NCBI RefSeq assembly: GCF_036013525.1
Contig: NZ_CP107853.1
Coordinates: 4,960,001-5,024,000 of the forward strand
Length of the DNA stretch: 64,000 nt
Direction: 5' to 3'
Source: Nonomuraea sp. NBC_00507
GTDB taxonomy: Bacteria > Actinomycetota > Actinomycetes > Streptosporangiales > Streptosporangiaceae
This document shows, piece by piece, positions 1 through 64,000 of the stretch. The stretch's first letter is position 1. The number at the start of each line of letters is the position of its first letter. A model generated the notes under the pieces. That model ran no database searches, was not told where the DNA came from, and was given only the letters and a program-made list of their open reading frames with translations. The position numbers were made by a program, and so were the translations under genes.

Positions 1-399
1 CCGAAGGTGTTGAGAACCGCGATCGAAGCGGGGTTCACCGAGCGGGACCCCATCGACGAGTTGCGCATCCCCCATGTGCCCGAGGAGCGGGTCCGCGACT
101 TCTTCCGGCTGCTGTGCCGGGACGCCCAGGACCACAACACGGAGATGATCCTCGACCTGCTCGAGGCCTTCTTCCACCAGGACCGCATCAGATACTTCGT
201 GACCTCGTCGGTGGGCCTGTTCATCGACGAGGATCTCGGCAGCTTCGACCCGGACGACTTCCTGAACGTCATCGACAACGCAAGCGGCGGACTGACGATC
301 CGTGGTGCCATCCGCCCCATGAACGTCATGGAGCCCGTGATCTGGCTCGGCCGCATGCTCCGGCCCGGCGCGATGAGGAGCAGACGATGGGACGGCTGA
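1..399 (+). CDS. C-terminal part of a probable GTPase-type protein (5' end outside window)
   Basis: The reading frame is open from base 1 and ends with TGA at 397-399, so the visible 130 or so residues are the tail of a longer protein. The GTG at position 7 is probably not the true start. The segment with YFVTSSVGL, an acidic stretch and then IRPMNVMEPVIWL resembles the end of the double-GTPase-type domains that accompany GAP1 proteins in actinobacteria. The next gene starts inside this one (13-nt overlap), so the two are translationally coupled. No nucleotide-binding motif lies in the visible part; the GTPase assignment is inferred from the tail and the neighbour. Confidence 0.5.
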   Translation, partial: PKVLRTAIEAGFTERDPIDELRIPHVPEERVRDFFRLLCRDAQDHNTEMILDLLEAFFHQDRIRYFVTSSVGLFIDEDLGSFDPDDFLNVIDNASGGLTIRGAIRPMNVMEPVIWLGRMLRPGAMRSRRWDG

Positions 400-2324
400 C
401 CGCCCACTGGGCGATCCTCGGCAAGACACCGGAGAGCCTGGACGACTACAGCGTGATCGACTGCAGCACGGGGGCGATCACCAACGCGGAGTTCGGCATG
501 TGGCTCAAGGCGTTCACCTCCGGGACCATGGAGCCCAAGGCCCTCCCGCGGGTGGCGACCAACTACTTCTCCGACCCTGACGGCGAGCCCTGGCTGGGGC
601 TGTCCCTGCAGACCGAACCGGACTCCCAGGACGGCTTCCAACGCCCGTACGCGATGACGTACTACGTCTGCGTACGCTGGGCGGAGATCGCCTCCGAGTC
701 GACGAGGCTCTCGTACCGGGCCCTGTACGAGGCGCTGTTGAAGGAGAACTTCTCCGGCGACGCGCCGTTCCAGCTCTCCCTCGCGGCGTACGACGAGCGT
801 CATCTCGCCGGCCAGGTCAACGACACGGCACGGCGGGCGGCGGCGCTGCTGCTCACCGGACAGCCCGTCTGCATGGTACGGGCCGGCCATCTCACCCTGG
901 ACCAGCGGCTGGACTTCCTGGACACGGTGGCGGCGCTGCTCCCGTACGGGTTCCGCCACACGCTGGCGGTCTCCACCTGGACCAACAGTGCTTCCCGGCA
1001 TCGGATCCGCCTCTCCTTCGCCGAGGTGCCGCCCACCCACGGGGCCTGGGAGCTGCCCTGGGAGGACGGCGATCCCGCGGGGTCGATCCCGCCCCAGGCA
1101 CTGTTCTACAAGCGGGAACTGGAGGGCTATCAGGGCGATGACCTTTGTGAGCTGATGAGGTGGCTCACGACCGCGGCCGAACCACGCGACTTCGACGACG
1201 CCTCCCACCGCGCCGCCGCATCCAGGCTGCTCCGCGGCCGTACCTCTCCCCGGCTTCCTGCGCAGGCCGAGCAGCACGCCGCCGCCGCCCTGCCCTCGGT
1301 CGAGCAGCTGCTGCACCAATGCCGTGAGAGCATCGCGAACGCCGACGGGCAGCGGCTCGCCGTCCTCAACGCGCAGCTGGCGCAGCGGGCTCGCGGTCGT
1401 GTGGCGGACCACGATCGCAAGACCTATCGGGTGTTCATCAGAGCGAACCCCATCCGCCCGCCTGAAAGGCTGGCCGATTCGTCCGTCATGCGACATTTCT
1501 TTGAGATCCTGCTCCGGCTGTTGTACGGGTCGGCGATGCATGCGGCCGACGTCGAGGAGATGCTGGTCGACCTGGGTGGACCGTTCCGGCAGGAGCCCGC
1601 CCTTCCGCCCGCGCTGCTCGCTGCGATGCGCCGGATCCTGCCTGCCTGCGCCCCCTCGGGCAAGCTGCTCATCGCGAGCCTGTTGGGCCGCGAGCACCTG
1701 CGCAGGATCCTCGACGACATGTCGGAGGACGAGTTGCTCCGCGTCGCCGTCCAGTCCCGCAACCGCAGGGTGCTGGACGTCGCCATAGCCGAGGCCGAGC
1801 ACCGCGCCGTGCCCACCGATCCGCGGGCCATGGAGGCCGTCAAATACGCGCTGACCCGGCACCGCTACCTCATCGAGGCGATCAGCTCCATCTGCGCCGC
1901 CGAGGAGAGCGTCATCTACTACCAGAGCGTGCTCTGGGTGAGCTACCGCGGGCAGCTCACCTCGGCTGACATAGAGGAGATCCTCGGGGACCTGGACCGC
2001 CCTCCCCAGACGTTCCTGCTCGCCATCGTGGCCGAGGCCGCACCCGGAACGGCCTCGGCGCTGCTCCACACGCTCGCGGGCGGCACCGTGCGCAGCCTGG
2101 GCCTGACCGGAAGGCCCGTCGCCGGCCACATCAAGGCCGGCCTCGACCGGATGACCGGCCCCGTGGATGACGGCAACGGCCGAAAGACGTCGCATCGCAG
2201 GCGCTTCCAGAGACTCGATCCCACCTCCCGAAGGCTGAAACAGATTTCCGCGTTCGGGAAGGTCCTCATCGGCGCGTCGATCATCATCGTCATCATGGGC
2301 CTCGCCCTGTGGCTGTGGCTCTGA
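387..2324 (+). CDS. GTPase-associated protein 1 (GAP1)-like protein with C-terminal membrane anchor
   Basis: This 645-residue protein starts at ATG 387, where the GAP1-type N-terminus begins (LTAHWAILG, then DDYSVIDCS); longer upstream reading is in the shadow of the previous gene. The first 130 residues resemble GAP1-N domains of actinobacterial GTPase-associated proteins, and the middle is alpha-helical. Residues about 617-643 form one hydrophobic helix rich in Ile and Leu, with positive residues before it, so the protein is probably tail-anchored. Related gene pairs have been proposed from comparative genomics as NTP-dependent conflict or immunity modules; no biochemical role is known to me. 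The effector, if any, would lie upstream of the window. Confidence 0.6.
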   Translation: MGRLTAHWAILGKTPESLDDYSVIDCSTGAITNAEFGMWLKAFTSGTMEPKALPRVATNYFSDPDGEPWLGLSLQTEPDSQDGFQRPYAMTYYVCVRWAEIASESTRLSYRALYEALLKENFSGDAPFQLSLAAYDERHLAGQVNDTARRAAALLLTGQPVCMVRAGHLTLDQRLDFLDTVAALLPYGFRHTLAVSTWTNSASRHRIRLSFAEVPPTHGAWELPWEDGDPAGSIPPQALFYKRELEGYQGDDLCELMRWLTTAAEPRDFDDASHRAAASRLLRGRTSPRLPAQAEQHAAAALPSVEQLLHQCRESIANADGQRLAVLNAQLAQRARGRVADHDRKTYRVFIRANPIRPPERLADSSVMRHFFEILLRLLYGSAMHAADVEEMLVDLGGPFRQEPALPPALLAAMRRILPACAPSGKLLIASLLGREHLRRILDDMSEDELLRVAVQSRNRRVLDVAIAEAEHRAVPTDPRAMEAVKYALTRHRYLIEAISSICAAEESVIYYQSVLWVSYRGQLTSADIEEILGDLDRPPQTFLLAIVAEAAPGTASALLHTLAGGTVRSLGLTGRPVAGHIKAGLDRMTGPVDDGNGRKTSHRRRFQRLDPTSRRLKQISAFGKVLIGASIIIVIMGLALWLWL

Positions 2325-2437
2325 CCCGCAGCGCCGGAACGGCCGGTGACCCCTGGCCTCACAAGCCCGCAAGTACGGCCGTCCGTGCTGAAGTTTGCAG
2401 ACCGAGTAGATCCCTTCAGGGCGCGTAGTCGGGTGAC

Positions 2438-3931
2438 CTAGTCCTGGCGCTCCTCAGCCGGGCAGCGGGCCCCCTGCGCGGGCACGGTCAGCGAGATCAG
2501 GTAGCTGTCGATTGCAGCCCTGGTGCACTGGGTCACTCTGTAGATGCCGTGGCCCCAGCCCTCGTAGGTGAGGAGCCTGGCCTTGGGGCCGAGTTGGCGG
2601 GCCACGTTGGCCGACCACTGGTACGGCGTGTCGGGGTCGTGCATGGAGGTGGCCACCAGCAGCGGAGCGCTACCCGTGTACCGCAGCCGGTGCTGCGGGT
2701 TGTTCACCGGGTGGCCCTGGCAGATCGGCATGTCGCCCATCGGCATCGGGTTGTACCGCATGTCCGGGGCCACCGCGTTGGAGCCGCGCATCACGTCGGC
2801 GTACTCGTTGTAGTTCCGGAGCGACAGATTGAAGTCCTCGCAGAGGATCGCGGTGGGGAGCTCGGCGGACTCACCGTCCACGGGCCCGTTGCCGGGAGGG
2901 CCCGGCATGTCATCCGGCACCGGCCCGCCGGCCAAGGCGAGGAGCACCTTGGCCTCCTGCCGCCAGGCGGGCGCCTCGTTGAGCACCACGGCCAGCCAGA
3001 GGAGGTTGTGGGCGCTCACCGGGCGGTCATTGACGCCTGGCCAGTGCAGCTCGCCGCGGTCCGCCTTCTTGAGCAGTCCCTTCCACAGTGCCCGGACGTC
3101 TCGTCTGTGCAGGACGCAATCGGTGTCCCGGTCGCACCAGGCGACGAACTCGTCGAAGCTGTCCTGGACGGCGGCCGCGTCGGTCACCTGGAACGCCTTG
3201 ACGTTCAGGCTGTGGTCCATGTTGCCGTCCAGCACCATGGCCCTGACCCGGTTCGGGAAAAGTTGGGCGTACATCTGCTGAGCGAGCGTGCCGTAGGAGA
3301 TACCGTACGAGGTCAGCTTGTCCTCGCCGAGCGCGGCCCGAATGGCGTCCATGTCACGCGCCACGTTGGCCGAGTCGATGTGGTCGTACAGGGGGCCGGT
3401 GAGCTTGCGGCAGTCCGCGTGCAGCTTCTTGTTGAAGGTAACCCATTTGTCGTAGTCGGCCTGGCTGGTCATGACCGGGGACGGCATCTGGTTGTACACC
3501 GAAGCCGAGCAGGTCACCGAGCCACTGCGGGCGACGCCCCGGGGGTCGTAGCCGACGATGTCGAAGCGCCGCTGGACGTCCTCACTGAAGCCGGAGGAGC
3601 GAAGCATGTCGTTCACGCCGGAGTTGCCGGGTCCACCCGGGTTAATCAGCAGGGATCCGATCCGCGCGGAGGGGTCGATGGCCTTGCGCCGGGCGAGGGC
3701 CAGGTCCACGGTGAGGCCGTTCGGCTTGGACCAGTCGATCGGTACCGTCAGCGTGCCGCACTCGACGGTGGGCTCCTCCTCGCACTGCTCCCAGGTGATG
3801 CCGCGCTTGCCGACGGCATCGGTGACGCCCTCTCCGGTTACCGTCGCGTTGGCCCCGCAGGACATCGTGGCCGTCAACAGCGCCGCCATCGCCACGCGGG
3901 CGATGGCGGGCGGAGAAGTTCTTCTTGGCAC
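2438..3931 (-). CDS. Secreted S33-family tripeptidyl aminopeptidase (alpha/beta hydrolase)
   Basis: This 497-residue exported peptidase would release tripeptides from peptide N-termini outside the cell. The GTG start at 3931 is chosen because AGGAG (3936-3940) precedes it by four bases and a signal peptide follows directly; ATMSC at residues 21-25 could be a lipobox. The oxyanion-loop motif NPGGPGNSG and DPRGVARS are typical of the Streptomyces Tap/SlpD group. The nucleophile is Ser212 in GISYGT, the acid is in DPDTPYQW and the base is in GWGHGIY near the C-terminus. Length matches the family. It is a single gene, not in an obvious operon. Confidence 0.9.
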   Translation of the reverse strand: MPRRTSPPAIARVAMAALLTATMSCGANATVTGEGVTDAVGKRGITWEQCEEEPTVECGTLTVPIDWSKPNGLTVDLALARRKAIDPSARIGSLLINPGGPGNSGVNDMLRSSGFSEDVQRRFDIVGYDPRGVARSGSVTCSASVYNQMPSPVMTSQADYDKWVTFNKKLHADCRKLTGPLYDHIDSANVARDMDAIRAALGEDKLTSYGISYGTLAQQMYAQLFPNRVRAMVLDGNMDHSLNVKAFQVTDAAAVQDSFDEFVAWCDRDTDCVLHRRDVRALWKGLLKKADRGELHWPGVNDRPVSAHNLLWLAVVLNEAPAWRQEAKVLLALAGGPVPDDMPGPPGNGPVDGESAELPTAILCEDFNLSLRNYNEYADVMRGSNAVAPDMRYNPMPMGDMPICQGHPVNNPQHRLRYTGSAPLLVATSMHDPDTPYQWSANVARQLGPKARLLTYEGWGHGIYRVTQCTRAAIDSYLISLTVPAQGARCPAEERQD

Positions 3932-4323
3932 ATTGCTCCTATCGTTGATCGGCTTGCCGGGCTGCTCACACGGCACTGGTGGTGTCGGGCCGCTGGGAGT
4001 GCGCGCGGGACCGGCCGCTGGGCATGCGAAACCCAGTGGTCGAGGCGAGGCTGTGCCTTGCGCCGCAGACAGCATGTGCCCCATCGGTGACCAGGATCCA
4101 GACCAGTTTCCTGCTCACTCTTTGGTCACTACGGAACTTCTCCGGGTTGGTGCCAGCGTGCTCGGTGTGTGCTCGCGCGCCCCGACATACCCCGTCATGA
4201 CTCGGGACTTCCGGACACGCAAGTGCTCACGCCGCAGCAGCCCCCGTGTGGTTGAGCGCCTTGGGGTGCGGGCTCGGCGCGCCGGCTGGTGACCTGGTCG
4301 TTGGCGGTCCAGTCGAAGGCGTC
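3932..4323. other. Intergenic region between the S33 peptidase and the DUF6493 operon
   Basis: This 392-base stretch holds the upstream region of the minus-strand peptidase gene. Apart from its ribosome binding site at 3936-3940 I see no convincing promoter, hairpin or repeat. In-frame read-through of the stub at 4324-4392 would add about 40 residues (beginning DAFDWTANDQVTSRR) up to about 4198, but I do not recognise that segment. Open frames crossing the region on the plus strand look like GC-driven shadows. Confidence 0.4.
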
Positions 4324-4392
4324 TCAGCCGACGGTGGCGTCGCGGTCGAGCACGAGATTCCTGATCTCGGTACGGATGTCGCCAGAGGTCAT
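4324..4392 (-). pseudogene. 22-codon stub, probable remnant of a third operon gene
   Basis: ATG at 4392 overlaps the TGA of the preceding gene as ATGA, exactly as genes in this operon are joined, but the frame stops after 22 codons. The peptide includes TEIRNLVLDRDATV, which resembles the start of the preceding DUF6493-like protein (TEICDLVTRNQVTR). A paralogous third gene whose body was lost is the simplest explanation. A translated leader or chance overlap cannot be excluded. Confidence 0.35.
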
Positions 4393-7300
4393 GACGTGGC
4401 TCCGGTGAGGTGGGCGTGGAGGCGCTTGCACTCGTGGACGAAGCGGGTCGCCCGGCGACTGCGTGCGAACTCGCCGATGACCGGGATCTCCCCGCGCGCG
4501 CCGGTCCAGCGTGCCACGTCGGCGGCGAAGGCGACGAGATCGGCGTGCGTCACGGTGATGCGCCGCCCCTCGCCCGGCAGCATCCCGGGCAGCAGGGCGC
4601 GCAGGATGTGCCACACCTCCTGGTGGCCGCCGGCGTCGGCCAGCTCGGTCAGGGCCGCGATGGCGGGGCGGGTCTCCCGCCAGGTGCGGCGCAGCACCAG
4701 CGCGAGCTGGCGGCCGATCGCCTCGGCGGGCAGCTCGCCCCTGGCGGCCATGCTCAGGACCAGCGGGATCATGCCGGGCACGCTGTCGGCCAGGAGGAAG
4801 GCGAGGATCACCGCCGTGGACTCGCCCATCGGGCCCTGGGCGATCTCCAAGCCGGCGATCTCCGACGGAGCCGCCCACGCGCCCCAGCCGCCGCGCAGCA
4901 GGAAGGGCAGGAAGTTGACGGCCACGACCTCGCGGTGCGAGGGCAGGATGGCGGGCCATGCCCTGAGCGTGCCGCCGGACTCGTCGACCCTCCAGTCGAA
5001 CGGCTCGCGCAGCAGCACCTCGTCGATCAGCCGATGGCCGGTCGGGGCCGTCACCCGCAGCACCGGCTGCAGCCTGACCTCGGTGAAGTGTTCCGGTTCG
5101 CCGTCGCCGAAGTCGACCATGGACGCGCCCGCCATGTGGCGCCACACGTGGCCGCACTCGGGGTCGGCCATGCCGTCACCGGCGAGCCAGCGGGCGGCCG
5201 AACGCGCCGCCTCCGAGTCGACCTTGGCGGCCCGCTCGGCCGCGGCCGGGTGGCAGCCCCGGGGTAAGCGCAGCAGCGCCTGCGCCAGGTCGGCCGGAGG
5301 TGGCTCCACGCCGGCGGCGGCGCAGGTCTCCAGCCGGTCGATCAGCACGTCGGGGTCGAGGTGGCCGCTCATCCAGGTCGGCGTGGCCAGCAGCACCGGC
5401 GGCAGGGTGCCGTTGCGGAGGGCCTCGGCGAGTTCCACGTAGCGGTGCAGCAGGAAGTCGTGGGGCGGAGAGACACCGTTGGGGTGGGGGAGCCGGTTGC
5501 GCCGCCGCAACTCGTCGTGCTCGGGCAGCGGCTCGGGCATGGAGGAACGCAGCCGGGGCGGGACGAAGACGACGGTCACCTGTATGAGCGGCTCGCCAGG
5601 GCTTGGCGGGGGCACCTGTCCGCCGGCCCGCATCGCCGCGATCCTGGCGGGGTCCACGCCGAGTTCGGCCATTTGCTCGTAGACGTCGTCGAGGATGAAG
5701 GACGGCATGGCCTCTTCGGAGTCGTCGTACACGACGCCGGGCCTCGTCCGGACTGGAGGGAGGTGATCCGGAAGTCCGTCGTCGCCGATCTCCTCTTCGT
5801 CCTCCTCGTCGTCGGTGCCGTTATACCAGGGCTGCTCGGCGTCGGTGGGGGAGCCGTTCAGGTGGATCCGGCCCCCGGCGAAGGGGATCTGCCGGTCGCC
5901 CTCGTGGGCCACCGCCATGTCCGGGCCGTCGTCGCTGGTCCAGGTGATGAAGAAGGCTCGCAGCGGGGCGTCGTCGTCGAGGTAGCGGCCAGGCCGGTAG
6001 AAGCCGAAGCCGCCCACCGCGATCCGCTGGGGCGACGGCTCCGCGTCGGGCTCCTCGCCACGAGTGAGTTCGCGCACCTGCACGGAGTAACTCGCGCTGT
6101 CCCAGAACTTCTCCGGCCCGATCGGCGGTGGCTCCGGCACGCTGCCTGGGGTGACGAGCTCGGCGGACAGCGCCGACTGCCAATCACCGGGGTCGAGGAG
6201 CACCTCCCTGGACCGCCAGTAACCCTGGTTCTGCTCGACGTGGAGCTCGAGCTTACGGCACACCTTCGCCCGGTCCTCGGCGATCCCGGCGACGAAGGCC
6301 GCCAGCCAGCGTTCCTGGCCGACCCAGCCCTCGTGGTAGCCGGGGAAGATCGACGGCTCGGGGAACCGCCGCGCCTCCGGCGGCTCGGGCAGCGGCGGGA
6401 ACTCCTTGTGCTCCAGCAGTTCCTCGACCGGGATCTCCCCGCCGTACTGCTCGGCCAGCTTCGCGCCCAGGTCGGCGGGGAGGTGGCGGACGCCGTCGAG
6501 GATCGCCTCGGCGTGGTCGGCGAACAGGTCGGCGTATTTCAGGGTCAGCTCGACCGCGCGGTTGCGCACGTCGAAGGACTTGTGCGCGTACGCCGTGGTC
6601 AGCGCGGTCACGAAGTCGGCGGCCGCCTCGGGCGTGGCCCGTATCGCCTGGTCGAGCCAGCGCAGGCCTGTGGTGGCGAGCTTGGCCTCGTCCCGGAAGG
6701 TGAGTGCGTCGACCGCCTCGACCAGGTCGGCGTGGTCGAGGGGCATCGCCCCGCGCACCTGCCCCGCGGCCAGCTCGGCGACCGTGCCCGGCGCCGACGG
6801 CAACAACCGCAGGTAGTCGCGCAGGCGGGGTGCGGACTCCGCGGGCGTGGGGTCGAGGAGCGTGTGCAGCCGGACGAAGAAACGCAGGTCCTGCGCCTCG
6901 CCGCCGCGCAGGAAACGGCTCACGCAACCGTCGAGCACCTCCTCCCTGGGCAGTTCGCGGGCGGCGGTGGCCAGCCAGCGGGTTGGCCGGGGCTCCAGCC
7001 GCTCGTCACGGAGGGCGCGGCCCGCGCCGTCAGCGGCGAAGACACGAGGCAGCAGCACGGGGGTCAGCGGGTCACCGGCCACGCTCGGCGCGGCCAGCCA
7101 TGCGGCCACCAGCGGGTCGTGGTCGGGCGGCACGGCGCCGGACTTACGCAGCAGCGCCACGGCCAGCGGCGCGATGCGGTCGGCGGGACGGCGCACCCGC
7201 TGGGCCAGCCGGACCGCGACATCGCGACGCCACTCCAAGGGGCGGGTGGCCGCCACCCGGCACACCTGAGCGACGTCGGGGTCCTCGGCCCAGCGGCGGT

Positions 7301-7610
7301 TGACGTCGCGGCCGGTCATCCACGTCACGGCGGCCGCCGGTCCGGTGATGACGCCGACACCGGTCAGCAGCAGCGCGCCGGCCAGTTCGTCGAGCAGGTC
7401 GCCGACCTCCCAGGAGGCCATCTCCTCGAAGTCGTCGGGATGCTGGGCGCGCACCTGCTCGGTGCGGGCGCGGCGCAGCTCCTTGACGAGGCCGGGCAAC
7501 CGCCCGCCCAGCTCGGCGCGCTCCTCCTCGGTGAGCGTGACCAGCCGGTCGGCCAGCCGGGTGACCTGGTTGCGAGTGACCAGGTCACAGATCTCCGTCC
7601 AGAGGGTCAT
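4389..7610 (-). CDS. Large helical DUF6493-like protein
   Basis: A 1073-residue protein of unknown function. ATG 7610 is chosen because it overlaps the stop of the upstream SWIM gene (ATGA) and begins a family-like N-terminus, MTLWTEICDLV. It looks mostly alpha-helical, with repeated Leu/Ala-rich segments suggestive of HEAT-like repeats, and has a very acidic linker around residues 597-611. There are no membrane segments and no nucleotide-binding motif. Large proteins of this kind are often encoded beside SWIM zinc-finger proteins in actinobacteria, which is why I assign it to the DUF6493 type; a profile search would settle the family. Confidence 0.6.
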   Translation of the reverse strand: MTLWTEICDLVTRNQVTRLADRLVTLTEEERAELGGRLPGLVKELRRARTEQVRAQHPDDFEEMASWEVGDLLDELAGALLLTGVGVITGPAAAVTWMTGRDVNRRWAEDPDVAQVCRVAATRPLEWRRDVAVRLAQRVRRPADRIAPLAVALLRKSGAVPPDHDPLVAAWLAAPSVAGDPLTPVLLPRVFAADGAGRALRDERLEPRPTRWLATAARELPREEVLDGCVSRFLRGGEAQDLRFFVRLHTLLDPTPAESAPRLRDYLRLLPSAPGTVAELAAGQVRGAMPLDHADLVEAVDALTFRDEAKLATTGLRWLDQAIRATPEAAADFVTALTTAYAHKSFDVRNRAVELTLKYADLFADHAEAILDGVRHLPADLGAKLAEQYGGEIPVEELLEHKEFPPLPEPPEARRFPEPSIFPGYHEGWVGQERWLAAFVAGIAEDRAKVCRKLELHVEQNQGYWRSREVLLDPGDWQSALSAELVTPGSVPEPPPIGPEKFWDSASYSVQVRELTRGEEPDAEPSPQRIAVGGFGFYRPGRYLDDDAPLRAFFITWTSDDGPDMAVAHEGDRQIPFAGGRIHLNGSPTDAEQPWYNGTDDEEDEEEIGDDGLPDHLPPVRTRPGVVYDDSEEAMPSFILDDVYEQMAELGVDPARIAAMRAGGQVPPPSPGEPLIQVTVVFVPPRLRSSMPEPLPEHDELRRRNRLPHPNGVSPPHDFLLHRYVELAEALRNGTLPPVLLATPTWMSGHLDPDVLIDRLETCAAAGVEPPPADLAQALLRLPRGCHPAAAERAAKVDSEAARSAARWLAGDGMADPECGHVWRHMAGASMVDFGDGEPEHFTEVRLQPVLRVTAPTGHRLIDEVLLREPFDWRVDESGGTLRAWPAILPSHREVVAVNFLPFLLRGGWGAWAAPSEIAGLEIAQGPMGESTAVILAFLLADSVPGMIPLVLSMAARGELPAEAIGRQLALVLRRTWRETRPAIAALTELADAGGHQEVWHILRALLPGMLPGEGRRITVTHADLVAFAADVARWTGARGEIPVIGEFARSRRATRFVHECKRLHAHLTGATS

Positions 7611-8935
7611 CGGGAGACCTCCACGGCGGCGCGGGCGACGATCCTGGCGGCCAGCACGTGTTTGCACGGCCCACGGGAGCCGCGATGGTCCCACCACCAC
7701 TCGCAGGTGCACGAGCCGTCGGTCAGCGAGACCCGGCGCGCGCCGCCCGAGGTGTGGACGGTGGCCAGCTCGCCTTCGAGGTGCACGGCACCCGCGTCGA
7801 CGAGCTTGCGCGCCTTGGCCAGCCGCGGGTTGAGCAGGCTCACGTTGTCCTTGTCATAGGGCAGCTCACGGTGGAAGTGGGCGGCCTCCGACAGGTCGTA
7901 GCCGACCCGGCCGGCGACGCCGAGCTGCGTCAGCGCGGCCCGCACCCGGTCGGCGGGGATGCCCGCTCGGTCGGCCAGCAGGCCGATCTCGACCTCGGGC
8001 TCGAAGTTGAGCAGCATCCCCACGACGTCGGCGTCGTTCTCGGCCTCGTCGGTGGCCAGGTCGTCCAGCACCGCGCCCTCGCCGGAGAAGCCACGCCAGC
8101 GCTCGGGCGAGAGAGTGAGCGTGTAGCGCATGCCCGGAAGCTCCAGCTCCCAGGCGCTGGAGGCGGCGTCGGCCGGGCCGTACACCCGGAGGGACTTCGC
8201 GAAGCGCAGCAGCGGCAGGAGGGTGCCGAGCCGGTTGGGGCCGGCGAGCTGGACCGAGCCCGGAACCTGACGGGCGGAGACCTTCAGCTCACGCCCCGCC
8301 TGCGCCACCCACACCGTGCCCTTCTTGGGCAGCCCGCGCAGGAACCGCACCGCCGCCATGCCGGTCAGCTCACCGCGCTGGTCCATGCCCGAGGCGATGA
8401 CCTGCACCTCGGCGAATCCGCGTAACCAGCGCTCGGGCAGCGGCACCTTCTTCTCCACCACCGCGCCGTCCATCGTGGTCACGACCAGCTCGTCGAGGCC
8501 CACCCCCAGGTGCAACGGGTCACGCGCGCCGATGCGCGCCAGCGCCTCCCGGAGCGGCGCGTTCACATCGACGTTGGTGGTGCCCCGGTCGAACACCTCG
8601 CCGTCGAGCGAGCCGTTCAGCAGATCAAGCCGGGCGTACACACCGCCACAGGCCGAGAACGATTCGAACCGCAACCGGTCTCCGTTGCACGTCACCACGG
8701 GGTCGCGCACCCAGCCGGGCCGCGCCTGCGGCTGGTGGTAGCGGGCCAGCGCCACATCGGCGACGCCGAGCAGGGCCGCTGCGGCGGGGGCCGCCTGGGT
8801 CACCACGCCGCTGAAGAACCGGGGGGCCACGGCCGGGCCGGACAGGGCCCGTCCGCCGGAGGTCGCCAATCCGAGGCGACCGTCGACAAGGGAGGAGGGC
8901 GCGGCGTACGTGTACGCCTGCGTCGCTGAAGTCAT
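7607..8935 (-). CDS. SWIM zinc-finger family protein
   Basis: A 442-residue protein with a C-terminal SWIM motif, CTCEWWW followed by GPCKH (CxC...CxH), predicted to bind zinc and usually involved in protein or nucleic-acid contacts. The N-terminal 350 residues lack a recognisable enzyme motif. ATG 8935 is preferred over upstream GTG codons; no Shine-Dalgarno precedes it, and a TATTGT hexamer at 8948-8943 would place the transcription start on the ATG (leaderless). It is the first gene of a tightly coupled operon with the DUF6493-like gene (4-nt overlap). Proteins of this pair may act together; the process is unknown. Confidence 0.8.
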   Translation of the reverse strand: MTSATQAYTYAAPSSLVDGRLGLATSGGRALSGPAVAPRFFSGVVTQAAPAAAALLGVADVALARYHQPQARPGWVRDPVVTCNGDRLRFESFSACGGVYARLDLLNGSLDGEVFDRGTTNVDVNAPLREALARIGARDPLHLGVGLDELVVTTMDGAVVEKKVPLPERWLRGFAEVQVIASGMDQRGELTGMAAVRFLRGLPKKGTVWVAQAGRELKVSARQVPGSVQLAGPNRLGTLLPLLRFAKSLRVYGPADAASSAWELELPGMRYTLTLSPERWRGFSGEGAVLDDLATDEAENDADVVGMLLNFEPEVEIGLLADRAGIPADRVRAALTQLGVAGRVGYDLSEAAHFHRELPYDKDNVSLLNPRLAKARKLVDAGAVHLEGELATVHTSGGARRVSLTDGSCTCEWWWDHRGSRGPCKHVLAARIVARAAVEVSR

Positions 8936-8942
8936 GGCCGGG

Positions 8943-8948
8943 ACAATA
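8943..8948 (-). promoter_or_regulatory. Candidate -10 element for a leaderless SWIM-gene transcript
   Basis: Reading the minus strand, TATTGT fits the actinobacterial -10 pattern TAnnnT and ends seven bases before the ATG at 8935. With no ribosome binding site this fits a leaderless mRNA. No convincing -35 was found. Confidence 0.35.
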
Positions 8949-9091
8949 GATCGCCCCACCGACAAACCGGCGCTGCGGTGCGAAGAGCGTCACACCGCCG
9001 ACCGCTGCGCCGTCGACGCGGAGGCTGCCGCGGTTCAGCTCGGCCTGTCCGTCCAGCGGGCGAGCGTACGGCCGCGACCCGCCCTCGTTCG

Positions 9092-11728
9092 TCAGGAAAG
9101 GGGGTGTCGCCGGGAGAAGCGGCCGGGACCGGTGTGGAACGTGGTGCCATCCGGGAACCTGACCTGCGCCTGGGAGCCTCCGGGGACGTCGACCGAGATG
9201 GTCAGATGATCGTCCTGGATGCGCCAGGCGACGGCGATCCGCCCCTGCGGGCTGTCGAACGTGCCCTCTGCCCAGGTGATCGCGTCGTTGAGCACGGGCG
9301 CGACGAGGAAGGACTCCCATGCGACGGAGCCTGCGGCCTGACGCAGGCCGAGGGTGTGGGTGTGCAGGAAGCGGATGACCGCGCCCTTGCTGTAGTGGTT
9401 GAGGGAGGCCGTGGCGCTGCCGTCCTCGGAGACGCCGTCCCAGTCCTCCCAGATGGTGGTGGCGCCCCGGTCGAGCATGCCCAGCCAGGAGGGGGAGGTC
9501 CGCTGCCGCAGCAGCCGGTAGGCCACGTCCGGGTGACCGGTGTCCGCGAGCACGGGGAGCAGATCCGCTGTTGAGAGAAAGCCGGTGGTGAGGTGGCCAC
9601 CGGCCGCGTCGATGAGGGCAACCAGGTGCCAGGCGGCCTTGTCGCGCAGGTCCTCGGGCACGAGGTCGAAGGCGAGGGCGCGTACATAGCCGGCCTGGGT
9701 GCCGGACTTCGTGCGGCCCTCGGCGTCGAGGAACTCGCTCTGCCACGCCCGGCGCACCTTCTCGGCCGTTTCGCGGTAATGGGCCGCGTCGTCGGCGTGG
9801 CCCAGCACCTCGGCGACGGTGGCGAGAGTGCGTACGGAGCGGTACAGGTAGGCGGTGCCGACCTCGCCCTTGTCGGCGGTGTACCAGGCGATGGGGTCGC
9901 TCATCACAGGGTCGATGAGGGATCCGTCGGCAGCGCGCTGCTTCGGCTCGGTCCACTCTCCCCAGTGGAAGGAGCCGTCCCAGATGAACTCCTCGTGGGG
10001 GAGTGGGCCGGCCGAGCGTTCGACGCGGGAGGGGTGCCGGGCGGTGCGGGCGGTGGCGAGTGCCCACTCGACCCAGCGCCGCATCGCGGGCCAGTTCTCG
10101 GTGAGGGCGCCCAGGTCGCCGTAGGTCTCGTAGAGCACCCACGGGACGTGGACGATGGCGTCGCCCCAGCCGGCCGAGCCGGTGATCGCGTTCGCCATCG
10201 GGTCGTCGTGGGTCTTGAGCCGGTTGGCGTCGGGGGAGGAGTTGACCACGCGGCCGTCGTCGAGCTGGTCGTCGCGGACCGAGCGCAGCCACTTGCGGCT
10301 GAAGCCGTCCACGTCGTACAGGCGCGCGGCGGTCGGTGCGAAGATCTGGTAGTCGCCCGTCCAGCCGAGGCGCTCGCGGGTGGGGCAGTCGGTCGGGATG
10401 TCGACGGCGTTGCCGCGGAAGCTCCAGCGGGCCGCCTCATGCAGGCGGTTGAGGTCGTCGTCGCTGCAGGTGAAGGTGGCGGTCGGGCGCAGGTCGGTGT
10501 GCACGACGTGCATGGTCACGCTCGCCGGGTCCACGGCGCGGGAGATGCGCGCGTAGCGGAAGCCGTGCACCGTGTGCCGGGGCTCGAACACCTCGCCGGG
10601 CCTTCCGGAGGAGACGACTTCGTCGCGCTGCACGAACGGGATCGCCGCCTCACCCGGCTTCTGGCTGTCCAGATGTGTCGTCGTCAGGTCCCCGGCCGGG
10701 TCCAGGTGCTCGCCGTGGTCGATCACGGTACGCGTACCGGCCGGGCCGAGGTCGGTGAGGGTGATCCAGCCGGAGGCGTTCTGGCCGAAGTCCACGATGG
10801 ACGCGCCGTCGTCGTGCCGGGTCACCGAACGCGCGGGAAGCTGCTCGACCCGCCGCACCGGAGGGGCCGGGGACCAGCTGATCGGCGGCGCGCTGACCGC
10901 ATCGACGAGCGCGGGCCGGGTCGTGCCGCGTTCGGCGGTGAAGTCCGTCGTCTGGCCGTTCATGAGGTCGGCGGCGACGATGGCGCCGGGGCGCGAGGTC
11001 CACTCCTCGCCGGTGACCGCGACCGTCTCGGTGCCGTCGGCGTAGCGGACGTGGAGCTGGAGCCTGGCCGCGGTGACGGTGCCCCAGGAGTCGCGCTTGC
11101 GCCAGGTGCCGACGCTGCCCCGGAACCAGCCGTCCGACAGCAGGATCTCCAGGTCGTTGACGCCGCCGCGGAGCAGCGCCGTCACGTCCGCGGCCTGCGC
11201 GTGGAGCGTGTCGGCATACGACGTCCACCCCGGCGCCAGCTCGGCCGTCCCTACCCGCGTACCGTTGACGAACGCCTCATAGACGCCGAGCGCGGTGGAG
11301 TAGAGCCGAGCCGAGGCGATGTCGTCCCGCAGCTCCACACCGCCGGCGAGAACGTACGCCGGACGCCGTTGCTTGTCGTCCTCCTGCGGGGAGATCCAAC
11401 GCGCCGACCAGTCCCCGTCCAGCAGGGCCGACTCGAACGCGTGCCAGGGCGACCACTCGGACGACCGTCCGCCCCTGTGCGTGCGAACACGCCAGGCGAC
11501 GCACTGCCGGCTGCGCAAGGGCGGCAGCGGCCACTCGAGGAACAAATGCCGGGCCGAGACGACGTTCTCCACCACCGTCTCGACGCCGTCCACGCGCAAC
11601 TGGAGATCGTAGCCGTCCTGCCCGCTCCATTCCCGCGGCAGCTTCCACGACAGCCGGGGCGCGGGCCCCGAGACGACGAACTGGTCTCCGCTGCTGTCGA
11701 TCTGCAGGTCATGGGGCGATTGGCTCAT
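9092..11728 (-). CDS. Alpha-L-rhamnosidase, GH78, intracellular
   Basis: An 878-residue enzyme that removes terminal alpha-L-rhamnose from glycosides. Order: N-terminal beta-sandwich domains (about 1-370), (alpha/alpha)6 catalytic barrel (about 380-780), C-terminal beta domain. DCPTRERLGWTGD near residue 450 is the hallmark GH78 segment carrying acidic active-site residues, and WEDWDG near 757 is also conserved. GGAGGACGAGG just upstream supports ATG 11728. No signal peptide is present (starts MSQSPHDLQ), so substrate must be imported. It lies 51 bases downstream of the transporter gene on the same strand, probably co-transcribed. Confidence 0.93.
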   Translation of the reverse strand: MSQSPHDLQIDSSGDQFVVSGPAPRLSWKLPREWSGQDGYDLQLRVDGVETVVENVVSARHLFLEWPLPPLRSRQCVAWRVRTHRGGRSSEWSPWHAFESALLDGDWSARWISPQEDDKQRRPAYVLAGGVELRDDIASARLYSTALGVYEAFVNGTRVGTAELAPGWTSYADTLHAQAADVTALLRGGVNDLEILLSDGWFRGSVGTWRKRDSWGTVTAARLQLHVRYADGTETVAVTGEEWTSRPGAIVAADLMNGQTTDFTAERGTTRPALVDAVSAPPISWSPAPPVRRVEQLPARSVTRHDDGASIVDFGQNASGWITLTDLGPAGTRTVIDHGEHLDPAGDLTTTHLDSQKPGEAAIPFVQRDEVVSSGRPGEVFEPRHTVHGFRYARISRAVDPASVTMHVVHTDLRPTATFTCSDDDLNRLHEAARWSFRGNAVDIPTDCPTRERLGWTGDYQIFAPTAARLYDVDGFSRKWLRSVRDDQLDDGRVVNSSPDANRLKTHDDPMANAITGSAGWGDAIVHVPWVLYETYGDLGALTENWPAMRRWVEWALATARTARHPSRVERSAGPLPHEEFIWDGSFHWGEWTEPKQRAADGSLIDPVMSDPIAWYTADKGEVGTAYLYRSVRTLATVAEVLGHADDAAHYRETAEKVRRAWQSEFLDAEGRTKSGTQAGYVRALAFDLVPEDLRDKAAWHLVALIDAAGGHLTTGFLSTADLLPVLADTGHPDVAYRLLRQRTSPSWLGMLDRGATTIWEDWDGVSEDGSATASLNHYSKGAVIRFLHTHTLGLRQAAGSVAWESFLVAPVLNDAITWAEGTFDSPQGRIAVAWRIQDDHLTISVDVPGGSQAQVRFPDGTTFHTGPGRFSRRHPLS

Positions 11729-11779
11729 CCTCGTCCTCCAACTCGGGTGACATGGTCCACGTGGTCAGCGGGGAGGCGG

Positions 11780-13132
11780 CTACCGGACGGACTTGACCTT
11801 GAACAGGATGAGCAGGCCGCCGATCAGAGCGAGCACGGCCCCGGCAAGGTAAAGCATGGTGTAGTTCTTCTCCGCGCCGGCCGCGCCGATCGTGATGATG
11901 AACGGGGCGATGAGCGGGGCGATCGCACTGGGGATCTTCTGGGCGAACGCGACCACCGCCATGTAGCGGCCTGCCTGAGCTCGGTCGGGCAGAACCGCGA
12001 AGACGATCGCCTGGTCGACGGCGGCGAACACGGCGATGGCGAGTTGCATCAGCACCGCGCCCACGATCAGCGGCGGCAACGAAGAGGCGAAGGCCTCGAC
12101 GCAGGCGCCGGCGACGAACAGGAGCGCGCCGATGAAGGTGAACAGCTTGCGCCGGCGGAGCTTGTCGGACAGGAATCCGCCGGCCAGTGCTCCCACGGAT
12201 GCCGCGACAACGCCCAGGATCCCGATGGAGGCCACGACCCCCGCGACTTCCCTGACGGGCAGGTCGAGGCGCTGGGCGTAGAAGAACGTGCCGAAAGTCG
12301 TGTTGAAGTACAGACCCATGAAGAAGATGAAGCGGCCGAGCCAGTTCCACCCGAAGTCGGGATACTTCCTGGGGTTGAAGACGAAGCTCGCGAACAGCTC
12401 CTTCGCGCTGACGTGAGTGGAGTGCACGAGATCGTGCGAGCTGCCTTCGGCTTTGAGGATCGGAAGCAGGACGAGCATGACAGTGCCGATGAGTCCGGGC
12501 ACCATGAACACCAGGAACATGCTCGATGACACGGCGTAGGCGATGCCGATGCCGATCACGGGGGCGATCTGCGTCGTGAGGCCGGTCAGGGCCGACACCC
12601 GGCCGCGCTGCTCCTCAGGGACACGATCGGCCTGCAGGTTCTGGATCGCTCCACCCGCCGTCGACCAGCCGATCATCCCGAACACCCATCCCAGACCGAT
12701 CAGCGGAACGGTGGGCGCAGTGGCGACGACGACCAGCGCGGCCAGACCGAGAAGCGCTCCCATGGCCAGGAAAGGCGCCCGCCGCCCGAACCGCGACCGG
12801 GTGCGATCGCTCCACATGCCGATCAGCGGGCTGAGCACGAGATAGACCAGCTGTGCGGTGCCGGTGACGTAGCCCAGCGTCTCTTCCTGCCCTGGCGCGA
12901 TGTCAGAGATGCGCACGGCGAGCCCGTACGTCAGCGGGACCATGAGCGCGATCGAAGCCCCGAAACTGGCGATCATCAGCAACGCGATGTAGCTCGCGCT
13001 GATGCGCTGCAGCGGTGGCGCCGCGATGTCCGTCTGCTCAGGCCTGGGCACGTCGTGGGCGCCCGCCGTCACCGGGCGGGATGCTGCGGCTCCCACGGCG
13101 AGGGCGTCACTGTCCGGTCGTTCTTCGACCAC
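11780..13132 (-). CDS. GPH/MFS-type sugar or glycoside transporter
   Basis: A 450-residue, about 12-helix transporter. The GTG start at 13132 follows GAGGAG (13138-13143) by five bases; longer frames run into the regulatory region. SDRTRSRFGRRAPFL in the loop between helices 2 and 3 is typical of the glycoside-pentoside-hexuronide/SLC45-like group, which includes the glucuronide carrier GusB. It is transcribed divergently from a TetR gene and directly upstream of the rhamnosidase, so it probably imports the rhamnosylated glycoside and is repressed by that TetR. Confidence 0.88.
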   Translation of the reverse strand: MVEERPDSDALAVGAAASRPVTAGAHDVPRPEQTDIAAPPLQRISASYIALLMIASFGASIALMVPLTYGLAVRISDIAPGQEETLGYVTGTAQLVYLVLSPLIGMWSDRTRSRFGRRAPFLAMGALLGLAALVVVATAPTVPLIGLGWVFGMIGWSTAGGAIQNLQADRVPEEQRGRVSALTGLTTQIAPVIGIGIAYAVSSSMFLVFMVPGLIGTVMLVLLPILKAEGSSHDLVHSTHVSAKELFASFVFNPRKYPDFGWNWLGRFIFFMGLYFNTTFGTFFYAQRLDLPVREVAGVVASIGILGVVAASVGALAGGFLSDKLRRRKLFTFIGALLFVAGACVEAFASSLPPLIVGAVLMQLAIAVFAAVDQAIVFAVLPDRAQAGRYMAVVAFAQKIPSAIAPLIAPFIITIGAAGAEKNYTMLYLAGAVLALIGGLLILFKVKSVR

Positions 13133-13241
13133 TGGGGCTCCTCTTGGGTTGGGTGTTGCCACCGGGCGCGCAGGCCCACCGAATGCAGCTCGCGCTCGGA
13201 ATCTCTGACGGTCGTGTCCGTGCGCGCCCCCCGCACTAGGC

Positions 13242-13266
13242 AAAAGTAACCACAGCGGAAACTTTT
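13242..13266. promoter_or_regulatory. Candidate TetR operator (25-bp interrupted dyad)
   Basis: In the 209-base divergent region the sequence has arms AAAAGT and ACTTTT and further symmetric CC/GG pairs (pattern AAAAGTnnCCnCnGnG, then GnnACTTTT). Both the size and the position between a TetR gene and its likely target fit a TetR-family operator. The assignment is inference. Confidence 0.45.
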
Positions 13267-13341
13267 TAGCAATACTAGACTCAGGACCGATCGAGGCGGG
13301 CGACGCCGCCTCGAGGTGCAGCAGCCGACCGAAGGACGTTC

Positions 13342-13980
13342 GTGACCGCTCCTGAACAGGGCAAGGAACCCGCAAGACGCCGTCGGGGCCCGAACGCCTC
13401 CACCCCGGCCCGGCGCGCGCAGATCGTCCGTGCCGCGCTGGAGAGTTTCGCTCAGCACGGTTACGAGCGGGCGTCATTGCGGGACATCGCTGCGCGGGCA
13501 GGCGTGACGCACGCGGCGTTGCTCCGCCACTTCTCCGGCAAGGACGAACTCCTCCTGGCCGCGCTGGCCCAGCGGGAAGAGGATGAGGAGAAACTGGCGG
13601 AGCAGATCATCCAGTCCGGTCTGGCCGGGGGGAGCGTCCTGAGCGCGGTGCTCCGCGACGAGTTCAAGGACCCCGACTACCAGCGCAACTGGATGGCGCT
13701 GGCCATCGCGGCAACCGACCCCGCGCATCCCGCGCACGAGTTCTTCGCCAGCAGGCGCGAGCGCATGCGAACACGCTTCAACAGCAGCCCGCTGCCCACC
13801 TCGCGAGACAGCGCGTACCTTTCCGCGGACGAGAAGGTCACTCTGGTGCTGGCCATGGTCGACGGCCTGCGCATCCAGTCCCTGCTCGATCCGTCTCGTG
13901 AAACCCTCAGGCTTCTCGAGGTCTTCATGACACTGGTCGTCACCCCTGACGCTTCTCCCGGCACTACCCCTCATTCCTAA
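13342..13980 (+). CDS. TetR-family transcriptional regulator (first of two paralogues)
   Basis: A 212-residue regulator with an N-terminal HTH at about 22-70 (ASLRDIAARAGVTHAALLRH) and a ligand-binding C-terminal domain. The GTG start follows GAAGGACG. It resembles the regulator at 17925-18557 in both the HTH and the ligand domain (DPAHPAHEFFASRRERMR here against SPDHPAHAYYAERYRNLR there), so the two are likely paralogues sensing related compounds. It faces the GPH transporter and is followed after 17 bases by the SDR gene, suggesting it controls both. Confidence 0.9.
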   Translation: MTAPEQGKEPARRRRGPNASTPARRAQIVRAALESFAQHGYERASLRDIAARAGVTHAALLRHFSGKDELLLAALAQREEDEEKLAEQIIQSGLAGGSVLSAVLRDEFKDPDYQRNWMALAIAATDPAHPAHEFFASRRERMRTRFNSSPLPTSRDSAYLSADEKVTLVLAMVDGLRIQSLLDPSRETLRLLEVFMTLVVTPDASPGTTPHS

Positions 13981-13997
13981 ACCAAAGGAGACCTTTC

Positions 13998-14813
13998 ATG
14001 TCCACTGCCGATGTGTCGGGCAAGTCCCTGGCCGAGCTCGTTTCCCTGAAGGGGCGGCGTGCGGTCGTCACCGGAGGCGGTCGCGGGCTGGGCAAAGCGA
14101 TCGCGTCGCGCCTGGCCGAGTCCGGCGCGGACCTGCTGATCGGCGACCTCGACGAAGAGCTGGCCGCGACCGCCGCCAAGCAGCTCGCCGAGCGCCACGG
14201 GGTGCGCGCGATCGGCGTCGCCATGGACGTCACCGATGCGGGGGCCGTGGCCACCGCGGCCGACCGCGTGGTCGCCGAACTCGGCGGCCTGGAGGTCTGG
14301 GTGAACAACGCCGGCATTTTCCCGGCCGTACCCCTGCTGGAGATGACCGAGGAAACGTGGGACCAGGTGTTCGCTGTGAACGCGCGGGGCACGTTCGTCG
14401 GTGCGCGCGAGGCGGCGCGGCGCATGTCAGCCGCGGGCAAGGGCGGTGTCATCGTGAACATCGTCTCGACCGCCGGCTTCCGCGGCAGCGCGCCGGGCCT
14501 GGCCGCCTACGTCGGCTCCAAGCACGCCGCCCGCGGCCTCACGCGCGAGCTCGCCCTCGAACTGGCTCCGCTGGGCATCCGCGTGCTGGAGGTCGCGCCG
14601 AGCTTCGTCCCCACGGAGGGCAACATGATGATGGCCGCGGCCGCAGGCGTGAACCTCGACGACATCCCGCCGACCGACCTCATGTTGAACAGCCCGATCG
14701 GCCGGATCGGCACCCCGGACGACATCGCGCGCGTCGCCCTGTTCTGCGCCTCGGACCTGTCGGCCTTCATGACCGGCAGCACCCTGCTCGCCGACGGCGG
14801 CGACACCGCCTGA
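13998..14813 (+). CDS. Short-chain dehydrogenase/reductase (SDR)
   Basis: A classical SDR of 271 residues, NAD(P)-dependent. The nucleotide-binding motif TGGGRGLG lies at 25-32, NNAG at 103-106 and the catalytic triad is Ser157, Tyr171, Lys175. AAAGGAG precedes the ATG. It is probably co-transcribed with the TetR gene upstream. In the E. coli glucuronide locus a hydroxysteroid dehydrogenase SDR also sits beside a TetR regulator, beta-glucuronidase and a GPH carrier, so oxidation of a released aglycone is a reasonable guess. The substrate cannot be told from the sequence, and a sugar or polyol is equally possible. Confidence 0.88.
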   Translation: MSTADVSGKSLAELVSLKGRRAVVTGGGRGLGKAIASRLAESGADLLIGDLDEELAATAAKQLAERHGVRAIGVAMDVTDAGAVATAADRVVAELGGLEVWVNNAGIFPAVPLLEMTEETWDQVFAVNARGTFVGAREAARRMSAAGKGGVIVNIVSTAGFRGSAPGLAAYVGSKHAARGLTRELALELAPLGIRVLEVAPSFVPTEGNMMMAAAAGVNLDDIPPTDLMLNSPIGRIGTPDDIARVALFCASDLSAFMTGSTLLADGGDTA

Positions 14814-14856
14814 GCGGACATCGACCGGCCGGGAGATGCCGTGCGTCGCCGGTGCC

Positions 14857-16632
14857 CTACTCCGTGCGCGACGGTTTGCGGCCGGCGAGCGGCTTCCAGC
14901 GTGCCCGCAGCGCGTGGGCGGCGGCTTTGGGTCTGCGGTCGCGGGTGAACACGCCCTTTTTGTTGCCGTCGACGCGGTGGATGCCGTGGGAGGTCTGGAA
15001 GTCGGCGAAGTTCCACACGTGCTCGCCGATGAACGCCTCGATGCGGTCGAAGACGCGGTGGTTCATCTCGAGGTAGGCCTGCTGGTATTCCTCGGTCCAC
15101 GGGGTGTCCCACACCGAGTGCAGGCCGGGCATGGTGTCGGCGCCGTACTCGCTCATCATGATCGGCTTGCCGTACTTGCCGGCCCAGCCGCGCAGGTCGT
15201 GCTCCAGGTAGGTCTCGGCGGTGGCGAGGTCGCCGGTGGCGACGTACCAGCCGTAGTAGCGGTTGATGCACAGGACGTCGAAGAGGTCGGCGATGCGGTC
15301 GTTCTCATGCGTGGCGAAGATCACGGCCGCGTAGCTCACCGGGCGGGTGGGGTCGAGCTTGTGGGTGAGCTCCACCAGCGGCTCGAAGTACTCGCGTGCG
15401 CCCTCCTCGTTGGAGGACGGCTCGTTGGCGATGCACCACATGACGACGCTGGGGTGGTTCTTGTCCCGGGCGATCAGCTCGCGGATCGCCTGGGCGTGCG
15501 CCTCGCGGGTGGCCTCGCCGAAGGTCTCCGGTGAGAAGGTGGGCCGGGGCGGAGCGCCGGTGAGGCCGGAGGCGACGGCGAGGTTGAGGCCGACGGCGGC
15601 GGTCTCGTCGATGACGACGATGCCGTGCCGGTCGGCGAACTCCATCACCTCTTCGGCGTAGGGGTAGTGCGAGGTGCGGAAGGAGTTGGCGCCGATCCAG
15701 TCCATGAGCTGGAAGTCGTGGACGAGGTAGGCGTTGTCATGACCTTTGCCGCGTACGGGCGTGTCCTCGTGCTTGCCGAAGCCGGTGAAGTAGAACGGCT
15801 CGCCGTTGATGAGGAACTGCGTGCCGCGCACCTCCACGGTCCGTACGCCGAACGGCTGGGTGTAGCTGTCGATCACCTGGTCGCCGTCGAGCACTTCGAC
15901 GAGCAGGTCGTAGAGGTAGGCCGCGCCCGGCCGCCACGGCGTCACGTCGTCGATGCGCAGGGTGCCGTACGCACTGTCCGCCGTCGCGACCTCCGTGCCG
16001 GTGGCGTCGAGCGCTCGCACCCGGACCGGGGCGGGTGCGCTGGTCTGGATCGCATACTCGACCGTGCCGGTTCTTTCGTCGAGGGCGGTCACGATCGTGA
16101 TGTCCTCGACGTGCACGGGCGGGCGGCTGCAGAGCCACACCGAGCGGGCCAGGCCCGCGTAGTTGTAGAAGTCGTGCAGGTACGTCTGCCGGCGCCGCCC
16201 GTCGGCGGTGACGGTGATCGTGCCGGGCGGGATCGTCGTGTCGGTCAGTTCGTTGTTGACGCCGATGGTGAGGCGGAACTCCTGCCCGGCGCGCACGTGC
16301 TCGGTGATGTCGGCGTCGAACGGCGTGTAGCCGCCGGTGTGCTCGGCGACGAGGACGTTGTCCACGTAGACGCGGCCGCGGTGGGTGGCGGCGTCGACGC
16401 GCAGGACGACGTGCTCGCCGGCCCAGCCGCGCGGCACCCGCACCTGGCGCTGGTACCAGGCCCAGCCCACGTGGTCGCGGATCGCGCTGTCGGTGAACAG
16501 GTCGTTGTAGCTGGCCGGGACCGCCGCCTCCAGCGTGGTGTCCAGCGGGCCGGGGCCGCCGTCGAGGGCGAAGCGCCACAGGCCGTCGAGGTTCACCAGC
16601 TCGCGGGTGGGGGTGGAACGCGGTCGCAGCAT
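14857..16632 (-). CDS. uidA: Beta-glucuronidase, GH2
   Basis: A 591-residue intracellular enzyme hydrolysing beta-D-glucuronides. The acid/base is Glu404 (IANEPSSNEEGAREYF) and the nucleophile Glu495 (MMSEYGADT). The NKKGVFTRDRRPK segment near the C-terminus is the Asn-Lys motif that binds the glucuronate carboxylate and separates true glucuronidases from other GH2 members; LFDVLCINRYYGWYV also matches E. coli UidA closely. ATG 16632 shares one base with the stop of the GH1 gene (TGATG), so the two are translationally coupled. No signal peptide. It ends facing the SDR gene. Confidence 0.93.
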   Translation of the reverse strand: MLRPRSTPTRELVNLDGLWRFALDGGPGPLDTTLEAAVPASYNDLFTDSAIRDHVGWAWYQRQVRVPRGWAGEHVVLRVDAATHRGRVYVDNVLVAEHTGGYTPFDADITEHVRAGQEFRLTIGVNNELTDTTIPPGTITVTADGRRRQTYLHDFYNYAGLARSVWLCSRPPVHVEDITIVTALDERTGTVEYAIQTSAPAPVRVRALDATGTEVATADSAYGTLRIDDVTPWRPGAAYLYDLLVEVLDGDQVIDSYTQPFGVRTVEVRGTQFLINGEPFYFTGFGKHEDTPVRGKGHDNAYLVHDFQLMDWIGANSFRTSHYPYAEEVMEFADRHGIVVIDETAAVGLNLAVASGLTGAPPRPTFSPETFGEATREAHAQAIRELIARDKNHPSVVMWCIANEPSSNEEGAREYFEPLVELTHKLDPTRPVSYAAVIFATHENDRIADLFDVLCINRYYGWYVATGDLATAETYLEHDLRGWAGKYGKPIMMSEYGADTMPGLHSVWDTPWTEEYQQAYLEMNHRVFDRIEAFIGEHVWNFADFQTSHGIHRVDGNKKGVFTRDRRPKAAAHALRARWKPLAGRKPSRTE

Positions 16633-17831
16633 CAGATCTCCCCGCGGCGGGCGACCTCGCCCAGCCAGGCCAGGCTCGGCTTGGGGTGCCGCTCGAACGT
16701 GGTGCGGTCGACGGCGATGAGACCGAAGGTCGGCTCCCAGTGGCCCCACTCGAAGTTGTCCAGAGCGGTCCAGTGGAGGTAGCCCCGGACGTCGATGCCG
16801 TCGTTCATCGCGGCGGACAGGTGGCCGAGGGCCTCGGAGGTGTAGGCGATCCGCCGCGTGTCGTCGGGAGTGGCGATGCCGTTCTCGGTGATGAGGATCG
16901 GGGTGCGGCCGGTCGTCTCCCAGGCGTGCCGGACCGCGATGCCGAGCGCGTCGGGCCGGTAGGCGTTGCCGGTCATCGTGTTGTCCGGGTGCTGCGGGTG
17001 CGGGACGACGCCGTTCTCGTCGACGGCCTGGCTGGAGTAGGACTGCACGCCGATGAAGTCGTCACCGCGGGCCGCCTCCAGGTAGAGGTCCTCGCGGACG
17101 TAGCGCACCTCGCGCAGCTTGTCCTCGTTGCCGGGGGTCGCGGTGAGCGACTGGCAGGCCACCGTCCAGCCGACGGCCGCCCCGGTGTGCTGCTTCAGGA
17201 CCGCGCGGGCCGCGTCGTGCGCCTCGGCCAGCCGCGCGCCGATCTTGGGGTCGGGGTCGGGCAGCACGGGTCGTGCGGCGCCTTCGACGGTGGGGCTCAT
17301 CCACTCCTCGGGGGACCGCTGGGTCTGTGCGTCCCGGGCCATCCCGATCATGAGGGCGAGCATGTTGGGCTCGTTGAGCGTGCACACCCATTCGACGCCG
17401 TCGAGAATGCTCGCGGCCTCCCGGACGTAGGCCTCGAAGCGCTCGATCGCCTGGTTGCCCAGCCATCCGCCGGTCTCGGCGAACCACCGCGGGTTCGTGA
17501 AGTGGTGCAGGGTGACGACTGGGGTGAGACCCAGGTCCAAGGCGGTGTCGATCATCCTGCGGTAGTGGGCGAGCTCGGCTCGGGAGAACGCCCCGGGAAC
17601 CGGCTCGATGCGGGCCCATTCGATGCCGAAGCGGTAGGCGTTGAGCCCGGCCTCGGCCAGCAGGCGCATGTCCTCGGCGTAGCGGTGATAGCTGTCGACC
17701 GCGTCGCCGCTGCGCTGCATGCCGGGCATCTGCTGTTCGAGAGCCCACCAGTCGCTGTTGACGTTGTTGCCTTCGATCTGGTGCGGCGCTGTGGCCGCAC
17801 CCCAGAGGAACCTGGAGGGGAGCTGGGGCAT
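16632..17831 (-). CDS. GH1 beta-glycosidase, intracellular
   Basis: A 399-residue GH1 retaining glycosidase, somewhat shorter than the usual 440-480. The N-terminus FLWGAATAPHQIEG is diagnostic. The acid/base is Glu154 (TLNEPN) and the nucleophile Glu316 (LITENG). AAGGAA precedes ATG 17831. It is first in a two-gene operon with the beta-glucuronidase and is divergent from a TetR gene. Probable substrates are beta-glucosides or related glycosides; the exact sugar is not readable. No export signal. Confidence 0.92.
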   Translation of the reverse strand: MPQLPSRFLWGAATAPHQIEGNNVNSDWWALEQQMPGMQRSGDAVDSYHRYAEDMRLLAEAGLNAYRFGIEWARIEPVPGAFSRAELAHYRRMIDTALDLGLTPVVTLHHFTNPRWFAETGGWLGNQAIERFEAYVREAASILDGVEWVCTLNEPNMLALMIGMARDAQTQRSPEEWMSPTVEGAARPVLPDPDPKIGARLAEAHDAARAVLKQHTGAAVGWTVACQSLTATPGNEDKLREVRYVREDLYLEAARGDDFIGVQSYSSQAVDENGVVPHPQHPDNTMTGNAYRPDALGIAVRHAWETTGRTPILITENGIATPDDTRRIAYTSEALGHLSAAMNDGIDVRGYLHWTALDNFEWGHWEPTFGLIAVDRTTFERHPKPSLAWLGEVARRGEI

Positions 17832-17873
17832 GGTTGAGTTCCTTGCTCGAGACCATGGGTTGTGACGCTGGCG

Positions 17874-17901
17874 CCAAACGCTAGCATGAAAACCGAAACG
17901 C
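17874..17901. promoter_or_regulatory. Direct repeats in the TetR/GH1 divergent region
   Basis: Two copies of C(C/G)AAACGC lie at 17874-17881 and 17894-17901, exactly 20 bases apart (about two helical turns), in a 93-base region between divergent genes. The 8-bp palindrome TGGCGCCA overlaps the first copy. They may form the operator of the adjacent TetR. The sequence GCGATACTA just downstream resembles GCAATACTA at 13269-13277 near the paralogous TetR. Confidence 0.35.
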
Positions 17902-17924
17902 GATACTAATTTGGAGGAGCGTCC

Positions 17925-18557
17925 ATGGCGGCATCCGGCAACCGCGGCCCGTACGCGAAGACGGCGGCGGTGCGGCGGCGCGTCCTCGAGGCCTGCGTGG
18001 ACGCCTTCGGCGAAACCGGCTTCTACGGCGCGACCATGAAGGACATCGCCAAGCGCGCGGGCATCAGCCACACCGGGCTGCTGCACCATTTCCCGCGGAA
18101 GGAGGACCTGCTCCTCGGGGTGCTGGAGCTGCGCGACGAACGCGGTACCGAGTTCCTGGAATCGGCCAAGGTGCTGGACCCCGCGGCCGATCCCATCGAG
18201 ACGCTCAAGGGCATGATCGCCGTCATCGTCGACAACGAACTGCAGCCTGGGCTCATGGAGCTGCACTGCGTCGTGTCAGGCGAGGCCACCTCTCCCGATC
18301 ACCCCGCGCACGCCTACTATGCCGAGCGCTACCGCAATCTCCGCCGCTTCTACGCCGACACCTTCACCGCGCTCGTCGAGCGCAACGGACTGCGCCCGAC
18401 GATCGACCCCGAGACGCTGGCCACCATGACCATCTCCCTCATCAACGGCCTGCAGGCCCAGTGGCTCTTCGACCGCGACTCCGTCAAGGTCGAGTCCGCG
18501 ATCCGCCAGTTCCTCCTCTCGGTCATCCCGGGGCTGCCACACGAGGCCTTCTCGTAG
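17925..18557 (+). CDS. TetR-family transcriptional regulator (second paralogue)
   Basis: A 210-residue regulator with an HTH at about 20-68 (TMKDIAKRAGISHTGLLHHF). GGAGGAG lies five bases before ATG 17925. It is divergent from the GH1-beta-glucuronidase operon, which it likely represses in the absence of substrate or aglycone. See the entry at 13342 for the similarity between the two regulators. The 188 bases downstream, to the GH2 gene, contain no gene that I can support. Confidence 0.9.
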   Translation: MAASGNRGPYAKTAAVRRRVLEACVDAFGETGFYGATMKDIAKRAGISHTGLLHHFPRKEDLLLGVLELRDERGTEFLESAKVLDPAADPIETLKGMIAVIVDNELQPGLMELHCVVSGEATSPDHPAHAYYAERYRNLRRFYADTFTALVERNGLRPTIDPETLATMTISLINGLQAQWLFDRDSVKVESAIRQFLLSVIPGLPHEAFS

Positions 18558-18745
18558 GGCCTGCGCCTCATTCCTACGGCTTCAGGCATGGCGCGTACCG
18601 CTGACTTGCCGACCCCCGCCGCCCGCACGCAGGCAACGGAACCCCCGCTCATGCCCGCCTTCCACTTCGCCTCCGCCGTCGCAGGCGCCTTCCCTGGCAC
18701 CTGGCACCGGCCGATGAGAGCGACCCTCGTCGCCATCGAACGTGG

Positions 18746-21169
18746 TCACCGGTCCGGCTTTTCCACCGTGACCAGCACGTCGACCGGGTCGCAGTCTGGG
18801 GCGGCGGCGGTCAGGCGGATGGTGCCGGGCGCGGTCGGCTTTACCACAGCGAGCGCGCGCCCCTGGTAGGTGTGGTGCTCGGTAGCGTCGAACCGTTCCT
18901 TGGTCGACGGGTCGGCGCTGCCGAAGCCGATCAGCGTCCCGTCACCGGAGACGTCCACCCGCACGGGCCGGTCGGCTGCGGTGTGCACTGTCCCGGCCGA
19001 ATCGACCAGGGTGAAGGTGACAAAGGCGAGGTCGCCGACACCCGCCGTGATGACCGGTCGATCGGCTACGGCCTGCAGCACAACGGGGCCGGTCGCGGTG
19101 CGCTGGATATCGCGGCCGGATTCGACGCCGTCGCGGTAGGCGATCGCGAGCAGTTCGCCTGGCTCGTAGGCGGTCTCGAACTCGGTGCGGAAGCGGTGTT
19201 GTTCGCCGACCGGGTTGCGTCCGAGGGAGCGGCCATTGACCAGCAGTTCGACCTCGTCCGCGGCGCTGTACACCTCGACGATGATCGGGTCGGTTTCGTG
19301 GCCGGGCCAGGTCCAGCCGGCGAGGGTGTCGCTCCAGGCCCACCGGCTGCTCATGACGGTCTTGCCACGGTGCTGCGGCCGCTGGACCGCGATATAGGGC
19401 TGGACGCGCAGGCCGAAAACGATCTCCCGGTAGTAGGAGACGGGAAGTCGGTGGCCGGTGATGTCGAGGTCACCGCAGCCGGCCAGCAGGTACGGATATG
19501 GCGCGGTGAACGTGGGATGCGGAGTGTCCGATGTGGAGTACTGCGGCCGGCCGATACCGACCTCGCCCAGATAGTCCCAGCCGGTCCAGGTGAAATCGCC
19601 GATGACATGGCTGTGCTGCTCGACCAGTCGCCAGTTGTCGTCAATGCGGGTCGGGAAGGTCTCCGTGCCCAGGATGATCCGGTTCGGGAACAGCGTGCGG
19701 TCGCTCGCGTAGCGGATTTCCGAGTAGTTCATCCCCGCCACGTCGAGCACGCTGTAGGACTCGGCGGTGCGGGTGGTGACCAGTTCGGAGGCGGCGACGG
19801 CGTTCACGTCGAATCCGCTGTTGGCCATCAGGGTGTTGATGCCGGTGTCCTCGCCTCCCTGGGCTCGCAGGTCAGTGAGATCGGGCAGCAGAGCCAGCAG
19901 GTTGTTGATCGCGTTGGTGAGGAAGCGGGTGTCGTCCAGCGCACGAACCTTCTCGGCGAGTCTGCGGCCCCACATGGCCCCAGTGGCTGAGCCGGTTTCG
20001 GGGATTTCGTTGCCGAGGGAGTAGAGGACGACGCTGGGATGGTTGTAGTCCTTGGCCACCATCGCCTCGATATCGCGTTCCCACCATTCGGGGAAGTTGA
20101 GGCTGTAGTCGAACGGGTTCTTGCCCCAGGTCCACATATCGAACGCCTCGTCCACCACGAGCATGCCGAGGCGGTCGCAGGCGTCGAGCATCGCGATGCT
20201 CATGGGGTGGTGCGACATGCGGATCGCGTTGAATCCCGCGTTCTTGAGCAGCCGCACGCGGCGCTCCTCGGCTTGGGCGAACGTGGCGGCGCCCAGCGGT
20301 CCGTTGTCGTGGTGCACGCACGCGCCGCGCAGCTTGACCGTCTCGCCGTTGATCCGTAACCCGTGCTCGGGGTCCAGCCGCAAGGACCGGATGCCGAAGG
20401 CGACCTCCACGGCGTCGATGTCCGTCAGGGACACCGCACACGTGTGCAGTGCGGGCGAGTCCGGGCTCCACAGCGAGGGGTCGCGGACGTAGAGGCGCTG
20501 GCGAGCGATGCCCGGTTCGCGGGGCTGTACCGTGATCGGCGTGGTGTCGGATGCGACGACGGTTCCCGTGGCATCGCGGATCTCCGTGACCAGTTGGACC
20601 GTGCGGATGTCGATCGAGTCGTTCTCGATCGTGGTCGCGACCTCCACCACCGCGCGTTCGGTGTCGATGTCCGGGGTGGTGACGCGGACGCCGTCCGGGC
20701 TGATGCGGACCACATCGCCGACGAGCAGCCAGGTGTCGCGGTAGATGCCCGCGCCGGAGTACCAGCGCGAGTCCTGATGGGTGCGGCACTCCACCCGGAT
20801 CTCGTTGTTCTCGCCGAACCGCAGGAACCGGTCGGCGTCGATGAAGAATCGCGAGTATCCGTACGGGCGCTGCCCGGCGTAGTTTCCGTTGACGAACACG
20901 GTGGCGTCCCGGTAGACGCCCTCGAACTCCAGCATGACCCGCTTGCCCCGGTGCTCCTCGGGCGCGAAGAACGTCTTGCGGTATTCGTACGCCCCACCGG
21001 GGAAATAGGCGGTCGCGGCGCCGTCCATGGTGGGCTCGCGGTCGCGGGTGATCATCGCGTCGTGCGGCACCGTCACCGGCTCGTACGGGACCGCGGTTCC
21101 GGCCAGTTTGGCAAAAGGATTGACCTTCGGACGGAACTGCCAGCTGTCGTTGAACGATGTGCGGATCAC
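18746..21169 (-). CDS. GH2 glycosidase, beta-galactosidase-like, intracellular
   Basis: An 807-residue GH2 enzyme. The GTG start at 21169 is chosen because GAGGAG sits four bases upstream; the longer frame has no such site. Sugar-binding, sandwich and TIM-barrel domains are followed by Ig-like C-terminal domains, as in bacterial beta-galactosidases of the DUF4982 type. The acid/base is Glu388 (YSLGNEIPETG) and the nucleophile Glu503 (ILGTETFP). There is no signal peptide. It lies 47 bases after the LacI gene on the same strand and is probably co-transcribed. Beta-galactosidase is the best guess; other GH2 activities are possible. Confidence 0.88.
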   Translation of the reverse strand: MIRTSFNDSWQFRPKVNPFAKLAGTAVPYEPVTVPHDAMITRDREPTMDGAATAYFPGGAYEYRKTFFAPEEHRGKRVMLEFEGVYRDATVFVNGNYAGQRPYGYSRFFIDADRFLRFGENNEIRVECRTHQDSRWYSGAGIYRDTWLLVGDVVRISPDGVRVTTPDIDTERAVVEVATTIENDSIDIRTVQLVTEIRDATGTVVASDTTPITVQPREPGIARQRLYVRDPSLWSPDSPALHTCAVSLTDIDAVEVAFGIRSLRLDPEHGLRINGETVKLRGACVHHDNGPLGAATFAQAEERRVRLLKNAGFNAIRMSHHPMSIAMLDACDRLGMLVVDEAFDMWTWGKNPFDYSLNFPEWWERDIEAMVAKDYNHPSVVLYSLGNEIPETGSATGAMWGRRLAEKVRALDDTRFLTNAINNLLALLPDLTDLRAQGGEDTGINTLMANSGFDVNAVAASELVTTRTAESYSVLDVAGMNYSEIRYASDRTLFPNRIILGTETFPTRIDDNWRLVEQHSHVIGDFTWTGWDYLGEVGIGRPQYSTSDTPHPTFTAPYPYLLAGCGDLDITGHRLPVSYYREIVFGLRVQPYIAVQRPQHRGKTVMSSRWAWSDTLAGWTWPGHETDPIIVEVYSAADEVELLVNGRSLGRNPVGEQHRFRTEFETAYEPGELLAIAYRDGVESGRDIQRTATGPVVLQAVADRPVITAGVGDLAFVTFTLVDSAGTVHTAADRPVRVDVSGDGTLIGFGSADPSTKERFDATEHHTYQGRALAVVKPTAPGTIRLTAAAPDCDPVDVLVTVEKPDR

Positions 21170-21216
21170 GTAACTCCTCAGTCGCCATGTGCATGCGGGG
21201 TGAGCGGCACGTGCCC

Positions 21217-22284
21217 TCACCCCGTCGGCATCTGCGTTTCGGCATCGGCAGGACGTGGATGGGGGGACGCGGTGGAGCGCCGGACGACCAGGCTCGGAAT
21301 GACCGAGAAGTGCACCGCCGCCGAGCGGCCCTCAATGCGTTCGAGCAGCAGCCGCCCGGCCGTCCGGCCCATGACGACTCCGTCCTGGTTGACGGTGGTC
21401 AACGCGATGTTGGGATGAGCGGCCAGTCTGGTGTTGTCGTAGCCGGCCACGGAGACGTCGTCGGGGACGGACAGGCCGGCCTCGTGCAGCGCGGCCAGGA
21501 CGCCGAGAGCCGCCTCGTCGGCACCGGCGAAGATCGCGGTGGGGCGCGGAGAGCGGCTCAGCAGTTCGCGGGCGCCGTGGTAGCCGCCTTCCTCGGAGTA
21601 GGAGGTCGCGGCGACGGCGATCTCGTCGGCGAACCCGTGCTCGCGCATCACTCGCTCGTAGGTGTCGGCTCTGATGTGCGGCATCTGGTCGGCCGGCCGG
21701 CCGGGCTCCTGCTGGAAGGTGATGTGCCCGATGCGACGGTGGCCGAGCCCGATCAGGTGTTCCATGACGAGCTCGGAGCCGATGCGGTCGTCGTCGACGA
21801 TCGAGTCGTACGCCGGCGACCGGTCGTGCCGGCCGAGCACCAGGGTGGGGATCTCGCGTGCCACTTGCTCCAGCTGTGCGCGGCCGGAAAGTGGAGCGAT
21901 CAGGAGGATGCCGTCCACCTGCCGGTCAATCAGTGCGTCCAGGGCACGTTTCTCGGTCTTGTCGCGGGTGCCTCCCTGGATCATGATCGCCTGGTAATCG
22001 GACTCGGTGAGCTGATCCACCAGGCCGGTCATGATCTCGGCGTAGAACGGGATCCCGATGTGCTGCATGAGAACGCCGATGGTGAACGACCGTCCGCGCA
22101 GCGCCCGCGCGGCCGCCTGAGGGCGATAGCCGAGCTCGTCGATGGCCCGCTTGACGCGGTCTCGCATGGACTCGCTGACGCCGTAGTCGTTGCGGATGAC
22201 CTTGGAGACGGCCGCCTTGGAGACTCCGGCGTGTTTCGCCACGTCAGAAATGGTCACTCTTCGTCGTCGCTCAGGCGCGACCAT
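21217..22284 (-). CDS. LacI-family transcriptional regulator
   Basis: A 355-residue regulator: N-terminal HTH (VTISDVAKHAGVSKAAVSKV, residues 10-29), hinge with ALRGRSFTIGVL, then a periplasmic-binding-protein-like sugar sensor domain. GAAGGGA precedes ATG 22284. It is first in a two-gene unit with the GH2 enzyme and divergent from the six-hairpin glycosidase/ABC importer operon. Two sites sharing CGTAGACCGGT lie in the 280-base divergent region and are its likely operators. Confidence 0.93.
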   Translation of the reverse strand: MVAPERRRRVTISDVAKHAGVSKAAVSKVIRNDYGVSESMRDRVKRAIDELGYRPQAAARALRGRSFTIGVLMQHIGIPFYAEIMTGLVDQLTESDYQAIMIQGGTRDKTEKRALDALIDRQVDGILLIAPLSGRAQLEQVAREIPTLVLGRHDRSPAYDSIVDDDRIGSELVMEHLIGLGHRRIGHITFQQEPGRPADQMPHIRADTYERVMREHGFADEIAVAATSYSEEGGYHGARELLSRSPRPTAIFAGADEAALGVLAALHEAGLSVPDDVSVAGYDNTRLAAHPNIALTTVNQDGVVMGRTAGRLLLERIEGRSAAVHFSVIPSLVVRRSTASPHPRPADAETQMPTG

Positions 22285-22343
22285 GGGGATCCCTTCTCGA
22301 ACCGAGTCCTGCCGATTCTACGGTGCCGAGATCGTCGCGCACG

Positions 22344-22355
22344 TAGACCGGTCTA
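22344..22355. promoter_or_regulatory. LacI operator 1
   Basis: TAGACCGGTCTA is a perfect 12-bp palindrome with the central CG step typical of LacI-family operators, 60 bases upstream of the LacI start. Confidence 0.65.
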
Positions 22356-22406
22356 TGCAAGATAGCCGAAGATCGAAAAAGTCCCCATCTTGGCTACCAG
22401 TTACGC

Positions 22407-22420
22407 CGTAGACCGGTACA
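22407..22420. promoter_or_regulatory. LacI operator 2
   Basis: CGTAGACCGGTACA repeats the first 11 bases of the sequence around operator 1 (CGTAGACCGGT), 65 bases away centre to centre. It is an imperfect palindrome and abuts the -35 of the glycosidase promoter, as expected for a repressor site. Confidence 0.6.
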
Positions 22421-22429
22421 CATTTTTCC

Positions 22430-22459
22430 TTGACCTGTTCGCGGCGTAACGGCTACGTT
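22430..22459 (+). promoter_or_regulatory. Promoter of the glycosidase-ABC importer operon
   Basis: TTGACC (22430-22435) and TACGTT (22454-22459) are separated by 18 bases and match the actinobacterial housekeeping consensus well. Transcription would start near 22466, about 100 bases before the first gene. Confidence 0.6.
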
Positions 22460-22564
22460 AACTCGCATTCGGGGCCCTGCCCCGCCCCCTGCCGACGACT
22501 CCGTGTCGAACAGCAGTCCCTGCATCCCCCGCAGCTGAGACTCAAGATTCAAGGAAAGGCGAGG

Positions 22565-24784
22565 ATGCCCGAAGCAATCGACCGGCGTCACCTCGTGCGA
22601 CGGCACAACCCCGTGCTGACGTCCGCGCACCCCGCTGACGTCCTCACGGTCGGCAACGGTGACATCGCGCTCACGGTCGACATCTCCGGACTGCAGACGT
22701 TCCCGTCCTTCCACGAGCTTGTCCCCGATCCGCACCGCGTCGTTCACGATGGGCTGTCCGGCTTGCCCGAGCAGCGCCCGCGCGTCTTCGACGCCGACGA
22801 CTTCCAGATCCCCTTGCGCACCCAGTCGACCTGGGGCTGGTACGAGACGCGCACCGACCGGGAGCTCCGACTCGAGGACGCGACCACCTTGTACGAGACG
22901 TCCCGCGGCCCGGTGCCCTATCTCGACCGCATGGGTCTCCAACGTGCCGGCGATCCGATTGCCGACGAGTTCGTCGCGGGCGCATGGTTCCACTTCAATC
23001 CCCGCCGCGCTCACCTCGGCCGTCTCGCTCTGGTCCGCCCCGACGGGACGGGGCTCGACGATCCGGCCGCGTTGTCCGACGTCCGCACCGAGCTCGACCT
23101 GTGGACGGGGTCGGTCCAGGCCGCATACGTCCTCGACGGCGAGGGCGTCCACGTCACCACCGTCGCCGACCCGCGGGATCACTGCTTCGCCGTGCGGGTC
23201 GAGTCCGACGTGCTGCTCCGTGGATGGGGCGTTGCATGGGTGTTCGACGAACAGCCGGACGACCTCGCCGCCTTCGAACTCCCGCTCGCGCAAGAGACGG
23301 TCTGGGACCAGCGGACGGAGGACCACTGGAACGCCCGGCGCACGGTGGAAGCGCTGGCCTACAGCGTCAGCGTCCGCACCACCGGCAGCCTGCGGAAGGG
23401 AGCCGAGTCCGTCGTCGCGCACACAGACGCCAAGGTCCTCGAGGTCGTTGTGACGCTGACGCCGGATCATCGCCGGCAGCAGGACAAGGACGGTTTCTCC
23501 GCCGTCAGCGAATCCGCGCAGACATGGTGGGCAGAGCACTGGAGCACCGGTGCCGCGGTCAGCCTCGCGGGGAGCACGGACGCGCGCGCTGCAGAGCTCG
23601 AACGTCGCATCGTTCTCTCGCAGTACCTCATGGCCGTCAACAGCGCCGGCGTCACGCCTTCCGCGGAGTCCGGTCTGACGTACAACACCTGGTCGGGGAA
23701 GTTCCACCTCGAGATGCACTGGTGGCATGCGGCGCATTTCCCGATGTGGGGTCGAGGGCACCTGCTCGAGCGCAGCATGCGGTGGTATCACGGCGCCTTG
23801 GAGGCGGCGAAGGCGACCGCCCGCCGGCAGGGGTACCGCGGAGCCCGCTGGCCGAAGCAGACCGATCCGTCCGCGCGCGAGTCGCCGAGCAACATCGGCG
23901 TCTTCCTCCTGTGGCAGCAGCCGCACGTGATCTACCTGCTGGAGTTGCTGCGTGGCGAGGGGCGCGACGAGTCGTTCCTGCGTCGCCACTACCCGCTCGT
24001 CGAGGCGACCGCCGACTTCATGGCCGACTTCGCCGAGGAACGCGACGGATCGTTCGGGCTGCCGCCTCCGCTCATCCCCGCGCAGGAGAGCTACCTCGTC
24101 GACCGGGCGACGAACGCCGATCCGACCTTCGAGCTGGCGTACTGGTCGTGGGCGCTCGGCGTGGCGAACGAGTGGAGAACTCGGCTCGGTCTCGAACCGA
24201 ACGAGGAGTGGGACCGGGTGGCGCGGAACCTGCGCAGGCCCGCATTGCTGCCCGATGGCACATACGCCGCGATCGCGACGCCCCCGCAGCTCATCCGTAA
24301 GGATCACCCGTCCATGCTCATGGCGTTGGGGTGGCTACCGGATACCGACCTCGTGGACCCGGCCACGATGTCCGCGACGCTCGATTCCGTATGGGAGCAC
24401 TGGGACCTGCAGTCCAGCTGGGGCTGGGACTACCCCGTCATGGCGATGACCGCGGCCCGCCTCGGCGACGTCGGCCGTGCCATCGACGCCCTCCTGCTCC
24501 CGTCGCCCAAGAACGTGTTCCTCCCCAACGGACACAACCCGCAAATGCCGGGATTCCTCACGATTTATCTGCCGGCGAACGGAGGACTGCTGGCCGCGAT
24601 GGCGCACATCGCCACGGCGGTGGACCAGGGCGCGGAGCTTCCCGACGGCTGGCTGATCACGTCAGAAGGACTGGGCGCGCTTCCCCGCCCCAGCTTCATG
24701 TCCTCATGCACACGGAAGGAGAAACGGTTAGCCGCCAGCCGGCCGACATGGTCGGCGAACCCCATCCAAGGCTTCCAAAGGTGA
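22565..24784 (+). CDS. Six-hairpin glycosidase (GH65/GH95-like clan)
   Basis: A 739-residue cytoplasmic protein with an N-terminal beta-sandwich and an (alpha/alpha)6 barrel. ATG 22565 follows AGGAAAGGCGAGG. KFHLEMHWWHAAHFPMW near residues 377-393, then GYRGARWPKQTDPS and WQQPHVIYLLELL, place it among GH65-like six-hairpin enzymes; the exact family and sugar are uncertain. The last 30 residues (after SEGLGALP) are basic and low in hydrophobicity and look like read-through past the usual family end. It is first in the operon with the ABC importer; the binding-protein gene starts five bases later. Confidence 0.78.
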   Translation: MPEAIDRRHLVRRHNPVLTSAHPADVLTVGNGDIALTVDISGLQTFPSFHELVPDPHRVVHDGLSGLPEQRPRVFDADDFQIPLRTQSTWGWYETRTDRELRLEDATTLYETSRGPVPYLDRMGLQRAGDPIADEFVAGAWFHFNPRRAHLGRLALVRPDGTGLDDPAALSDVRTELDLWTGSVQAAYVLDGEGVHVTTVADPRDHCFAVRVESDVLLRGWGVAWVFDEQPDDLAAFELPLAQETVWDQRTEDHWNARRTVEALAYSVSVRTTGSLRKGAESVVAHTDAKVLEVVVTLTPDHRRQQDKDGFSAVSESAQTWWAEHWSTGAAVSLAGSTDARAAELERRIVLSQYLMAVNSAGVTPSAESGLTYNTWSGKFHLEMHWWHAAHFPMWGRGHLLERSMRWYHGALEAAKATARRQGYRGARWPKQTDPSARESPSNIGVFLLWQQPHVIYLLELLRGEGRDESFLRRHYPLVEATADFMADFAEERDGSFGLPPPLIPAQESYLVDRATNADPTFELAYWSWALGVANEWRTRLGLEPNEEWDRVARNLRRPALLPDGTYAAIATPPQLIRKDHPSMLMALGWLPDTDLVDPATMSATLDSVWEHWDLQSSWGWDYPVMAMTAARLGDVGRAIDALLLPSPKNVFLPNGHNPQMPGFLTIYLPANGGLLAAMAHIATAVDQGAELPDGWLITSEGLGALPRPSFMSSCTRKEKRLAASRPTWSANPIQGFQR

Positions 24785-24789
24785 GGACC

Positions 24790-26085
24790 ATGGGTACAAA
24801 CTCCACAACACGCGGCGCTCGTCGCCGCACCATCATCGCGGCAGGATCAATGGCGATTGTCGGGGCGCTTGCTCTGGCAGGCTGTTCGTCGTCCGACGAA
24901 TCCGCCACCGGGGACGTCGGACTGACATTCATGAACCAGTCGCGCGGACAAGAGGCCGCGCTCACCCAACTCGCGCAGCAGTACACGAAAAAGACCGGCG
25001 TCAAGATCACCATTGACACGCCTGGGCCGGCCGACTACCTGCCCAAGCTCCAGGCGAAGGCGCAGTCCAGATCCATGCCCGATATCTATTCGTCGTTCGA
25101 CGCGACTCAGATGGCGCCGTTCTACAAGGCCGGCTGGGCGATGGACCTTTCTTCCCAGTTGAACGCCGGTTGGAGTAAGAACTTCAGCCCCGCCGTGCTC
25201 AAGATGTCGACGTTCAAGGAGGGCAACAACCTCGGGGTCAAGCCCGGCATCTACTCGGTGCACTGGGAAACGCAGACGTACGGCTTCCTCATCAATCCCG
25301 CGCTGACCGGATTGTCGCTGAAAAATCCGCCCGCGACGACGGCCGCGTTCATCGATGCGCTCGCCACCGCGGACGGAGCGGATTTCTCCATTGCGGCCTC
25401 GCAGACGCCGTACTTCATCCAGGCCCTCGCCTCGAACTGGCTGACGGACGCCGAGATCGAGGCAACCCTCAACGGCAAATCGAGTTGGAATCAGGACGGC
25501 TGGCGCAACGCCTTCCAATTCCTGGTCGACCTGAAGAAGGCCGGCGTCATCGCCAACGGCGCTCTTCCCGGCGGCCAGGACGACAACCCCAGCGTGGAGT
25601 CGTCCTTCTTCACCAAAAAGATGGGCGCGATCTTCGACGCCTCTCCCGGCGTCTCGGTGGGTCTGAGGACGAACCCGGAGTTCGAGGACTACTTCTCCAC
25701 CGGGCTTCCCACGGCTCCCGGAAACGCCCACGAGCCGCGCTCGCCGGGTATCCCTGGGAAGGGCGCGGTGATCAACCCGAGGGGCGGGGATCATGAGAAG
25801 GCGCTCGCGTTCGTGAAGTGGCTGACCGAGCCCGAGCAGCAGGCGGTGTTCGCCAAGGTCGCTCGCATCCTCCCCACCAACCCGGAACTCCTCGCCGGCG
25901 CGGACATCCCCGACCAGCTTGCGGGCTTCGCCGCCGGCGTGAAGGGCATGCAAGTCATGTCAGCGACCTTCACGCCTGACGTGAACACCGCGATCAAGGC
26001 GGAGTCCCAGCGCCTGGTGCTGGGCGAGGCGACGGTGGACGACGTACTTGCCACCATCCAGGCGGCGCAGGATCGCACGTCATGA
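24790..26085 (+). CDS. Sugar ABC transporter substrate-binding lipoprotein (CUT1)
   Basis: A 431-residue lipoprotein that delivers a sugar or glycoside to the adjacent permeases. The signal peptide ends in lipobox LALAGC with Cys32 as the lipidated residue. The fold is that of extracellular solute-binding family 1 (PDIYSSFDATQMAPFYKAGW, later FVKWLTEPEQQ). AGGTGAGG precedes ATG 24790. It overlaps the first permease gene by ATGA. Confidence 0.92.
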   Translation: MGTNSTTRGARRRTIIAAGSMAIVGALALAGCSSSDESATGDVGLTFMNQSRGQEAALTQLAQQYTKKTGVKITIDTPGPADYLPKLQAKAQSRSMPDIYSSFDATQMAPFYKAGWAMDLSSQLNAGWSKNFSPAVLKMSTFKEGNNLGVKPGIYSVHWETQTYGFLINPALTGLSLKNPPATTAAFIDALATADGADFSIAASQTPYFIQALASNWLTDAEIEATLNGKSSWNQDGWRNAFQFLVDLKKAGVIANGALPGGQDDNPSVESSFFTKKMGAIFDASPGVSVGLRTNPEFEDYFSTGLPTAPGNAHEPRSPGIPGKGAVINPRGGDHEKALAFVKWLTEPEQQAVFAKVARILPTNPELLAGADIPDQLAGFAAGVKGMQVMSATFTPDVNTAIKAESQRLVLGEATVDDVLATIQAAQDRTS

Positions 26086-27014
26086 CGACGTGGCAACTCG
26101 CGGTTCCCGCGCGGCGGCCTTCAGCGCCGCGCGGGAGGCGCACTCTCCGGCGCAACCTGATCGGCTGGTTGTTCCTGGCTCCGGCCGTCGCGCTCATCGG
26201 GATCTTCACGATCACACCGTTCGCGCAGGCGATCCTGCTGAGCTTCCAGTCCTGGGACGGCGTCAGCCCCGACACCCCATGGGTGGGGCTGGCCAACTAC
26301 GACTTCGTCGCATCCGACCCGATCTTCTGGGCGTCCATGCGCAACGTCCTCTTCTTCGGTGCCGTCGGTTTCATCCTCGGCAACGGAATCGCCCTGGTCA
26401 TGGCGCTGGCCGTCAACAGCGTCACCCGCGGCAAGACGTTCTTCCGCACCGTCTTCTACTTGCCGGGCGTGTTGTCGGTGGTCGTCGTCGGCCTGCTGTT
26501 CTCGTTCATCCTGGCCCCTGGATCCGGCATCCTCAATCGGCTCCTCGGCCTGGTGGGGTTGGGCACGCTGGAGCAGAACTGGCTGGGCGAGCCGGCCGTC
26601 GCGCTGCCCGCCGTGGCGGCGGTGTTCGTGTGGTTCCACTGGGGTTTCGGCTTCCTGCTCTTCCTCGCGGGGCTGCAAGACGTGCCGAAAGAACTGTACG
26701 AGGCCGCCGAACTCGACGGCGCGAACCGCTGGTCGAAGTTCCGCTACGTCACCTGGCCGCAGCTGGCTCCGGTCACGTCGATCGTGAGTCTCCTCACCCT
26801 GCTCGCCGCGCTCCAGATCTTCGGGACCGTGCAGGTGCTGACCAACGGCGGACCGGGTCACCACACGATGGTGCCGACCCTCGCGATCTACAACGAGGCG
26901 TTCGTCAACTGGCGTTACGGCAGTGCCGCGGCCATGTCGGTCATCTTCGGCGGCGCCCTCGTGCTGCTGTCCGTGATCCAGCTCGCGATCACCAGGCGGA
27001 GGTCCCGCGTATGA
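26082..27014 (+). CDS. Sugar ABC transporter permease (MalF-like)
   Basis: A 310-residue inner-membrane subunit with about six helices. The EAA loop that docks the ATPase is visible as ELYEAAELDGANRWSKF. The gene overlaps the binding-protein gene (ATGA at 26082) and the next permease (ATGA at 27011). No ATP-binding subunit is encoded nearby, so a shared MsiK-type ATPase from elsewhere probably energises it. Confidence 0.93.
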   Translation: MTTWQLAVPARRPSAPRGRRTLRRNLIGWLFLAPAVALIGIFTITPFAQAILLSFQSWDGVSPDTPWVGLANYDFVASDPIFWASMRNVLFFGAVGFILGNGIALVMALAVNSVTRGKTFFRTVFYLPGVLSVVVVGLLFSFILAPGSGILNRLLGLVGLGTLEQNWLGEPAVALPAVAAVFVWFHWGFGFLLFLAGLQDVPKELYEAAELDGANRWSKFRYVTWPQLAPVTSIVSLLTLLAALQIFGTVQVLTNGGPGHHTMVPTLAIYNEAFVNWRYGSAAAMSVIFGGALVLLSVIQLAITRRRSRV

Positions 27015-27913
27015 GCAGCCGGACGACCGACGCGATGTCCGTCGCTTCAGCACCGGCCGGCACGGCCGAAGGCGGGACTCGTCCACCTCGACGGGGAGTA
27101 CGCCTCGACAAGGTCGGCCTGTACGGACTGCTGGGCGTCGCCGCACTGATCGCGCTGTTCCCTCTGCTGTGGATGCTGTCCGGATCTCTGCAGAGCCTCA
27201 AGGAACTGCTCGCGAACGACAGCTTCCTGCCCGCCGACCCGCAGTGGGACAACTACGTCACCGCATGGGTTCAGGGGGAACTCGGCATCTACCTGCGCAA
27301 CAGCGTGATCTACACGGGATCCGCCGTCATCGGCATTCTGCTGGTGTCCAGCCTCGCCGGGTACGCGCTCGCACGACTCGACTTCGCGGGCAAGGGCGTG
27401 TTCACGTTCGTCATCCTCGCCGTGATGATCATCCCTGCCCCCGCCATGTTCCTCGCGCAGTACAAGCTGCTCATCTCACTCGGCCTGACGAACAATCCCG
27501 TGGGCTACGTGCTGATCCTGATCACCTCGGGCATCCCGATGTCGACGCTCATCATGCGCAGCTTCTTCGTCAGCCAGCCCCGCGCTCTGGAGGAGGCGGC
27601 CGCGCTCGACGGCGCCGGTCCGCTGCGCATCTTCTGGAACGTCATCCTTCCGCTGGCACGGCCCGGCCTCGCCGCCGTGGCAGTCATCCAGGGGCTGGGG
27701 GTGTGGAACGAGTACCTCATGGCGCTCGTTCTGTTCGACGACAACTCGCTCATGCCCGTCCAGCGCGGTCTGACCGCCTTCACCTCCGCCGAGACGCCAC
27801 AGCAGCAGATCCTCCTGGCCGCCACCACCATCTCGATCGTGCCGGTTGTGATCTTCTACCTCATGGCGCAGCGTCACATCGTGAAGGGCATCGGCGCCGG
27901 CGCGATCAAGTAA
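27011..27913 (+). CDS. Sugar ABC transporter permease (MalG-like)
   Basis: A 300-residue membrane subunit, partner of the preceding permease. The EAA loop is ALEEAAALDGAGPLRIF. ATG 27011 is fixed by the 4-nt overlap. It is the last gene of the operon; the next plausible gene is on the other strand and decayed. Confidence 0.93.
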   Translation: MSSRTTDAMSVASAPAGTAEGGTRPPRRGVRLDKVGLYGLLGVAALIALFPLLWMLSGSLQSLKELLANDSFLPADPQWDNYVTAWVQGELGIYLRNSVIYTGSAVIGILLVSSLAGYALARLDFAGKGVFTFVILAVMIIPAPAMFLAQYKLLISLGLTNNPVGYVLILITSGIPMSTLIMRSFFVSQPRALEEAAALDGAGPLRIFWNVILPLARPGLAAVAVIQGLGVWNEYLMALVLFDDNSLMPVQRGLTAFTSAETPQQQILLAATTISIVPVVIFYLMAQRHIVKGIGAGAIK

Positions 27914-27936
27914 ACAGCGCCGCCGACGCCGGCCGA

Positions 27937-28838
27937 TCAGCGCGCCGGGCCGAGGCGGGACCAGCTCCGCTCGTCGGACCACTGTGAGGCCGGATCGATG
28001 TAGGCACGCAGCAACTCACCGAGTTCCGTGTCGCCACGGTCGCGAAGTTCGTCGGCCGCGAGCCTCCGAGCGACTCCGGCCAGCACATCGGCCACCTGGA
28101 CCCGCGGATCCGTACGCGAGTCCACCTGCCTGAACCAGAGGCGGCGCTCCGATGGCAGGAGTTGGTGTTCGAGCCGCCGGACGCGCCGCTCGGTCAGGGC
28201 GGACTGCTCGTCGTGCACGATCGACACGTCGCTCGCGCCGCCGCGGCTCCAATGGAGAATGGTCCTGGCACGCGACTGCCTCCGTCGAGTTTCGCGAGCG
28301 TCTCGACCAGATCGACGAACGCATCCACGGGCTCACGCACGTTCCGGGGCCTCTTCGTCCGGAGGACGGCATTGGCCGCCACCAGGAAAGCTTGCCACCG
28401 ATCACGGCCGAACGTGCCGGGACCTTCACGGCTGAGCGTGGCCGCCAGCCCGGTGAGCCGCCGATCGGCGACCACACCGGCGCTCGCCGCCTCCGCGGAC
28501 TGCCCGAGGACGAAGTCGAGGAGTCTGCCGACGACGAAATAGGCCTTCTCGGTGAGATGGACGAAGGCATTGCCATGGATGGGCCCGGCCGGGCCGAGCA
28601 AACTCGTCAACGTGGACCGATCCGCGCGGAGCACATGCGACGCCTTGTGCACCTGCCTCACGTGCCCGTCGCGACCGCCGAGCTCGCGAGGGCACTCCGC
28701 GGCCTCGCCGACGCTCAGCCGGACACTGGCGTACGCGATGACGTCCGAGTTTCCGGCCACGAGGTTGGCGCCCTCCCAGCCCGACTCGTCGCAGGCGATC
28801 TCGCGAGCCGGCGTGATGGTGGGATGTGGCGTCTCCAC
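27937..28838 (-). pseudogene. Frameshifted DUF3800-like gene
   Basis: Two overlapping minus-strand frames together make one protein. The 5' part (28838 down to 28194, GTG start) has EIACDESGWEGANLVAGN and HLTEKAYFVVGRLLDFVLG. The 3' part (28227 down to 27937, open upstream to about 28285) has SIVHDEQSALTERRVRR and FRQVDSRTDPRVQVADVLAG. These are the start and end of DUF3800-like proteins (the acidic DESG and VQVADVLAG motifs). The frames must switch around 28250-28290, and the joined region appears shorter than in the family, so a deletion probably accompanied the frameshift. Function unknown; RNase H-like folds have been suggested for DUF3800. Confidence 0.65.
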
Positions 28839-28978
28839 GCTGGCATGATCGACCCTCGATCCCCGCTCCCGCCACCGGATTTTCACCCGTTCCGACGCGG
28901 CCTCCAAGGGTGGTACCAGCTGTCCTCCCGCCGGACCGTCTCTGGTTACCGGCTCGGCCGACAGCCAATCTCGTTCAC

Positions 28979-29416
28979 ATGAGCATGACCTTCTCCCACG
29001 ACCATGTCGGCATCAGCGTGACGCCCGAGGATCTCGACACCACCCTCCAGTGGTACGCGACCAAGCTCGGTTTCGTCCTTGACCAGCGGTTTGAATCCCA
29101 CGGAACGACGTTCGTCTTCATCGTCAACGGAGACGTCACGATCGAGCTGCTCGCGGGCGCCTCGAACCGCCGTGAGGCGCCCACCCGCGACATTCTCACG
29201 AGCATGGACCCGGAGCGCCTGCACCATTTCTGCCTCGCCGTCGAGGATCTCGACGCGACCGTGTCCCAGTTGCGCGACCGCGACGTGCCGCTGATCGGCG
29301 GGCCCATGGACGTGCCCGCGATCGGTCAGCGCATCGCCTTCATCACCGACAACCTGGGCAACATCATCGAGCTCACCGAGCCCGGCACCCTGCCCGCGAC
29401 GATAACGGTCCGATGA
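28979..29416 (+). CDS. VOC-family (glyoxalase/dioxygenase-like) protein
   Basis: A 145-residue protein with one pair of beta-alpha-beta-beta-beta units: HVGISVTPEDLDTTLQWYATK at the start, HHFCLAVEDLDATVSQL in the middle and FITDNLGNIIELTEP at the end, with His and Glu at the usual metal positions. ATG 28979 lacks a ribosome binding site, and the Met two codons later is an alternative. Substrate unknown. The AfsR-like regulator follows after 64 bases on the same strand. Confidence 0.87.
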   Translation: MSMTFSHDHVGISVTPEDLDTTLQWYATKLGFVLDQRFESHGTTFVFIVNGDVTIELLAGASNRREAPTRDILTSMDPERLHHFCLAVEDLDATVSQLRDRDVPLIGGPMDVPAIGQRIAFITDNLGNIIELTEPGTLPATITVR

Positions 29417-29480
29417 AGGTCGGTGGTGTTTGCGGCCTGCGCCCGGCGTCGGTTCGTCGGTTTCGCCACGGTTCGGCACA

Positions 29481-32400
29481 ATGGCTGATGTGCGAGTCGG
29501 ATTGCTCGGGCCGTTTGAGGTCCGGAACGGTGATGGGGCCGTGGTGGAGGTTCCTGGGATTCGACTGCGCGCATTGCTTGCCGCACTCGCCCTCGAACCC
29601 GGCCGGATCGTCACGCGTGCGAGGCTGGTGGACTGGATCTGGGGGCAACGGCCGCCCGCGGACGAAGTGAATGCCCTGCAGGCGTTGGTGTCCAGGCTGC
29701 GCAGGGTGTTGCCGGACGGTGTGATCGAGGCGGACTCCGGCGGCTACCGCCTGGCCGTGGCTCCTGATGCCGTGGACGTGAGCCGGTTCGAGCACCTGGT
29801 CGGTCAGGCCCGGACCGCCGAGCCGGCGGCGCGGGCGGATCTGCTGCGTGAGGGCCTGGCGTTGTGGCGCGGTAAGGCCATGGCGGACGTCGTGCTGCAG
29901 GACAGCGAGGCGTTCGACGCCGCGGTCGCGCGGCTGGACGAGCTCCACGTCGCCGCGCTCGGGGATCGGGTGGAGGCGGACATTCGCCTTGGCCGCGGCT
30001 CGGAGCTGGTCTCCGAGCTGACCGAGCTGGTCGCCACGTATCCGCTGCGTGAGGGGTTCGTGGCGGCCCTGATGCGAGCGCTCGCCGAATCGGGGCGTGG
30101 GAACGAGGCGTTGACCCTCTACCAGCGGACGCGCGAGCTGCTCGCCGATGAGTTGGGCGCCGATCCATCGGCCGAGCTCTCCGCGCTGCACACCGCGTTG
30201 CTCCGGGGCGAGCTGGGCGAGCGGGCGGACAGGGGCAGGACCAACCTGCGTGCCGAGCTGACGAGCTTCGTCGGCAAGGACGCTGACATCGCCGCGGTCG
30301 GCGGTCTGTCCCTCAACTACCGGCTGGTCACCTTGACGGGGCCGGGTGGCTCCGGCAAGACCAGGCTGGCCACGGAGACCGCGCGGACGATGCTCACCGA
30401 GCTGCCGGACGGGGCGTGGCTGGTCGAACTGGCCTCCGTACGCGCGGGCAGTGAGCTGGCGCAGGCCGCCCTCACCGCGATCGGCCTGCGTGACCAGCCG
30501 TTGCTCGGCGATGCGCGGGGTGGGGAACCGATGGATCGGCTGATCGCCGCGCTCCGGGAGCGCACGATCTTACTGATCCTGGACAACTGCGAGCACGTGA
30601 TCGAGGAGGCCGCGGCGTTCGCGGACCGGCTTCTCGGAGAGTGCCGCAGGCTGCGGATTCTGGCCACGAGCAGGGAACCGCTCGGCATCACCGGGGAGGT
30701 GCTGTGGCAGGTCGAGCCGCTCGCGCTGCCCGCGAAGGGCGCCGGCCCGTCCGAGGCCGAGTCCTCGCCCGCCGTACGGCTGCTGCGGGACCGCGCGGAG
30801 CTGGTGCGCAAGGACATCGGCTCCGACGCCGATACCTTGTCGGCCATGGTGCGGATCTGCCGGGCGCTCGACGGTATCCCGCTGGCGATCGAACTGGCCG
30901 CGGCCCGGCTGCGCACCATGTCCATCGACCAGCTGGCACGCCGGCTCGATGACCGCTTCCGCCTGTTGACCGGCGGCAGCCGTACGGCGCTGCCCCATCA
31001 CAAGACGCTGCGCGCGGTCGTGGACTGGAGCTGGGACCTGCTCACCGAGGCAGAACGTGGGGTGCTGCGGCGGCTCTCGGTGTTCTCCGGTGGGGCGAGC
31101 CTGGAAGCGGCCGAACGGGTGTGCGGGGGCGAGACGTTCGCCGGCGAACAGGTGCTCGACCTGCTGACCGCGTTGATCGAGAAGTCGCTGCTGGTCGCCG
31201 ACGGCGAGGACACGCCGCGCTACCGGATGCTCGGCACCATCAGGGAGTACGCGGCGCACCGGCTCGACGAAGCCGGGGAGAGCGAGCTCGCGCGCCGGGC
31301 GCACCTCGCCTACGCCACCGAGCTGGCCGAGACGGCCGACCCGCACCTGCGCCAGGCCGAGCAGCTGAAGTGGTTGGCCACGCTCGAGGCCGAGCACGAC
31401 AACATCGGCGCGGCCCTGCGCGCAGCGATCGCCGGGGGATGGGCCGAGGAGGCGATGCGGCTGGTCGGGGCCGCGGGCTGGTACTGGTTCCTCAGCGGGC
31501 ACAGGGCCGAGGGCGCCGAGTTGAGCGTCGCGGCGGCCTCCCTGCCCGGAGAGGTGCCCGATGAGGTGCGGGCGCTGGCGTACACGGTCGTGACGACGTT
31601 CCTGACCTCCGGGGTCGGCCGCGACCAGTATCAGGCGGAGGAGTGGATCCTCCAGGCGCACCGGGTCACCCAGCGCACCGGGTCTGGCCACCACCCCATG
31701 CTTCGGTTCGTCGAGCTGTGGAAGCGAATACTGCAGGAGCCGACGGGGTTCCTGCCGGCGTTGGATCCGCTGATCGTCGACGATGATCCCTGGGTGCGCG
31801 CGCAGGCCAGGCTCACACGTGGCCGTTTCCGGCTCACGCTCGGCGGCGACGAGACCGACGTGGACAGCGACGCCGAAATCGCCCTCGCGGAGTTCCGTAC
31901 GCTGGGCGAGCGGATGGGGATCTCGCTGGCGCTGACCTTCCTGGCCGATCGGCTCGGCATGCGCGGCGAGTTCGCACGCGCGTGCGAGCACTACGAAGAG
32001 GCGGTCACGGCGCTCACCGAGCTGGGCGTGGACGAGGAAGTGGTCAGCCTGCGCGCGCGGCAGGCTCAGCTCTACTGGCTGCTCGGCGATGAGCGATCCA
32101 GCACGTCCGCCATGGCCGAAGCACAGCGATGCGCGGGCGGGTTGACCTGGCCGGACGCGCTCGCCGACCTGGCGCTCGTGAAGGCGCAGCTGGCGTGCTG
32201 GCGCGGCGAGCCGGACGAGGCACGCCGGCACCTGGACACCGTGCGGGCGATGGTGGGCAACGAGGAACTGACCGACCTGACCCACGCCAGGACCAGCGAC
32301 CTCCATGGCTACCTCACCGAGGATCTCGAACAGGCCCGTGCCTATCGGAGCGAGGCGTTCAGCGCCGCTGTGAAGACGAACTATCCACCGCTGATCGCCG

Positions 32401-32636
32401 CGGTGTTGGTCGGGATCGCGGATCTCGCGCTGCGCCAGGGACAGTACGAGCAGGCCGCGCGGCTGCTCGCGGCGAGCGAAGGCGTGCGCGGCACGCCGGA
32501 TCACTCGCTGCCGGAGGTTTCCAGGATCACCGCGGACACGCGTGATCGCCTCGGTGAAACCGTGTTCACCGAGGCGACTCGCGAAGGTCGGCGCCGGGAT
32601 TGGCGCGAGCTGGCCGAAATCACGCTCGCTTCTTGA
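29481..32636 (+). CDS. AfsR/SARP-like regulator (BTAD, NB-ARC, TPR-like repeats)
   Basis: A 1051-residue multidomain transcriptional regulator. An OmpR-type winged helix (about 5-95, GLLGPFEVRNGDG) is followed by the BTAD domain (about 100-245), an NTPase with Walker A GPGGSGKT at 287-294 and Walker B-like TILLILDNCEHV, and a C-terminal helical-repeat region. ATG 29481 starts at the family's usual position; there is no clear ribosome binding site, so the mRNA may be leaderless. Such proteins often control secondary metabolism or export; the facing ABC exporter is a possible target. The ends of the two genes overlap by 17 bases. Confidence 0.9.
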   Translation: MADVRVGLLGPFEVRNGDGAVVEVPGIRLRALLAALALEPGRIVTRARLVDWIWGQRPPADEVNALQALVSRLRRVLPDGVIEADSGGYRLAVAPDAVDVSRFEHLVGQARTAEPAARADLLREGLALWRGKAMADVVLQDSEAFDAAVARLDELHVAALGDRVEADIRLGRGSELVSELTELVATYPLREGFVAALMRALAESGRGNEALTLYQRTRELLADELGADPSAELSALHTALLRGELGERADRGRTNLRAELTSFVGKDADIAAVGGLSLNYRLVTLTGPGGSGKTRLATETARTMLTELPDGAWLVELASVRAGSELAQAALTAIGLRDQPLLGDARGGEPMDRLIAALRERTILLILDNCEHVIEEAAAFADRLLGECRRLRILATSREPLGITGEVLWQVEPLALPAKGAGPSEAESSPAVRLLRDRAELVRKDIGSDADTLSAMVRICRALDGIPLAIELAAARLRTMSIDQLARRLDDRFRLLTGGSRTALPHHKTLRAVVDWSWDLLTEAERGVLRRLSVFSGGASLEAAERVCGGETFAGEQVLDLLTALIEKSLLVADGEDTPRYRMLGTIREYAAHRLDEAGESELARRAHLAYATELAETADPHLRQAEQLKWLATLEAEHDNIGAALRAAIAGGWAEEAMRLVGAAGWYWFLSGHRAEGAELSVAAASLPGEVPDEVRALAYTVVTTFLTSGVGRDQYQAEEWILQAHRVTQRTGSGHHPMLRFVELWKRILQEPTGFLPALDPLIVDDDPWVRAQARLTRGRFRLTLGGDETDVDSDAEIALAEFRTLGERMGISLALTFLADRLGMRGEFARACEHYEEAVTALTELGVDEEVVSLRARQAQLYWLLGDERSSTSAMAEAQRCAGGLTWPDALADLALVKAQLACWRGEPDEARRHLDTVRAMVGNEELTDLTHARTSDLHGYLTEDLEQARAYRSEAFSAAVKTNYPPLIAAVLVGIADLALRQGQYEQAARLLAASEGVRGTPDHSLPEVSRITADTRDRLGETVFTEATREGRRRDWRELAEITLAS

Positions 32637-33369
32637 ACGACGCGCTCGCCCACAGGTAGCCGATCAGCGCCAGGCCGACACACCAGGCGATCGCCGTGAC
32701 GGCCGAGCCCGTCGACGGCGCGCCGGTCAGCAGCCCGCGCAGGGTTTCGATGATCGGGGTGAACGGCTGATACTCGGCGAACTGCCGCACACCGGGCCCC
32801 ATCTTGTCGGCCGGCGTGAAGGCGCTGCTCAGGAACGGAAGGAGCATCAGCGGGACGGCGGCCATGCCCGCGCTTTCCGCCGTCTTCGCCGCGAGACCGA
32901 ACGCGACGGTCAGCCAGCCGATCGCCAGCACCGCCAGCACGACGATGCCGATCACGCCGAGCCACTGCGAGAAACTCGCCGACGGCCGGAATCCCATGAG
33001 GAACGAGACCCCGATGATGAGGGTGATGGCCACCAGGCTCCGTAGCATGGTCGCGATCACGTGCGCGTTCAGCACCGCGGCCCGGGACACGTCCATGACG
33101 CGAAGCCGGTTGATGAATCCGGTCGTCATATCGGAGTTCACCGCGACCGCGGTGGGGCCGACGCCGTAGCAGATGGTCGTCAGGATCAACCCCGGTGTCG
33201 CGTAATCGGCATAGTTGACGCCGACGCTGAACGCGTCGCCGAGCACGTAGACCATCAGGAACATCAGAACGATCGGCATGATGATGCCGTTGAACAGTGC
33301 CAGGGGGTTTCGCAGCGTGTGGCGGAAGTTGCGCCGCAGCATGGTCGCGGAGTCTGAGATGGTGTTCAT
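32620..33369 (-). CDS. ABC-2 type transporter permease (DrrB-like)
   Basis: A 249-residue membrane protein with six predicted helices and the ABC-2 pattern (NPLALFNGIIMPIVLMFLM near the N-terminus, FTPIIETLRGLLTG before the last helix). It overlaps the ATPase gene upstream by ATGA (33366-33369). The pair resembles daunorubicin-resistance-type drug or lipid exporters. Confidence 0.92.
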   Translation of the reverse strand: MNTISDSATMLRRNFRHTLRNPLALFNGIIMPIVLMFLMVYVLGDAFSVGVNYADYATPGLILTTICYGVGPTAVAVNSDMTTGFINRLRVMDVSRAAVLNAHVIATMLRSLVAITLIIGVSFLMGFRPSASFSQWLGVIGIVVLAVLAIGWLTVAFGLAAKTAESAGMAAVPLMLLPFLSSAFTPADKMGPGVRQFAEYQPFTPIIETLRGLLTGAPSTGSAVTAIAWCVGLALIGYLWASASFKKRA

Positions 33370-34310
33370 CGTGCGTTGACCTTCTTGTTCGCGTGGCCGG
33401 TCAGGGCAAGGAAGACGTCGTCAAGGTCGGGCGTGTGCACCGACAGTTCATCGGCGTCGATGGAGTGCGCGTCGAGCCGATCGAGCAGCGCGCGCAGGGA
33501 CCGCACCCCGCCGTCGCCGGGCACCCGCAAGGTCAGCTCTTCGTCGTCCCTGGTGGAGGCGGGCAGGATCTGTGCCGCGACGTCGAGCGCGTGCCGGTCG
33601 GCGAACCGAAGCCGGACGTGGCTGCCGGGAACCCGGCGCTTGAGCTCGTCGGCCGTGCCCTCGGCGACCAGCCGTCCCTGATCGAGTACGGCGATGCGGT
33701 CGGCGAGCTCGTCGGCCTCCTCGAGGTACTGGGTGGTGAGGAAGATGGTCGTACCGTCGGCGACCAGTTCCCGGATGATCTCCCACATGGTGCGGCGGCT
33801 CCGCGGATCGAGTCCCGTCGTGGGCTCGTCCAGGAAGATGATCTGCGGCTCGCCGACCAGCGTCATGGCGAGATCCAGCTTGCGGCGCATGCCGCCGGAG
33901 TAGGACGCCGCCGGCTTGCTCGCCGCTTCACCCAGATCGAACCGGTCGAGCAACCGGCCGGCGACTCGCTTGCCCTGCGGCCTGGGCATGTGCAGGAGAT
34001 CCGCCATCAGCAGCAGGTTCTCCTCGCCGGTGAGCAGGTCGTCCACCGAGGCGAACTGCCCGGTGACGCCGATCGCCGCGCGCACCGCCTTGGTCTCGGT
34101 GACCACGTCGTGCCCGGCGACGACCACCTTGCCGGCGTCGGGGGCCAGCAGCGTGGTCAGCACGTTCACGGTCGTGGTCTTCCCGGCGCCATTGGGCCCG
34201 AGCAGGGCGAAGATCGTGCCGGCCCGGACATTCAGGTCGATGCCGTCGAGGACGGTCTTGTCTTTGTAGGCCTTTCGCAGCGCCGAGGCCGCGATCGCTG
34301 ATCCGTTCAT
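33366..34310 (-). CDS. ABC transporter ATP-binding protein (DrrA-like)
   Basis: A 314-residue ATPase: Walker A GPNGAGKT at 38-45, signature SGGMRRKLDLA, Walker B IIFLDEPTTGLD and a C-terminal DrrA-type extension. ATG 34310 is chosen because the ABC fold starts a few residues later; no clear ribosome binding site precedes it. It energises the DrrB-like permease encoded next. The substrate is unknown, probably a hydrophobic drug or metabolite. Confidence 0.92.
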   Translation of the reverse strand: MNGSAIAASALRKAYKDKTVLDGIDLNVRAGTIFALLGPNGAGKTTTVNVLTTLLAPDAGKVVVAGHDVVTETKAVRAAIGVTGQFASVDDLLTGEENLLLMADLLHMPRPQGKRVAGRLLDRFDLGEAASKPAASYSGGMRRKLDLAMTLVGEPQIIFLDEPTTGLDPRSRRTMWEIIRELVADGTTIFLTTQYLEEADELADRIAVLDQGRLVAEGTADELKRRVPGSHVRLRFADRHALDVAAQILPASTRDDEELTLRVPGDGGVRSLRALLDRLDAHSIDADELSVHTPDLDDVFLALTGHANKKVNAR

Positions 34311-34445
34311 GGGGTCAACGATCGGCGACCGCCCTGATACCGGGCCGTCGCCGTCCTGACGCGGCCGCTGACACGACACCGCCGCATCCTCCATGGGAGG
34401 GAGTCGATTCCACGGGCCAGGTGAGACTAGGGCAGTCTTGCTGGT

Positions 34446-35249
34446 GTGATGGCGATGCATTCGCTGCCCGTGCAGCAACAGGCGCAGCCGTACCAGATGG
34501 TCACCCGTCTGTCACCGCCGCACCTGCGTCCGTACGTGCTGGGGTGGGCCGGCTTTCGCACCCGGGCGGGAGAGCCAGCCCACCCCAGCCGGATGCTGCC
34601 GCTCAACGCGGCCACTCTGATCATCGACTTCACCGGCATGGGCCCGATCGTCACCGGTCCCCGCGCCACCGCGACGTTCTCGGCCCACACGCCGTGGCGC
34701 CATGGGATGGCAGTCGGGCTCACCCCCGCCGGGATGTCGGCGCTGACGGGAACGCCCCTACGTGAGGTGGCCGGCACGACCGTGCAGCTGGAAGACCTCC
34801 TCGGCACCCGCGCCGCGGAGCTGACCGGCCGGCTGATCGCGTCGGCGACCTGGGCGGACCGCTTCAGGCTGCTGGAGGAGCGGCTGACCGCGTGGCTGCG
34901 CCCCGACGCCGGCCCCAACGACCTGATCACGCACGCCTGGTGGCGGCTGCAGGAGCCGGACGGCCCGCCCACCATCGGGGCCCTCGCCGATGAGCTGGGC
35001 GTCAGCCGTCGTTATGTCGAGCTCGGATTCCGCCGGGTGGTGGGCTTGTCGCCCAAGACGGTAGCCAGGATCGCCCGATTCCAGCGGACCGTGGACACGT
35101 GGAGACGGCCCTCGGCCACGCTGGACGAGGCCGTCGCCTGTGGTTACGCCGACCAGCCGCACCTCTCCCGCGAGATCCGGGCGATGGCGCAGATGACACC
35201 GAAGCAGCTGTTCGCATTCGTTCAATACACCGATCGGCTCACCGGCTAA
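34446..35249 (+). CDS. AraC-family transcriptional regulator
   Basis: A 267-residue regulator with a divergent N-terminal sensor domain and a C-terminal double HTH (TIGALADELGVSRRYVELGF, then ATLDEAVACGYADQPHLSRE). GTG 34446, ATG 34449 and ATG 34455 are all possible starts and no ribosome binding site is visible; CAGTCT at 34433-34438 could serve as a -10 for a leaderless start. It is divergent from the DrrAB-like exporter genes and may control them. Confidence 0.87.
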   Translation: MMAMHSLPVQQQAQPYQMVTRLSPPHLRPYVLGWAGFRTRAGEPAHPSRMLPLNAATLIIDFTGMGPIVTGPRATATFSAHTPWRHGMAVGLTPAGMSALTGTPLREVAGTTVQLEDLLGTRAAELTGRLIASATWADRFRLLEERLTAWLRPDAGPNDLITHAWWRLQEPDGPPTIGALADELGVSRRYVELGFRRVVGLSPKTVARIARFQRTVDTWRRPSATLDEAVACGYADQPHLSREIRAMAQMTPKQLFAFVQYTDRLTG

Positions 35250-35306
35250 CGTGACCTTCCGCTCCCGGACCGAACGAGTGCCGGGGGAGGAAGGGGCAAC
35301 CACGTC

Positions 35307-36611
35307 ATGACAGGCGTTCTCGCGGCCGATCCCACCCTTGCCGACTTCGACAAGGCCTATCCGCTGTGGGTCCACATCGTCAAAGCGGTGATGCTGTTCC
35401 TCTTTCTGATGCTGGGCGTCGTCTTCGGGGTCTGGTTCGAGCGGAAGCTGATCTCGCGGATGCAGAACCGCTACGGCCCCAACCGGGCCGGTAAGTTCGG
35501 TCTGCTGCAGTCGGTTGCCGACGCGATCAAGATGGGGCTGAAGGAGGACCTCTTCCCGCGCACGGTGGACCGGGTGCTCTATCTGCTGGCGCCGATCATC
35601 ATGGTGGTGCCGGCGTTCCTGGCCTTCTCGATCGTGCCGTTCGGGCCGATGGTCAACCTGTTCGGCGTGCAGACGCCGCTGCAGCTGGTCGACCTGCCGG
35701 TGGCGGTGCTGTTCATGCTGGCCATGGGCGCGGTGTCGGTCTACGGGGTGGTGCTGGCCGGGTGGTCGTCGCGCTCGCCGTACGCGCTGCTGGGCGGGTT
35801 GCGGTCGGCGGCGCAGGTGGTGTCGTACGAGATCGCGATGGGTCTGTCGTTCGTGGCGGTGTTCCTGTTCGCCGGGACGCTGTCGACGTCGGAGATCGTG
35901 GCGGCGCAGGAGCAGACCTGGTATGTGTTCCTGCTGCTCCCGTCGTTCCTGATCTACGTGGTCTGCATGTTCGGTGAGGCCGCCCGCATTCCGTTCGACC
36001 TGCCCGAGGGTGAGGGTGAGCTGGTCGGCGGGTTCCAGACCGAATACTCCTCGTCGCTGAAGTTCGCCCTGATCATGATGGGTGAATACCTGCACACGTT
36101 CACCGCCTCCGGCATCGCGGTGACGCTGTTCCTCGGCGGGTGGCGGGCGCCGTTCCCGATCTCGCTGTGGGAGGGCGCGAACACGGGCTGGTGGCCGGTG
36201 TTGTGGTTCTTCATCAAGTTCGTGCTGACCTTCAGCTTCATCGTGTGGGTGCGGGCGTCGCTGCCGCGGGTGCGGTACGACCAGCTCATGTCGCTGGGCT
36301 GGAAGGTGCTGATCCCGGTCAACCTGGCGTGGATCCTGCTGGTCGCCGGTGTGCGCAGCGTGGTGATCAACGTGGACTCCCGGATGATCAGTATCGCGGT
36401 CACCGGGATCATCGTGGTCGGGGCGCTGGCCATCTGGATGCGGTTCGACACCGTCAACCAGCGGCGCAAGGAAGCCAGGAAGGCCCAGGTCGAAGCCGAG
36501 TTCGAGGAACTGTCCAACGAGCCGGCGAAGGGTGGCTTCCCGGTGCCGCCGCTCGATCTGCCGCACTACCACGGCGTTTCCCAGCGTGAGGCCCCCTTGA
36601 GGCGCTCTTGA
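35307..36611 (+). CDS. nuoH: NADH-quinone oxidoreductase subunit H (orphan copy)
   Basis: A 434-residue, eight-helix complex I membrane subunit near the quinone site. FERKLISRMQNRYGPNRAG and FGEAARIPFDLPEGEGELVGG are its hallmark segments. A GGAGGAAGGGG purine run lies about ten bases upstream. It is unusual because no other nuo gene is in the window: it sits between an AraC gene and a GntR gene. It may be a translocated duplicate. The last residues after LPHYHG (VSQREAPLRRS) could be a rearranged end. Confidence 0.93.
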   Translation: MTGVLAADPTLADFDKAYPLWVHIVKAVMLFLFLMLGVVFGVWFERKLISRMQNRYGPNRAGKFGLLQSVADAIKMGLKEDLFPRTVDRVLYLLAPIIMVVPAFLAFSIVPFGPMVNLFGVQTPLQLVDLPVAVLFMLAMGAVSVYGVVLAGWSSRSPYALLGGLRSAAQVVSYEIAMGLSFVAVFLFAGTLSTSEIVAAQEQTWYVFLLLPSFLIYVVCMFGEAARIPFDLPEGEGELVGGFQTEYSSSLKFALIMMGEYLHTFTASGIAVTLFLGGWRAPFPISLWEGANTGWWPVLWFFIKFVLTFSFIVWVRASLPRVRYDQLMSLGWKVLIPVNLAWILLVAGVRSVVINVDSRMISIAVTGIIVVGALAIWMRFDTVNQRRKEARKAQVEAEFEELSNEPAKGGFPVPPLDLPHYHGVSQREAPLRRS

Positions 36612-36720
36612 TCGAAACCACCGGTCTCCACCAACCGGAGATCCCGAATGCGGCGTGCCGTGGGCGGCGACCTCAACGAGGTACTCAATTCCGCTATGGG
36701 GCTTGACCTCCCGCAACATG

Positions 36721-36744
36721 TGGCATGCAATATATTGCATGCCA
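36721..36744. promoter_or_regulatory. Perfect 24-bp palindrome, likely GntR operator
   Basis: The left half TGGCATGCAATA is followed by its exact reverse complement. It covers the start codon (36739-36741) of the GntR gene and its probable -10 region. TTGACC at 36703-36708 lies 19 bases before CAATAT. A chance perfect palindrome of this length in GC-rich DNA is very unlikely; autorepression is the natural reading. Confidence 0.8.
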
Positions 36745-37425
36745 GTTCCGCAGAGCCGAGGAGTTGTCGCCAGGCCACTTCTCCGGGAGAACGCCTATCG
36801 CGCGATCCGAGACGCGATCGTCGACGGCACACTCACCCCGGGCGAGCGTCTCAACGACGGCGATCTGGCGCAGTGGCTGGGCGTGAGCCGCACACCCGTC
36901 CGGGAGGCGCTGACACGTCTGGAGCAGGCCGGGCTGGTGCGGACCAAACCCGGTCGATACACCATCGTCAGCACAGTGGACGTCCGGGCCGTGCGTGCCG
37001 CCCAGTCGGTGACGGCCGCCATGCACGAGCTCGCCGTCCGGGAGGCGCTGCCGAATCTGTCCGCCGGCGAACTGGACGCCATGCGCGAGGCCAACGCGCG
37101 TTTCGCCGACGCCCTACGTCGCGACGACGTCGACGCGGCGCTCGCCGCGGACGACGCCTTCCACGACATCCCAGTGATCGCATCCGCCAATCAGGCGATA
37201 CGCACCGTCCTCGACCAGTTCACGCCGGTGCTGCGGCGCGTGGAGCGGATGCGATTCTCCTCCCTGAGCGGCCGAGGATCGGTCGCGCAGCACGAACGCA
37301 TCATCGCGTTGTGCGCGGCCGGAGACGTGGAGGGAGCGGCACTCGCCGTGCGCGCCAACTGGCAGACCCTGGCCCCACTCCTCGAGGCCATGCCTGCTCC
37401 TGCTGAGAACAAGCCTCAACCCTAA
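36739..37425 (+). CDS. GntR-family regulator, FCD type, of ACC deaminase
   Basis: A 228-residue regulator with a winged HTH at about 15-80 ([20 protein letters not shown]) and an FCD-type helical effector domain. The family N-terminus ([10 protein letters not shown]) fits ATG 36739, which has no ribosome binding site and lies inside the operator palindrome; a leaderless transcript is likely. The ACC deaminase gene follows after 10 bases. A GntR gene beside acdS is the known arrangement in actinobacteria, whereas proteobacteria use an Lrp-type AcdR. Confidence 0.9.
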
Positions 37426-37435
37426 GGAGCCGTAC

Positions 37436-38443
37436 GTGTCCATCGACGACTTCGAGCGCTATCCGCTGCTCTTCGGTCCCAGCCCCGTCCACCCCCTCGA
37501 CCGGCTCAGCGACTACCTCGGCGGAGCCCGCGTCTGGGCCAAGCGTGAGGACTGCAACAGCGGGCTGGCGTTCGGCGGAAACAAGACCCGGAAGCTGGAA
37601 TACCTGATCCCCGACGCTCTCGCCCAGGGCGCGGACACGCTGGTCAGCATTGGGGGAGTGCAGTCCAACCACACCCGGCAGGTGGCCGCGGTCGCCGCCA
37701 GACTCGGGCTGAAGGCCGTACTCGTGCAGGAGAGCTGGGTGGACTGGCCGGACGCGGTCAACGACAAGGTCGGCAACATCCTGCTGTCGCGCATCATGGG
37801 CGCCGACGTCCGCCTGGTCGAGGCCGATTTCGGGATCGGTCTCAAGGACAGCTGGCGCGAAGCCCTGGAGGGGGTCGTGGCAGGCGGCGGCCGCCCGTAC
37901 GCGATCCCCGCTGGAGCGTCCGACCACCCGCTGGGCGGTCTCGGCTTCGCCAACTGGGCCTACGAAGTGCAGCGGCAGGAACACGAGCTGGGTGTCTTCT
38001 TCGACACCATCGTGGTGTGCAGCGTCACCGGGAGCACCCAGGCGGGCATGATCGCCGGCTTCGCGGGCCAGGATCGTCCGCGACGCGTGCTGGGCATCGA
38101 CGCCTCCGCCAAGCTCGCCGAGACGCGTGCCCAAGTGGACAAGATCGCCCGGGCCACGGCCGAACTCATCGGCTTGGGCCGGGACCTGCGCGAGGAAGAG
38201 ATCACGGTGCTGGAAGGCTGGGCCGGCGACACCTATGGGATCCCCGTGCAGTCCACCCTCGACGCCATCAGGCTCACCGGACGACTCGAAGGAATGATCA
38301 TCGACCCGGTTTACGAAGGCAAGTCGATGGCCGGGCTCATCGACCTCGTTCGCCGCGGCGAGATCCCCAAGGACGCCAATGTCCTGTACGTCCACCTCGG
38401 CGGTCAGCCCGCCCTCAACGCCTACAGCGGGGTCTTTCGCTGA
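37436..38443 (+). CDS. acdS: 1-aminocyclopropane-1-carboxylate deaminase
   Basis: A 335-residue PLP enzyme converting ACC, the plant ethylene precursor, to 2-oxobutyrate and ammonia. Lys50 (GGNKTRK) is the PLP lysine. Ser77, Tyr293, Glu294 (DPVYEGKS) and Leu321 (HLGGQPALN) match the residues that separate genuine ACC deaminase from D-cysteine desulfhydrase. AAGGAG precedes the GTG start. It is co-transcribed with the GntR regulator and allows use of ACC as a nitrogen source and lowering of plant ethylene. Confidence 0.95.
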
Positions 38444-38463
38444 GCTGCCGCGTCAGTGAGATC

Positions 38464-38476
38464 GGGGCGCCGCCCC
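38464..38476 (+). terminator. GC hairpin after acdS
   Basis: GGGGC-GCC-GCCCC forms a short, very stable hairpin 20 bases after the acdS stop. There is no T-run. It is a weak candidate for a terminator or attenuating structure, and the next gene's -10 follows it. Confidence 0.3.
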
Positions 38477-38484
38477 GGGGTGGC

Positions 38485-38490
38485 TAAGCT
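38485..38490 (+). promoter_or_regulatory. Candidate -10 for leaderless hydrolase transcript
   Basis: TAAGCT fits TAnnnT and ends six bases before ATG 38497, which has no ribosome binding site, as in actinobacterial leaderless genes. Confidence 0.45.
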
Positions 38491-38496
38491 GCGCGT

Positions 38497-39072
38497 ATGG
38501 CGCGGATCCTTCTTCTGCACTCGATGTATGGCTTGCGGCCTGCTGTTCACCAGGCCGCTGACAGGTTGCGGGCGGCCGGGCATGACGTGCACGTCCCCGA
38601 TCTGTACGGCGGCCGGGTCGTCGACACGCCCGAGCAAGGCATCGCGATCAAGGAGGAGATCGGCCGGGATGAGCTGCTGAAGCGGGCCGTGGCCGCGGCC
38701 GCCCCGCTGTCCGGTGACGGCGGGGTGGTGTACGCGGGTTTCTCGCTGGGCGCGGCGCTCGCGCAGAACCTCGCTCTGGCCGACGAGCGATCCCGCGGGC
38801 TGCTGCTGATGCACGGCACGTCCGACCTGGCCGACGGTGTCTCAGCCGACGACCTGCCTGTCCAGCTCCACGTCGCCGATCCCGACACCTACGAACCCGT
38901 CGACTGGCTGAACGCCTGGTACCTCAGGATGCGCCGGGCTCGGGCCGACGTGGAGGTCTTCCGCTATCCAGGCGTTGGCCACCTGTTCACCGACCCTGAT
39001 CTGCCCGATTACAACGCCGAGGCCGCCGAGCGCGCCTGGGCGATCGCCCGGGACTTCCTCGCCGATCTTTGA
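38497..39072 (+). CDS. Dienelactone hydrolase-family protein
   Basis: A 191-residue single-domain alpha/beta hydrolase. The nucleophile elbow is GFSLGAA, with Ser where classical dienelactone hydrolase has Cys. The Asp and His candidates are in HVADPDTYEP and PGVGHLFTDPDLPDY. The start lacks a ribosome binding site and is probably leaderless. Substrate unknown. Confidence 0.85.
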   Translation: MARILLLHSMYGLRPAVHQAADRLRAAGHDVHVPDLYGGRVVDTPEQGIAIKEEIGRDELLKRAVAAAAPLSGDGGVVYAGFSLGAALAQNLALADERSRGLLLMHGTSDLADGVSADDLPVQLHVADPDTYEPVDWLNAWYLRMRRARADVEVFRYPGVGHLFTDPDLPDYNAEAAERAWAIARDFLADL

Positions 39073-39147
39073 CCTCCTGGCGATTGCGTCAGAGGGCTTC
39101 GTGATACGCCTAAGAGCCGTCCAAAGGGCTGGACTCAAGGCCGGTCG

Positions 39148-40593
39148 TCAGGACACCTGCCCAGTCCGGTAGCGGTTCACATCTGGATATGCGACGTTCT
39201 CATCGGCGACTACATCGTTGGCTTCACGGCAGCTGCTGCCGGAGCCCTGGGAAGCCCGTTGCTGCGGACCTCGCGCGAGTACGTAGACGAACAGGACCGC
39301 CATGACTACTGCGCCTGCCCACATGGCCTGCTGCCAGCCGTCGACGAAGGACTCTTGGGCGGCTCGGATCAGCGCCGGCGCTTGGCCGCCGACCCTGTCG
39401 GCGGCCGCGAGGGCGTTGGCGACGCCCTCGCGGGCGGTGTCGGCGGCGTCGCCCGGCACTCCGTCGAGCCGGGAGGCGATGGCGCCGCGGTAGCCGGCGG
39501 TGAGGACCGCTCCGAGCAGTGCGACACCGAGCGCGGTGCCGAACTCCCGGGTGACGTCGTTGAGCGCGGACGCGACACCTTGACGCTCGCGCGGCATGGC
39601 GGTGGTGATGGCCTCGGTGGAGGGCGTCATCGTCAACCCCATACCGAGTCCCATGGCGAGCATGCCGGGGAGGATCGAGAGGTAGCCGCCGTCGACGGAC
39701 ACGAAGGTGGCCATGAGGACCAGCCCCGCGCCGCCCAGGAAGATCCCTGAGGTCATCGTCGAGCGGCCGCCGATGCGCGCGGCTGCCTTCGGGGCAAGGC
39801 CGGAGGCCATCATCATCAGCAGCGCCATCGGCATGAGCGCCAGGGTGGAGCGAAGGCCGGACCAGCCGAGCACCGCCTGAAAGTACGGGAAGAGGACCAC
39901 GAAGATCCCCGCCTGCACGCCGAAGACCGTCAAGAGCGACACGGAACCGCTCGCGAGACCTCGTTCGCGGAACAGGCGGACGTCGAGGAGCGGAGCCTGT
40001 CGGCGCAGCTCCCATGCCACGAATCCGACAGCGGCGATGACGCCGACGAGGAGGCTCAGGAGCGTCGTGGGCGCGGTCCAGCCCCGTTCGGGGCCCTCCT
40101 GGAGGAAGAAGACGAGCCCGACCACCGCGACCACGGACGACAACGAACCGACGGTGTCGAACCCGTGCCCTGACGGCTCACGCGAGTTCGGGATGGATCG
40201 CAGCGCCATGACGGTAGCGACGACGACGAGCACGATCGGCAGGACGAAGAGCCACCGCCAGCTCGCCAGGTCGACCAGGACGGCTGACAGGTACATCCCC
40301 AGGATGCCTCCACCGCCGGCGACGCCGGTCCACACGCCGATCGCCTTGGAACGCTCCTCGTCCGGGAAGGTCGAGGTGATGACGGCAAGGGTGACCGGCA
40401 TGATCATCGCTGCGCCTACGCCGCTCAGGAAACGCGCAGCGAGCATGATCTCCGACGACGTGGCAAGGCCGGCCGCCGCACTCGCTGTTCCGAAGACGAG
40501 CAGGCCTGCGAGCAGCACCGGCCTGCGGCCCCACCGGTCCCCCATCTCGCCGAGCGGCAGCAGCAACGCGGCCAGAGCGATGGTGTAGATGTT
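39148..40593 (-). pseudogene. DHA2-type MFS efflux gene, 3' part (interrupted)
   Basis: This part encodes 481 residues beginning NIYTIALAALLLPLGEMGDR (helix 2 and motif A of DHA2 drug efflux pumps) through the last helix and tail. It lacks the first 65 residues, which lie at 41957-42151 beyond a TnpB element. Joining the two parts gives an unbroken 546-residue protein with no frameshift, so the insertion is recent or the rest is still under selection. A TTG at 40599 could initiate a truncated protein, but helix 1 would be missing. Confidence 0.88.
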
Positions 40594-40740
40594 GGTCAAC
40601 TACCACCGGCTGAAGCCGGTGGTTTGCTCTCACGGTCCCGTCTGGCTGAAGGGAGGCCGGTAGCGTGCGGCTGGTTGACAGCAGCCCAGCCCGCAACGCC
40701 GCGTACGGCGATGTTGCAGGCCGCGATGTGGTCGGCGTGC
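40574..40740 (-). ncRNA. Predicted omega RNA of TnpB (3' tnpB end, right end and guide)
   Basis: In TnpB systems the guide RNA scaffold is made from the 3' end of tnpB and the right end of the element, and the guide is the flanking DNA just outside. Here the scaffold would end with the hairpin at 40602-40623, and the guide would begin at 40593 reading AACATCTACACCATCGCTCT. The 5' limit is arbitrary. This is inference from the family; no transcription evidence is available. Confidence 0.4.
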
Positions 40741-41956
40741 CCAGCGAGGCCACAGCCGGTGCAGACGAACCGGCCCCGGGCGGGCCGGTTCGCTCTGGAG
40801 ACGCACGCGCAGTCGGGGCAGGCCTGCGAGGTGTAGGCGGGGTCGACCAGCAGGAAGGCGACCCCGGCCCGCGCGGCCTTGTAGCGGGTGAACTCGATCA
40901 TCTGGGCGAACGCCCAGCCGTGCAGGGTGCGCCGCTGGAGCCGGTGAGCCCTTACCCGGCCACGGATGCCCTGGAGATCCTCCAGGGCGATGCCGCGGCC
41001 GGTGCGTTCGGCTTCGCGCACCACGAACTTGGAGATCTGGTGGTTGACGTCGGTCATCATCCGGTGCTCACGCCCGGACAGGCGGCGCAGCACCCGCCGC
41101 GCCGCAGGAGTGCCCTTCTTCTGCAAGCGGCGGCGTTGCCGGTACCTGCGCTCCCGCAGGCTGCGCACGTGCCCGTTGCCGTGGATCGGGCCGGGCAGGG
41201 CGGGGCCGGGCAGCACCGCGCCGTCGTTGGTGACGGCCAGGTTCGCCAGCCCTTGGTCCACCCCGAGGAAGCCGTTGACCGGCTCGCGGACTTCGGGTTT
41301 GGGCAGGGTGACGGCGACCTGCAGCAGCCACACGCCGCGCCGGTAGATCAGGTCGGCCTCGCCGAGCGGGAGCGTGTCGATGGCCTTCAAATCGTCCGGC
41401 CGCCCGATGTAGGGCACGGTGACGCGGCCGGTGGGGGTCCATAGCGACACGGTGCGGGCGTCCCGGTTCCAGCTCATCAGCCGCGCGTCGTAGGGGACCG
41501 CGCCGTGCGGGCGGAACACATGAGCCCGTTTCTTGGTGGCACGCCGGTTGGCGTACGCGCCGGCCACCCGGGCAATCGCCCGCACGGCCGCCTGCGCGGC
41601 AAGCCCGGCGACCTGGGCGCGCACCGGATAGTAGGCCAGCCGGTGCAGCTCCACCACGGCGAAGGTGCGCTGCTGCCACGCCAGCCGGGAGACGAAACTC
41701 GCCGCCTCGTTGCACACCTGCACCGCCGCCGTCAGAGCCTCGGCCTGGGTCAGAGTGGGCGCAAGCCGCAGCTGTACCACCGAGGGCAGGCCCTGCCGTT
41801 TGGCGGCGGAGCGGCGGATCGCCATCGCGCACCTCCTGTCACGAGCCCCTCACGCACCGCAGATATTACTGGCTGTGACCAATATTTTCCATACTGTTTT
41901 CGAAAGGAGGGGCTTCCTCCCGGCCCTGAAGGAACGGGTCTCCGCGCCACAAATCA
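40594..41956 (-). mobile_element. TnpB-only IS200/IS605-family (IS1341-type) element
   Basis: The ends are set by the interrupted host gene: coding sequence stops at 41957 (...TTCATC) and resumes at 40593 (AACATC...), giving about 1363 bases with a one-base ambiguity, because C could belong to either side. There is no target duplication and there are no terminal inverted repeats, as expected for this family. The right end carries a perfect 10-bp hairpin, ACCACCGGCT-GA-AGCCGGTGGT, at 40602-40623. The left end has an imperfect GC-rich fold near 41893-41945. No TnpA transposase gene is present, so mobility would need one in trans. Confidence 0.85.
40596..41825 (-). CDS. tnpB: TnpB RNA-guided nuclease
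   Basis: A 409-residue, apparently complete TnpB, relative of Cas12 nucleases. The RuvC catalytic residues are Asp190 (GVDQGLA), Glu282 (LEDLQGIR) and Asp365 (HADHIAACNIA). The zinc finger is CPDC (336-339) with CTGC (355-358). AGGAGGT is five bases upstream of ATG 41825. The stop codon lies within four bases of the right end, so the 3' end doubles as guide-RNA scaffold. The preserved active site suggests it can still cut; the matching empty site would be the uninterrupted efflux gene. Confidence 0.93.
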   Translation of the reverse strand: MAIRRSAAKRQGLPSVVQLRLAPTLTQAEALTAAVQVCNEAASFVSRLAWQQRTFAVVELHRLAYYPVRAQVAGLAAQAAVRAIARVAGAYANRRATKKRAHVFRPHGAVPYDARLMSWNRDARTVSLWTPTGRVTVPYIGRPDDLKAIDTLPLGEADLIYRRGVWLLQVAVTLPKPEVREPVNGFLGVDQGLANLAVTNDGAVLPGPALPGPIHGNGHVRSLRERRYRQRRRLQKKGTPAARRVLRRLSGREHRMMTDVNHQISKFVVREAERTGRGIALEDLQGIRGRVRAHRLQRRTLHGWAFAQMIEFTRYKAARAGVAFLLVDPAYTSQACPDCACVSRANRPARGRFVCTGCGLAGHADHIAACNIAVRGVAGWAAVNQPHATGLPSARRDRESKPPASAGGS

Positions 41957-42151
41957 GATGAACCACAAGACCTCGGTTTGCGAGGCGTCGAAAGCGACGG
42001 TCAGCCCCGGCTGGGCGACGTTCAACCCGGACGCCGAAGCGATGACCGCCATGAGCGCGATGCAGACCCCGACCAAGATCGTACGTCGTTGTCGTGGGTC
42101 GCGGATGGTCGGGTCGGGGGCTCCCGCGTCTGAGGACCGGTTCGTACTCAT
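41957..42151 (-). pseudogene. DHA2-type MFS efflux gene, 5' part (interrupted)
   Basis: ATG 42151 with AAAGGA upstream starts a 65-codon segment with transmembrane helix 1 (ILVGVCIALMAVIASASGL) ending in ASQTEVLWFI, then an in-frame TGA at the first codon of the inserted element. It continues in frame at 40593. Confidence 0.88.
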
Positions 42152-42222
42152 GACATTCCTTTCGAGAAGGCAAGGGGAATCGGCGTCTGAGCAGCGGGCC
42201 CTGGCGCTGTCGGATGGCGGGA

Positions 42223-42858
42223 CTACCGGCGTCGGGTGGCGCGCACGACGACATCGTGGAGGGGGACCTCTCGGCCCCCGCTGCCGGTGAGCGTGCGGAG
42301 GTGCTCTTCGGCGGTGACGATCTCCCACTCCATGCCGTCCATGCGCGCGGTGATGGCCGCGGAGGTGGCCGAGGCTTCGGCAGGAGGGTGGTGCCCGTGG
42401 CCGGTGGAGTCCGGGGTGTGCAGGTGCCCCACGATGAGCAGCGTGCCGCCGGAAGCCACCCATCCCGCGATGCGGTCGTAGAACTCCAGTTGGGGCATCG
42501 CTGGGTGGGCGTAATGGGTCATGACCAGGTCGAACTGCGCGTCCGGGTTCCAGACGCTCAGATCCGCCTCAACCCACTGCAAGCGCTCGGGGGCTTCGCT
42601 CGTCGCCGCGCGCTCGGCAGCGCGAGCAAGGGCCCCGGACGAGATGTCGGCTGCGGTGACGTGCCAGCCGTGGGAGGCGAGCCAGATCGCCTCGGCCCCG
42701 GCGCCGCACCCGGCATCCAGTGCCGTGCCCGGTGTCAGGCCGCTGGTCTCCTGAGCGAGGTACGGGTTCGGCGGGTTGCCGCCCATGGATCCGGGGCCCC
42801 CAGCTCGCCCTTGTTGCCAGTGCCGCTCCCAGAAGTCCTTGTCGAACCCGTGCGTCAT
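42223..42858 (-). CDS. SAM-dependent class I methyltransferase
   Basis: A 211-residue methyltransferase. Motif I is ALDAGCGAGAEAIWLA, followed by a motif II-like DLSVWNPDAQFDLVMTHY. The N-terminus (FDKDFWERHWQQG) resembles thiopurine or tellurite-type methyltransferases. AGGA lies about seven bases before ATG 42858. It is divergent from the XRE-cupin regulator, 114 bases away, which probably controls it. Acceptor unknown. Confidence 0.87.
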   Translation of the reverse strand: MTHGFDKDFWERHWQQGRAGGPGSMGGNPPNPYLAQETSGLTPGTALDAGCGAGAEAIWLASHGWHVTAADISSGALARAAERAATSEAPERLQWVEADLSVWNPDAQFDLVMTHYAHPAMPQLEFYDRIAGWVASGGTLLIVGHLHTPDSTGHGHHPPAEASATSAAITARMDGMEWEIVTAEEHLRTLTGSGGREVPLHDVVVRATRRR

Positions 42859-42949
42859 AGGTCGTCCTCGTCTCGTGCACCCCTCTGCGGGTGCGTTCTT
42901 CGGTTCGATCGTCATGGTGCAGACGGAGGAGGCTGATACGCAAACGTTG

Positions 42950-42963
42950 TTGCCGAATGGCAA
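42950..42963. promoter_or_regulatory. Inverted repeat upstream of the XRE-cupin gene
   Basis: TTGCC-GAAT-GGCAA is a perfect 5-bp-arm inverted repeat, 9 bases before the GTG start of the regulator and in the divergent region with the methyltransferase. It is a plausible autoregulatory operator. Confidence 0.4.
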
Positions 42964-42972
42964 AATGGGTGG

Positions 42973-43569
42973 GTGGATGAAACCATCGACCGCACCCTTG
43001 ACGCTGTCGGGTCGAGGTTGAAACGCCTTCGGCTGCATCGCGAGGTCACGCTCGCCGACCTCGCGGCGGAGACCGGCATCTCCACCAGCACCTTGTCCCG
43101 GCTCGAGGCGGGGCTGCGACGTCCCACGCTCGAGCAGCTGCTTCCGCTTGCCCGCGCCTACGGGATCACACTCGACGAGCTCGTCGATGCGCCGCCAACC
43201 GGCGACCCCCGCATCAATCTGCGTCCCATCCCCTGCGGCGACGGCTCGGTCATCCTGCCGCTGACCCGTAGGCCCGGAGGAATCCAGGCCTACAAGTTCG
43301 TCCTTCCGACAGGAAGCGACGACGCCGAACCCGACCTGCGCACCCACGAGGGCTACGACTGGGTCTATGTCCTCAATGGAACGCTCCGCCTTGTCCTCGG
43401 GGAACACGACCTCATCCTCAAGCCCGGGGAGGCCGCGGAGTTCGACACGCGCACCCCGCACTGGTTCGGGGCCACCAGCGCCGGTCCCGTCGAGTACTTG
43501 AGTCTCATCGGGAAACAAGGCGAACGCGCGCACGTTCGTGCAGCACCGAGAAATGGCGCGGCCGAGTAA
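42973..43569 (+). CDS. XRE-family HTH regulator with C-terminal cupin sensor
   Basis: A 198-residue protein: HTH at about 15-70 (VTLADLAAETGISTSTLSRL) and a cupin barrel at about 115-185 (HEGYDWVYVLNGTLRLVLGE, LKPGEAAEFDTRTPHWFG). The start is GTG 42973; the upstream run GGGTGG is not a good ribosome binding site. Such regulators bind small metabolites in the cupin domain. Divergence from the methyltransferase suggests that gene as a target. Confidence 0.9.
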   Translation: MDETIDRTLDAVGSRLKRLRLHREVTLADLAAETGISTSTLSRLEAGLRRPTLEQLLPLARAYGITLDELVDAPPTGDPRINLRPIPCGDGSVILPLTRRPGGIQAYKFVLPTGSDDAEPDLRTHEGYDWVYVLNGTLRLVLGEHDLILKPGEAAEFDTRTPHWFGATSAGPVEYLSLIGKQGERAHVRAAPRNGAAE

Positions 43570-43677
43570 GAAGGCTCAGAGACCACAAGTGAGGGGATCA
43601 GCCTAGAGGGTCTGGTCGGAGGCGGTGGCAAGATCTGCCAGCGGGATATCCGGCGTCTCGGCGGGAACAGGGACCTC

Positions 43678-44361
43678 ATGCAGGACAGTGCCGAACCGCC
43701 GGCGAAGGCGCTGCGGACGCCGCGCGCCGCGGGAGCCGCAGGGATTCTGTCCGCCCTGCTGCTGGGCGGCGCCATGATCCTGGTACGCAGGGCGATACCC
43801 GAGCGCCCGCTCGAGGTGACCGCCTATCTCGCCGACGTCGCCAGTCGCGACGCCCTGCGGCAGGCCCTGATCCTCCTGCCGTTCGGAGGGGTCTTCTTCC
43901 TGTGGTTCATGGGCGCGCTACGCGACTCGATCGGCGCGCGGGAGGACAGGTTCTTCGCGACGGTGTTCCTCGGCGCTGGCCTGCTGTACGTGGCGATGCT
44001 CTTCGTCTTCGGCGCGACGGCGAGCGCCTTCGTGGTCACGATCGATGCGATGAAGGGGTCGATCCCGCCGGCCGAGCTGCTGCACTATGGGCGTCATCTC
44101 ACGATCACCCTGCTCACCGAGTACGCACCGCGCATGGCGGGCGTGTTCACGCTGACCGCCACAACCATCGTGGCCCGTCTCGGTCTGTTCCCCCGCTGGC
44201 TGGTCGTGGCCGGCTACGTCGTCGGGCTGGTGCAGATGCTGATCGTCAGCCGCATGGCCTGGTCGGAGATCGTCTTCCCCGCCTGGGTCATGGTCGTCGG
44301 GCTCGTTCTGCTCATCTTGCCGGCCGATCGCATTGATGCCCCGAATATGCCGAAACGATGA
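43678..44361 (+). CDS. Multi-pass membrane protein of unknown function
   Basis: A 227-residue protein with about six hydrophobic segments and no enzymatic motif that I recognise. AGGGA precedes ATG 43678. The pattern, with a long loop containing DAMKGSIPPAELLHYGRH, resembles DUF4386-like or uncharacterised actinobacterial membrane proteins, but I cannot name the family. The 108 bases upstream hold no gene. Confidence 0.75.
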   Translation: MQDSAEPPAKALRTPRAAGAAGILSALLLGGAMILVRRAIPERPLEVTAYLADVASRDALRQALILLPFGGVFFLWFMGALRDSIGAREDRFFATVFLGAGLLYVAMLFVFGATASAFVVTIDAMKGSIPPAELLHYGRHLTITLLTEYAPRMAGVFTLTATTIVARLGLFPRWLVVAGYVVGLVQMLIVSRMAWSEIVFPAWVMVVGLVLLILPADRIDAPNMPKR

Positions 44362-44456
44362 ACCGTCATCCTGCTGCCCCTCGAGGGAACGTGTGCTGGG
44401 CGCCGAGCTCCGGGTTCTGCAGCCTCGGCGCGGATCAGGCCGTCGCTGCCGGCTGG

Positions 44457-44914
44457 TGAGGCGCGTCGCCGACGGGGCGGCGTGGCGCGCGGAGTCCCAG
44501 GGTGCGGCGGCCTGCTTCGACGTGGCCGGAAGCGACCAGGCCACCCAGGTTCATCGAGACGTGGCACCGGAACCCGGCGACATCATCGTCACGAAGCGAC
44601 GCATCAGCGCCTTCGTGGGTAGCGACCTCGAGATGGTCCTGCGGGCCGGTGACATCGATCACCTTGTCCTCACGGGCATCGCGACCAGCGGTGTCGTGCT
44701 GTCCACCCTGCGCCAGGCAGCCGACCTGGATTTCCGGCTCACCGTCCTGTCCGACGGCTGTCTCGACTCCGACCCGGAGGTGCACCGTGTGCTCGTGGAG
44801 AAGGTGTTCCCCCAGCAGGCGGACGTCACCACCGTGGCCGACTGGATGGCGCGGTGGCGGGGCATGCCGTTGGGGGAGCCCGCGGCCACCCCGTCGACGG
44901 TGGTCCTCCCTTGA
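44457..44914 (+). pseudogene. Truncated isochorismatase-like cysteine hydrolase
   Basis: The C-terminal two thirds of an isochorismatase-like hydrolase are clear: PGDIIVTKRRISAFVGSDLE, VLTGIATSGVVLSTLRQAAD, LTVLSDGCLDSDPEVHRVL and VFPQQADVTTVADW. The normal N-terminus with the catalytic Asp (xxDxQ) is absent. Upstream sequence in the frame (RRVADGAAWRAESQGAA) looks like a fragment of the first helix with a deletion after it. The open frame begins inside the preceding gene (44333), which is unnatural. TSGVV also lacks the Cys expected in the nucleophile position. Confidence 0.6.
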
Positions 44915-44976
44915 GTTAGAGGTGCTGCTTCTGAGGTAGGAGAAGGCCCTGGTCAGCGCGCGACGGGGGGCGAGCG

Positions 44977-45831
44977 ATGGCATCCGCGGCGAGAGGCGCT
45001 CGGGACTGGACGCGGCGGTGCCGTACACGTCCCGGAAAGACGATCGTGTTCCTGACCACGCTGACCGTGGCGGTCGCGACGCAGCCCACCACGGCCCGGG
45101 CGAGCAGACAGCTGCCCTGTCCGTCATCGGGCACGACCAAACCGACGGTCGTCCTCGTCCACGGAGCATGGGCCGACACCTCGAGCTGGAACGGAGAAGT
45201 GGACGCCTTGCGCCGGGCCGGTTACACCGCGCGCGCCATCGCGAACCCGCTGCGCAACCTCGACGACGACGCCGCCACCGTCGCCATCGTCCTGGTGGGG
45301 CACTCCTACGGCGGCTCGGTCATCACGAACGCCGCCGCGAACGCCCCGAACGTCAAGGCCCTGGTGTACGTCGACGCGGCGGTACCGGACACGGGGGAGA
45401 CCACCGCCCAGCTCAGCGGATCCGGCTCCGTGCTCAACGGTGACCCGGGCTCCCTGTACGACAAGGCGTCCTACTCGAACGCGCCCCAGGGCGCGAGCGA
45501 CCTGTACCTCAAGCAGGACGTCTTCGTCGGCTCGTTCGCCTCGGACCTGCCGCGGGACACCGCCATACGCCTGTGGGCCTCGCAGAGGGCCGCCTCGACC
45601 AGCGCGTTCCAGACCCCGTCACGAGCCGCGGCGTGGAAGAAGATCCCATCCTGGTACTTCGTCAGCACCGGCGACCGGATCATCACGCCGGCGTCACAAC
45701 TGTCGATGGCACGGCGTGCTGGCTCCAAGGTCACCAAGTTCGCGGGCGGGTCCCACCTCACCCTGGTCTCGCACCCGGACGCGGTCACGTCCGTGATCGG
45801 ATCGGCGATCTGCTCTGTGAAGGCGGATTAG
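44977..45831 (+). CDS. Exported alpha/beta hydrolase
   Basis: A 284-residue hydrolase with a basic N-terminus, a hydrophobic stretch and TTARA before the mature domain, so it is probably secreted. The nucleophile elbow is GHSYGG, the acid is in STGDRIITPA and the base in GGSHLTLVSHP. Between RNLDDDAATVA and IVLVGHSYGG it is about ten residues shorter than related proteins, so part of a helix may be deleted in frame. The start (ATG 44977) is uncertain. The 228 bases after it, up to the convergent ABC gene, hold only a weak AACCC-GGG-GGGTT hairpin at 46023-46035. Confidence 0.8.
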   Translation: MASAARGARDWTRRCRTRPGKTIVFLTTLTVAVATQPTTARASRQLPCPSSGTTKPTVVLVHGAWADTSSWNGEVDALRRAGYTARAIANPLRNLDDDAATVAIVLVGHSYGGSVITNAAANAPNVKALVYVDAAVPDTGETTAQLSGSGSVLNGDPGSLYDKASYSNAPQGASDLYLKQDVFVGSFASDLPRDTAIRLWASQRAASTSAFQTPSRAAAWKKIPSWYFVSTGDRIITPASQLSMARRAGSKVTKFAGGSHLTLVSHPDAVTSVIGSAICSVKAD

Positions 45832-46059
45832 GCGGCCGTTCGGCGTGCTGCCGGCGGCGCTGCCCGGCGGCGAGCCGCATCCAGTCCTCCGCGGTGCGAG
45901 TGTCCCGACGGGTGTCCGCGTCTCTGCGACTCGCATTTCCGTGCGAGCCTCATGGCAGGCCGCCCCGTCCGACGCGCGCCTACGGCGAGTCGAGCGGGCC
46001 GTAGGCACGCAGTGCGGCGCCCAACCCGGGGGGTTTCCCAAAAGGCTTGAAAAGGTCGG

Positions 46060-47775
46060 TCACCGGGCGACGGCCAGACGGTAGTCCTCATCGGTGGCGA
46101 GCAGGTTCCGGTGCGTGTCCTCCGCGGTGATGACGCCGTCGTCCAGGACGAGGACCCGGTCGGCGGCGTCCAGGAAGGCCGGGCTGCTGGTGATCACGAT
46201 GGTGGTGCGGCCCCGCCGCAGCTCGGCGATGTTGCGCGCGATGAGCTGCTCGGTGACCGCGTCCACCGCGGTCGTCGGGTCGTGCAGGACGAGGACGTCG
46301 GTGTCGGCGGCGAGGGCTCGGGCCAGAGACAGTCGTTGGCGCTGCCCGCCGGAAAGATTCGCGCCGCGGTCGCGGACGCCGTGGTCGAGTCCTTCGCGGT
46401 GGAGGGCGACGACGTCGGTCAGCATCGACGCCTCGACGGCCTCGGGGACCATCCTGCTGGTGCCTGATGGGTCGATATTCGTGCGGAGGGAGCCCGCGAA
46501 GATCTCCCCGTCGTACGGGTTCACGAGTATGTGCTCGCGGACCGCCTCGATCGACAGGTCCGCCGTTTCCTGCCCGCTGACCCGCACCACGCCCTCATAC
46601 GCGCCGGGCGGGACGTTCATGGCCAGGACCGATGCCAGGTCGGCTGCCGCGCGCGGCTGGTAGGCGGCGATCGCCACGAGCTCGCCGGCGGACACCTGGA
46701 ACTTCAGCTTGCGCAGGGACCCGTATCGGACGCAGTCGACCTCGAGGTCTCCGCCCGCGGACGGGCGGTCCCGCCCCGGGGTCATCACCGGCGGCGCGGC
46801 CAGCACCAGGGCCATCCGCTCCGCCGACGCGCGCGCGATCATCACGTACTTCGGCATCTCTGAGAACAGCTTGAGCGGTTCCATGATGAACTGCGCCAGC
46901 CCCACGGCCATGACGAGCTGCCCGATGGTGATCTGGCCCTGGAACGCGAGCCACCCCGCCATCAGGGTCACGGCGGTGGCGAGGATCGCGTTGAAGCCCA
47001 GAGCGGCGCCCGCGTACGCGCCGTTCACCCTGGCGACGGTGACCGCCTGGTGCTTCGCCTCCGTGCTGACCTTCCGGTAGGACAGGAACGCCGCGTCGTT
47101 GCCGCCGAAGCCGTGCAGCGGGCGCAGGCCGGTGATCAGGTCGGCGACCTTCGCGCCCGCCCGCGCCACCCGGGCCTGTTGTTCGCGGGTGCTGACGCCG
47201 ATCCGCTTGGACATCAGGCTCAGGATCGAGAGGATCGCGACGGTCCCCACGATCACCAGCAGGCCGAGCCAGATGCTGGCCATGCCCAGCGTCACGGCCG
47301 TGATCAGCACCGCGACCAGTGAGCTGATCAGCAGCGGCACCACCTCGATGATGTCGGCCGTCTGGTCGGCGTCCTCGGTGGCGATGGTCAGCACCTCGCC
47401 GGACTTGAGATCGACGTCTCTGGCCACGGGCTGGAGTCCGCAGGCCGCGACCTCGACCCGCCAGCGGTGCGCCTCGGTCGTGTTGGCCTTCTGCAGGATG
47501 CGCATCCCGAATCGCCACGACAGCGACACGGTGGTGATGATCACAGCCAACGCGGCGATCGACAGGGCGAGCGAGCCGAGGCTTCGCTCCCGCATGGTGT
47601 GTTCGACGATCAGGCCGAGCGCGATGGGGAAGGCGGTCTCGCCCGCCTGGTAGGAGCCCAGGAGGACGGTGCCCCAGGTCATGGCGCCGATGTTGCGCCG
47701 CAGTGCGGTCCGGAGAATGCCGGACCCCGTGCGAGGCCGCTGCGCGTCAGGAGTCGTCATCGAGGTGGCGGGCAT
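46060..47775 (-). CDS. ABC exporter-fold half-transporter, degenerate ATP site
   Basis: A 571-residue fusion of a six-helix membrane domain (about 1-320) and an ATPase domain. The Walker A region is destroyed (AIAAYQPRAAADL, 368-380, no GKS/T), and Walker B has His498-Asp499 (VLVLHDP) where Asp-Glu is expected, while the signature LSGGQRQ (474-480) is intact. It must act with the next gene, whose faults are complementary. It lies nine bases downstream of its partner and in line with the iron uptake genes. Possible roles are siderophore export or IrtAB-like ferric-siderophore import. Confidence 0.9.
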   Translation of the reverse strand: MPATSMTTPDAQRPRTGSGILRTALRRNIGAMTWGTVLLGSYQAGETAFPIALGLIVEHTMRERSLGSLALSIAALAVIITTVSLSWRFGMRILQKANTTEAHRWRVEVAACGLQPVARDVDLKSGEVLTIATEDADQTADIIEVVPLLISSLVAVLITAVTLGMASIWLGLLVIVGTVAILSILSLMSKRIGVSTREQQARVARAGAKVADLITGLRPLHGFGGNDAAFLSYRKVSTEAKHQAVTVARVNGAYAGAALGFNAILATAVTLMAGWLAFQGQITIGQLVMAVGLAQFIMEPLKLFSEMPKYVMIARASAERMALVLAAPPVMTPGRDRPSAGGDLEVDCVRYGSLRKLKFQVSAGELVAIAAYQPRAAADLASVLAMNVPPGAYEGVVRVSGQETADLSIEAVREHILVNPYDGEIFAGSLRTNIDPSGTSRMVPEAVEASMLTDVVALHREGLDHGVRDRGANLSGGQRQRLSLARALAADTDVLVLHDPTTAVDAVTEQLIARNIAELRRGRTTIVITSSPAFLDAADRVLVLDDGVITAEDTHRNLLATDEDYRLAVAR

Positions 47776-47784
47776 CCGGTCGAC

Positions 47785-49578
47785 CTAACTCCCCGCTCGC
47801 CAGGCCTGCCACAGTCGCGCGTACCGTCCGCCCAGTGCCACCAACTCCTCGTGAGTTCCCTGCTCCACCACGCATCCCGCGTCCAGCACGGCGATCCGGT
47901 CCGCCGCCATCGCCTGCGTCAGCCGGTGCGCCACGAACAACGTGGTGCGGCCCCGGCACGCGGCCAGCACGGCCCGCTCCAGCTCGGCGGCGCCCTCGCT
48001 GCCCGCCTCCGCGGTCGACTCGTCCAGCACCACCACCGGCGACCGGCCCAGCACCAGCCGGGCCAGGGCGATCTGGGCGACCTTGGTGACGTCCAGGCGC
48101 TCGCCGCCCTCGCCGACCAGGGTGTTCAGCCCGTCGGGCAGCGCGTCGACCCACCCGTCGGCGCCGACCGTGCGCAGCGCGTCCATCAGTTCGGCGTCGG
48201 TCGCGTCCAGCGCGGCCAGCCGCAGGTCGTCGGCGAGCGGACCGGAGAACACGTGCGTCTCCTGCGTCAGGATGCTCACCAAGGCTCGCGCCCCGGCCTC
48301 GTCCAGGCCCGCGAGGTCGGTCGGCCCGATGCGCACCGACCCGGCCTGCGGGGTGCCGATGCCCGCGATCAGCGCGGCCAGGGTGGTCTTGCCCGCACCG
48401 GTCGCGCCCACCAGCGCGAGCGAACCACCGGCCGGGATCACCAGGTCGACGTCCCGCAGGACCGGCTCCTCGGAATCGGGGTAGCTGAACGTCAGTCCCT
48501 CGACCGTCACCGGGTACGGCGTGAGGTCCGCGGACACGGCGGCGGCACTGCCCACCAGCCGGTCGTGCGCGGCCTCGCCCAGCACCCCGACCAGCCGGGT
48601 CAGGCTCGCCCCGGACTTCTGCGCCTCGTCGAAGGTGAACATGATGGCGCCCAGCGGGTTGAACAGCCGGTGGAAAAGCAGCGGGGCCGCCGCCACTTCA
48701 CCCAGGCTGGCGGCATCGGCCTCCAGCAGTACGTACCCCACCACAATGATCAGGACCAGCCCGATGAACTCGGCACGGTTCTCTCTGCCGACGAACCGGC
48801 CGAACAACCGGAACACCTCGATGCCGAGCTCGCGCACCCGCCACGACTCACTGCTGACCTGCTCGCGGAAGGCGTGCTCAAGGCGGTACGCCCGGACTGT
48901 GTCGATCCCGTTCAGACCGCTGATCAACGCCTGCGCGCGGTCGGCCTGGGCCGCCCGCTGTTTCTGGTAGAGCGGGGCGGACCGGGGGAGATACCAGCGC
49001 AGGGCCAGCGCGTACGCGGGCAGCGCGCCCGCACCTGCCAAACCGAGTCGCCAGTCGAGCCCGAACATGCCGGCCGTGGCGATGACGACCAGCACTCCCG
49101 CCGAGAACACCGTGGGGATGGCCGTGCGGATGCCCTTGGACAGCACGGCCACATCGTCGCCGACCCTGGACAGCACGTCCCCCCGGCCGACCTGCTCGAT
49201 CCGCGCGCTCGGCATTCCCAGCACCGCCCGGACGGCGTCCTCCCGCAGCCGCGCGAGCATCTCCGAGCCCAGCCGTCCGATCAGGTACGTCGACGCCCCG
49301 GTGGCCGCGACGCCGACAAGAGCGGCGGCCACCATCAGCGCGCCGATCGTGACCAGGATCGATGGCGGTTCGCCGTCGATCACCCCGTCGACCACCCGGC
49401 CGAGCAGGAGCACCGGCAGCACCGCGAGCGCCGCCCCGGCCACCGTGGTGAGCACGGTGGCGACCGCCAGCCATGGCACGTCGCGGAAGTGCGCCGCGAC
49501 CCAGCGGGTGGCCTCACGTCCGGTCGCCGTGCGCAGGGTCGCCGTGGCGAGGCGGGTGTCGGCGGCGCTCACCCGCAT
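47785..49578 (-). CDS. ABC exporter-fold half-transporter, partner with intact Walker motifs
   Basis: A 597-residue half-transporter. Walker A GATGAGKTT (391-399) and Walker B VVVLDE with Asp519 and Glu520 are intact, but the signature is degenerate (GEGGERLDV at 489-497 instead of LSGGQ). Paired with the preceding entry this makes one consensus and one dead ATP site, the textbook arrangement of asymmetric heterodimeric exporters. GGAGCGGAG lies directly before ATG 49578. It starts 40 bases after the siderophore ATPase gene. Confidence 0.92.
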   Translation of the reverse strand: MRVSAADTRLATATLRTATGREATRWVAAHFRDVPWLAVATVLTTVAGAALAVLPVLLLGRVVDGVIDGEPPSILVTIGALMVAAALVGVAATGASTYLIGRLGSEMLARLREDAVRAVLGMPSARIEQVGRGDVLSRVGDDVAVLSKGIRTAIPTVFSAGVLVVIATAGMFGLDWRLGLAGAGALPAYALALRWYLPRSAPLYQKQRAAQADRAQALISGLNGIDTVRAYRLEHAFREQVSSESWRVRELGIEVFRLFGRFVGRENRAEFIGLVLIIVVGYVLLEADAASLGEVAAAPLLFHRLFNPLGAIMFTFDEAQKSGASLTRLVGVLGEAAHDRLVGSAAAVSADLTPYPVTVEGLTFSYPDSEEPVLRDVDLVIPAGGSLALVGATGAGKTTLAALIAGIGTPQAGSVRIGPTDLAGLDEAGARALVSILTQETHVFSGPLADDLRLAALDATDAELMDALRTVGADGWVDALPDGLNTLVGEGGERLDVTKVAQIALARLVLGRSPVVVLDESTAEAGSEGAAELERAVLAACRGRTTLFVAHRLTQAMAADRIAVLDAGCVVEQGTHEELVALGGRYARLWQAWRAGS

Positions 49579-49618
49579 CTCCGCTCCGGTGGACCCATGA
49601 CCATCTAAGAGAGCGCCA

Positions 49619-50392
49619 TCAGGAAGGCACCACCATCGGCGTGCCGGCGACCGGGTCGGGGACCACGACGCAGTTGAGGCCGAAGACCTTCTCGACCAGC
49701 TCGGCGGTGATCACCGCGGTTGGGGCGCCCTCGGCGACGATGGCGCCTTCCGCCATCGCGATGACGTGGTCGCAGAAGCGGCAGGCGAGGTTGAGGTCGT
49801 GCAGCACGACCACGATGGTCTTGCCGGACTCGGCGTTCAGCGTCCGCAGCAGCCGCAGCAGCTCCACCTGGTGGTTGATGTCCAGGTAGGTCGTGGGCTC
49901 GTCGAGGAGCAGCAGGTCGGTGTCCTGGGCGAGCGCCATCGCCACCCAGACCCGCTGCCGCTGGCCGCCGGAGAGCTGCCGGAGCGGGCGGTTGACCAGG
50001 TCGGCGGTGCCGGTGGCCTCGAGGGCCCGAGAGACCGCGTCGTCGTCCTGGTCGCTCCAGCGGCGGAACCAGCCCTGATGCGGGTAGCGGCCGCGGGCCA
50101 CCAGGTCGGCGACGGTGATGCCCTCGGGCGCGAGGGGGGTCTGCGGCAGCAGCCCGAGTGTCTTGGCCACGTCGTGGGTGCTCATCTCGGTCAGCGCCTT
50201 GCCGTCCAGGTATACGGCGCCGTGACGGGGTTTGAGCAGCCGGGCCAGGCCGCGCAGCAGCGTGGACTTGCCGCACGCGTTGGCGCCCACGATGGCCGTG
50301 ATCCTGCCGTCAGGGATCTGGACGTCGAGGTTGGTCACGATCGCCTGGTCGTCGTACCCGAGGGTCAGGCCCTCGGCGCGTAGCCGGGTCAT
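49619..50392 (-). CDS. Iron-siderophore ABC transporter ATP-binding protein (FecE/FepC-like)
   Basis: A 257-residue ATPase: Walker A GANACGKST, Q-loop, signature LSGGQRQRVWVAMAL, Walker B LLLLDEPTTYLD, H-loop VLHDLNLA. ATG 50392 overlaps the stop of the permease gene (ATGA). It powers import through the two FecCD permeases. Confidence 0.94.
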   Translation of the reverse strand: MTRLRAEGLTLGYDDQAIVTNLDVQIPDGRITAIVGANACGKSTLLRGLARLLKPRHGAVYLDGKALTEMSTHDVAKTLGLLPQTPLAPEGITVADLVARGRYPHQGWFRRWSDQDDDAVSRALEATGTADLVNRPLRQLSGGQRQRVWVAMALAQDTDLLLLDEPTTYLDINHQVELLRLLRTLNAESGKTIVVVLHDLNLACRFCDHVIAMAEGAIVAEGAPTAVITAELVEKVFGLNCVVVPDPVAGTPMVVPS

Positions 50393-51444
50393 CCGCCCGC
50401 TCCTTGCCGGTTGGTGGTGGCCAGCAGCCACAGCAGGTAGGGTGCGCCGACCGCGCCGGTCACCACGCCGGTGGGCAGCGCCGTCGGCAGCAGGTGGACG
50501 GCGATGAGGTCGGCGGTGAGCAGCAGCGCGGCGCCGACCAGCGCGGCTGGGATGATCCCGCCCGTGGCGGGGCCGAGCAGCCGGTTGGCGATCGGTCCGG
50601 CGACGAGTGCGACGAAGACGATGGGGCCGGCCACGGCGACGGCCAGGGCCGTCAGCACCACTGCCGTGGCGAGCAGGCCGGCCCGGCCGAGCTCGGTGCG
50701 GATGCCCAGCGCCCGGGCGGTGTCGTCGCCGAGTTCGAGCGCTCGCAGCTGCCGTTGCAGGAGGACCGCGGTGGGCAGGAGGAGCACCAGGGCGCCGAGC
50801 AGGAGCCGCAGCTCGCCGGCGTCGGCCTGCCCGACGGAGCCGGTCAGCCAATGCATCGCCTGCCGGGCGTCGGACAGCTGGGCTCGGGTCAGCATGTAGC
50901 CGATCAGGCCGTCGAAGAAGAGCGTGGCGCCGATGCCGATGAGGATGAACCGGTAGCCGGCGACGCCGTCGCGCCAGGCGAGCACGTACATCAGCAGGGC
51001 GGCGGCGACGGCGCCGCCGAGGGCGAGCGCGCTCACGGCCAGTCCGCTGACCTGCAGAAGCACGATCCCGGTGATGGCGGCGAGCCCGGCGCCGGAGTTG
51101 ATGCCGACGAAATCGGGGGACGCGAGAGGGTTGCGCAGCAGCTGCTGGAAGATCGTCCCGGCGGCGCCGAGGGCGAGGCCGACGGCCAGCGCGGACGCCG
51201 CGGTGGGCAGCCGCAACCCCCGGACGACGAAGTCGACGCTGGGGTCTTCGCGCAGGTGGAGCACCGAGGCGATGACCTCGCCCGCGCTGAGCTGGAAGCT
51301 GCCCACCATCATGGTGAGCACGAACAGCGCGCTGACGGCCACGGCCAGGGAGCACGTCACCACAAGTGAACGGGTGGCCCGGCGACGCCGGGTGGTGCGG
51401 AAGGCGCCGGCGGTCGTGGCCCGCGCAGTCGTGGTCGCTGCCAT
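50389..51444 (-). CDS. FecCD-family siderophore permease (second)
   Basis: A 351-residue membrane permease with about 10 helices. RNPLASPDFVGINSGAGL is the family hallmark. GGAGGT lies six bases before ATG 51444 and partly within the end of the upstream permease gene (2-base gap). It forms the translocation pore with the first permease. Confidence 0.94.
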   Translation of the reverse strand: MAATTTARATTAGAFRTTRRRRATRSLVVTCSLAVAVSALFVLTMMVGSFQLSAGEVIASVLHLREDPSVDFVVRGLRLPTAASALAVGLALGAAGTIFQQLLRNPLASPDFVGINSGAGLAAITGIVLLQVSGLAVSALALGGAVAAALLMYVLAWRDGVAGYRFILIGIGATLFFDGLIGYMLTRAQLSDARQAMHWLTGSVGQADAGELRLLLGALVLLLPTAVLLQRQLRALELGDDTARALGIRTELGRAGLLATAVVLTALAVAVAGPIVFVALVAGPIANRLLGPATGGIIPAALVGAALLLTADLIAVHLLPTALPTGVVTGAVGAPYLLWLLATTNRQGAGG

Positions 51445-51446
51445 GG

Positions 51447-52475
51447 TCACACCTCCGACAGCCGGCCGTAGCGGACGATGCCCACGAACGCCGGTGCTCC
51501 GAGCACGCCGAGGACCACACCGACCTGCAGTTCGTCGGGGACGGCCACCACCCGGCCGAGCACGTCCGCCAGCAGCAGCACGATCGGGGCCAGGAGCATG
51601 GAGTACGGCAGGATCCACCGGTAGTCCGGGCCGCAGATGAACCGCGCCACGTGCGGCACGACGAGCCCGACGAAGACGATCGGTCCGCAGGCTGCCGTGG
51701 CGGCCCCGGCGAGCACCGCGACCACGGCGAACGCCGCCGCCCGGGTCCTGGTGACCCGCTGGCCCAGGCCGCGGGCCATGTCCTCGCCGAGCGCGAGCCC
51801 GTTGAGCGCCCGCCCGAAACCCAGCGAGGCGACCAGCCCGAGGATGAGGAACGGCGCGACCCCGGTCAGGATCGGGGCATAGCGCCCGGCGAGCGATCCC
51901 ACCTGCCAGAACCGCAGCTCGTTCAGCGCGTCCACGTTGGTCATCAAGATCCCAGTGGTCACCGAGGCCAGGCCGGCGGTGACGGCCACGCCGGACAGGG
52001 CCAGCTTGATCGGGGTGGCGCCCTCCCGGCCGAGCGACGCGATCGCGTACACCAGCACGAGGGCCCCGATCGCGCCGGCGAAGGCGAACCAGACGTAGAC
52101 GCCCGCGCCGCGCACGCCGAACACCGTGATGGCCAAGACCACGAAGACGGTCGCCCCAGAGTTGATGCCCATGATCCCCGCGTCAGCCAGCGGGTTACGG
52201 GTGACGCCCTGCAGGATGGCGCCGGCCACGCCGAGGGCGGCGCCCACCAGGATGCCGATCAGCGTGCGGGGCACGCGCAGCTCCAGCGTCACCGTGCTGT
52301 TGATCGACCCGTCGGTGTCCAGGCTGCCCAAGGCGCGCAGCACCTCGGGCAGGCCGATCGAGCGCGAGCCCAAGGTGACGCTGAGAAACGCGACCAGAGC
52401 CAGTAACACGCACAGGACGGCGAGCCCCGGCCCGAGGGCGACGGCTCTGCGTGCGAGATGCGTCGAGCTGCTCAT
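51447..52475 (-). CDS. FecCD-family siderophore permease (first)
   Basis: A 342-residue permease with RNPLADAGIMGINSGATVFV and GPIVFVGLVVPHVAR, both hallmark FecCD segments. It begins nine bases after the binding-protein gene. Confidence 0.94.
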   Translation of the reverse strand: MSSSTHLARRAVALGPGLAVLCVLLALVAFLSVTLGSRSIGLPEVLRALGSLDTDGSINSTVTLELRVPRTLIGILVGAALGVAGAILQGVTRNPLADAGIMGINSGATVFVVLAITVFGVRGAGVYVWFAFAGAIGALVLVYAIASLGREGATPIKLALSGVAVTAGLASVTTGILMTNVDALNELRFWQVGSLAGRYAPILTGVAPFLILGLVASLGFGRALNGLALGEDMARGLGQRVTRTRAAAFAVVAVLAGAATAACGPIVFVGLVVPHVARFICGPDYRWILPYSMLLAPIVLLLADVLGRVVAVPDELQVGVVLGVLGAPAFVGIVRYGRLSEV

Positions 52476-52484
52476 CAGCGGCGA

Positions 52485-53501
52485 TCAGTCGCCGACGTTC
52501 GGGTCCGCGGCCTTGACCGCCGCCGTCAGCTTGTCCAGCTCGGTGGCGAAGTGGCCGTACGTGTGCAGCCAGTACGCCGGCCACGACACGACGGCCCCCG
52601 CCTTGGCCGCCTTGATCTTGAACCAGGTGGGCTGCTTCTTGCCCCAATCGGCATTGGAGGTGGGCTTGAAGCTACGGCCGTCGAACAGGATCAGGTCGGG
52701 CTGGTACTTGTCGACGTTCTCCCAGCTCAGGTTCTCCCAGTACGGGAAGCCGGGGTCCGGGCTGTCCGGGTTGATCACCTTCATTCCCCAGCGCTGGAAG
52801 TCCAGCAGTTCGGGGGCGTACTCGGGGTTGGCCACGTACACCTTGTCGTCAGCGGGCGACATCGCGGCCACGGTGAGGCCCGACTTGGCCGCGACCGCCT
52901 CCTTGAAGCCGGCGAGCGCCTCCTCGAAGCGCTTCTTGTGCGCGGCGATCTGCGGAGCGTCGACGTCGGCGCCCAGGCTCCTGGCGAGGTCCTCATACCC
53001 CTTGGCCAGGTCGACGATCGACTTGCCCTGGGAGACACCCACCACCGGGGCCAGCTCGGCGAGCTTCTTGCTCTTCTCGTCGACGCCTTCTTCCAGGCCG
53101 CTGTGCGCCTTCTCCACCGGCCACCAGTCGCCGACGATCAGGTCCGGCCGCAGGGCGGCGGCCTTCTCCACGTCGATCTTGCCCCACTCCTGTCCCAGGA
53201 TCTCGATGCCGGTCAGGTCGAGATCCTTCAGGTTCGCGTCGGTCTTGACGGACTCGTCGGCGTAGATGCCGACCGGCTTGATGCCGAAGGACATCAACGC
53301 GGCCGCCTCGCCCGCGTGCGCGATGATCCGCGTCGGGGTCTTGTCCGCCTTGACGACCTTGCCCGACCCGTCGGTGAACGACCACGGGCCGGAGGGTGTG
53401 GCGGAGGCTGCCGTGGTGGTGCCGGAGGAGTCTGCGGAGCCGCAACCGGCGAGCACTACGCTCAGGGCGGCGAGCACCAGGACTGGACGCCATGCGCGCA
53501 T
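52485..53501 (-). CDS. Iron-siderophore substrate-binding lipoprotein
   Basis: A 338-residue lipoprotein with lipobox VLAGC, Cys20. It is a helical-backbone type III binding protein (TPTRIIAHAGEAAALMSFGI, then LRPDLIVGDWW). It is first in the operon SBP-FecCD-FecCD-ATPase, with an iron box 47 bases upstream of its start. The siderophore type cannot be read from sequence; no biosynthetic genes are in the window. Confidence 0.93.
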   Translation of the reverse strand: MRAWRPVLVLAALSVVLAGCGSADSSGTTTAASATPSGPWSFTDGSGKVVKADKTPTRIIAHAGEAAALMSFGIKPVGIYADESVKTDANLKDLDLTGIEILGQEWGKIDVEKAAALRPDLIVGDWWPVEKAHSGLEEGVDEKSKKLAELAPVVGVSQGKSIVDLAKGYEDLARSLGADVDAPQIAAHKKRFEEALAGFKEAVAAKSGLTVAAMSPADDKVYVANPEYAPELLDFQRWGMKVINPDSPDPGFPYWENLSWENVDKYQPDLILFDGRSFKPTSNADWGKKQPTWFKIKAAKAGAVVSWPAYWLHTYGHFATELDKLTAAVKAADPNVGD

Positions 53502-53547
53502 GGTGGAGCTTCCGTTCTCGTGTCGAGTGATCTACAAAGGTCAACAA

Positions 53548-53566
53548 TTAGGCAAGGCTAACCATA
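53548..53566. promoter_or_regulatory. IdeR/DmdR-type iron box
   Basis: TTAGGCAAGGCTAACCATA matches 15 of 19 positions of the actinobacterial iron-box consensus TTAGGTTAGGCTAACCTAA, including the core AGGCTAACC. It lies just upstream of the siderophore operon, implying repression when iron is plentiful. Confidence 0.8.
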
Positions 53567-53723
53567 GTTTTCGGCTTTTGGCTAGATCAGTGTGATCGGG
53601 CTCACCGGGGGGCGAGCCCCGGCCTGGGGGCGGTGCCACACGTGAGGCCGGCTAGGGACGCCGGCTGGACCTGTGGCCACGTGCGGACAATTCGCTCATC
53701 CTTCCGCTCGAACTGCCCCCCGC

Positions 53724-54380
53724 GACAACGAGCTCGGCCGGGTCTGGATGCGCGACACGTACGTCAACTGCTTGCCTCGTCGAAAGCAATCGTGAAAAAC
53801 CTTCGGCGACTCTTTCATCGGCGGACCCGCTTTCATCAAGCCCGGCGCCTACCACCACATCGACGGCAGCCTCTACACCGAGGGCGACGACGCGTGGCTT
53901 GTGCTGCACAACCATCTGTACGCGAAGCTCCGGGACGACATGGAAGACATCGTCCCGACGACCAACCTCCCGACATTCCAGCAGACGCCCTACACGCCCG
54001 AGCCGTACCTCGAAGGCGCCTACGTCTTCAAGCACGGAGGCAAGTACTACCTCCTCCACGCCGCATGGAACCGAAGGTCGACCACCCCCGACGGCAGCAC
54101 GCGATACGCCTACGACCCGCCCGGTCCCGGCCGCGTGCAGTATCAGTACGACGCGGTCGTCGCCGTCTCGGACACATTCGAGGGAGCGTATTCCCAGCGG
54201 TGGACGGCGGGCGTCGGCGCCGGCCACAACAACTTCTTCATCGATCGCAGCGGCCAGGTGTGGGCGACGTTCTTCCGCAACCCCAACTTCGGCTACTGGT
54301 CCGACCCGTCGCGCATCGCCGACGCGCTCGCCGAGCCGGCCCCGCGAGGCGGGATCGAACGCTGGACTCTCCCCTTGTAG
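53724..54380 (+). pseudogene. Decayed GH43-like glycoside hydrolase gene
   Basis: One frame carries DNELGRVWMRDTYVNCL, then an in-frame TGA at 53793-53795, then FGDSFIGGPAFIKPG, EGAYVFKHGGKYYLLHAAW, GHNNFFIDRSGQVWATFF and a natural end. These are segments of five-bladed propeller GH43-like enzymes. The N-terminal blades are missing and a short segment around the stop looks lost. A GTG at 53901 could start a 159-residue fragment but would give no complete fold. Confidence 0.6.
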
Positions 54381-54463
54381 GAGGCCTCATGCTATTTTCC
54401 GGCGTTCGGCCCGCACAGCGGCTTCGCACCCGCTGATCGTCCGGCTATCGAGGAGAGCGACGC

Positions 54464-55459
54464 ATGACCATCGTGAAGGGCATCGAGGCTCGCGGCATGC
54501 ACCACTGCGAGACGACGGCGCTGGGTGTGCTGCTGCGGCATGAGGGACTTGATCTGTCCGAGCCCATGCTGTTCGGGCTCGGCTCAGGCCTGTCCTTCAT
54601 CTATTGGGACGCCAAGGCAATGGACTTCCCCTTCCTCGGAGGCCGCGTCAAGCCCTTCGAGCTCACCAGGAACCTCGCCGCCCGGCTGGGGCTGACCTTG
54701 CTGGTCGAGGAGACCACCTCACCGCGCAAGGCGTGGGCGAACGTGTCCGCCCGCATCGATGCCGGACTGCCGGTCGGCCTCCAGCTCGACTGCTACCACC
54801 TGGACTACTTCCAGTCGAAGGTGCACTTCGGTGGCCATGTCGTCGCGATGTACGGCTACGACGAGCACGATGCTTACCTGGTGGACACGGCTCAGCAGGG
54901 AGGAGCCGTGCGTACGAGCCGGACGACCCTGGCCATGGCGAGGGCCGAACGCGGCCCGATGACCGCCAGGCACCGCTCCTTCTCCCTGACGCTGCCGGCG
55001 CACCCGCCCTCCTGGCAGGACCAGATCATCCCCGCGATCAAGGCCTGCGCCGACGCCTTCCTCGCCGCGCCCATCGCGAACCTGGGCCATCGTGGCATCG
55101 AGAAAGCCGCCCGCCAGGTGCCCAAGTGGCTGCTCCGCACGGACGAGCCGAAGCGGGACCTGCCACAGGCTGCCCTCCTCATGGAGAAGGCCGGCACCGG
55201 CGGCGCCCTGTTCCGCGCCCTTTATCGTGACTTCCTCGGCGAGTGCGCCGGGCTCATCGACGATGAGGGCCTTCGCGCCGGTCACCGGCTGTACGCCGAG
55301 GCGGCCGCCCTGTGGACGGACGTGGCCACCTTGATCACGAAGGCCGGCGAGAAGGGTGACGCGGCGTCCCTCGAGCAGGCCGGCGTCATCCTCCACGACC
55401 TTTCGCGCATCGAGAGAGATGCCATGCGGGTGCTGCGTGAGATACAACCGCGGCCGTAG
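54464..55459 (+). CDS. BtrH-like protein (C39-peptidase-like fold) with DUF4872-like C-terminus
   Basis: A 331-residue protein. The N-terminal half resembles BtrH of butirosin biosynthesis, an acyltransferase with a papain/C39-like fold: Cys15 (MHHCETTALG), His125 (HFGGHVVAMYGYDEH) and Asp141 (YLVDTAQQGG) form a likely triad. The C-terminal half is helical, as in DUF4872. GAGGAGAG precedes ATG 54464. There is no biosynthetic cluster around it, so the substrate is open: it may transfer or cleave an acyl group on an amino compound or peptide. Confidence 0.8.
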   Translation: MTIVKGIEARGMHHCETTALGVLLRHEGLDLSEPMLFGLGSGLSFIYWDAKAMDFPFLGGRVKPFELTRNLAARLGLTLLVEETTSPRKAWANVSARIDAGLPVGLQLDCYHLDYFQSKVHFGGHVVAMYGYDEHDAYLVDTAQQGGAVRTSRTTLAMARAERGPMTARHRSFSLTLPAHPPSWQDQIIPAIKACADAFLAAPIANLGHRGIEKAARQVPKWLLRTDEPKRDLPQAALLMEKAGTGGALFRALYRDFLGECAGLIDDEGLRAGHRLYAEAAALWTDVATLITKAGEKGDAASLEQAGVILHDLSRIERDAMRVLREIQPRP

Positions 55460-55717
55460 CATCGTAAAACCGCAGTTCGGAGTATCCCGTACACACGAAC
55501 AATTACTCAACCGAACCGCCGCGCTTTGCCGGATCACGATGGCGCGCCCTTGGCCATCGATTCCGCGCCGTGTGCGCGTCGGCCTTACATGAGCGACTCA
55601 CGCGACCGATCCGGCCTCGGGACATGCGGCTTGACCTGGCCGGATATTGGTCGGCACGGCAAACACCATCCTGAGTTCGCGGCGTTTGCAGGTTTGTTGC
55701 AGTTTTCGCCCTCAGCA

Positions 55718-55747
55718 TTGACACCTTTTGACAGCCGCCTCTATGGT
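55718..55747 (+). promoter_or_regulatory. Pectate lyase promoter
   Basis: TTGACA (55718-55723) and TATGGT (55742-55747) with an 18-base spacer. A second TTGACA at 55728-55733 is too close to this -10. Transcription would start near 55754. Confidence 0.6.
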
Positions 55748-55758
55748 CCGAGTGAGGT

Positions 55759-55772
55759 GGTAAGCGCTTTCC
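55759..55772. promoter_or_regulatory. Probable LacI-type operator at the pectate lyase start site
   Basis: GGTAAGCGCTTTCC is a near-perfect palindrome (pattern GGnAAGCGCTTnCC) placed five bases after the predicted transcription start, ideal for repression. The AAGCGCTT core is typical of LacI/CebR-like sugar regulators. Confidence 0.6.
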
Positions 55773-55897
55773 CTGCGGCGTCCGCCTTTGTTGTGGTGGC
55801 AGCATGCCGCTCCATTTCGCCATTTCCGCGCCGCCAGCGCGCGGATTCGTGCGCCCTCTAACCGGTCCCGGCATTCGACGACGAAGGTGAGACGAGG

Positions 55898-57445
55898 ATG
55901 AGACGAGCAGTCGCGTTGCGCTTCCAGGCGGCGCTGGCTACGGCGGCCATTGCGGCCGCGATCGGTGTGGTTTTACCGGCAATCCAGGCGTCGGCAGCAG
56001 CCGGCAGCGCCACCGGCTACGCGACCAGCAACGGTGGGACCACCGGCGGTGCGGGCGGGCAGACGGTGCGAGCCACCACGGGCACCGCGATCCACGCGGC
56101 CCTGTGCAGCCGGGCCAGCAGCAGCACCCCGATCACCATTCAGGTTGAGGGGACCATCAATCACGGCAACACCAGCAAGGTGTCGGGCACAAGCTGCAAC
56201 ACCGCCGACGGCCTGATCGAACTCAAGCAGATCAGCAACGTCACGATCATCGGAGTCGGCAGCGGCGCCGTCTTCGACCAGCTGGGCATCCACATCCGCG
56301 AGGCCAGCAACATCATCATCCAGAACGTGACCGTCCGGAACGTCAAGAAGTCGGGCTCGCCCATCTCCAACGGCGGTGACGCCATCTCCATGGAGAGCGG
56401 CGTCCGCAACATCTGGGTCGATCACGTCACCCTGGAGGCTTCGGGCGGGGAGTCGGAGGGTTTCGACGGCCTCTTCGACATGAAGGACAACACCCAGTAC
56501 GTGACCCTGTCCTACAGCATTCTGCGCAACTCCGGCCGCGGCGGGCTCATCGGGTCCAGTGAGAGCGACCTCTCGAACGGCTTCATCACGTTCCATCACA
56601 ACCTGTACCAGAACATCGACTCCCGCACGCCTCTGCTGCGTGGCGGCATCGCCCACATCTACAACAACTCGTACGTGAACCTCCACGAGTCCGGCATCAA
56701 CTCCCGGGCCGGGGGCCGCGCCAAGGTGGAGAACAACTACTTCAAGGACTCCAAGGACGTCCTGGGCACCTTCTACACCAGCGAGGCCGGCTATTGGCAG
56801 GTCGGCGGCAACATCTTCGACAACGTGACCTGGTCCAGCCCCGGCAGCGAGAACAATCCCGCCGGCCCCAACCCGGTGTCCAACACCACCGTCAGCATCC
56901 CGTACTCCTACAGCCTGGACGGGGCCGGCTGCGTGCCTGCCATCGTCGGCCAGACGGCAGGCGCCAACAAGGGTCTGCAGGTGTCGAACGGCAACTGCAC
57001 GCCCCAGACGCCGACACCGACCCCGACCACGCCTACGCCGTCAGCCACGCCTACGCCGTCAACCACCTCCACACCCGGCGGGACCAACCTGAGCATCGGG
57101 GCAGGCTCCGACGGCTCCAGCAAGGCCGATGGGACCAGCTACGGCAACGTGCGGGACGGCAACCTGAGCACCTACTGGTCGCCGGTCGGCTCGACCGGTG
57201 ACATCTCGATCAAGTGGAGTTCCGCCAAGACGGTGTCCAGGATCATCATCCGAGAGGCGTCAGGCTCCGCAGGCGCCATAGGGTCCTGGCAGGTCACCAA
57301 TGGCGGCACCGGCGCCGTCCTGGCCTCCGGCAGCGGCGCGGGCGCCATCACCTTCGTCCCGACCTCGCTGAGCAAGATCACCTTCAAGATCACCAGTTCG
57401 ACCGGCACGCCGAGGGTCGCCGAGTTCGAAACCTACGCGGCATAG
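55898..57445 (+). CDS. Secreted pectate lyase, PL1, with C-terminal discoidin-like domain
   Basis: A 515-residue exoenzyme that cleaves polygalacturonate by beta-elimination with calcium. Signal peptide about 1-34 (cut near ASAAAG), PL1 beta-helix about 38-367, Thr-Pro linker 369-394, F5/8-type C/CBM-like domain about 396-515. Ca-binding and catalytic segments are GGDAISME, EGFDGLFDMKD (Asp190, Asp195) and INSRAGGRAKVENN (Arg274). The linker DNA carries short tandem repeats encoding TPTP. A leader of about 140 bases follows its promoter. Confidence 0.93.
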   Translation: MRRAVALRFQAALATAAIAAAIGVVLPAIQASAAAGSATGYATSNGGTTGGAGGQTVRATTGTAIHAALCSRASSSTPITIQVEGTINHGNTSKVSGTSCNTADGLIELKQISNVTIIGVGSGAVFDQLGIHIREASNIIIQNVTVRNVKKSGSPISNGGDAISMESGVRNIWVDHVTLEASGGESEGFDGLFDMKDNTQYVTLSYSILRNSGRGGLIGSSESDLSNGFITFHHNLYQNIDSRTPLLRGGIAHIYNNSYVNLHESGINSRAGGRAKVENNYFKDSKDVLGTFYTSEAGYWQVGGNIFDNVTWSSPGSENNPAGPNPVSNTTVSIPYSYSLDGAGCVPAIVGQTAGANKGLQVSNGNCTPQTPTPTPTTPTPSATPTPSTTSTPGGTNLSIGAGSDGSSKADGTSYGNVRDGNLSTYWSPVGSTGDISIKWSSAKTVSRIIIREASGSAGAIGSWQVTNGGTGAVLASGSGAGAITFVPTSLSKITFKITSSTGTPRVAEFETYAA

Positions 57446-57448
57446 CAG

Positions 57449-57466
57449 GCCGTCCGCCCGGACGGC
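57449..57466 (+). terminator. Hairpin after the pectate lyase gene
   Basis: GCCGTCC-GCCC-GGACGGC, a 7-bp GC stem three bases after the stop and in the convergent gap with aguA. No T-run, as is common in actinobacteria; it could serve both genes. Confidence 0.55.
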
Positions 57467-57493
57467 GCGGTGCCCTCAGCATCCGTGAGGAGC

Positions 57494-58531
57494 TCATGCC
57501 GACCGGGCGGGCTGCTGCTGCGTGATGCAGTGGACGCCGCCGCCGCGAGCGAAGATCTCGCGTGAGTCCACCCCGACGACCCTGCGGCCGGGATAGACCT
57601 CGGCGAGGACGTCGAGCGCCTCCGGGTCGGCGGGATCGTCGAAGGTGCACGCCACCACGCCGCCGTTGACGACGAGGTGGTTGACGTAGCTGAAGTCGAC
57701 GAAACCCCGCCGGTCGCGGAGGGTCGCCGGAGCGGGAAGCCTGACGATCCGATAGGAGCGGCCGAGCACGTCGGTGGTACGCGACAGCGTGTCGACGACC
57801 TCGGCGGTGACCGCGTGATCCGGGTGTTCCGGGTTGCGTTGATCGTGGACGAGCACCGTCCCCGGGGACGGGAAGGTGGCGACGATGTCGACGTGGCCGC
57901 GGGTGCCGTAGACCTCGTAGTCCCGCGTGAGGCCACGGCGCAGCCAGATGGCCTGCTCCGCGCCGATCGTGGCGGCGAGCTCGCGCTCCACATCGTCCTT
58001 GCTCATGCCGGGGTTGCGTCCCGGGTCGAGTTGCACGGTCTCGGTGACCAGCACCGTGCCGAGCCCGTCGACGTGGATGCCGCCCCCCTCGTTCACCATC
58101 GCGGAGGGCAGGTACGCGCAGCCGGCGACGTCGGCCATGGCGGCGGCGACCTTGCTGTCGAGGTCCCAGGAGGCCCATTCCTGCCCGCCCCAGCCGTTGA
58201 AGCTCCAGTCGACGCCTCCCAGCCGTCCGTCGGCGTCGAGCACGAAGGTCAGGCCGATGTCGCGCATCCACGCATCGTCGAGTGGCTGCTCGACGATGGT
58301 CACCTCACGCGAGAGCCGCGTACGAGCGTCGGCGACGTCGGACGGGTCGACCACCATGATCACGGGCTCGAACTCGAGGATCGTGTGCGCGACCTGCGTC
58401 CAGGTCCTCCGGGCGATGTCGATTTCCTCCGCGTTGCCGCCGAGCGCCGGTGAGGCCGGTGGGAACGCCATCCACGTGCACTCGTGCGGCGCGGTCTCGG
58501 CCGGCATCCGCCAGCGCATGGGCTCGCTCAC
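57494..58531 (-). CDS. aguA: Agmatine deiminase
   Basis: A 345-residue enzyme converting agmatine to N-carbamoylputrescine and ammonia. RMPAETAPHECTWMAFP opens the family, DDAWMRDIG and NEGGGIHVDG bind substrate, and Cys335 in GGGVHCITQQQP is the nucleophile. GTG 58531 overlaps the aguB stop (GTGA) and lies four codons before the alternative ATG. Second enzyme gene of the tetR-aguB-aguA operon. Confidence 0.95.
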   Translation of the reverse strand: MSEPMRWRMPAETAPHECTWMAFPPASPALGGNAEEIDIARRTWTQVAHTILEFEPVIMVVDPSDVADARTRLSREVTIVEQPLDDAWMRDIGLTFVLDADGRLGGVDWSFNGWGGQEWASWDLDSKVAAAMADVAGCAYLPSAMVNEGGGIHVDGLGTVLVTETVQLDPGRNPGMSKDDVERELAATIGAEQAIWLRRGLTRDYEVYGTRGHVDIVATFPSPGTVLVHDQRNPEHPDHAVTAEVVDTLSRTTDVLGRSYRIVRLPAPATLRDRRGFVDFSYVNHLVVNGGVVACTFDDPADPEALDVLAEVYPGRRVVGVDSREIFARGGGVHCITQQQPARSA

Positions 58532-59496
58532 GCGGGCACCTCGCCGTAGGGCTTGCCCGGCTCGACGGGGGCGGTCAGAGGCCCATAGGTCTCGGGCCGG
58601 CGGGTGGTGAGGAAGGGGAAGAGGTCGAGCCAGTCGCGCCGCTGGTCGAGGTCGAGGTCGGCCACCAGGACAGCCTCCTCGTCCCGGGGCGCCTGGACGA
58701 GGACGCGGCCGTAGGGGTCGGAGATGAACGACGAGCCGTAGAACCTCAGGGCCCCTTCGTCGCCCGTCCGGTTGGGGACGACCATGAAGGTCCCCGCCGT
58801 GATCCCGTTCGCGACGATGACCTGCTGCCAGAGCGGCTGGGTGTCGAACGCCGGGAACTCCGGCTCGGAGCCGATCGCGGTCGGATAGACGAGGACTTCG
58901 GCGCCGGCCAGGGAGTACGCCCGGGCCAGCTCGGGGAACCATTGGTCCCAGCAAGTGGGAAGGCCGAGGCGCACCCTGTGCAGCCGATCGACCTCGTAGA
59001 CCGGATAGGGGTCGTCCGCCGGCCCGGCCCGGAAGTAGGTGTCCTCGTAGTATCCATCGGTGATCGGGATGTGCAGCTTGCGCGTACGGCCGACCAGATC
59101 CCCCTCCGGGGAGACGAGGATGGCCGTGTTGAAGCCGAGCCCGTCCGGGCCGTCGGCCCTTTCATAGACGGAGGCGTGCACGAAGACCCCGTGCGCTTTC
59201 GCCGCGCCTGCCGCGAACGTGTACGTCGGTCCGCTGGTCAGGGGTTCGGCCGTGTCGCCGGGTCGCCCGGTGGCCCGCTCGTGCGCAGGGTATTTCGCCA
59301 GGGTCAGCTCCGGCAGGAACACCACCTCGGCGCCCGCACGCGCCGCGACGCCGATGGCGTCGGTGAGCGCACCGGTGAGCTCGTCGGGGTCGGGACGCCA
59401 GGCGTGCTGCACGAGCCCGACACGCAAGGGTGAGCGCTGCGGTGTGCGGACCCGGGCAGGCGACGGCGGCGGGTTCAGCTGGGTGAGGACCTTCAT
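58528..59496 (-). CDS. aguB: N-carbamoylputrescine amidase
   Basis: A 322-residue nitrilase-superfamily enzyme giving putrescine from N-carbamoylputrescine. The triad is Glu63 (FLPELTLAKYP), Lys140 (GRTRKLHIP) and Cys182 (LPTCWDQWFPE). AAGGAGA precedes ATG 59496, which overlaps the TetR stop (ATGA). About 24 extra residues precede the usual family start (LRVGLVQHAW). With AguA it makes the two-step agmatine-to-putrescine route. Confidence 0.93.
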   Translation of the reverse strand: MKVLTQLNPPPSPARVRTPQRSPLRVGLVQHAWRPDPDELTGALTDAIGVAARAGAEVVFLPELTLAKYPAHERATGRPGDTAEPLTSGPTYTFAAGAAKAHGVFVHASVYERADGPDGLGFNTAILVSPEGDLVGRTRKLHIPITDGYYEDTYFRAGPADDPYPVYEVDRLHRVRLGLPTCWDQWFPELARAYSLAGAEVLVYPTAIGSEPEFPAFDTQPLWQQVIVANGITAGTFMVVPNRTGDEGALRFYGSSFISDPYGRVLVQAPRDEEAVLVADLDLDQRRDWLDLFPFLTTRRPETYGPLTAPVEPGKPYGEVPA

Positions 59497-60104
59497 GATG
59501 TCTCCTTCAGCCGTGGTGGCGACGACGGGTTCGGACGGAGGTGCACCAGACGGGCCGTGGCCTCGGAGAGCAGGCCGTGTGCTTCCTCGACGGTGAGCTC
59601 TCCGGCGAGCCAGCGGTTGGCGAGGCCCTCGACGAGCGCGGTCAGGATCGTCGCCGTCCGCGTCGAGTCGGAGGTCGCGGCTGTCCCGTCGTCGATCTGG
59701 ACGGCCGCGACCGACCGGGCCACCTCCTGGATCCAGGCGGACGTGGTGCGGCGCAGCGGCTCCCGGAGCTCGGTCTCGAACACGGCGAGGGCACGCAGCT
59801 CGTTCCAGGCCGCGGAGTTCTCTCGTACTTCCGTGTCGTCGTCGATCTCGGACAGGAGCTGCTGCTCGAGTTTCGCGAAGGCCGACAGGCCGGCGTCCGC
59901 ACGCCGGGCGCGCACGTCGTTGGCGTGGGCGTTGATGTAGTCCAACGTCGCGCTGAGCAGTCCGGCGCGGTCGGTGAAGTGGTAGTAGAGCAGGCCGGGG
60001 GAGACGTCGGCCTCCTCCGCGACGTCGGTGACGCGCAGACCGCGGACGCCGTCCCGGGCGATGCGCCGTGCGGCCGCCCGGAGGATCTGGGTGCGTCGAT
60101 CCAT
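59493..60104 (-). CDS. TetR-family regulator of the agu operon
   Basis: A 203-residue regulator with an HTH at about 7-52 (VTDVAEEADVSPGLLYYHF). AGGAGG lies ten bases before ATG 60104. It is first in the tetR-aguB-aguA operon, with a symmetrical site in the promoter (60173-60188), so it is probably autoregulated and induced by agmatine or a product. Confidence 0.9.
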   Translation of the reverse strand: MDRRTQILRAAARRIARDGVRGLRVTDVAEEADVSPGLLYYHFTDRAGLLSATLDYINAHANDVRARRADAGLSAFAKLEQQLLSEIDDDTEVRENSAAWNELRALAVFETELREPLRRTTSAWIQEVARSVAAVQIDDGTAATSDSTRTATILTALVEGLANRWLAGELTVEEAHGLLSEATARLVHLRPNPSSPPRLKETS

Positions 60105-60161
60105 CAGACGCCGGCCTCCTCGTCGATCAACTGGCTCGTGGACCACGAGCGCCATCCGGGC

Positions 60162-60190
60162 AGTGTGTCCCAGACTGAAAATTCAGTCAA
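60162..60190 (-). promoter_or_regulatory. Promoter of the agu operon
   Basis: On the minus strand TTGACT (60190-60185) and CACACT (60167-60162) are 17 bases apart. Transcription would start near 60155, about 50 bases before the TetR ATG. Confidence 0.5.
60173..60188. promoter_or_regulatory. TetR operator in the agu promoter
   Basis: GACTGAA-AA-TTCAGTC has perfect 7-bp arms and overlaps the -35 and spacer of the agu promoter, as expected for autorepression. Confidence 0.7.
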
Positions 60191-60223
60191 GGGCCGTGAT
60201 GGTCCCACTTGCATAAGGCCGTT

Positions 60224-60841
60224 TCAGGCCTGCGCCTGGGTGCCCAGCATGTGGCGGGCGTGCCTGAGGAACCCCTCGAGGGCCAGTTCGAACGCACGGT
60301 CGGCGCGGTTGTCGCCGATCGCGTCAAGGGCTTCGGCCAGGCGCGGGGTGGCCGTGTCGTCGGCGATCTCCCACATGGCCTCGGGAGCGGCGAGGTCGAG
60401 GGCCGAGCCGAGGACGAGGTTCTCCAGGGCGACGATGACCGGCATGACGTCCGGCAGCGGGAAGCCGGCCTCGAGGAGCAGGGTGACGGCCCGCTCGTAC
60501 TGTTCGAGGACGCGTGGGGCGCGTACGGGTGAGGTCATCAGCATCGGAATGGCCCGGGGGTGGGTCGCGAACGCGGCGCGATAGGACCGGGCCCAGGTCA
60601 TCAGGGCCGCGTCCCAGGGCCGGATGTCCAGGGCGGTGATGTCGATGCGCTGCGCGATCCGCTCACGGAGCAGCTCGACGATGCCGTCCCGGCCATCCAC
60701 ATGGTGATACACCGAACCGGTCTGCACCCCGAGGCGGCGCGCGATCTGGGGGACGCTGAACTCGCCCTGCGCGTCGACGATTTCCAGCGCGGTGGTGGTG
60801 ATGCGCTCCCGGTCGAGCAGGGGTGTGCGCGGCCGTCCCAT
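60224..60841 (-). CDS. TetR-family regulator, probably of the permease-amidohydrolase operon
   Basis: A 205-residue regulator with an HTH at about 10-55 (SVPQIARRLGVQTGSVYHHV) and a TetR_C-like domain of the VanZ/TetR type. AGGAGGAA precedes ATG 60841. It is divergent from the APC permease, 143 bases away, with an 18-bp dyad between them. Confidence 0.88.
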   Translation of the reverse strand: MGRPRTPLLDRERITTTALEIVDAQGEFSVPQIARRLGVQTGSVYHHVDGRDGIVELLRERIAQRIDITALDIRPWDAALMTWARSYRAAFATHPRAIPMLMTSPVRAPRVLEQYERAVTLLLEAGFPLPDVMPVIVALENLVLGSALDLAAPEAMWEIADDTATPRLAEALDAIGDNRADRAFELALEGFLRHARHMLGTQAQA

Positions 60842-60886
60842 GGTCGGTGTTCCTCCTGGAGGGGCTTCCCTAAATTCTGAAGGTGA

Positions 60887-60904
60887 GGTTACATTGCGGA
60901 AACC
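60887..60904. promoter_or_regulatory. Interrupted dyad in the TetR/APC intergenic region
   Basis: GGTTACATTGCGGAAACC has arms GGTTnC and GnAACC around a 6-base centre, located between divergent genes. A plausible operator for the adjacent TetR. Confidence 0.4.
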
Positions 60905-60984
60905 GAAAGCCTTTAGGTTAATTGGCAACGGACACGCCACACACCCGCCTCTCTGTCTTCACCCCCAGCTAGAAGGGCTTCTCC

Positions 60985-62460
60985 ATGCCCGTTACCCACT
61001 CCGCGTCCAGCTCCGGTGGGAGCGCCACGGCCCCGGCCCCATCCCTGCGCTCCGGCTCGCTCGGAACCACGGACATCGCGTTCTTCGTCATCTCCGCCGC
61101 CGCCCCGCTCACGGTGATGGCCGGCGTCGCGCCACTCGCGATCATGCTCGGCGGGATCGGCGCCCCCACCGGCTACCTCATCGCCGGCATCACCCTCGCC
61201 GTCTTCGCCGTCGGCTTCACCACCATGAGCCGCCACGTCCGCAGCGGCGGCGCCTTCTACGCGTACATCACCCGTGGTCTCGGCCGCACAGCCGGGATCG
61301 GAGCCGCGCTGCTCGCGCTGGTCGGCTACAACGGCATGGAGATCGGCGTCTACGGCCTGCTCGGCTCCGCCACGCAGGGCACCGTCCAGGCCCTGTTCGG
61401 GGTGGACATCCCCTGGCTGCCCATCTCGTTGGCGGGGCTGCTGCTCATCGGCTACGGCGGATACCGGTCCATCGAGTTCGGCGCCAAGGTGCTCGGCGTC
61501 CTGCTGGTCGCGGAGATCGGCATCCTCGTCCTGCTGGCCGGCGGCGTGCTCATCAAGGGCGGCGCGAGCGGGCTGTCGCTCGCCTCCCTCGCGCCGGGCA
61601 ACGTGCTGGTGCCCGGTACGGCCGCCGTGCTGGCGTTCGCGTTCGCCGCGTTCACCGGCTTCGAGTCGACCGTCATCTACCGTCGCGAGGCCAGGAACCC
61701 CGCTCGCACGGTGCCGCGCGCGACGTATCTCGCCGTCGGATTCCTGGGCCTGTTCTACGCGTTCATCGTCTGGATCGCGATCCAGGCGTTCGGGAACGCG
61801 CAGGTCGTCGCGGCGGCCGGCGCCGATCCTGCCGGGCTGTTCTTCTCCGCCATCACGACGTACGTCGGGGCATGGGCGGCCGACCTGATGCACATCCTCA
61901 TCGTCACCAGCGTCCTGGCCTCCCTCCTGGCCTTCCACAACGCCATCAACCGCTACGGCCTCGCCCTCGCCGAGGAAGGAATCCTGCCGAAGGCGCTGGG
62001 CCGCGTGCACCCGCGCCACGGCTCCCCTTACGTCGCCGGTCTCGTCCAGACGGTCCTCGGCGCCGTCGTCGTCGTCGCCTTCGCCGTGGCCGGAGCCGAT
62101 CCGTACGGCCAGCTGCTGCTCTGGGTCAACACGCCCGGCATGCTCGGCCTGATGACGCTGCAACTGCTCGTCGCGCTCGCCGTGCCGTTCTACTTCCGGC
62201 GCGTCAACCACCGGGAAGGCGTGCTGCGCACCGTCGTGGCTCCCATCGCCGCGGCGGTGCTCCTCACCGCCGCCATCACGCTGGTGATCACTCACCTCGA
62301 CCTGTTCACCGGCGCCTCCGCGACCGTCAACACGCTTCTCGCGGCCATCGTCCCCCTCGTCTTCCTGGTCGGGCTCGCGCTCGCCTGGCGGCTGCGCCGG
62401 GCCAGGCCTGAGGTCTACGAGCACTTCGCGGCCGAGCCGCCGGCCGACGCCGGCGACTGA
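60985..62460 (+). CDS. APC-family amino acid/polyamine permease
   Basis: A 491-residue transporter with about 12 helices. ISAAAPLTVMAGVAP is the substrate-binding unwound helix 1 region; FAFAAFTGFESTVIYRREA and NPARTVPRATYLAV are also typical of APC members. AGAAGGGC precedes ATG 60985. It is followed after 53 bases by the amidohydrolase gene. Near an agmatine pathway it may carry an amine or amino acid; the substrate is not readable. Confidence 0.92.
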   Translation: MPVTHSASSSGGSATAPAPSLRSGSLGTTDIAFFVISAAAPLTVMAGVAPLAIMLGGIGAPTGYLIAGITLAVFAVGFTTMSRHVRSGGAFYAYITRGLGRTAGIGAALLALVGYNGMEIGVYGLLGSATQGTVQALFGVDIPWLPISLAGLLLIGYGGYRSIEFGAKVLGVLLVAEIGILVLLAGGVLIKGGASGLSLASLAPGNVLVPGTAAVLAFAFAAFTGFESTVIYRREARNPARTVPRATYLAVGFLGLFYAFIVWIAIQAFGNAQVVAAAGADPAGLFFSAITTYVGAWAADLMHILIVTSVLASLLAFHNAINRYGLALAEEGILPKALGRVHPRHGSPYVAGLVQTVLGAVVVVAFAVAGADPYGQLLLWVNTPGMLGLMTLQLLVALAVPFYFRRVNHREGVLRTVVAPIAAAVLLTAAITLVITHLDLFTGASATVNTLLAAIVPLVFLVGLALAWRLRRARPEVYEHFAAEPPADAGD

Positions 62461-62513
62461 CGCCACGCGCCTCGGCCAACATCCCCGCGACCAGCCAAGG
62501 AGACTCTCCCCGC

Positions 62514-64000
62514 ATGTCCACCGCCGACCTCGTCATCACCGGCGCCCGCGTCCGCACCCTCGACCCCGGGCGTCCGTATGCCTCCGCGGTCGCCGTACGC
62601 GACGGGCTGATCGCCGCCGTCGGTGACGCGGGGGACGTGGCCCCCTGGCGCGGACCCGGCACGGAGATCGTGGACCTGGCCGGCGCCTGGCTGGTGCCCG
62701 GCCTGGTCGACAGCCACAGCCATCCCGTGTGGGGGCTCGAGATGGCCACCGGTCTCGACCTGACCGAGGTCCGCGACCTCGACGGGCTACGGGCGGCGCT
62801 CACCGGGGCAGAGCGAACCGACGGCTGGGTCGTCGGCTTCGCCCTGGACCACAACGTCTTCGGCGGCCGGCCCATCGACCGCGCGCTGGTGGAGGACGTC
62901 CTGGACGGTGCCCCTGCCTTTCTGCGCCTGTACGACGGCCACTCGGCCCTCGTCACCGCGGCCGCGCTCAAGGCGGCGGACATCACCGGCCCCCGGGCGT
63001 TCGCCCAGCGCTCGCACATCGCCACCGACGCCGGCGGACGGCTGACCGGACATCTCATCGAGCACGCAGCGATGGACCTGGTCACGGCCGTCATGCCCAA
63101 GCCGTCGCCCGCGGAGCGGCGCGTCCGCCTGCTCGAGCTGCTGTCCGCCATGGCCGCCACCGGACTGACCGGGGCCCACGTCATGGACCTCGGCGACCTC
63201 GGCCTGGTCGACGCCATGGCGCAGGAGAGCGTCCTGCCGCTGCGGCTGCGCTTCGCCCCCTGGTGCATGCCCGGCGACGGCGGCGAAGCCCTGGAGGAGC
63301 TCGTCGCGCTGCAGAGCCGCAGGGGACGGCACTGGCGGGTCGGCGGGGTGAAGTTCTTCATGGACGGCACAGTGGAGGGCGGCACAGCGTGGCTGGAGCA
63401 TCCGGACTGCCACGGACAGGGCACCGAAGCGTTCTGGCCCGACCCCGCCGCCTACAGCCACGCCGTGCGCTTCCTGCACCGCGCCGGGGTGCGGACGGCC
63501 ACCCACGCGATCGGGGACGCGGCCGTGCGCCACGTTCTCGACACCGTCGAATCGCTCGGGCCCGGTGGACGCCTCGCCCATCGCGTGGAGCACATCGAAT
63601 CGGTGCCCGACGACACGGTGGCACGATTCGCCCGCCTGGGCGTCATCGCCTCCCTGCAGCCACCGCACACCGGCTACACCCGCGCCGACCGGTCCGACGA
63701 ATGGTCCATCCGGCTGGGGGAGGCGCGCGCCTCCCGGGCCTGGCGCATGCGGGACCTTCGCGATGCCGGCGCGGTCGTCGCGCTCGGCTCGGACTGGCCC
63801 ATCGCCCCCTACGACGCGCGCGCCGTCCTCGCGACCGCACGCACGCCCCGGGGCGCGGCCTCCTCGCGGCCGGGACTCTCGGGCCTTCAGGCCCTGGAAG
63901 GCTGCACCACACACGCGGCGCTCGCCGCCGGCGAGGCCGCCGTCGCCGGCCGCATCGCCGAAGGGTTCCGGGCCGACCTGACCGCGCTGGGGCTCGACCC
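62514..64000 (+). CDS. YtcJ-like metal-dependent amidohydrolase (3' end outside window)
   Basis: The first 495 residues of an amidohydrolase-3 family enzyme; the frame is still open at the window edge. Metal-binding motifs are DSHSHP (HxH), VKFFMDGTVEGG, ATHAIGDAAV, HRVEHIE and LGSDWPIAPYD. AAGGAGA is ten bases before ATG 62514. It is probably co-transcribed with the APC permease, so an imported amide, ureide or hydantoin-like compound is a likely substrate. Confidence 0.92.
   Translation, partial: MSTADLVITGARVRTLDPGRPYASAVAVRDGLIAAVGDAGDVAPWRGPGTEIVDLAGAWLVPGLVDSHSHPVWGLEMATGLDLTEVRDLDGLRAALTGAERTDGWVVGFALDHNVFGGRPIDRALVEDVLDGAPAFLRLYDGHSALVTAAALKAADITGPRAFAQRSHIATDAGGRLTGHLIEHAAMDLVTAVMPKPSPAERRVRLLELLSAMAATGLTGAHVMDLGDLGLVDAMAQESVLPLRLRFAPWCMPGDGGEALEELVALQSRRGRHWRVGGVKFFMDGTVEGGTAWLEHPDCHGQGTEAFWPDPAAYSHAVRFLHRAGVRTATHAIGDAAVRHVLDTVESLGPGGRLAHRVEHIESVPDDTVARFARLGVIASLQPPHTGYTRADRSDEWSIRLGEARASRAWRMRDLRDAGAVVALGSDWPIAPYDARAVLATARTPRGAASSRPGLSGLQALEGCTTHAALAAGEAAVAGRIAEGFRADLTALGLD

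Follow-up and report, generated by a model that had tools for sequence, protein, structure and literature searches.

The TnpB of ISDra2 takes a guide of about 16 nt from the right flank of its element, its target-adjacent motif (TAM) is also the insertion target of the element, and cutting of the donor joint has been proposed (PMC8612924). In the ISDra2 RNA, a pseudoknot forms between scaffold bases -6 to -2 and bases in the loop of stem 1 (PMC10097598). Other TnpBs process their own mRNA, and the report covering 59 TnpB orthologues describes TAMs no longer than 5 nt (PMC10278001). For the IS1341 group, elements of 1,252-1,393 bp (10 of 18) with proteins of 362-489 aa have been reported from six species (PMC9956272). 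Within the limited text collection that we searched, no paper joining TnpB and Nonomuraea was found, and the papers joining TnpB and TTCAT were unrelated ones (on H. pylori genotypes and S. aureus fatty acids).

Nonomuraea are soil actinomycetes. The genome of Nonomuraea sp. NBC_00507 (G000) has 12.9 Mb in two contigs, and the window analysed here, a stretch of 64,000 nt, covers positions 4,960,001-5,024,000 of contig 1. In this window, a 1,363-bp element breaks a DHA2-like MFS transporter gene, and it is a TnpB-only element of the IS1341 type in the IS200/IS605 superfamily (Table 1). The first-pass annotation had already called it TnpB-only; indeed tnpB is the sole gene between the left and right ends, and no Y1 transposase gene was found in the window with eight of the 15 Y1 regions of the same genome as queries.

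Table 1. Coordinates of the element, its predicted RNA and the interrupted gene, as positions in the window
Feature	Position	Strand	Details	Evidence
TnpB-only element	40595..41957	-	1,363 bp; left end 41957, right end 40595	common ends of copies in other flanks; empty sites
Non-coding left end	41826..41957	-		C(T/C)GA start in most aligned copies
tnpB, RNA-guided endonuclease family	40596..41825	-	409 aa, open ORF	Pfam and NCBIfam profiles; dN/dS 0.24
Predicted omega-RNA scaffold, 3' part as modelled	40595..40730	-	overlaps tnpB end	folding, covariation, synonymous constraint
Predicted stem-loop	40669..40686	-	5 pairs; loop carries one pseudoknot strand	3 of 5 pairs compensated; 100% of cells paired
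GUCAAC, predicted pseudoknot 5' strand	40674..40679	-		99.3% of cells paired with 40595-40600
GUUGAC, predicted pseudoknot 3' strand	40595..40600	-	right end of element	GTTGAY in 22 of 23 copies; pairing
Right-end hairpin	40602..40623	-	perfect arms	both-sided changes at 5 of 9 pairs; pairing in 86.5% of cells
TTCAT, predicted TAM	41958..41962	-	outside element	13 of 17 copies; L050 empty site
Predicted guide, 20 nt	40575..40594	-	inside transporter gene; first 16 bases 40594-40579	first base beyond GTTGAY
MFS transporter gene, 5' part	41958..42151	-		orthologues
MFS transporter gene, 3' part	39148..40594	-	open frame 39148-40599	MFS_1 172.7 bits; NCBIfam; orthologues

To see the locus in relatives, we ran a DNA search with the 3' part of the transporter gene against 54 Nonomuraea genomes, of which the own genome is one. 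Besides the own genome, 22 genomes gave strong orthologous loci (L065-L086), which were examined, and the other 31 gave weak matches. It turned out that the gene is uninterrupted in all orthologues reaching the site (21 of 21; the 22nd, L086, stops short of it). G075, which is listed as the same species and is 97% identical over the gene, reads unbroken TTCATCAACATC without the element. The empty site is thus directly observed, beyond mere reconstruction: the joint that the first-pass annotation had restored by removing the element exists unbroken in relatives, and the comparison with related genomes which it proposed gives an intact allele in all 21 and an ancestral interruption in none. G075 in turn has a copy of its own, related at 92% of residues, at another site, which is empty in G000. 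The two genomes differ reciprocally, and their copies are too dissimilar for one recent jump.

The ends had been placed at 40594-41956. The length of 1,363 bp stood, and the position moved by one base. The joint in the window has a C on each side, so the joint alone permits two boundary positions. Three observations place the element at 40595-41957 and the first guide base at 40594. First, the right end reads GTTGAY in 22 of 23 copies, and base 40594 just outside it varies among the 23 (9 C, 7 G, 4 T, 3 A). Second, the copy L050 from Nonomuraea sp. G32 sits after CTCAT and its right end reads GTTGAC followed by AAGCGG, while the empty counterparts of this site in G000, G070 and G065 read CTCAT followed by A(A/T)CCGG. 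The left cut therefore follows the fifth base of YTCAT (3 of the 5 loci shown are informative); the earlier phase would demand a G after CTCAT, where the empty counterparts have A, and was rejected. Third, the last base of the predicted scaffold covaries with its pseudoknot partner. A different boundary in other copies, which the first-pass annotation had named as evidence against its own reading, is present, but it differs by one base only. L050 gave the only clean second empty-site test, those for L119 and L052 being blurred by flanks that diverge near the site. G075 is probably the strain Nonomuraea sp. G32, since the flanks of L050 and of the G075 copy L120 are identical.

On the left side, copies in other flanks follow TTCAT, with the next base mostly C. 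The pentamer stands at the left end of 13 of 17 distinct copies (against a background of about 0.0005 per position in the window), and the remaining four have CTCAT, TTCGT, GCCGT and TTCAC. Of the two motifs that had been offered for the left flank, TTCAT was borne out and TTCATC was not. The element thus lies 3' of a fixed short target, and no bases are duplicated at the empty sites of the transporter gene and of L050. The 17 left ends leave aside L026, L059 and L144 (alignment short of the end), L002, L057, L060 and L128 (left end not found), the distant L124, and the duplicates L111, L120, L121, L122 and L132 together with nine further ones; the pentamer of L135 was read one base away from its projected position. 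Among the 23 right ends, alignment A1 gives 20 of 23 (row L133 being one base off) and alignment A3 all 23.

For the protein, Pfam gave TNB at 67.1 bits (cut-off 26.3) and OrfB_IS605 at 30.5, which is exactly its cut-off, and the NCBIfam guided_TnpB profile scored 175.6 against a cut-off of 100. D190, E282 and D365 lie in the expected motifs, the zinc finger C336/C339/C355/C358 is present, and these residues align with solved Cas12f/TnpB-like chains; TnpB is complete with an open frame, as had been proposed. Over 21 copies, conservation is complete for D190 and E282 (20 of 20 covering copies) and for D365, C336, C355 and C358 (21 of 21); C339 is conserved in 20 of 21. The 15 intact copies, compared in 105 pairs from tblastn matches, give a median dN/dS of 0.238, and by this measure the tnpB lineage is under purifying selection. 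AlphaFold2 on 21 sequences gave a mean pLDDT of 63.4 and a pTM of 0.45, with residues 11-170 good and RuvC mostly poor. All 14 named loci matching the TnpB query are from Nonomuraea. Two other identities were rejected by profile: an IS607 TnpB (IS607_TnpB 58.7, cut-off 350) and a CRISPR Cas12f (Cas12f2 108.1, cut-off 450).

Against shuffled sequences, the last 136 bases of the element show better folding (z -3.15). Across 23 copies, standard pairs fill 95.8% of the cells of a 45-pair structure; 11 of the 45 pairs show both-sided changes (shuffled mean 4.4; none of 500 shuffles as high), in 26 cells altogether (shuffled mean 6.9), numbers to be taken with caution since the modelled region doubles as protein-coding sequence. 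The right-end hairpin, described earlier as perfect, has indeed two perfect arms of 10 nt (40602-40611 and 40614-40623); RNAalifold, which draws no pseudoknots, favours an alternative pairing of this last hairpin. A loop further upstream contains GUCAAC, which is complementary to the terminal GUUGAY, and the outer pair of this pseudoknot is GC in 14 copies, AU in 6, GU in 3 and unpaired in none of the 23, while four of its six pairs are invariant and hence uninformative on covariation. In a 20-copy tree, three changes are needed to explain the AU state, and L053 (GC) is nested in the AU group with support of 88/87, below the starred level. Besides, synonymous diversity in tnpB is lowest in codons 351-400 (none of 2,000 permutations as low, in each half). 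Altogether, the predicted omega-RNA appears to have a covarying scaffold and an ISDra2-like pseudoknot which ends exactly at the guide. A search of the window against Rfam at gathering thresholds found nothing.

Synonymous diversity is also mildly low in codons 251-325 (about 40850-41075, around RuvC-II), outside the modelled RNA (P 0.03, 0.009 and 0.05). In AmaTnpB, the scaffold is reported to pair with the RuvC-II part of the mRNA (PMC10278001); such a pairing found no support here, where the segment at nt 825 ranked 10-32 of 42 in 15 copies.

The predicted guide is CAACATCTACACCATC(GCTC), on the minus strand and starting at 40594; that the right flank serves as guide had been proposed before, and only its start is shifted by one base. 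To look for predicted targets, we compared it with the empty orthologues. TTCAT together with all first 16 guide bases is found in 6 of 21, among them the same-species G075, where the guide mismatches fall at positions 17 and 19. Two of the 21 have TTCAT with mismatches within the 16 bases, and 13 lack TTCAT. Allowing up to three mismatches, the own genome has 34 matches to TTCAT plus 13 guide bases, and the absence of any with fewer than two mismatches fits the demand of an active nuclease. Five own-genome sites have two mismatches; these include the occupied joint, as well as two sites whose TTCAT is intact and which the nuclease might cut.

According to these results, the following explanation is proposed. 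A Nonomuraea transporter gene received an element without transposase, which inserted 3' of a TTCAT pentamer and was presumably moved by a Y1 transposase in trans. The tnpB product would be an RNA-guided nuclease, and the tnpB transcript would give, from its 3' part, an omega-RNA whose scaffold ends in GUUGAC (40595) and is followed by the guide flank CAACAUCUACACCAUC, so that the predicted RNA continues from GUUGAC into CAACAUCUACACC. The complex would recognise the empty allele by its TTCAT plus guide sequence and cut it, as ISDra2 suggests; for the empty allele, RNA-guided cutting is a well-founded prediction. By extension from ISDra2 and other TnpBs, this TnpB would cut TTCAT-CAACATCTACACCATC and so favour retention: repair from an element-bearing copy would retain the insertion after excision, or would copy the element into empty alleles. 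We regard this explanation as very likely, because of the 21 of 21 empty orthologues, the common ends, the second empty site, the TnpB profiles and the kept catalytic residues, as well as the purifying selection, the covarying scaffold, the six orthologues matching the guide and the lack of an own-genome match below two mismatches.

The same targets would also serve a lineage that spreads in Nonomuraea mainly as an RNA-guided homing element, with rare mobilisation in trans founding new sites. The nuclease of the occupied allele would then cut the matching empty allele of another strain, and recombination would copy the element in; TTCAT with 16 of 16 guide bases in G075 and five other genomes would offer such targets. 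As the main mode of spread we hold this to be unlikely.

It is also unlikely that the copy is an inactive relic, and that the insertion persists only because the strain lacks the transposase needed for excision. Broken copies do exist in relatives, with stops in L026, L054 and L056 and missing pieces in L058, L060 and L135, and the second own-genome copy (L002, G000:C1:3288927-3289674, at 3.289 Mb) is truncated and frame-broken, with its right end intact in a different flank. A matching transposase was not found either: the own genome has 15 Y1 matches, the 13 elements among them whose right ends could be compared end in the GTCAA type and not in GTTGAY, and the same eight Y1 queries gave in the 21 copy loci only an 18-residue match (E 0.007) in L051, more than 2 kb from the element. 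The studied copy, however, is intact in protein, RNA and ends, and the dN/dS over the intact copies indicates a lineage kept functional. Beyond the studied element, one right end exists in the own genome (that of the broken copy) and one in G075. Use of the guide of the broken copy in trans was considered and set aside; its best site has one mismatch, in the TAM part, over TCAT plus 12 guide bases. The own genome also holds a separate, numerous group of Y1 plus TnpB elements (L094-L103), with CGTCAA as the TnpB-side end.

As for the transporter, 65 codons from 42151 and 481 residues to 39148 add up to 546, as the first-pass annotation had calculated, and the joint is real; this is not the ancestral length, since about 925 bp of G075 (L065:2917-3841) are absent from the window near 39184, at the 3' end of the gene, where the C-terminus is altered, and three orthologues have 530 aa. 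For the label of drug efflux, confidence is moderate: an intact orthologue scores 221.8 on the NCBIfam DHA2 efflux_EmrB profile, slightly below the cut-off of 230.2. The tnpB stop TGA (40598-40596) overlaps a TTG (40599-40597) that starts an in-frame transporter remainder of 483 codons, and coupled re-initiation at this TTG is possible. This arrangement would suit a reversible switch, in which the element silences the transporter and precise excision or TTG re-initiation restores or keeps some function, benefiting the host. The remainder is still open, and the window branch has 9 non-synonymous and 5 synonymous polarised changes, the G075 branch 5 and 5. But the first 64 residues are missing from the remainder, a recent insertion would equally leave the frame open, the gene end has been changed by the separate loss of about 925 bp, and the transposase was not found, which makes the switch highly improbable. 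Even less credible is a domesticated TnpB regulating a host gene in the manner of TldR, a nuclease-dead TnpB regulator defined by loss of RuvC residues, for although the own genome has a single intact copy, D190, E282 and D365 are kept in 20, 20 and 21 covering copies, and the element lies at other places in relatives and breaks a gene here.

In conclusion, the IS1341-type insertion with a predicted guide against its own empty allele offers a natural test case for an actinomycete TnpB, with exact ends, a predicted TAM and guide, a scaffold supported by covariation and, within the same species, a genome carrying the predicted target; if active, it would yield a TTCAT-specific TnpB. The biology is as expected from known elements: the kind of element is already known, and the Nonomuraea element is new. 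It resembles ISDra2 of Deinococcus radiodurans in the size of TnpB (408 aa, against 409 aa here; PMC8612924, PMC10097598), in the predicted right-flank guide, in the predicted pentamer TAM beside the left end (TTGAT in ISDra2, TTCAT here) and in a predicted scaffold which overlaps the end of tnpB and whose last bases would pair with a loop inside a stem. It differs in lacking tnpA, in its predicted TAM and in the numbering and lengths of the stems. With the IS1341 group it shares tnpB as sole gene and the presence of left and right ends, and its 1,363 bp and 409 aa fall within the reported ranges (PMC9956272); Nonomuraea is outside the six species of that report, and here the empty site and the predicted TAM and guide are defined. 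As in AmaTnpB and the 59 orthologues, the predicted omega-RNA lies within the tnpB mRNA, with a 3' stem-loop near the guide and a TAM of at most 5 nt, whereas AmaTnpB has TCAC as TAM and an inhibitory mRNA region that is unsupported here (PMC10278001). Finally, as in the plasmid gene drive described for IS200/IS605 TnpB, the predicted guide records the insertion site and element-free copies would be the targets; the difference is that the gene hit here is chromosomal and that the empty site occurs in a strain of the same species (PMC11870625, preprint).
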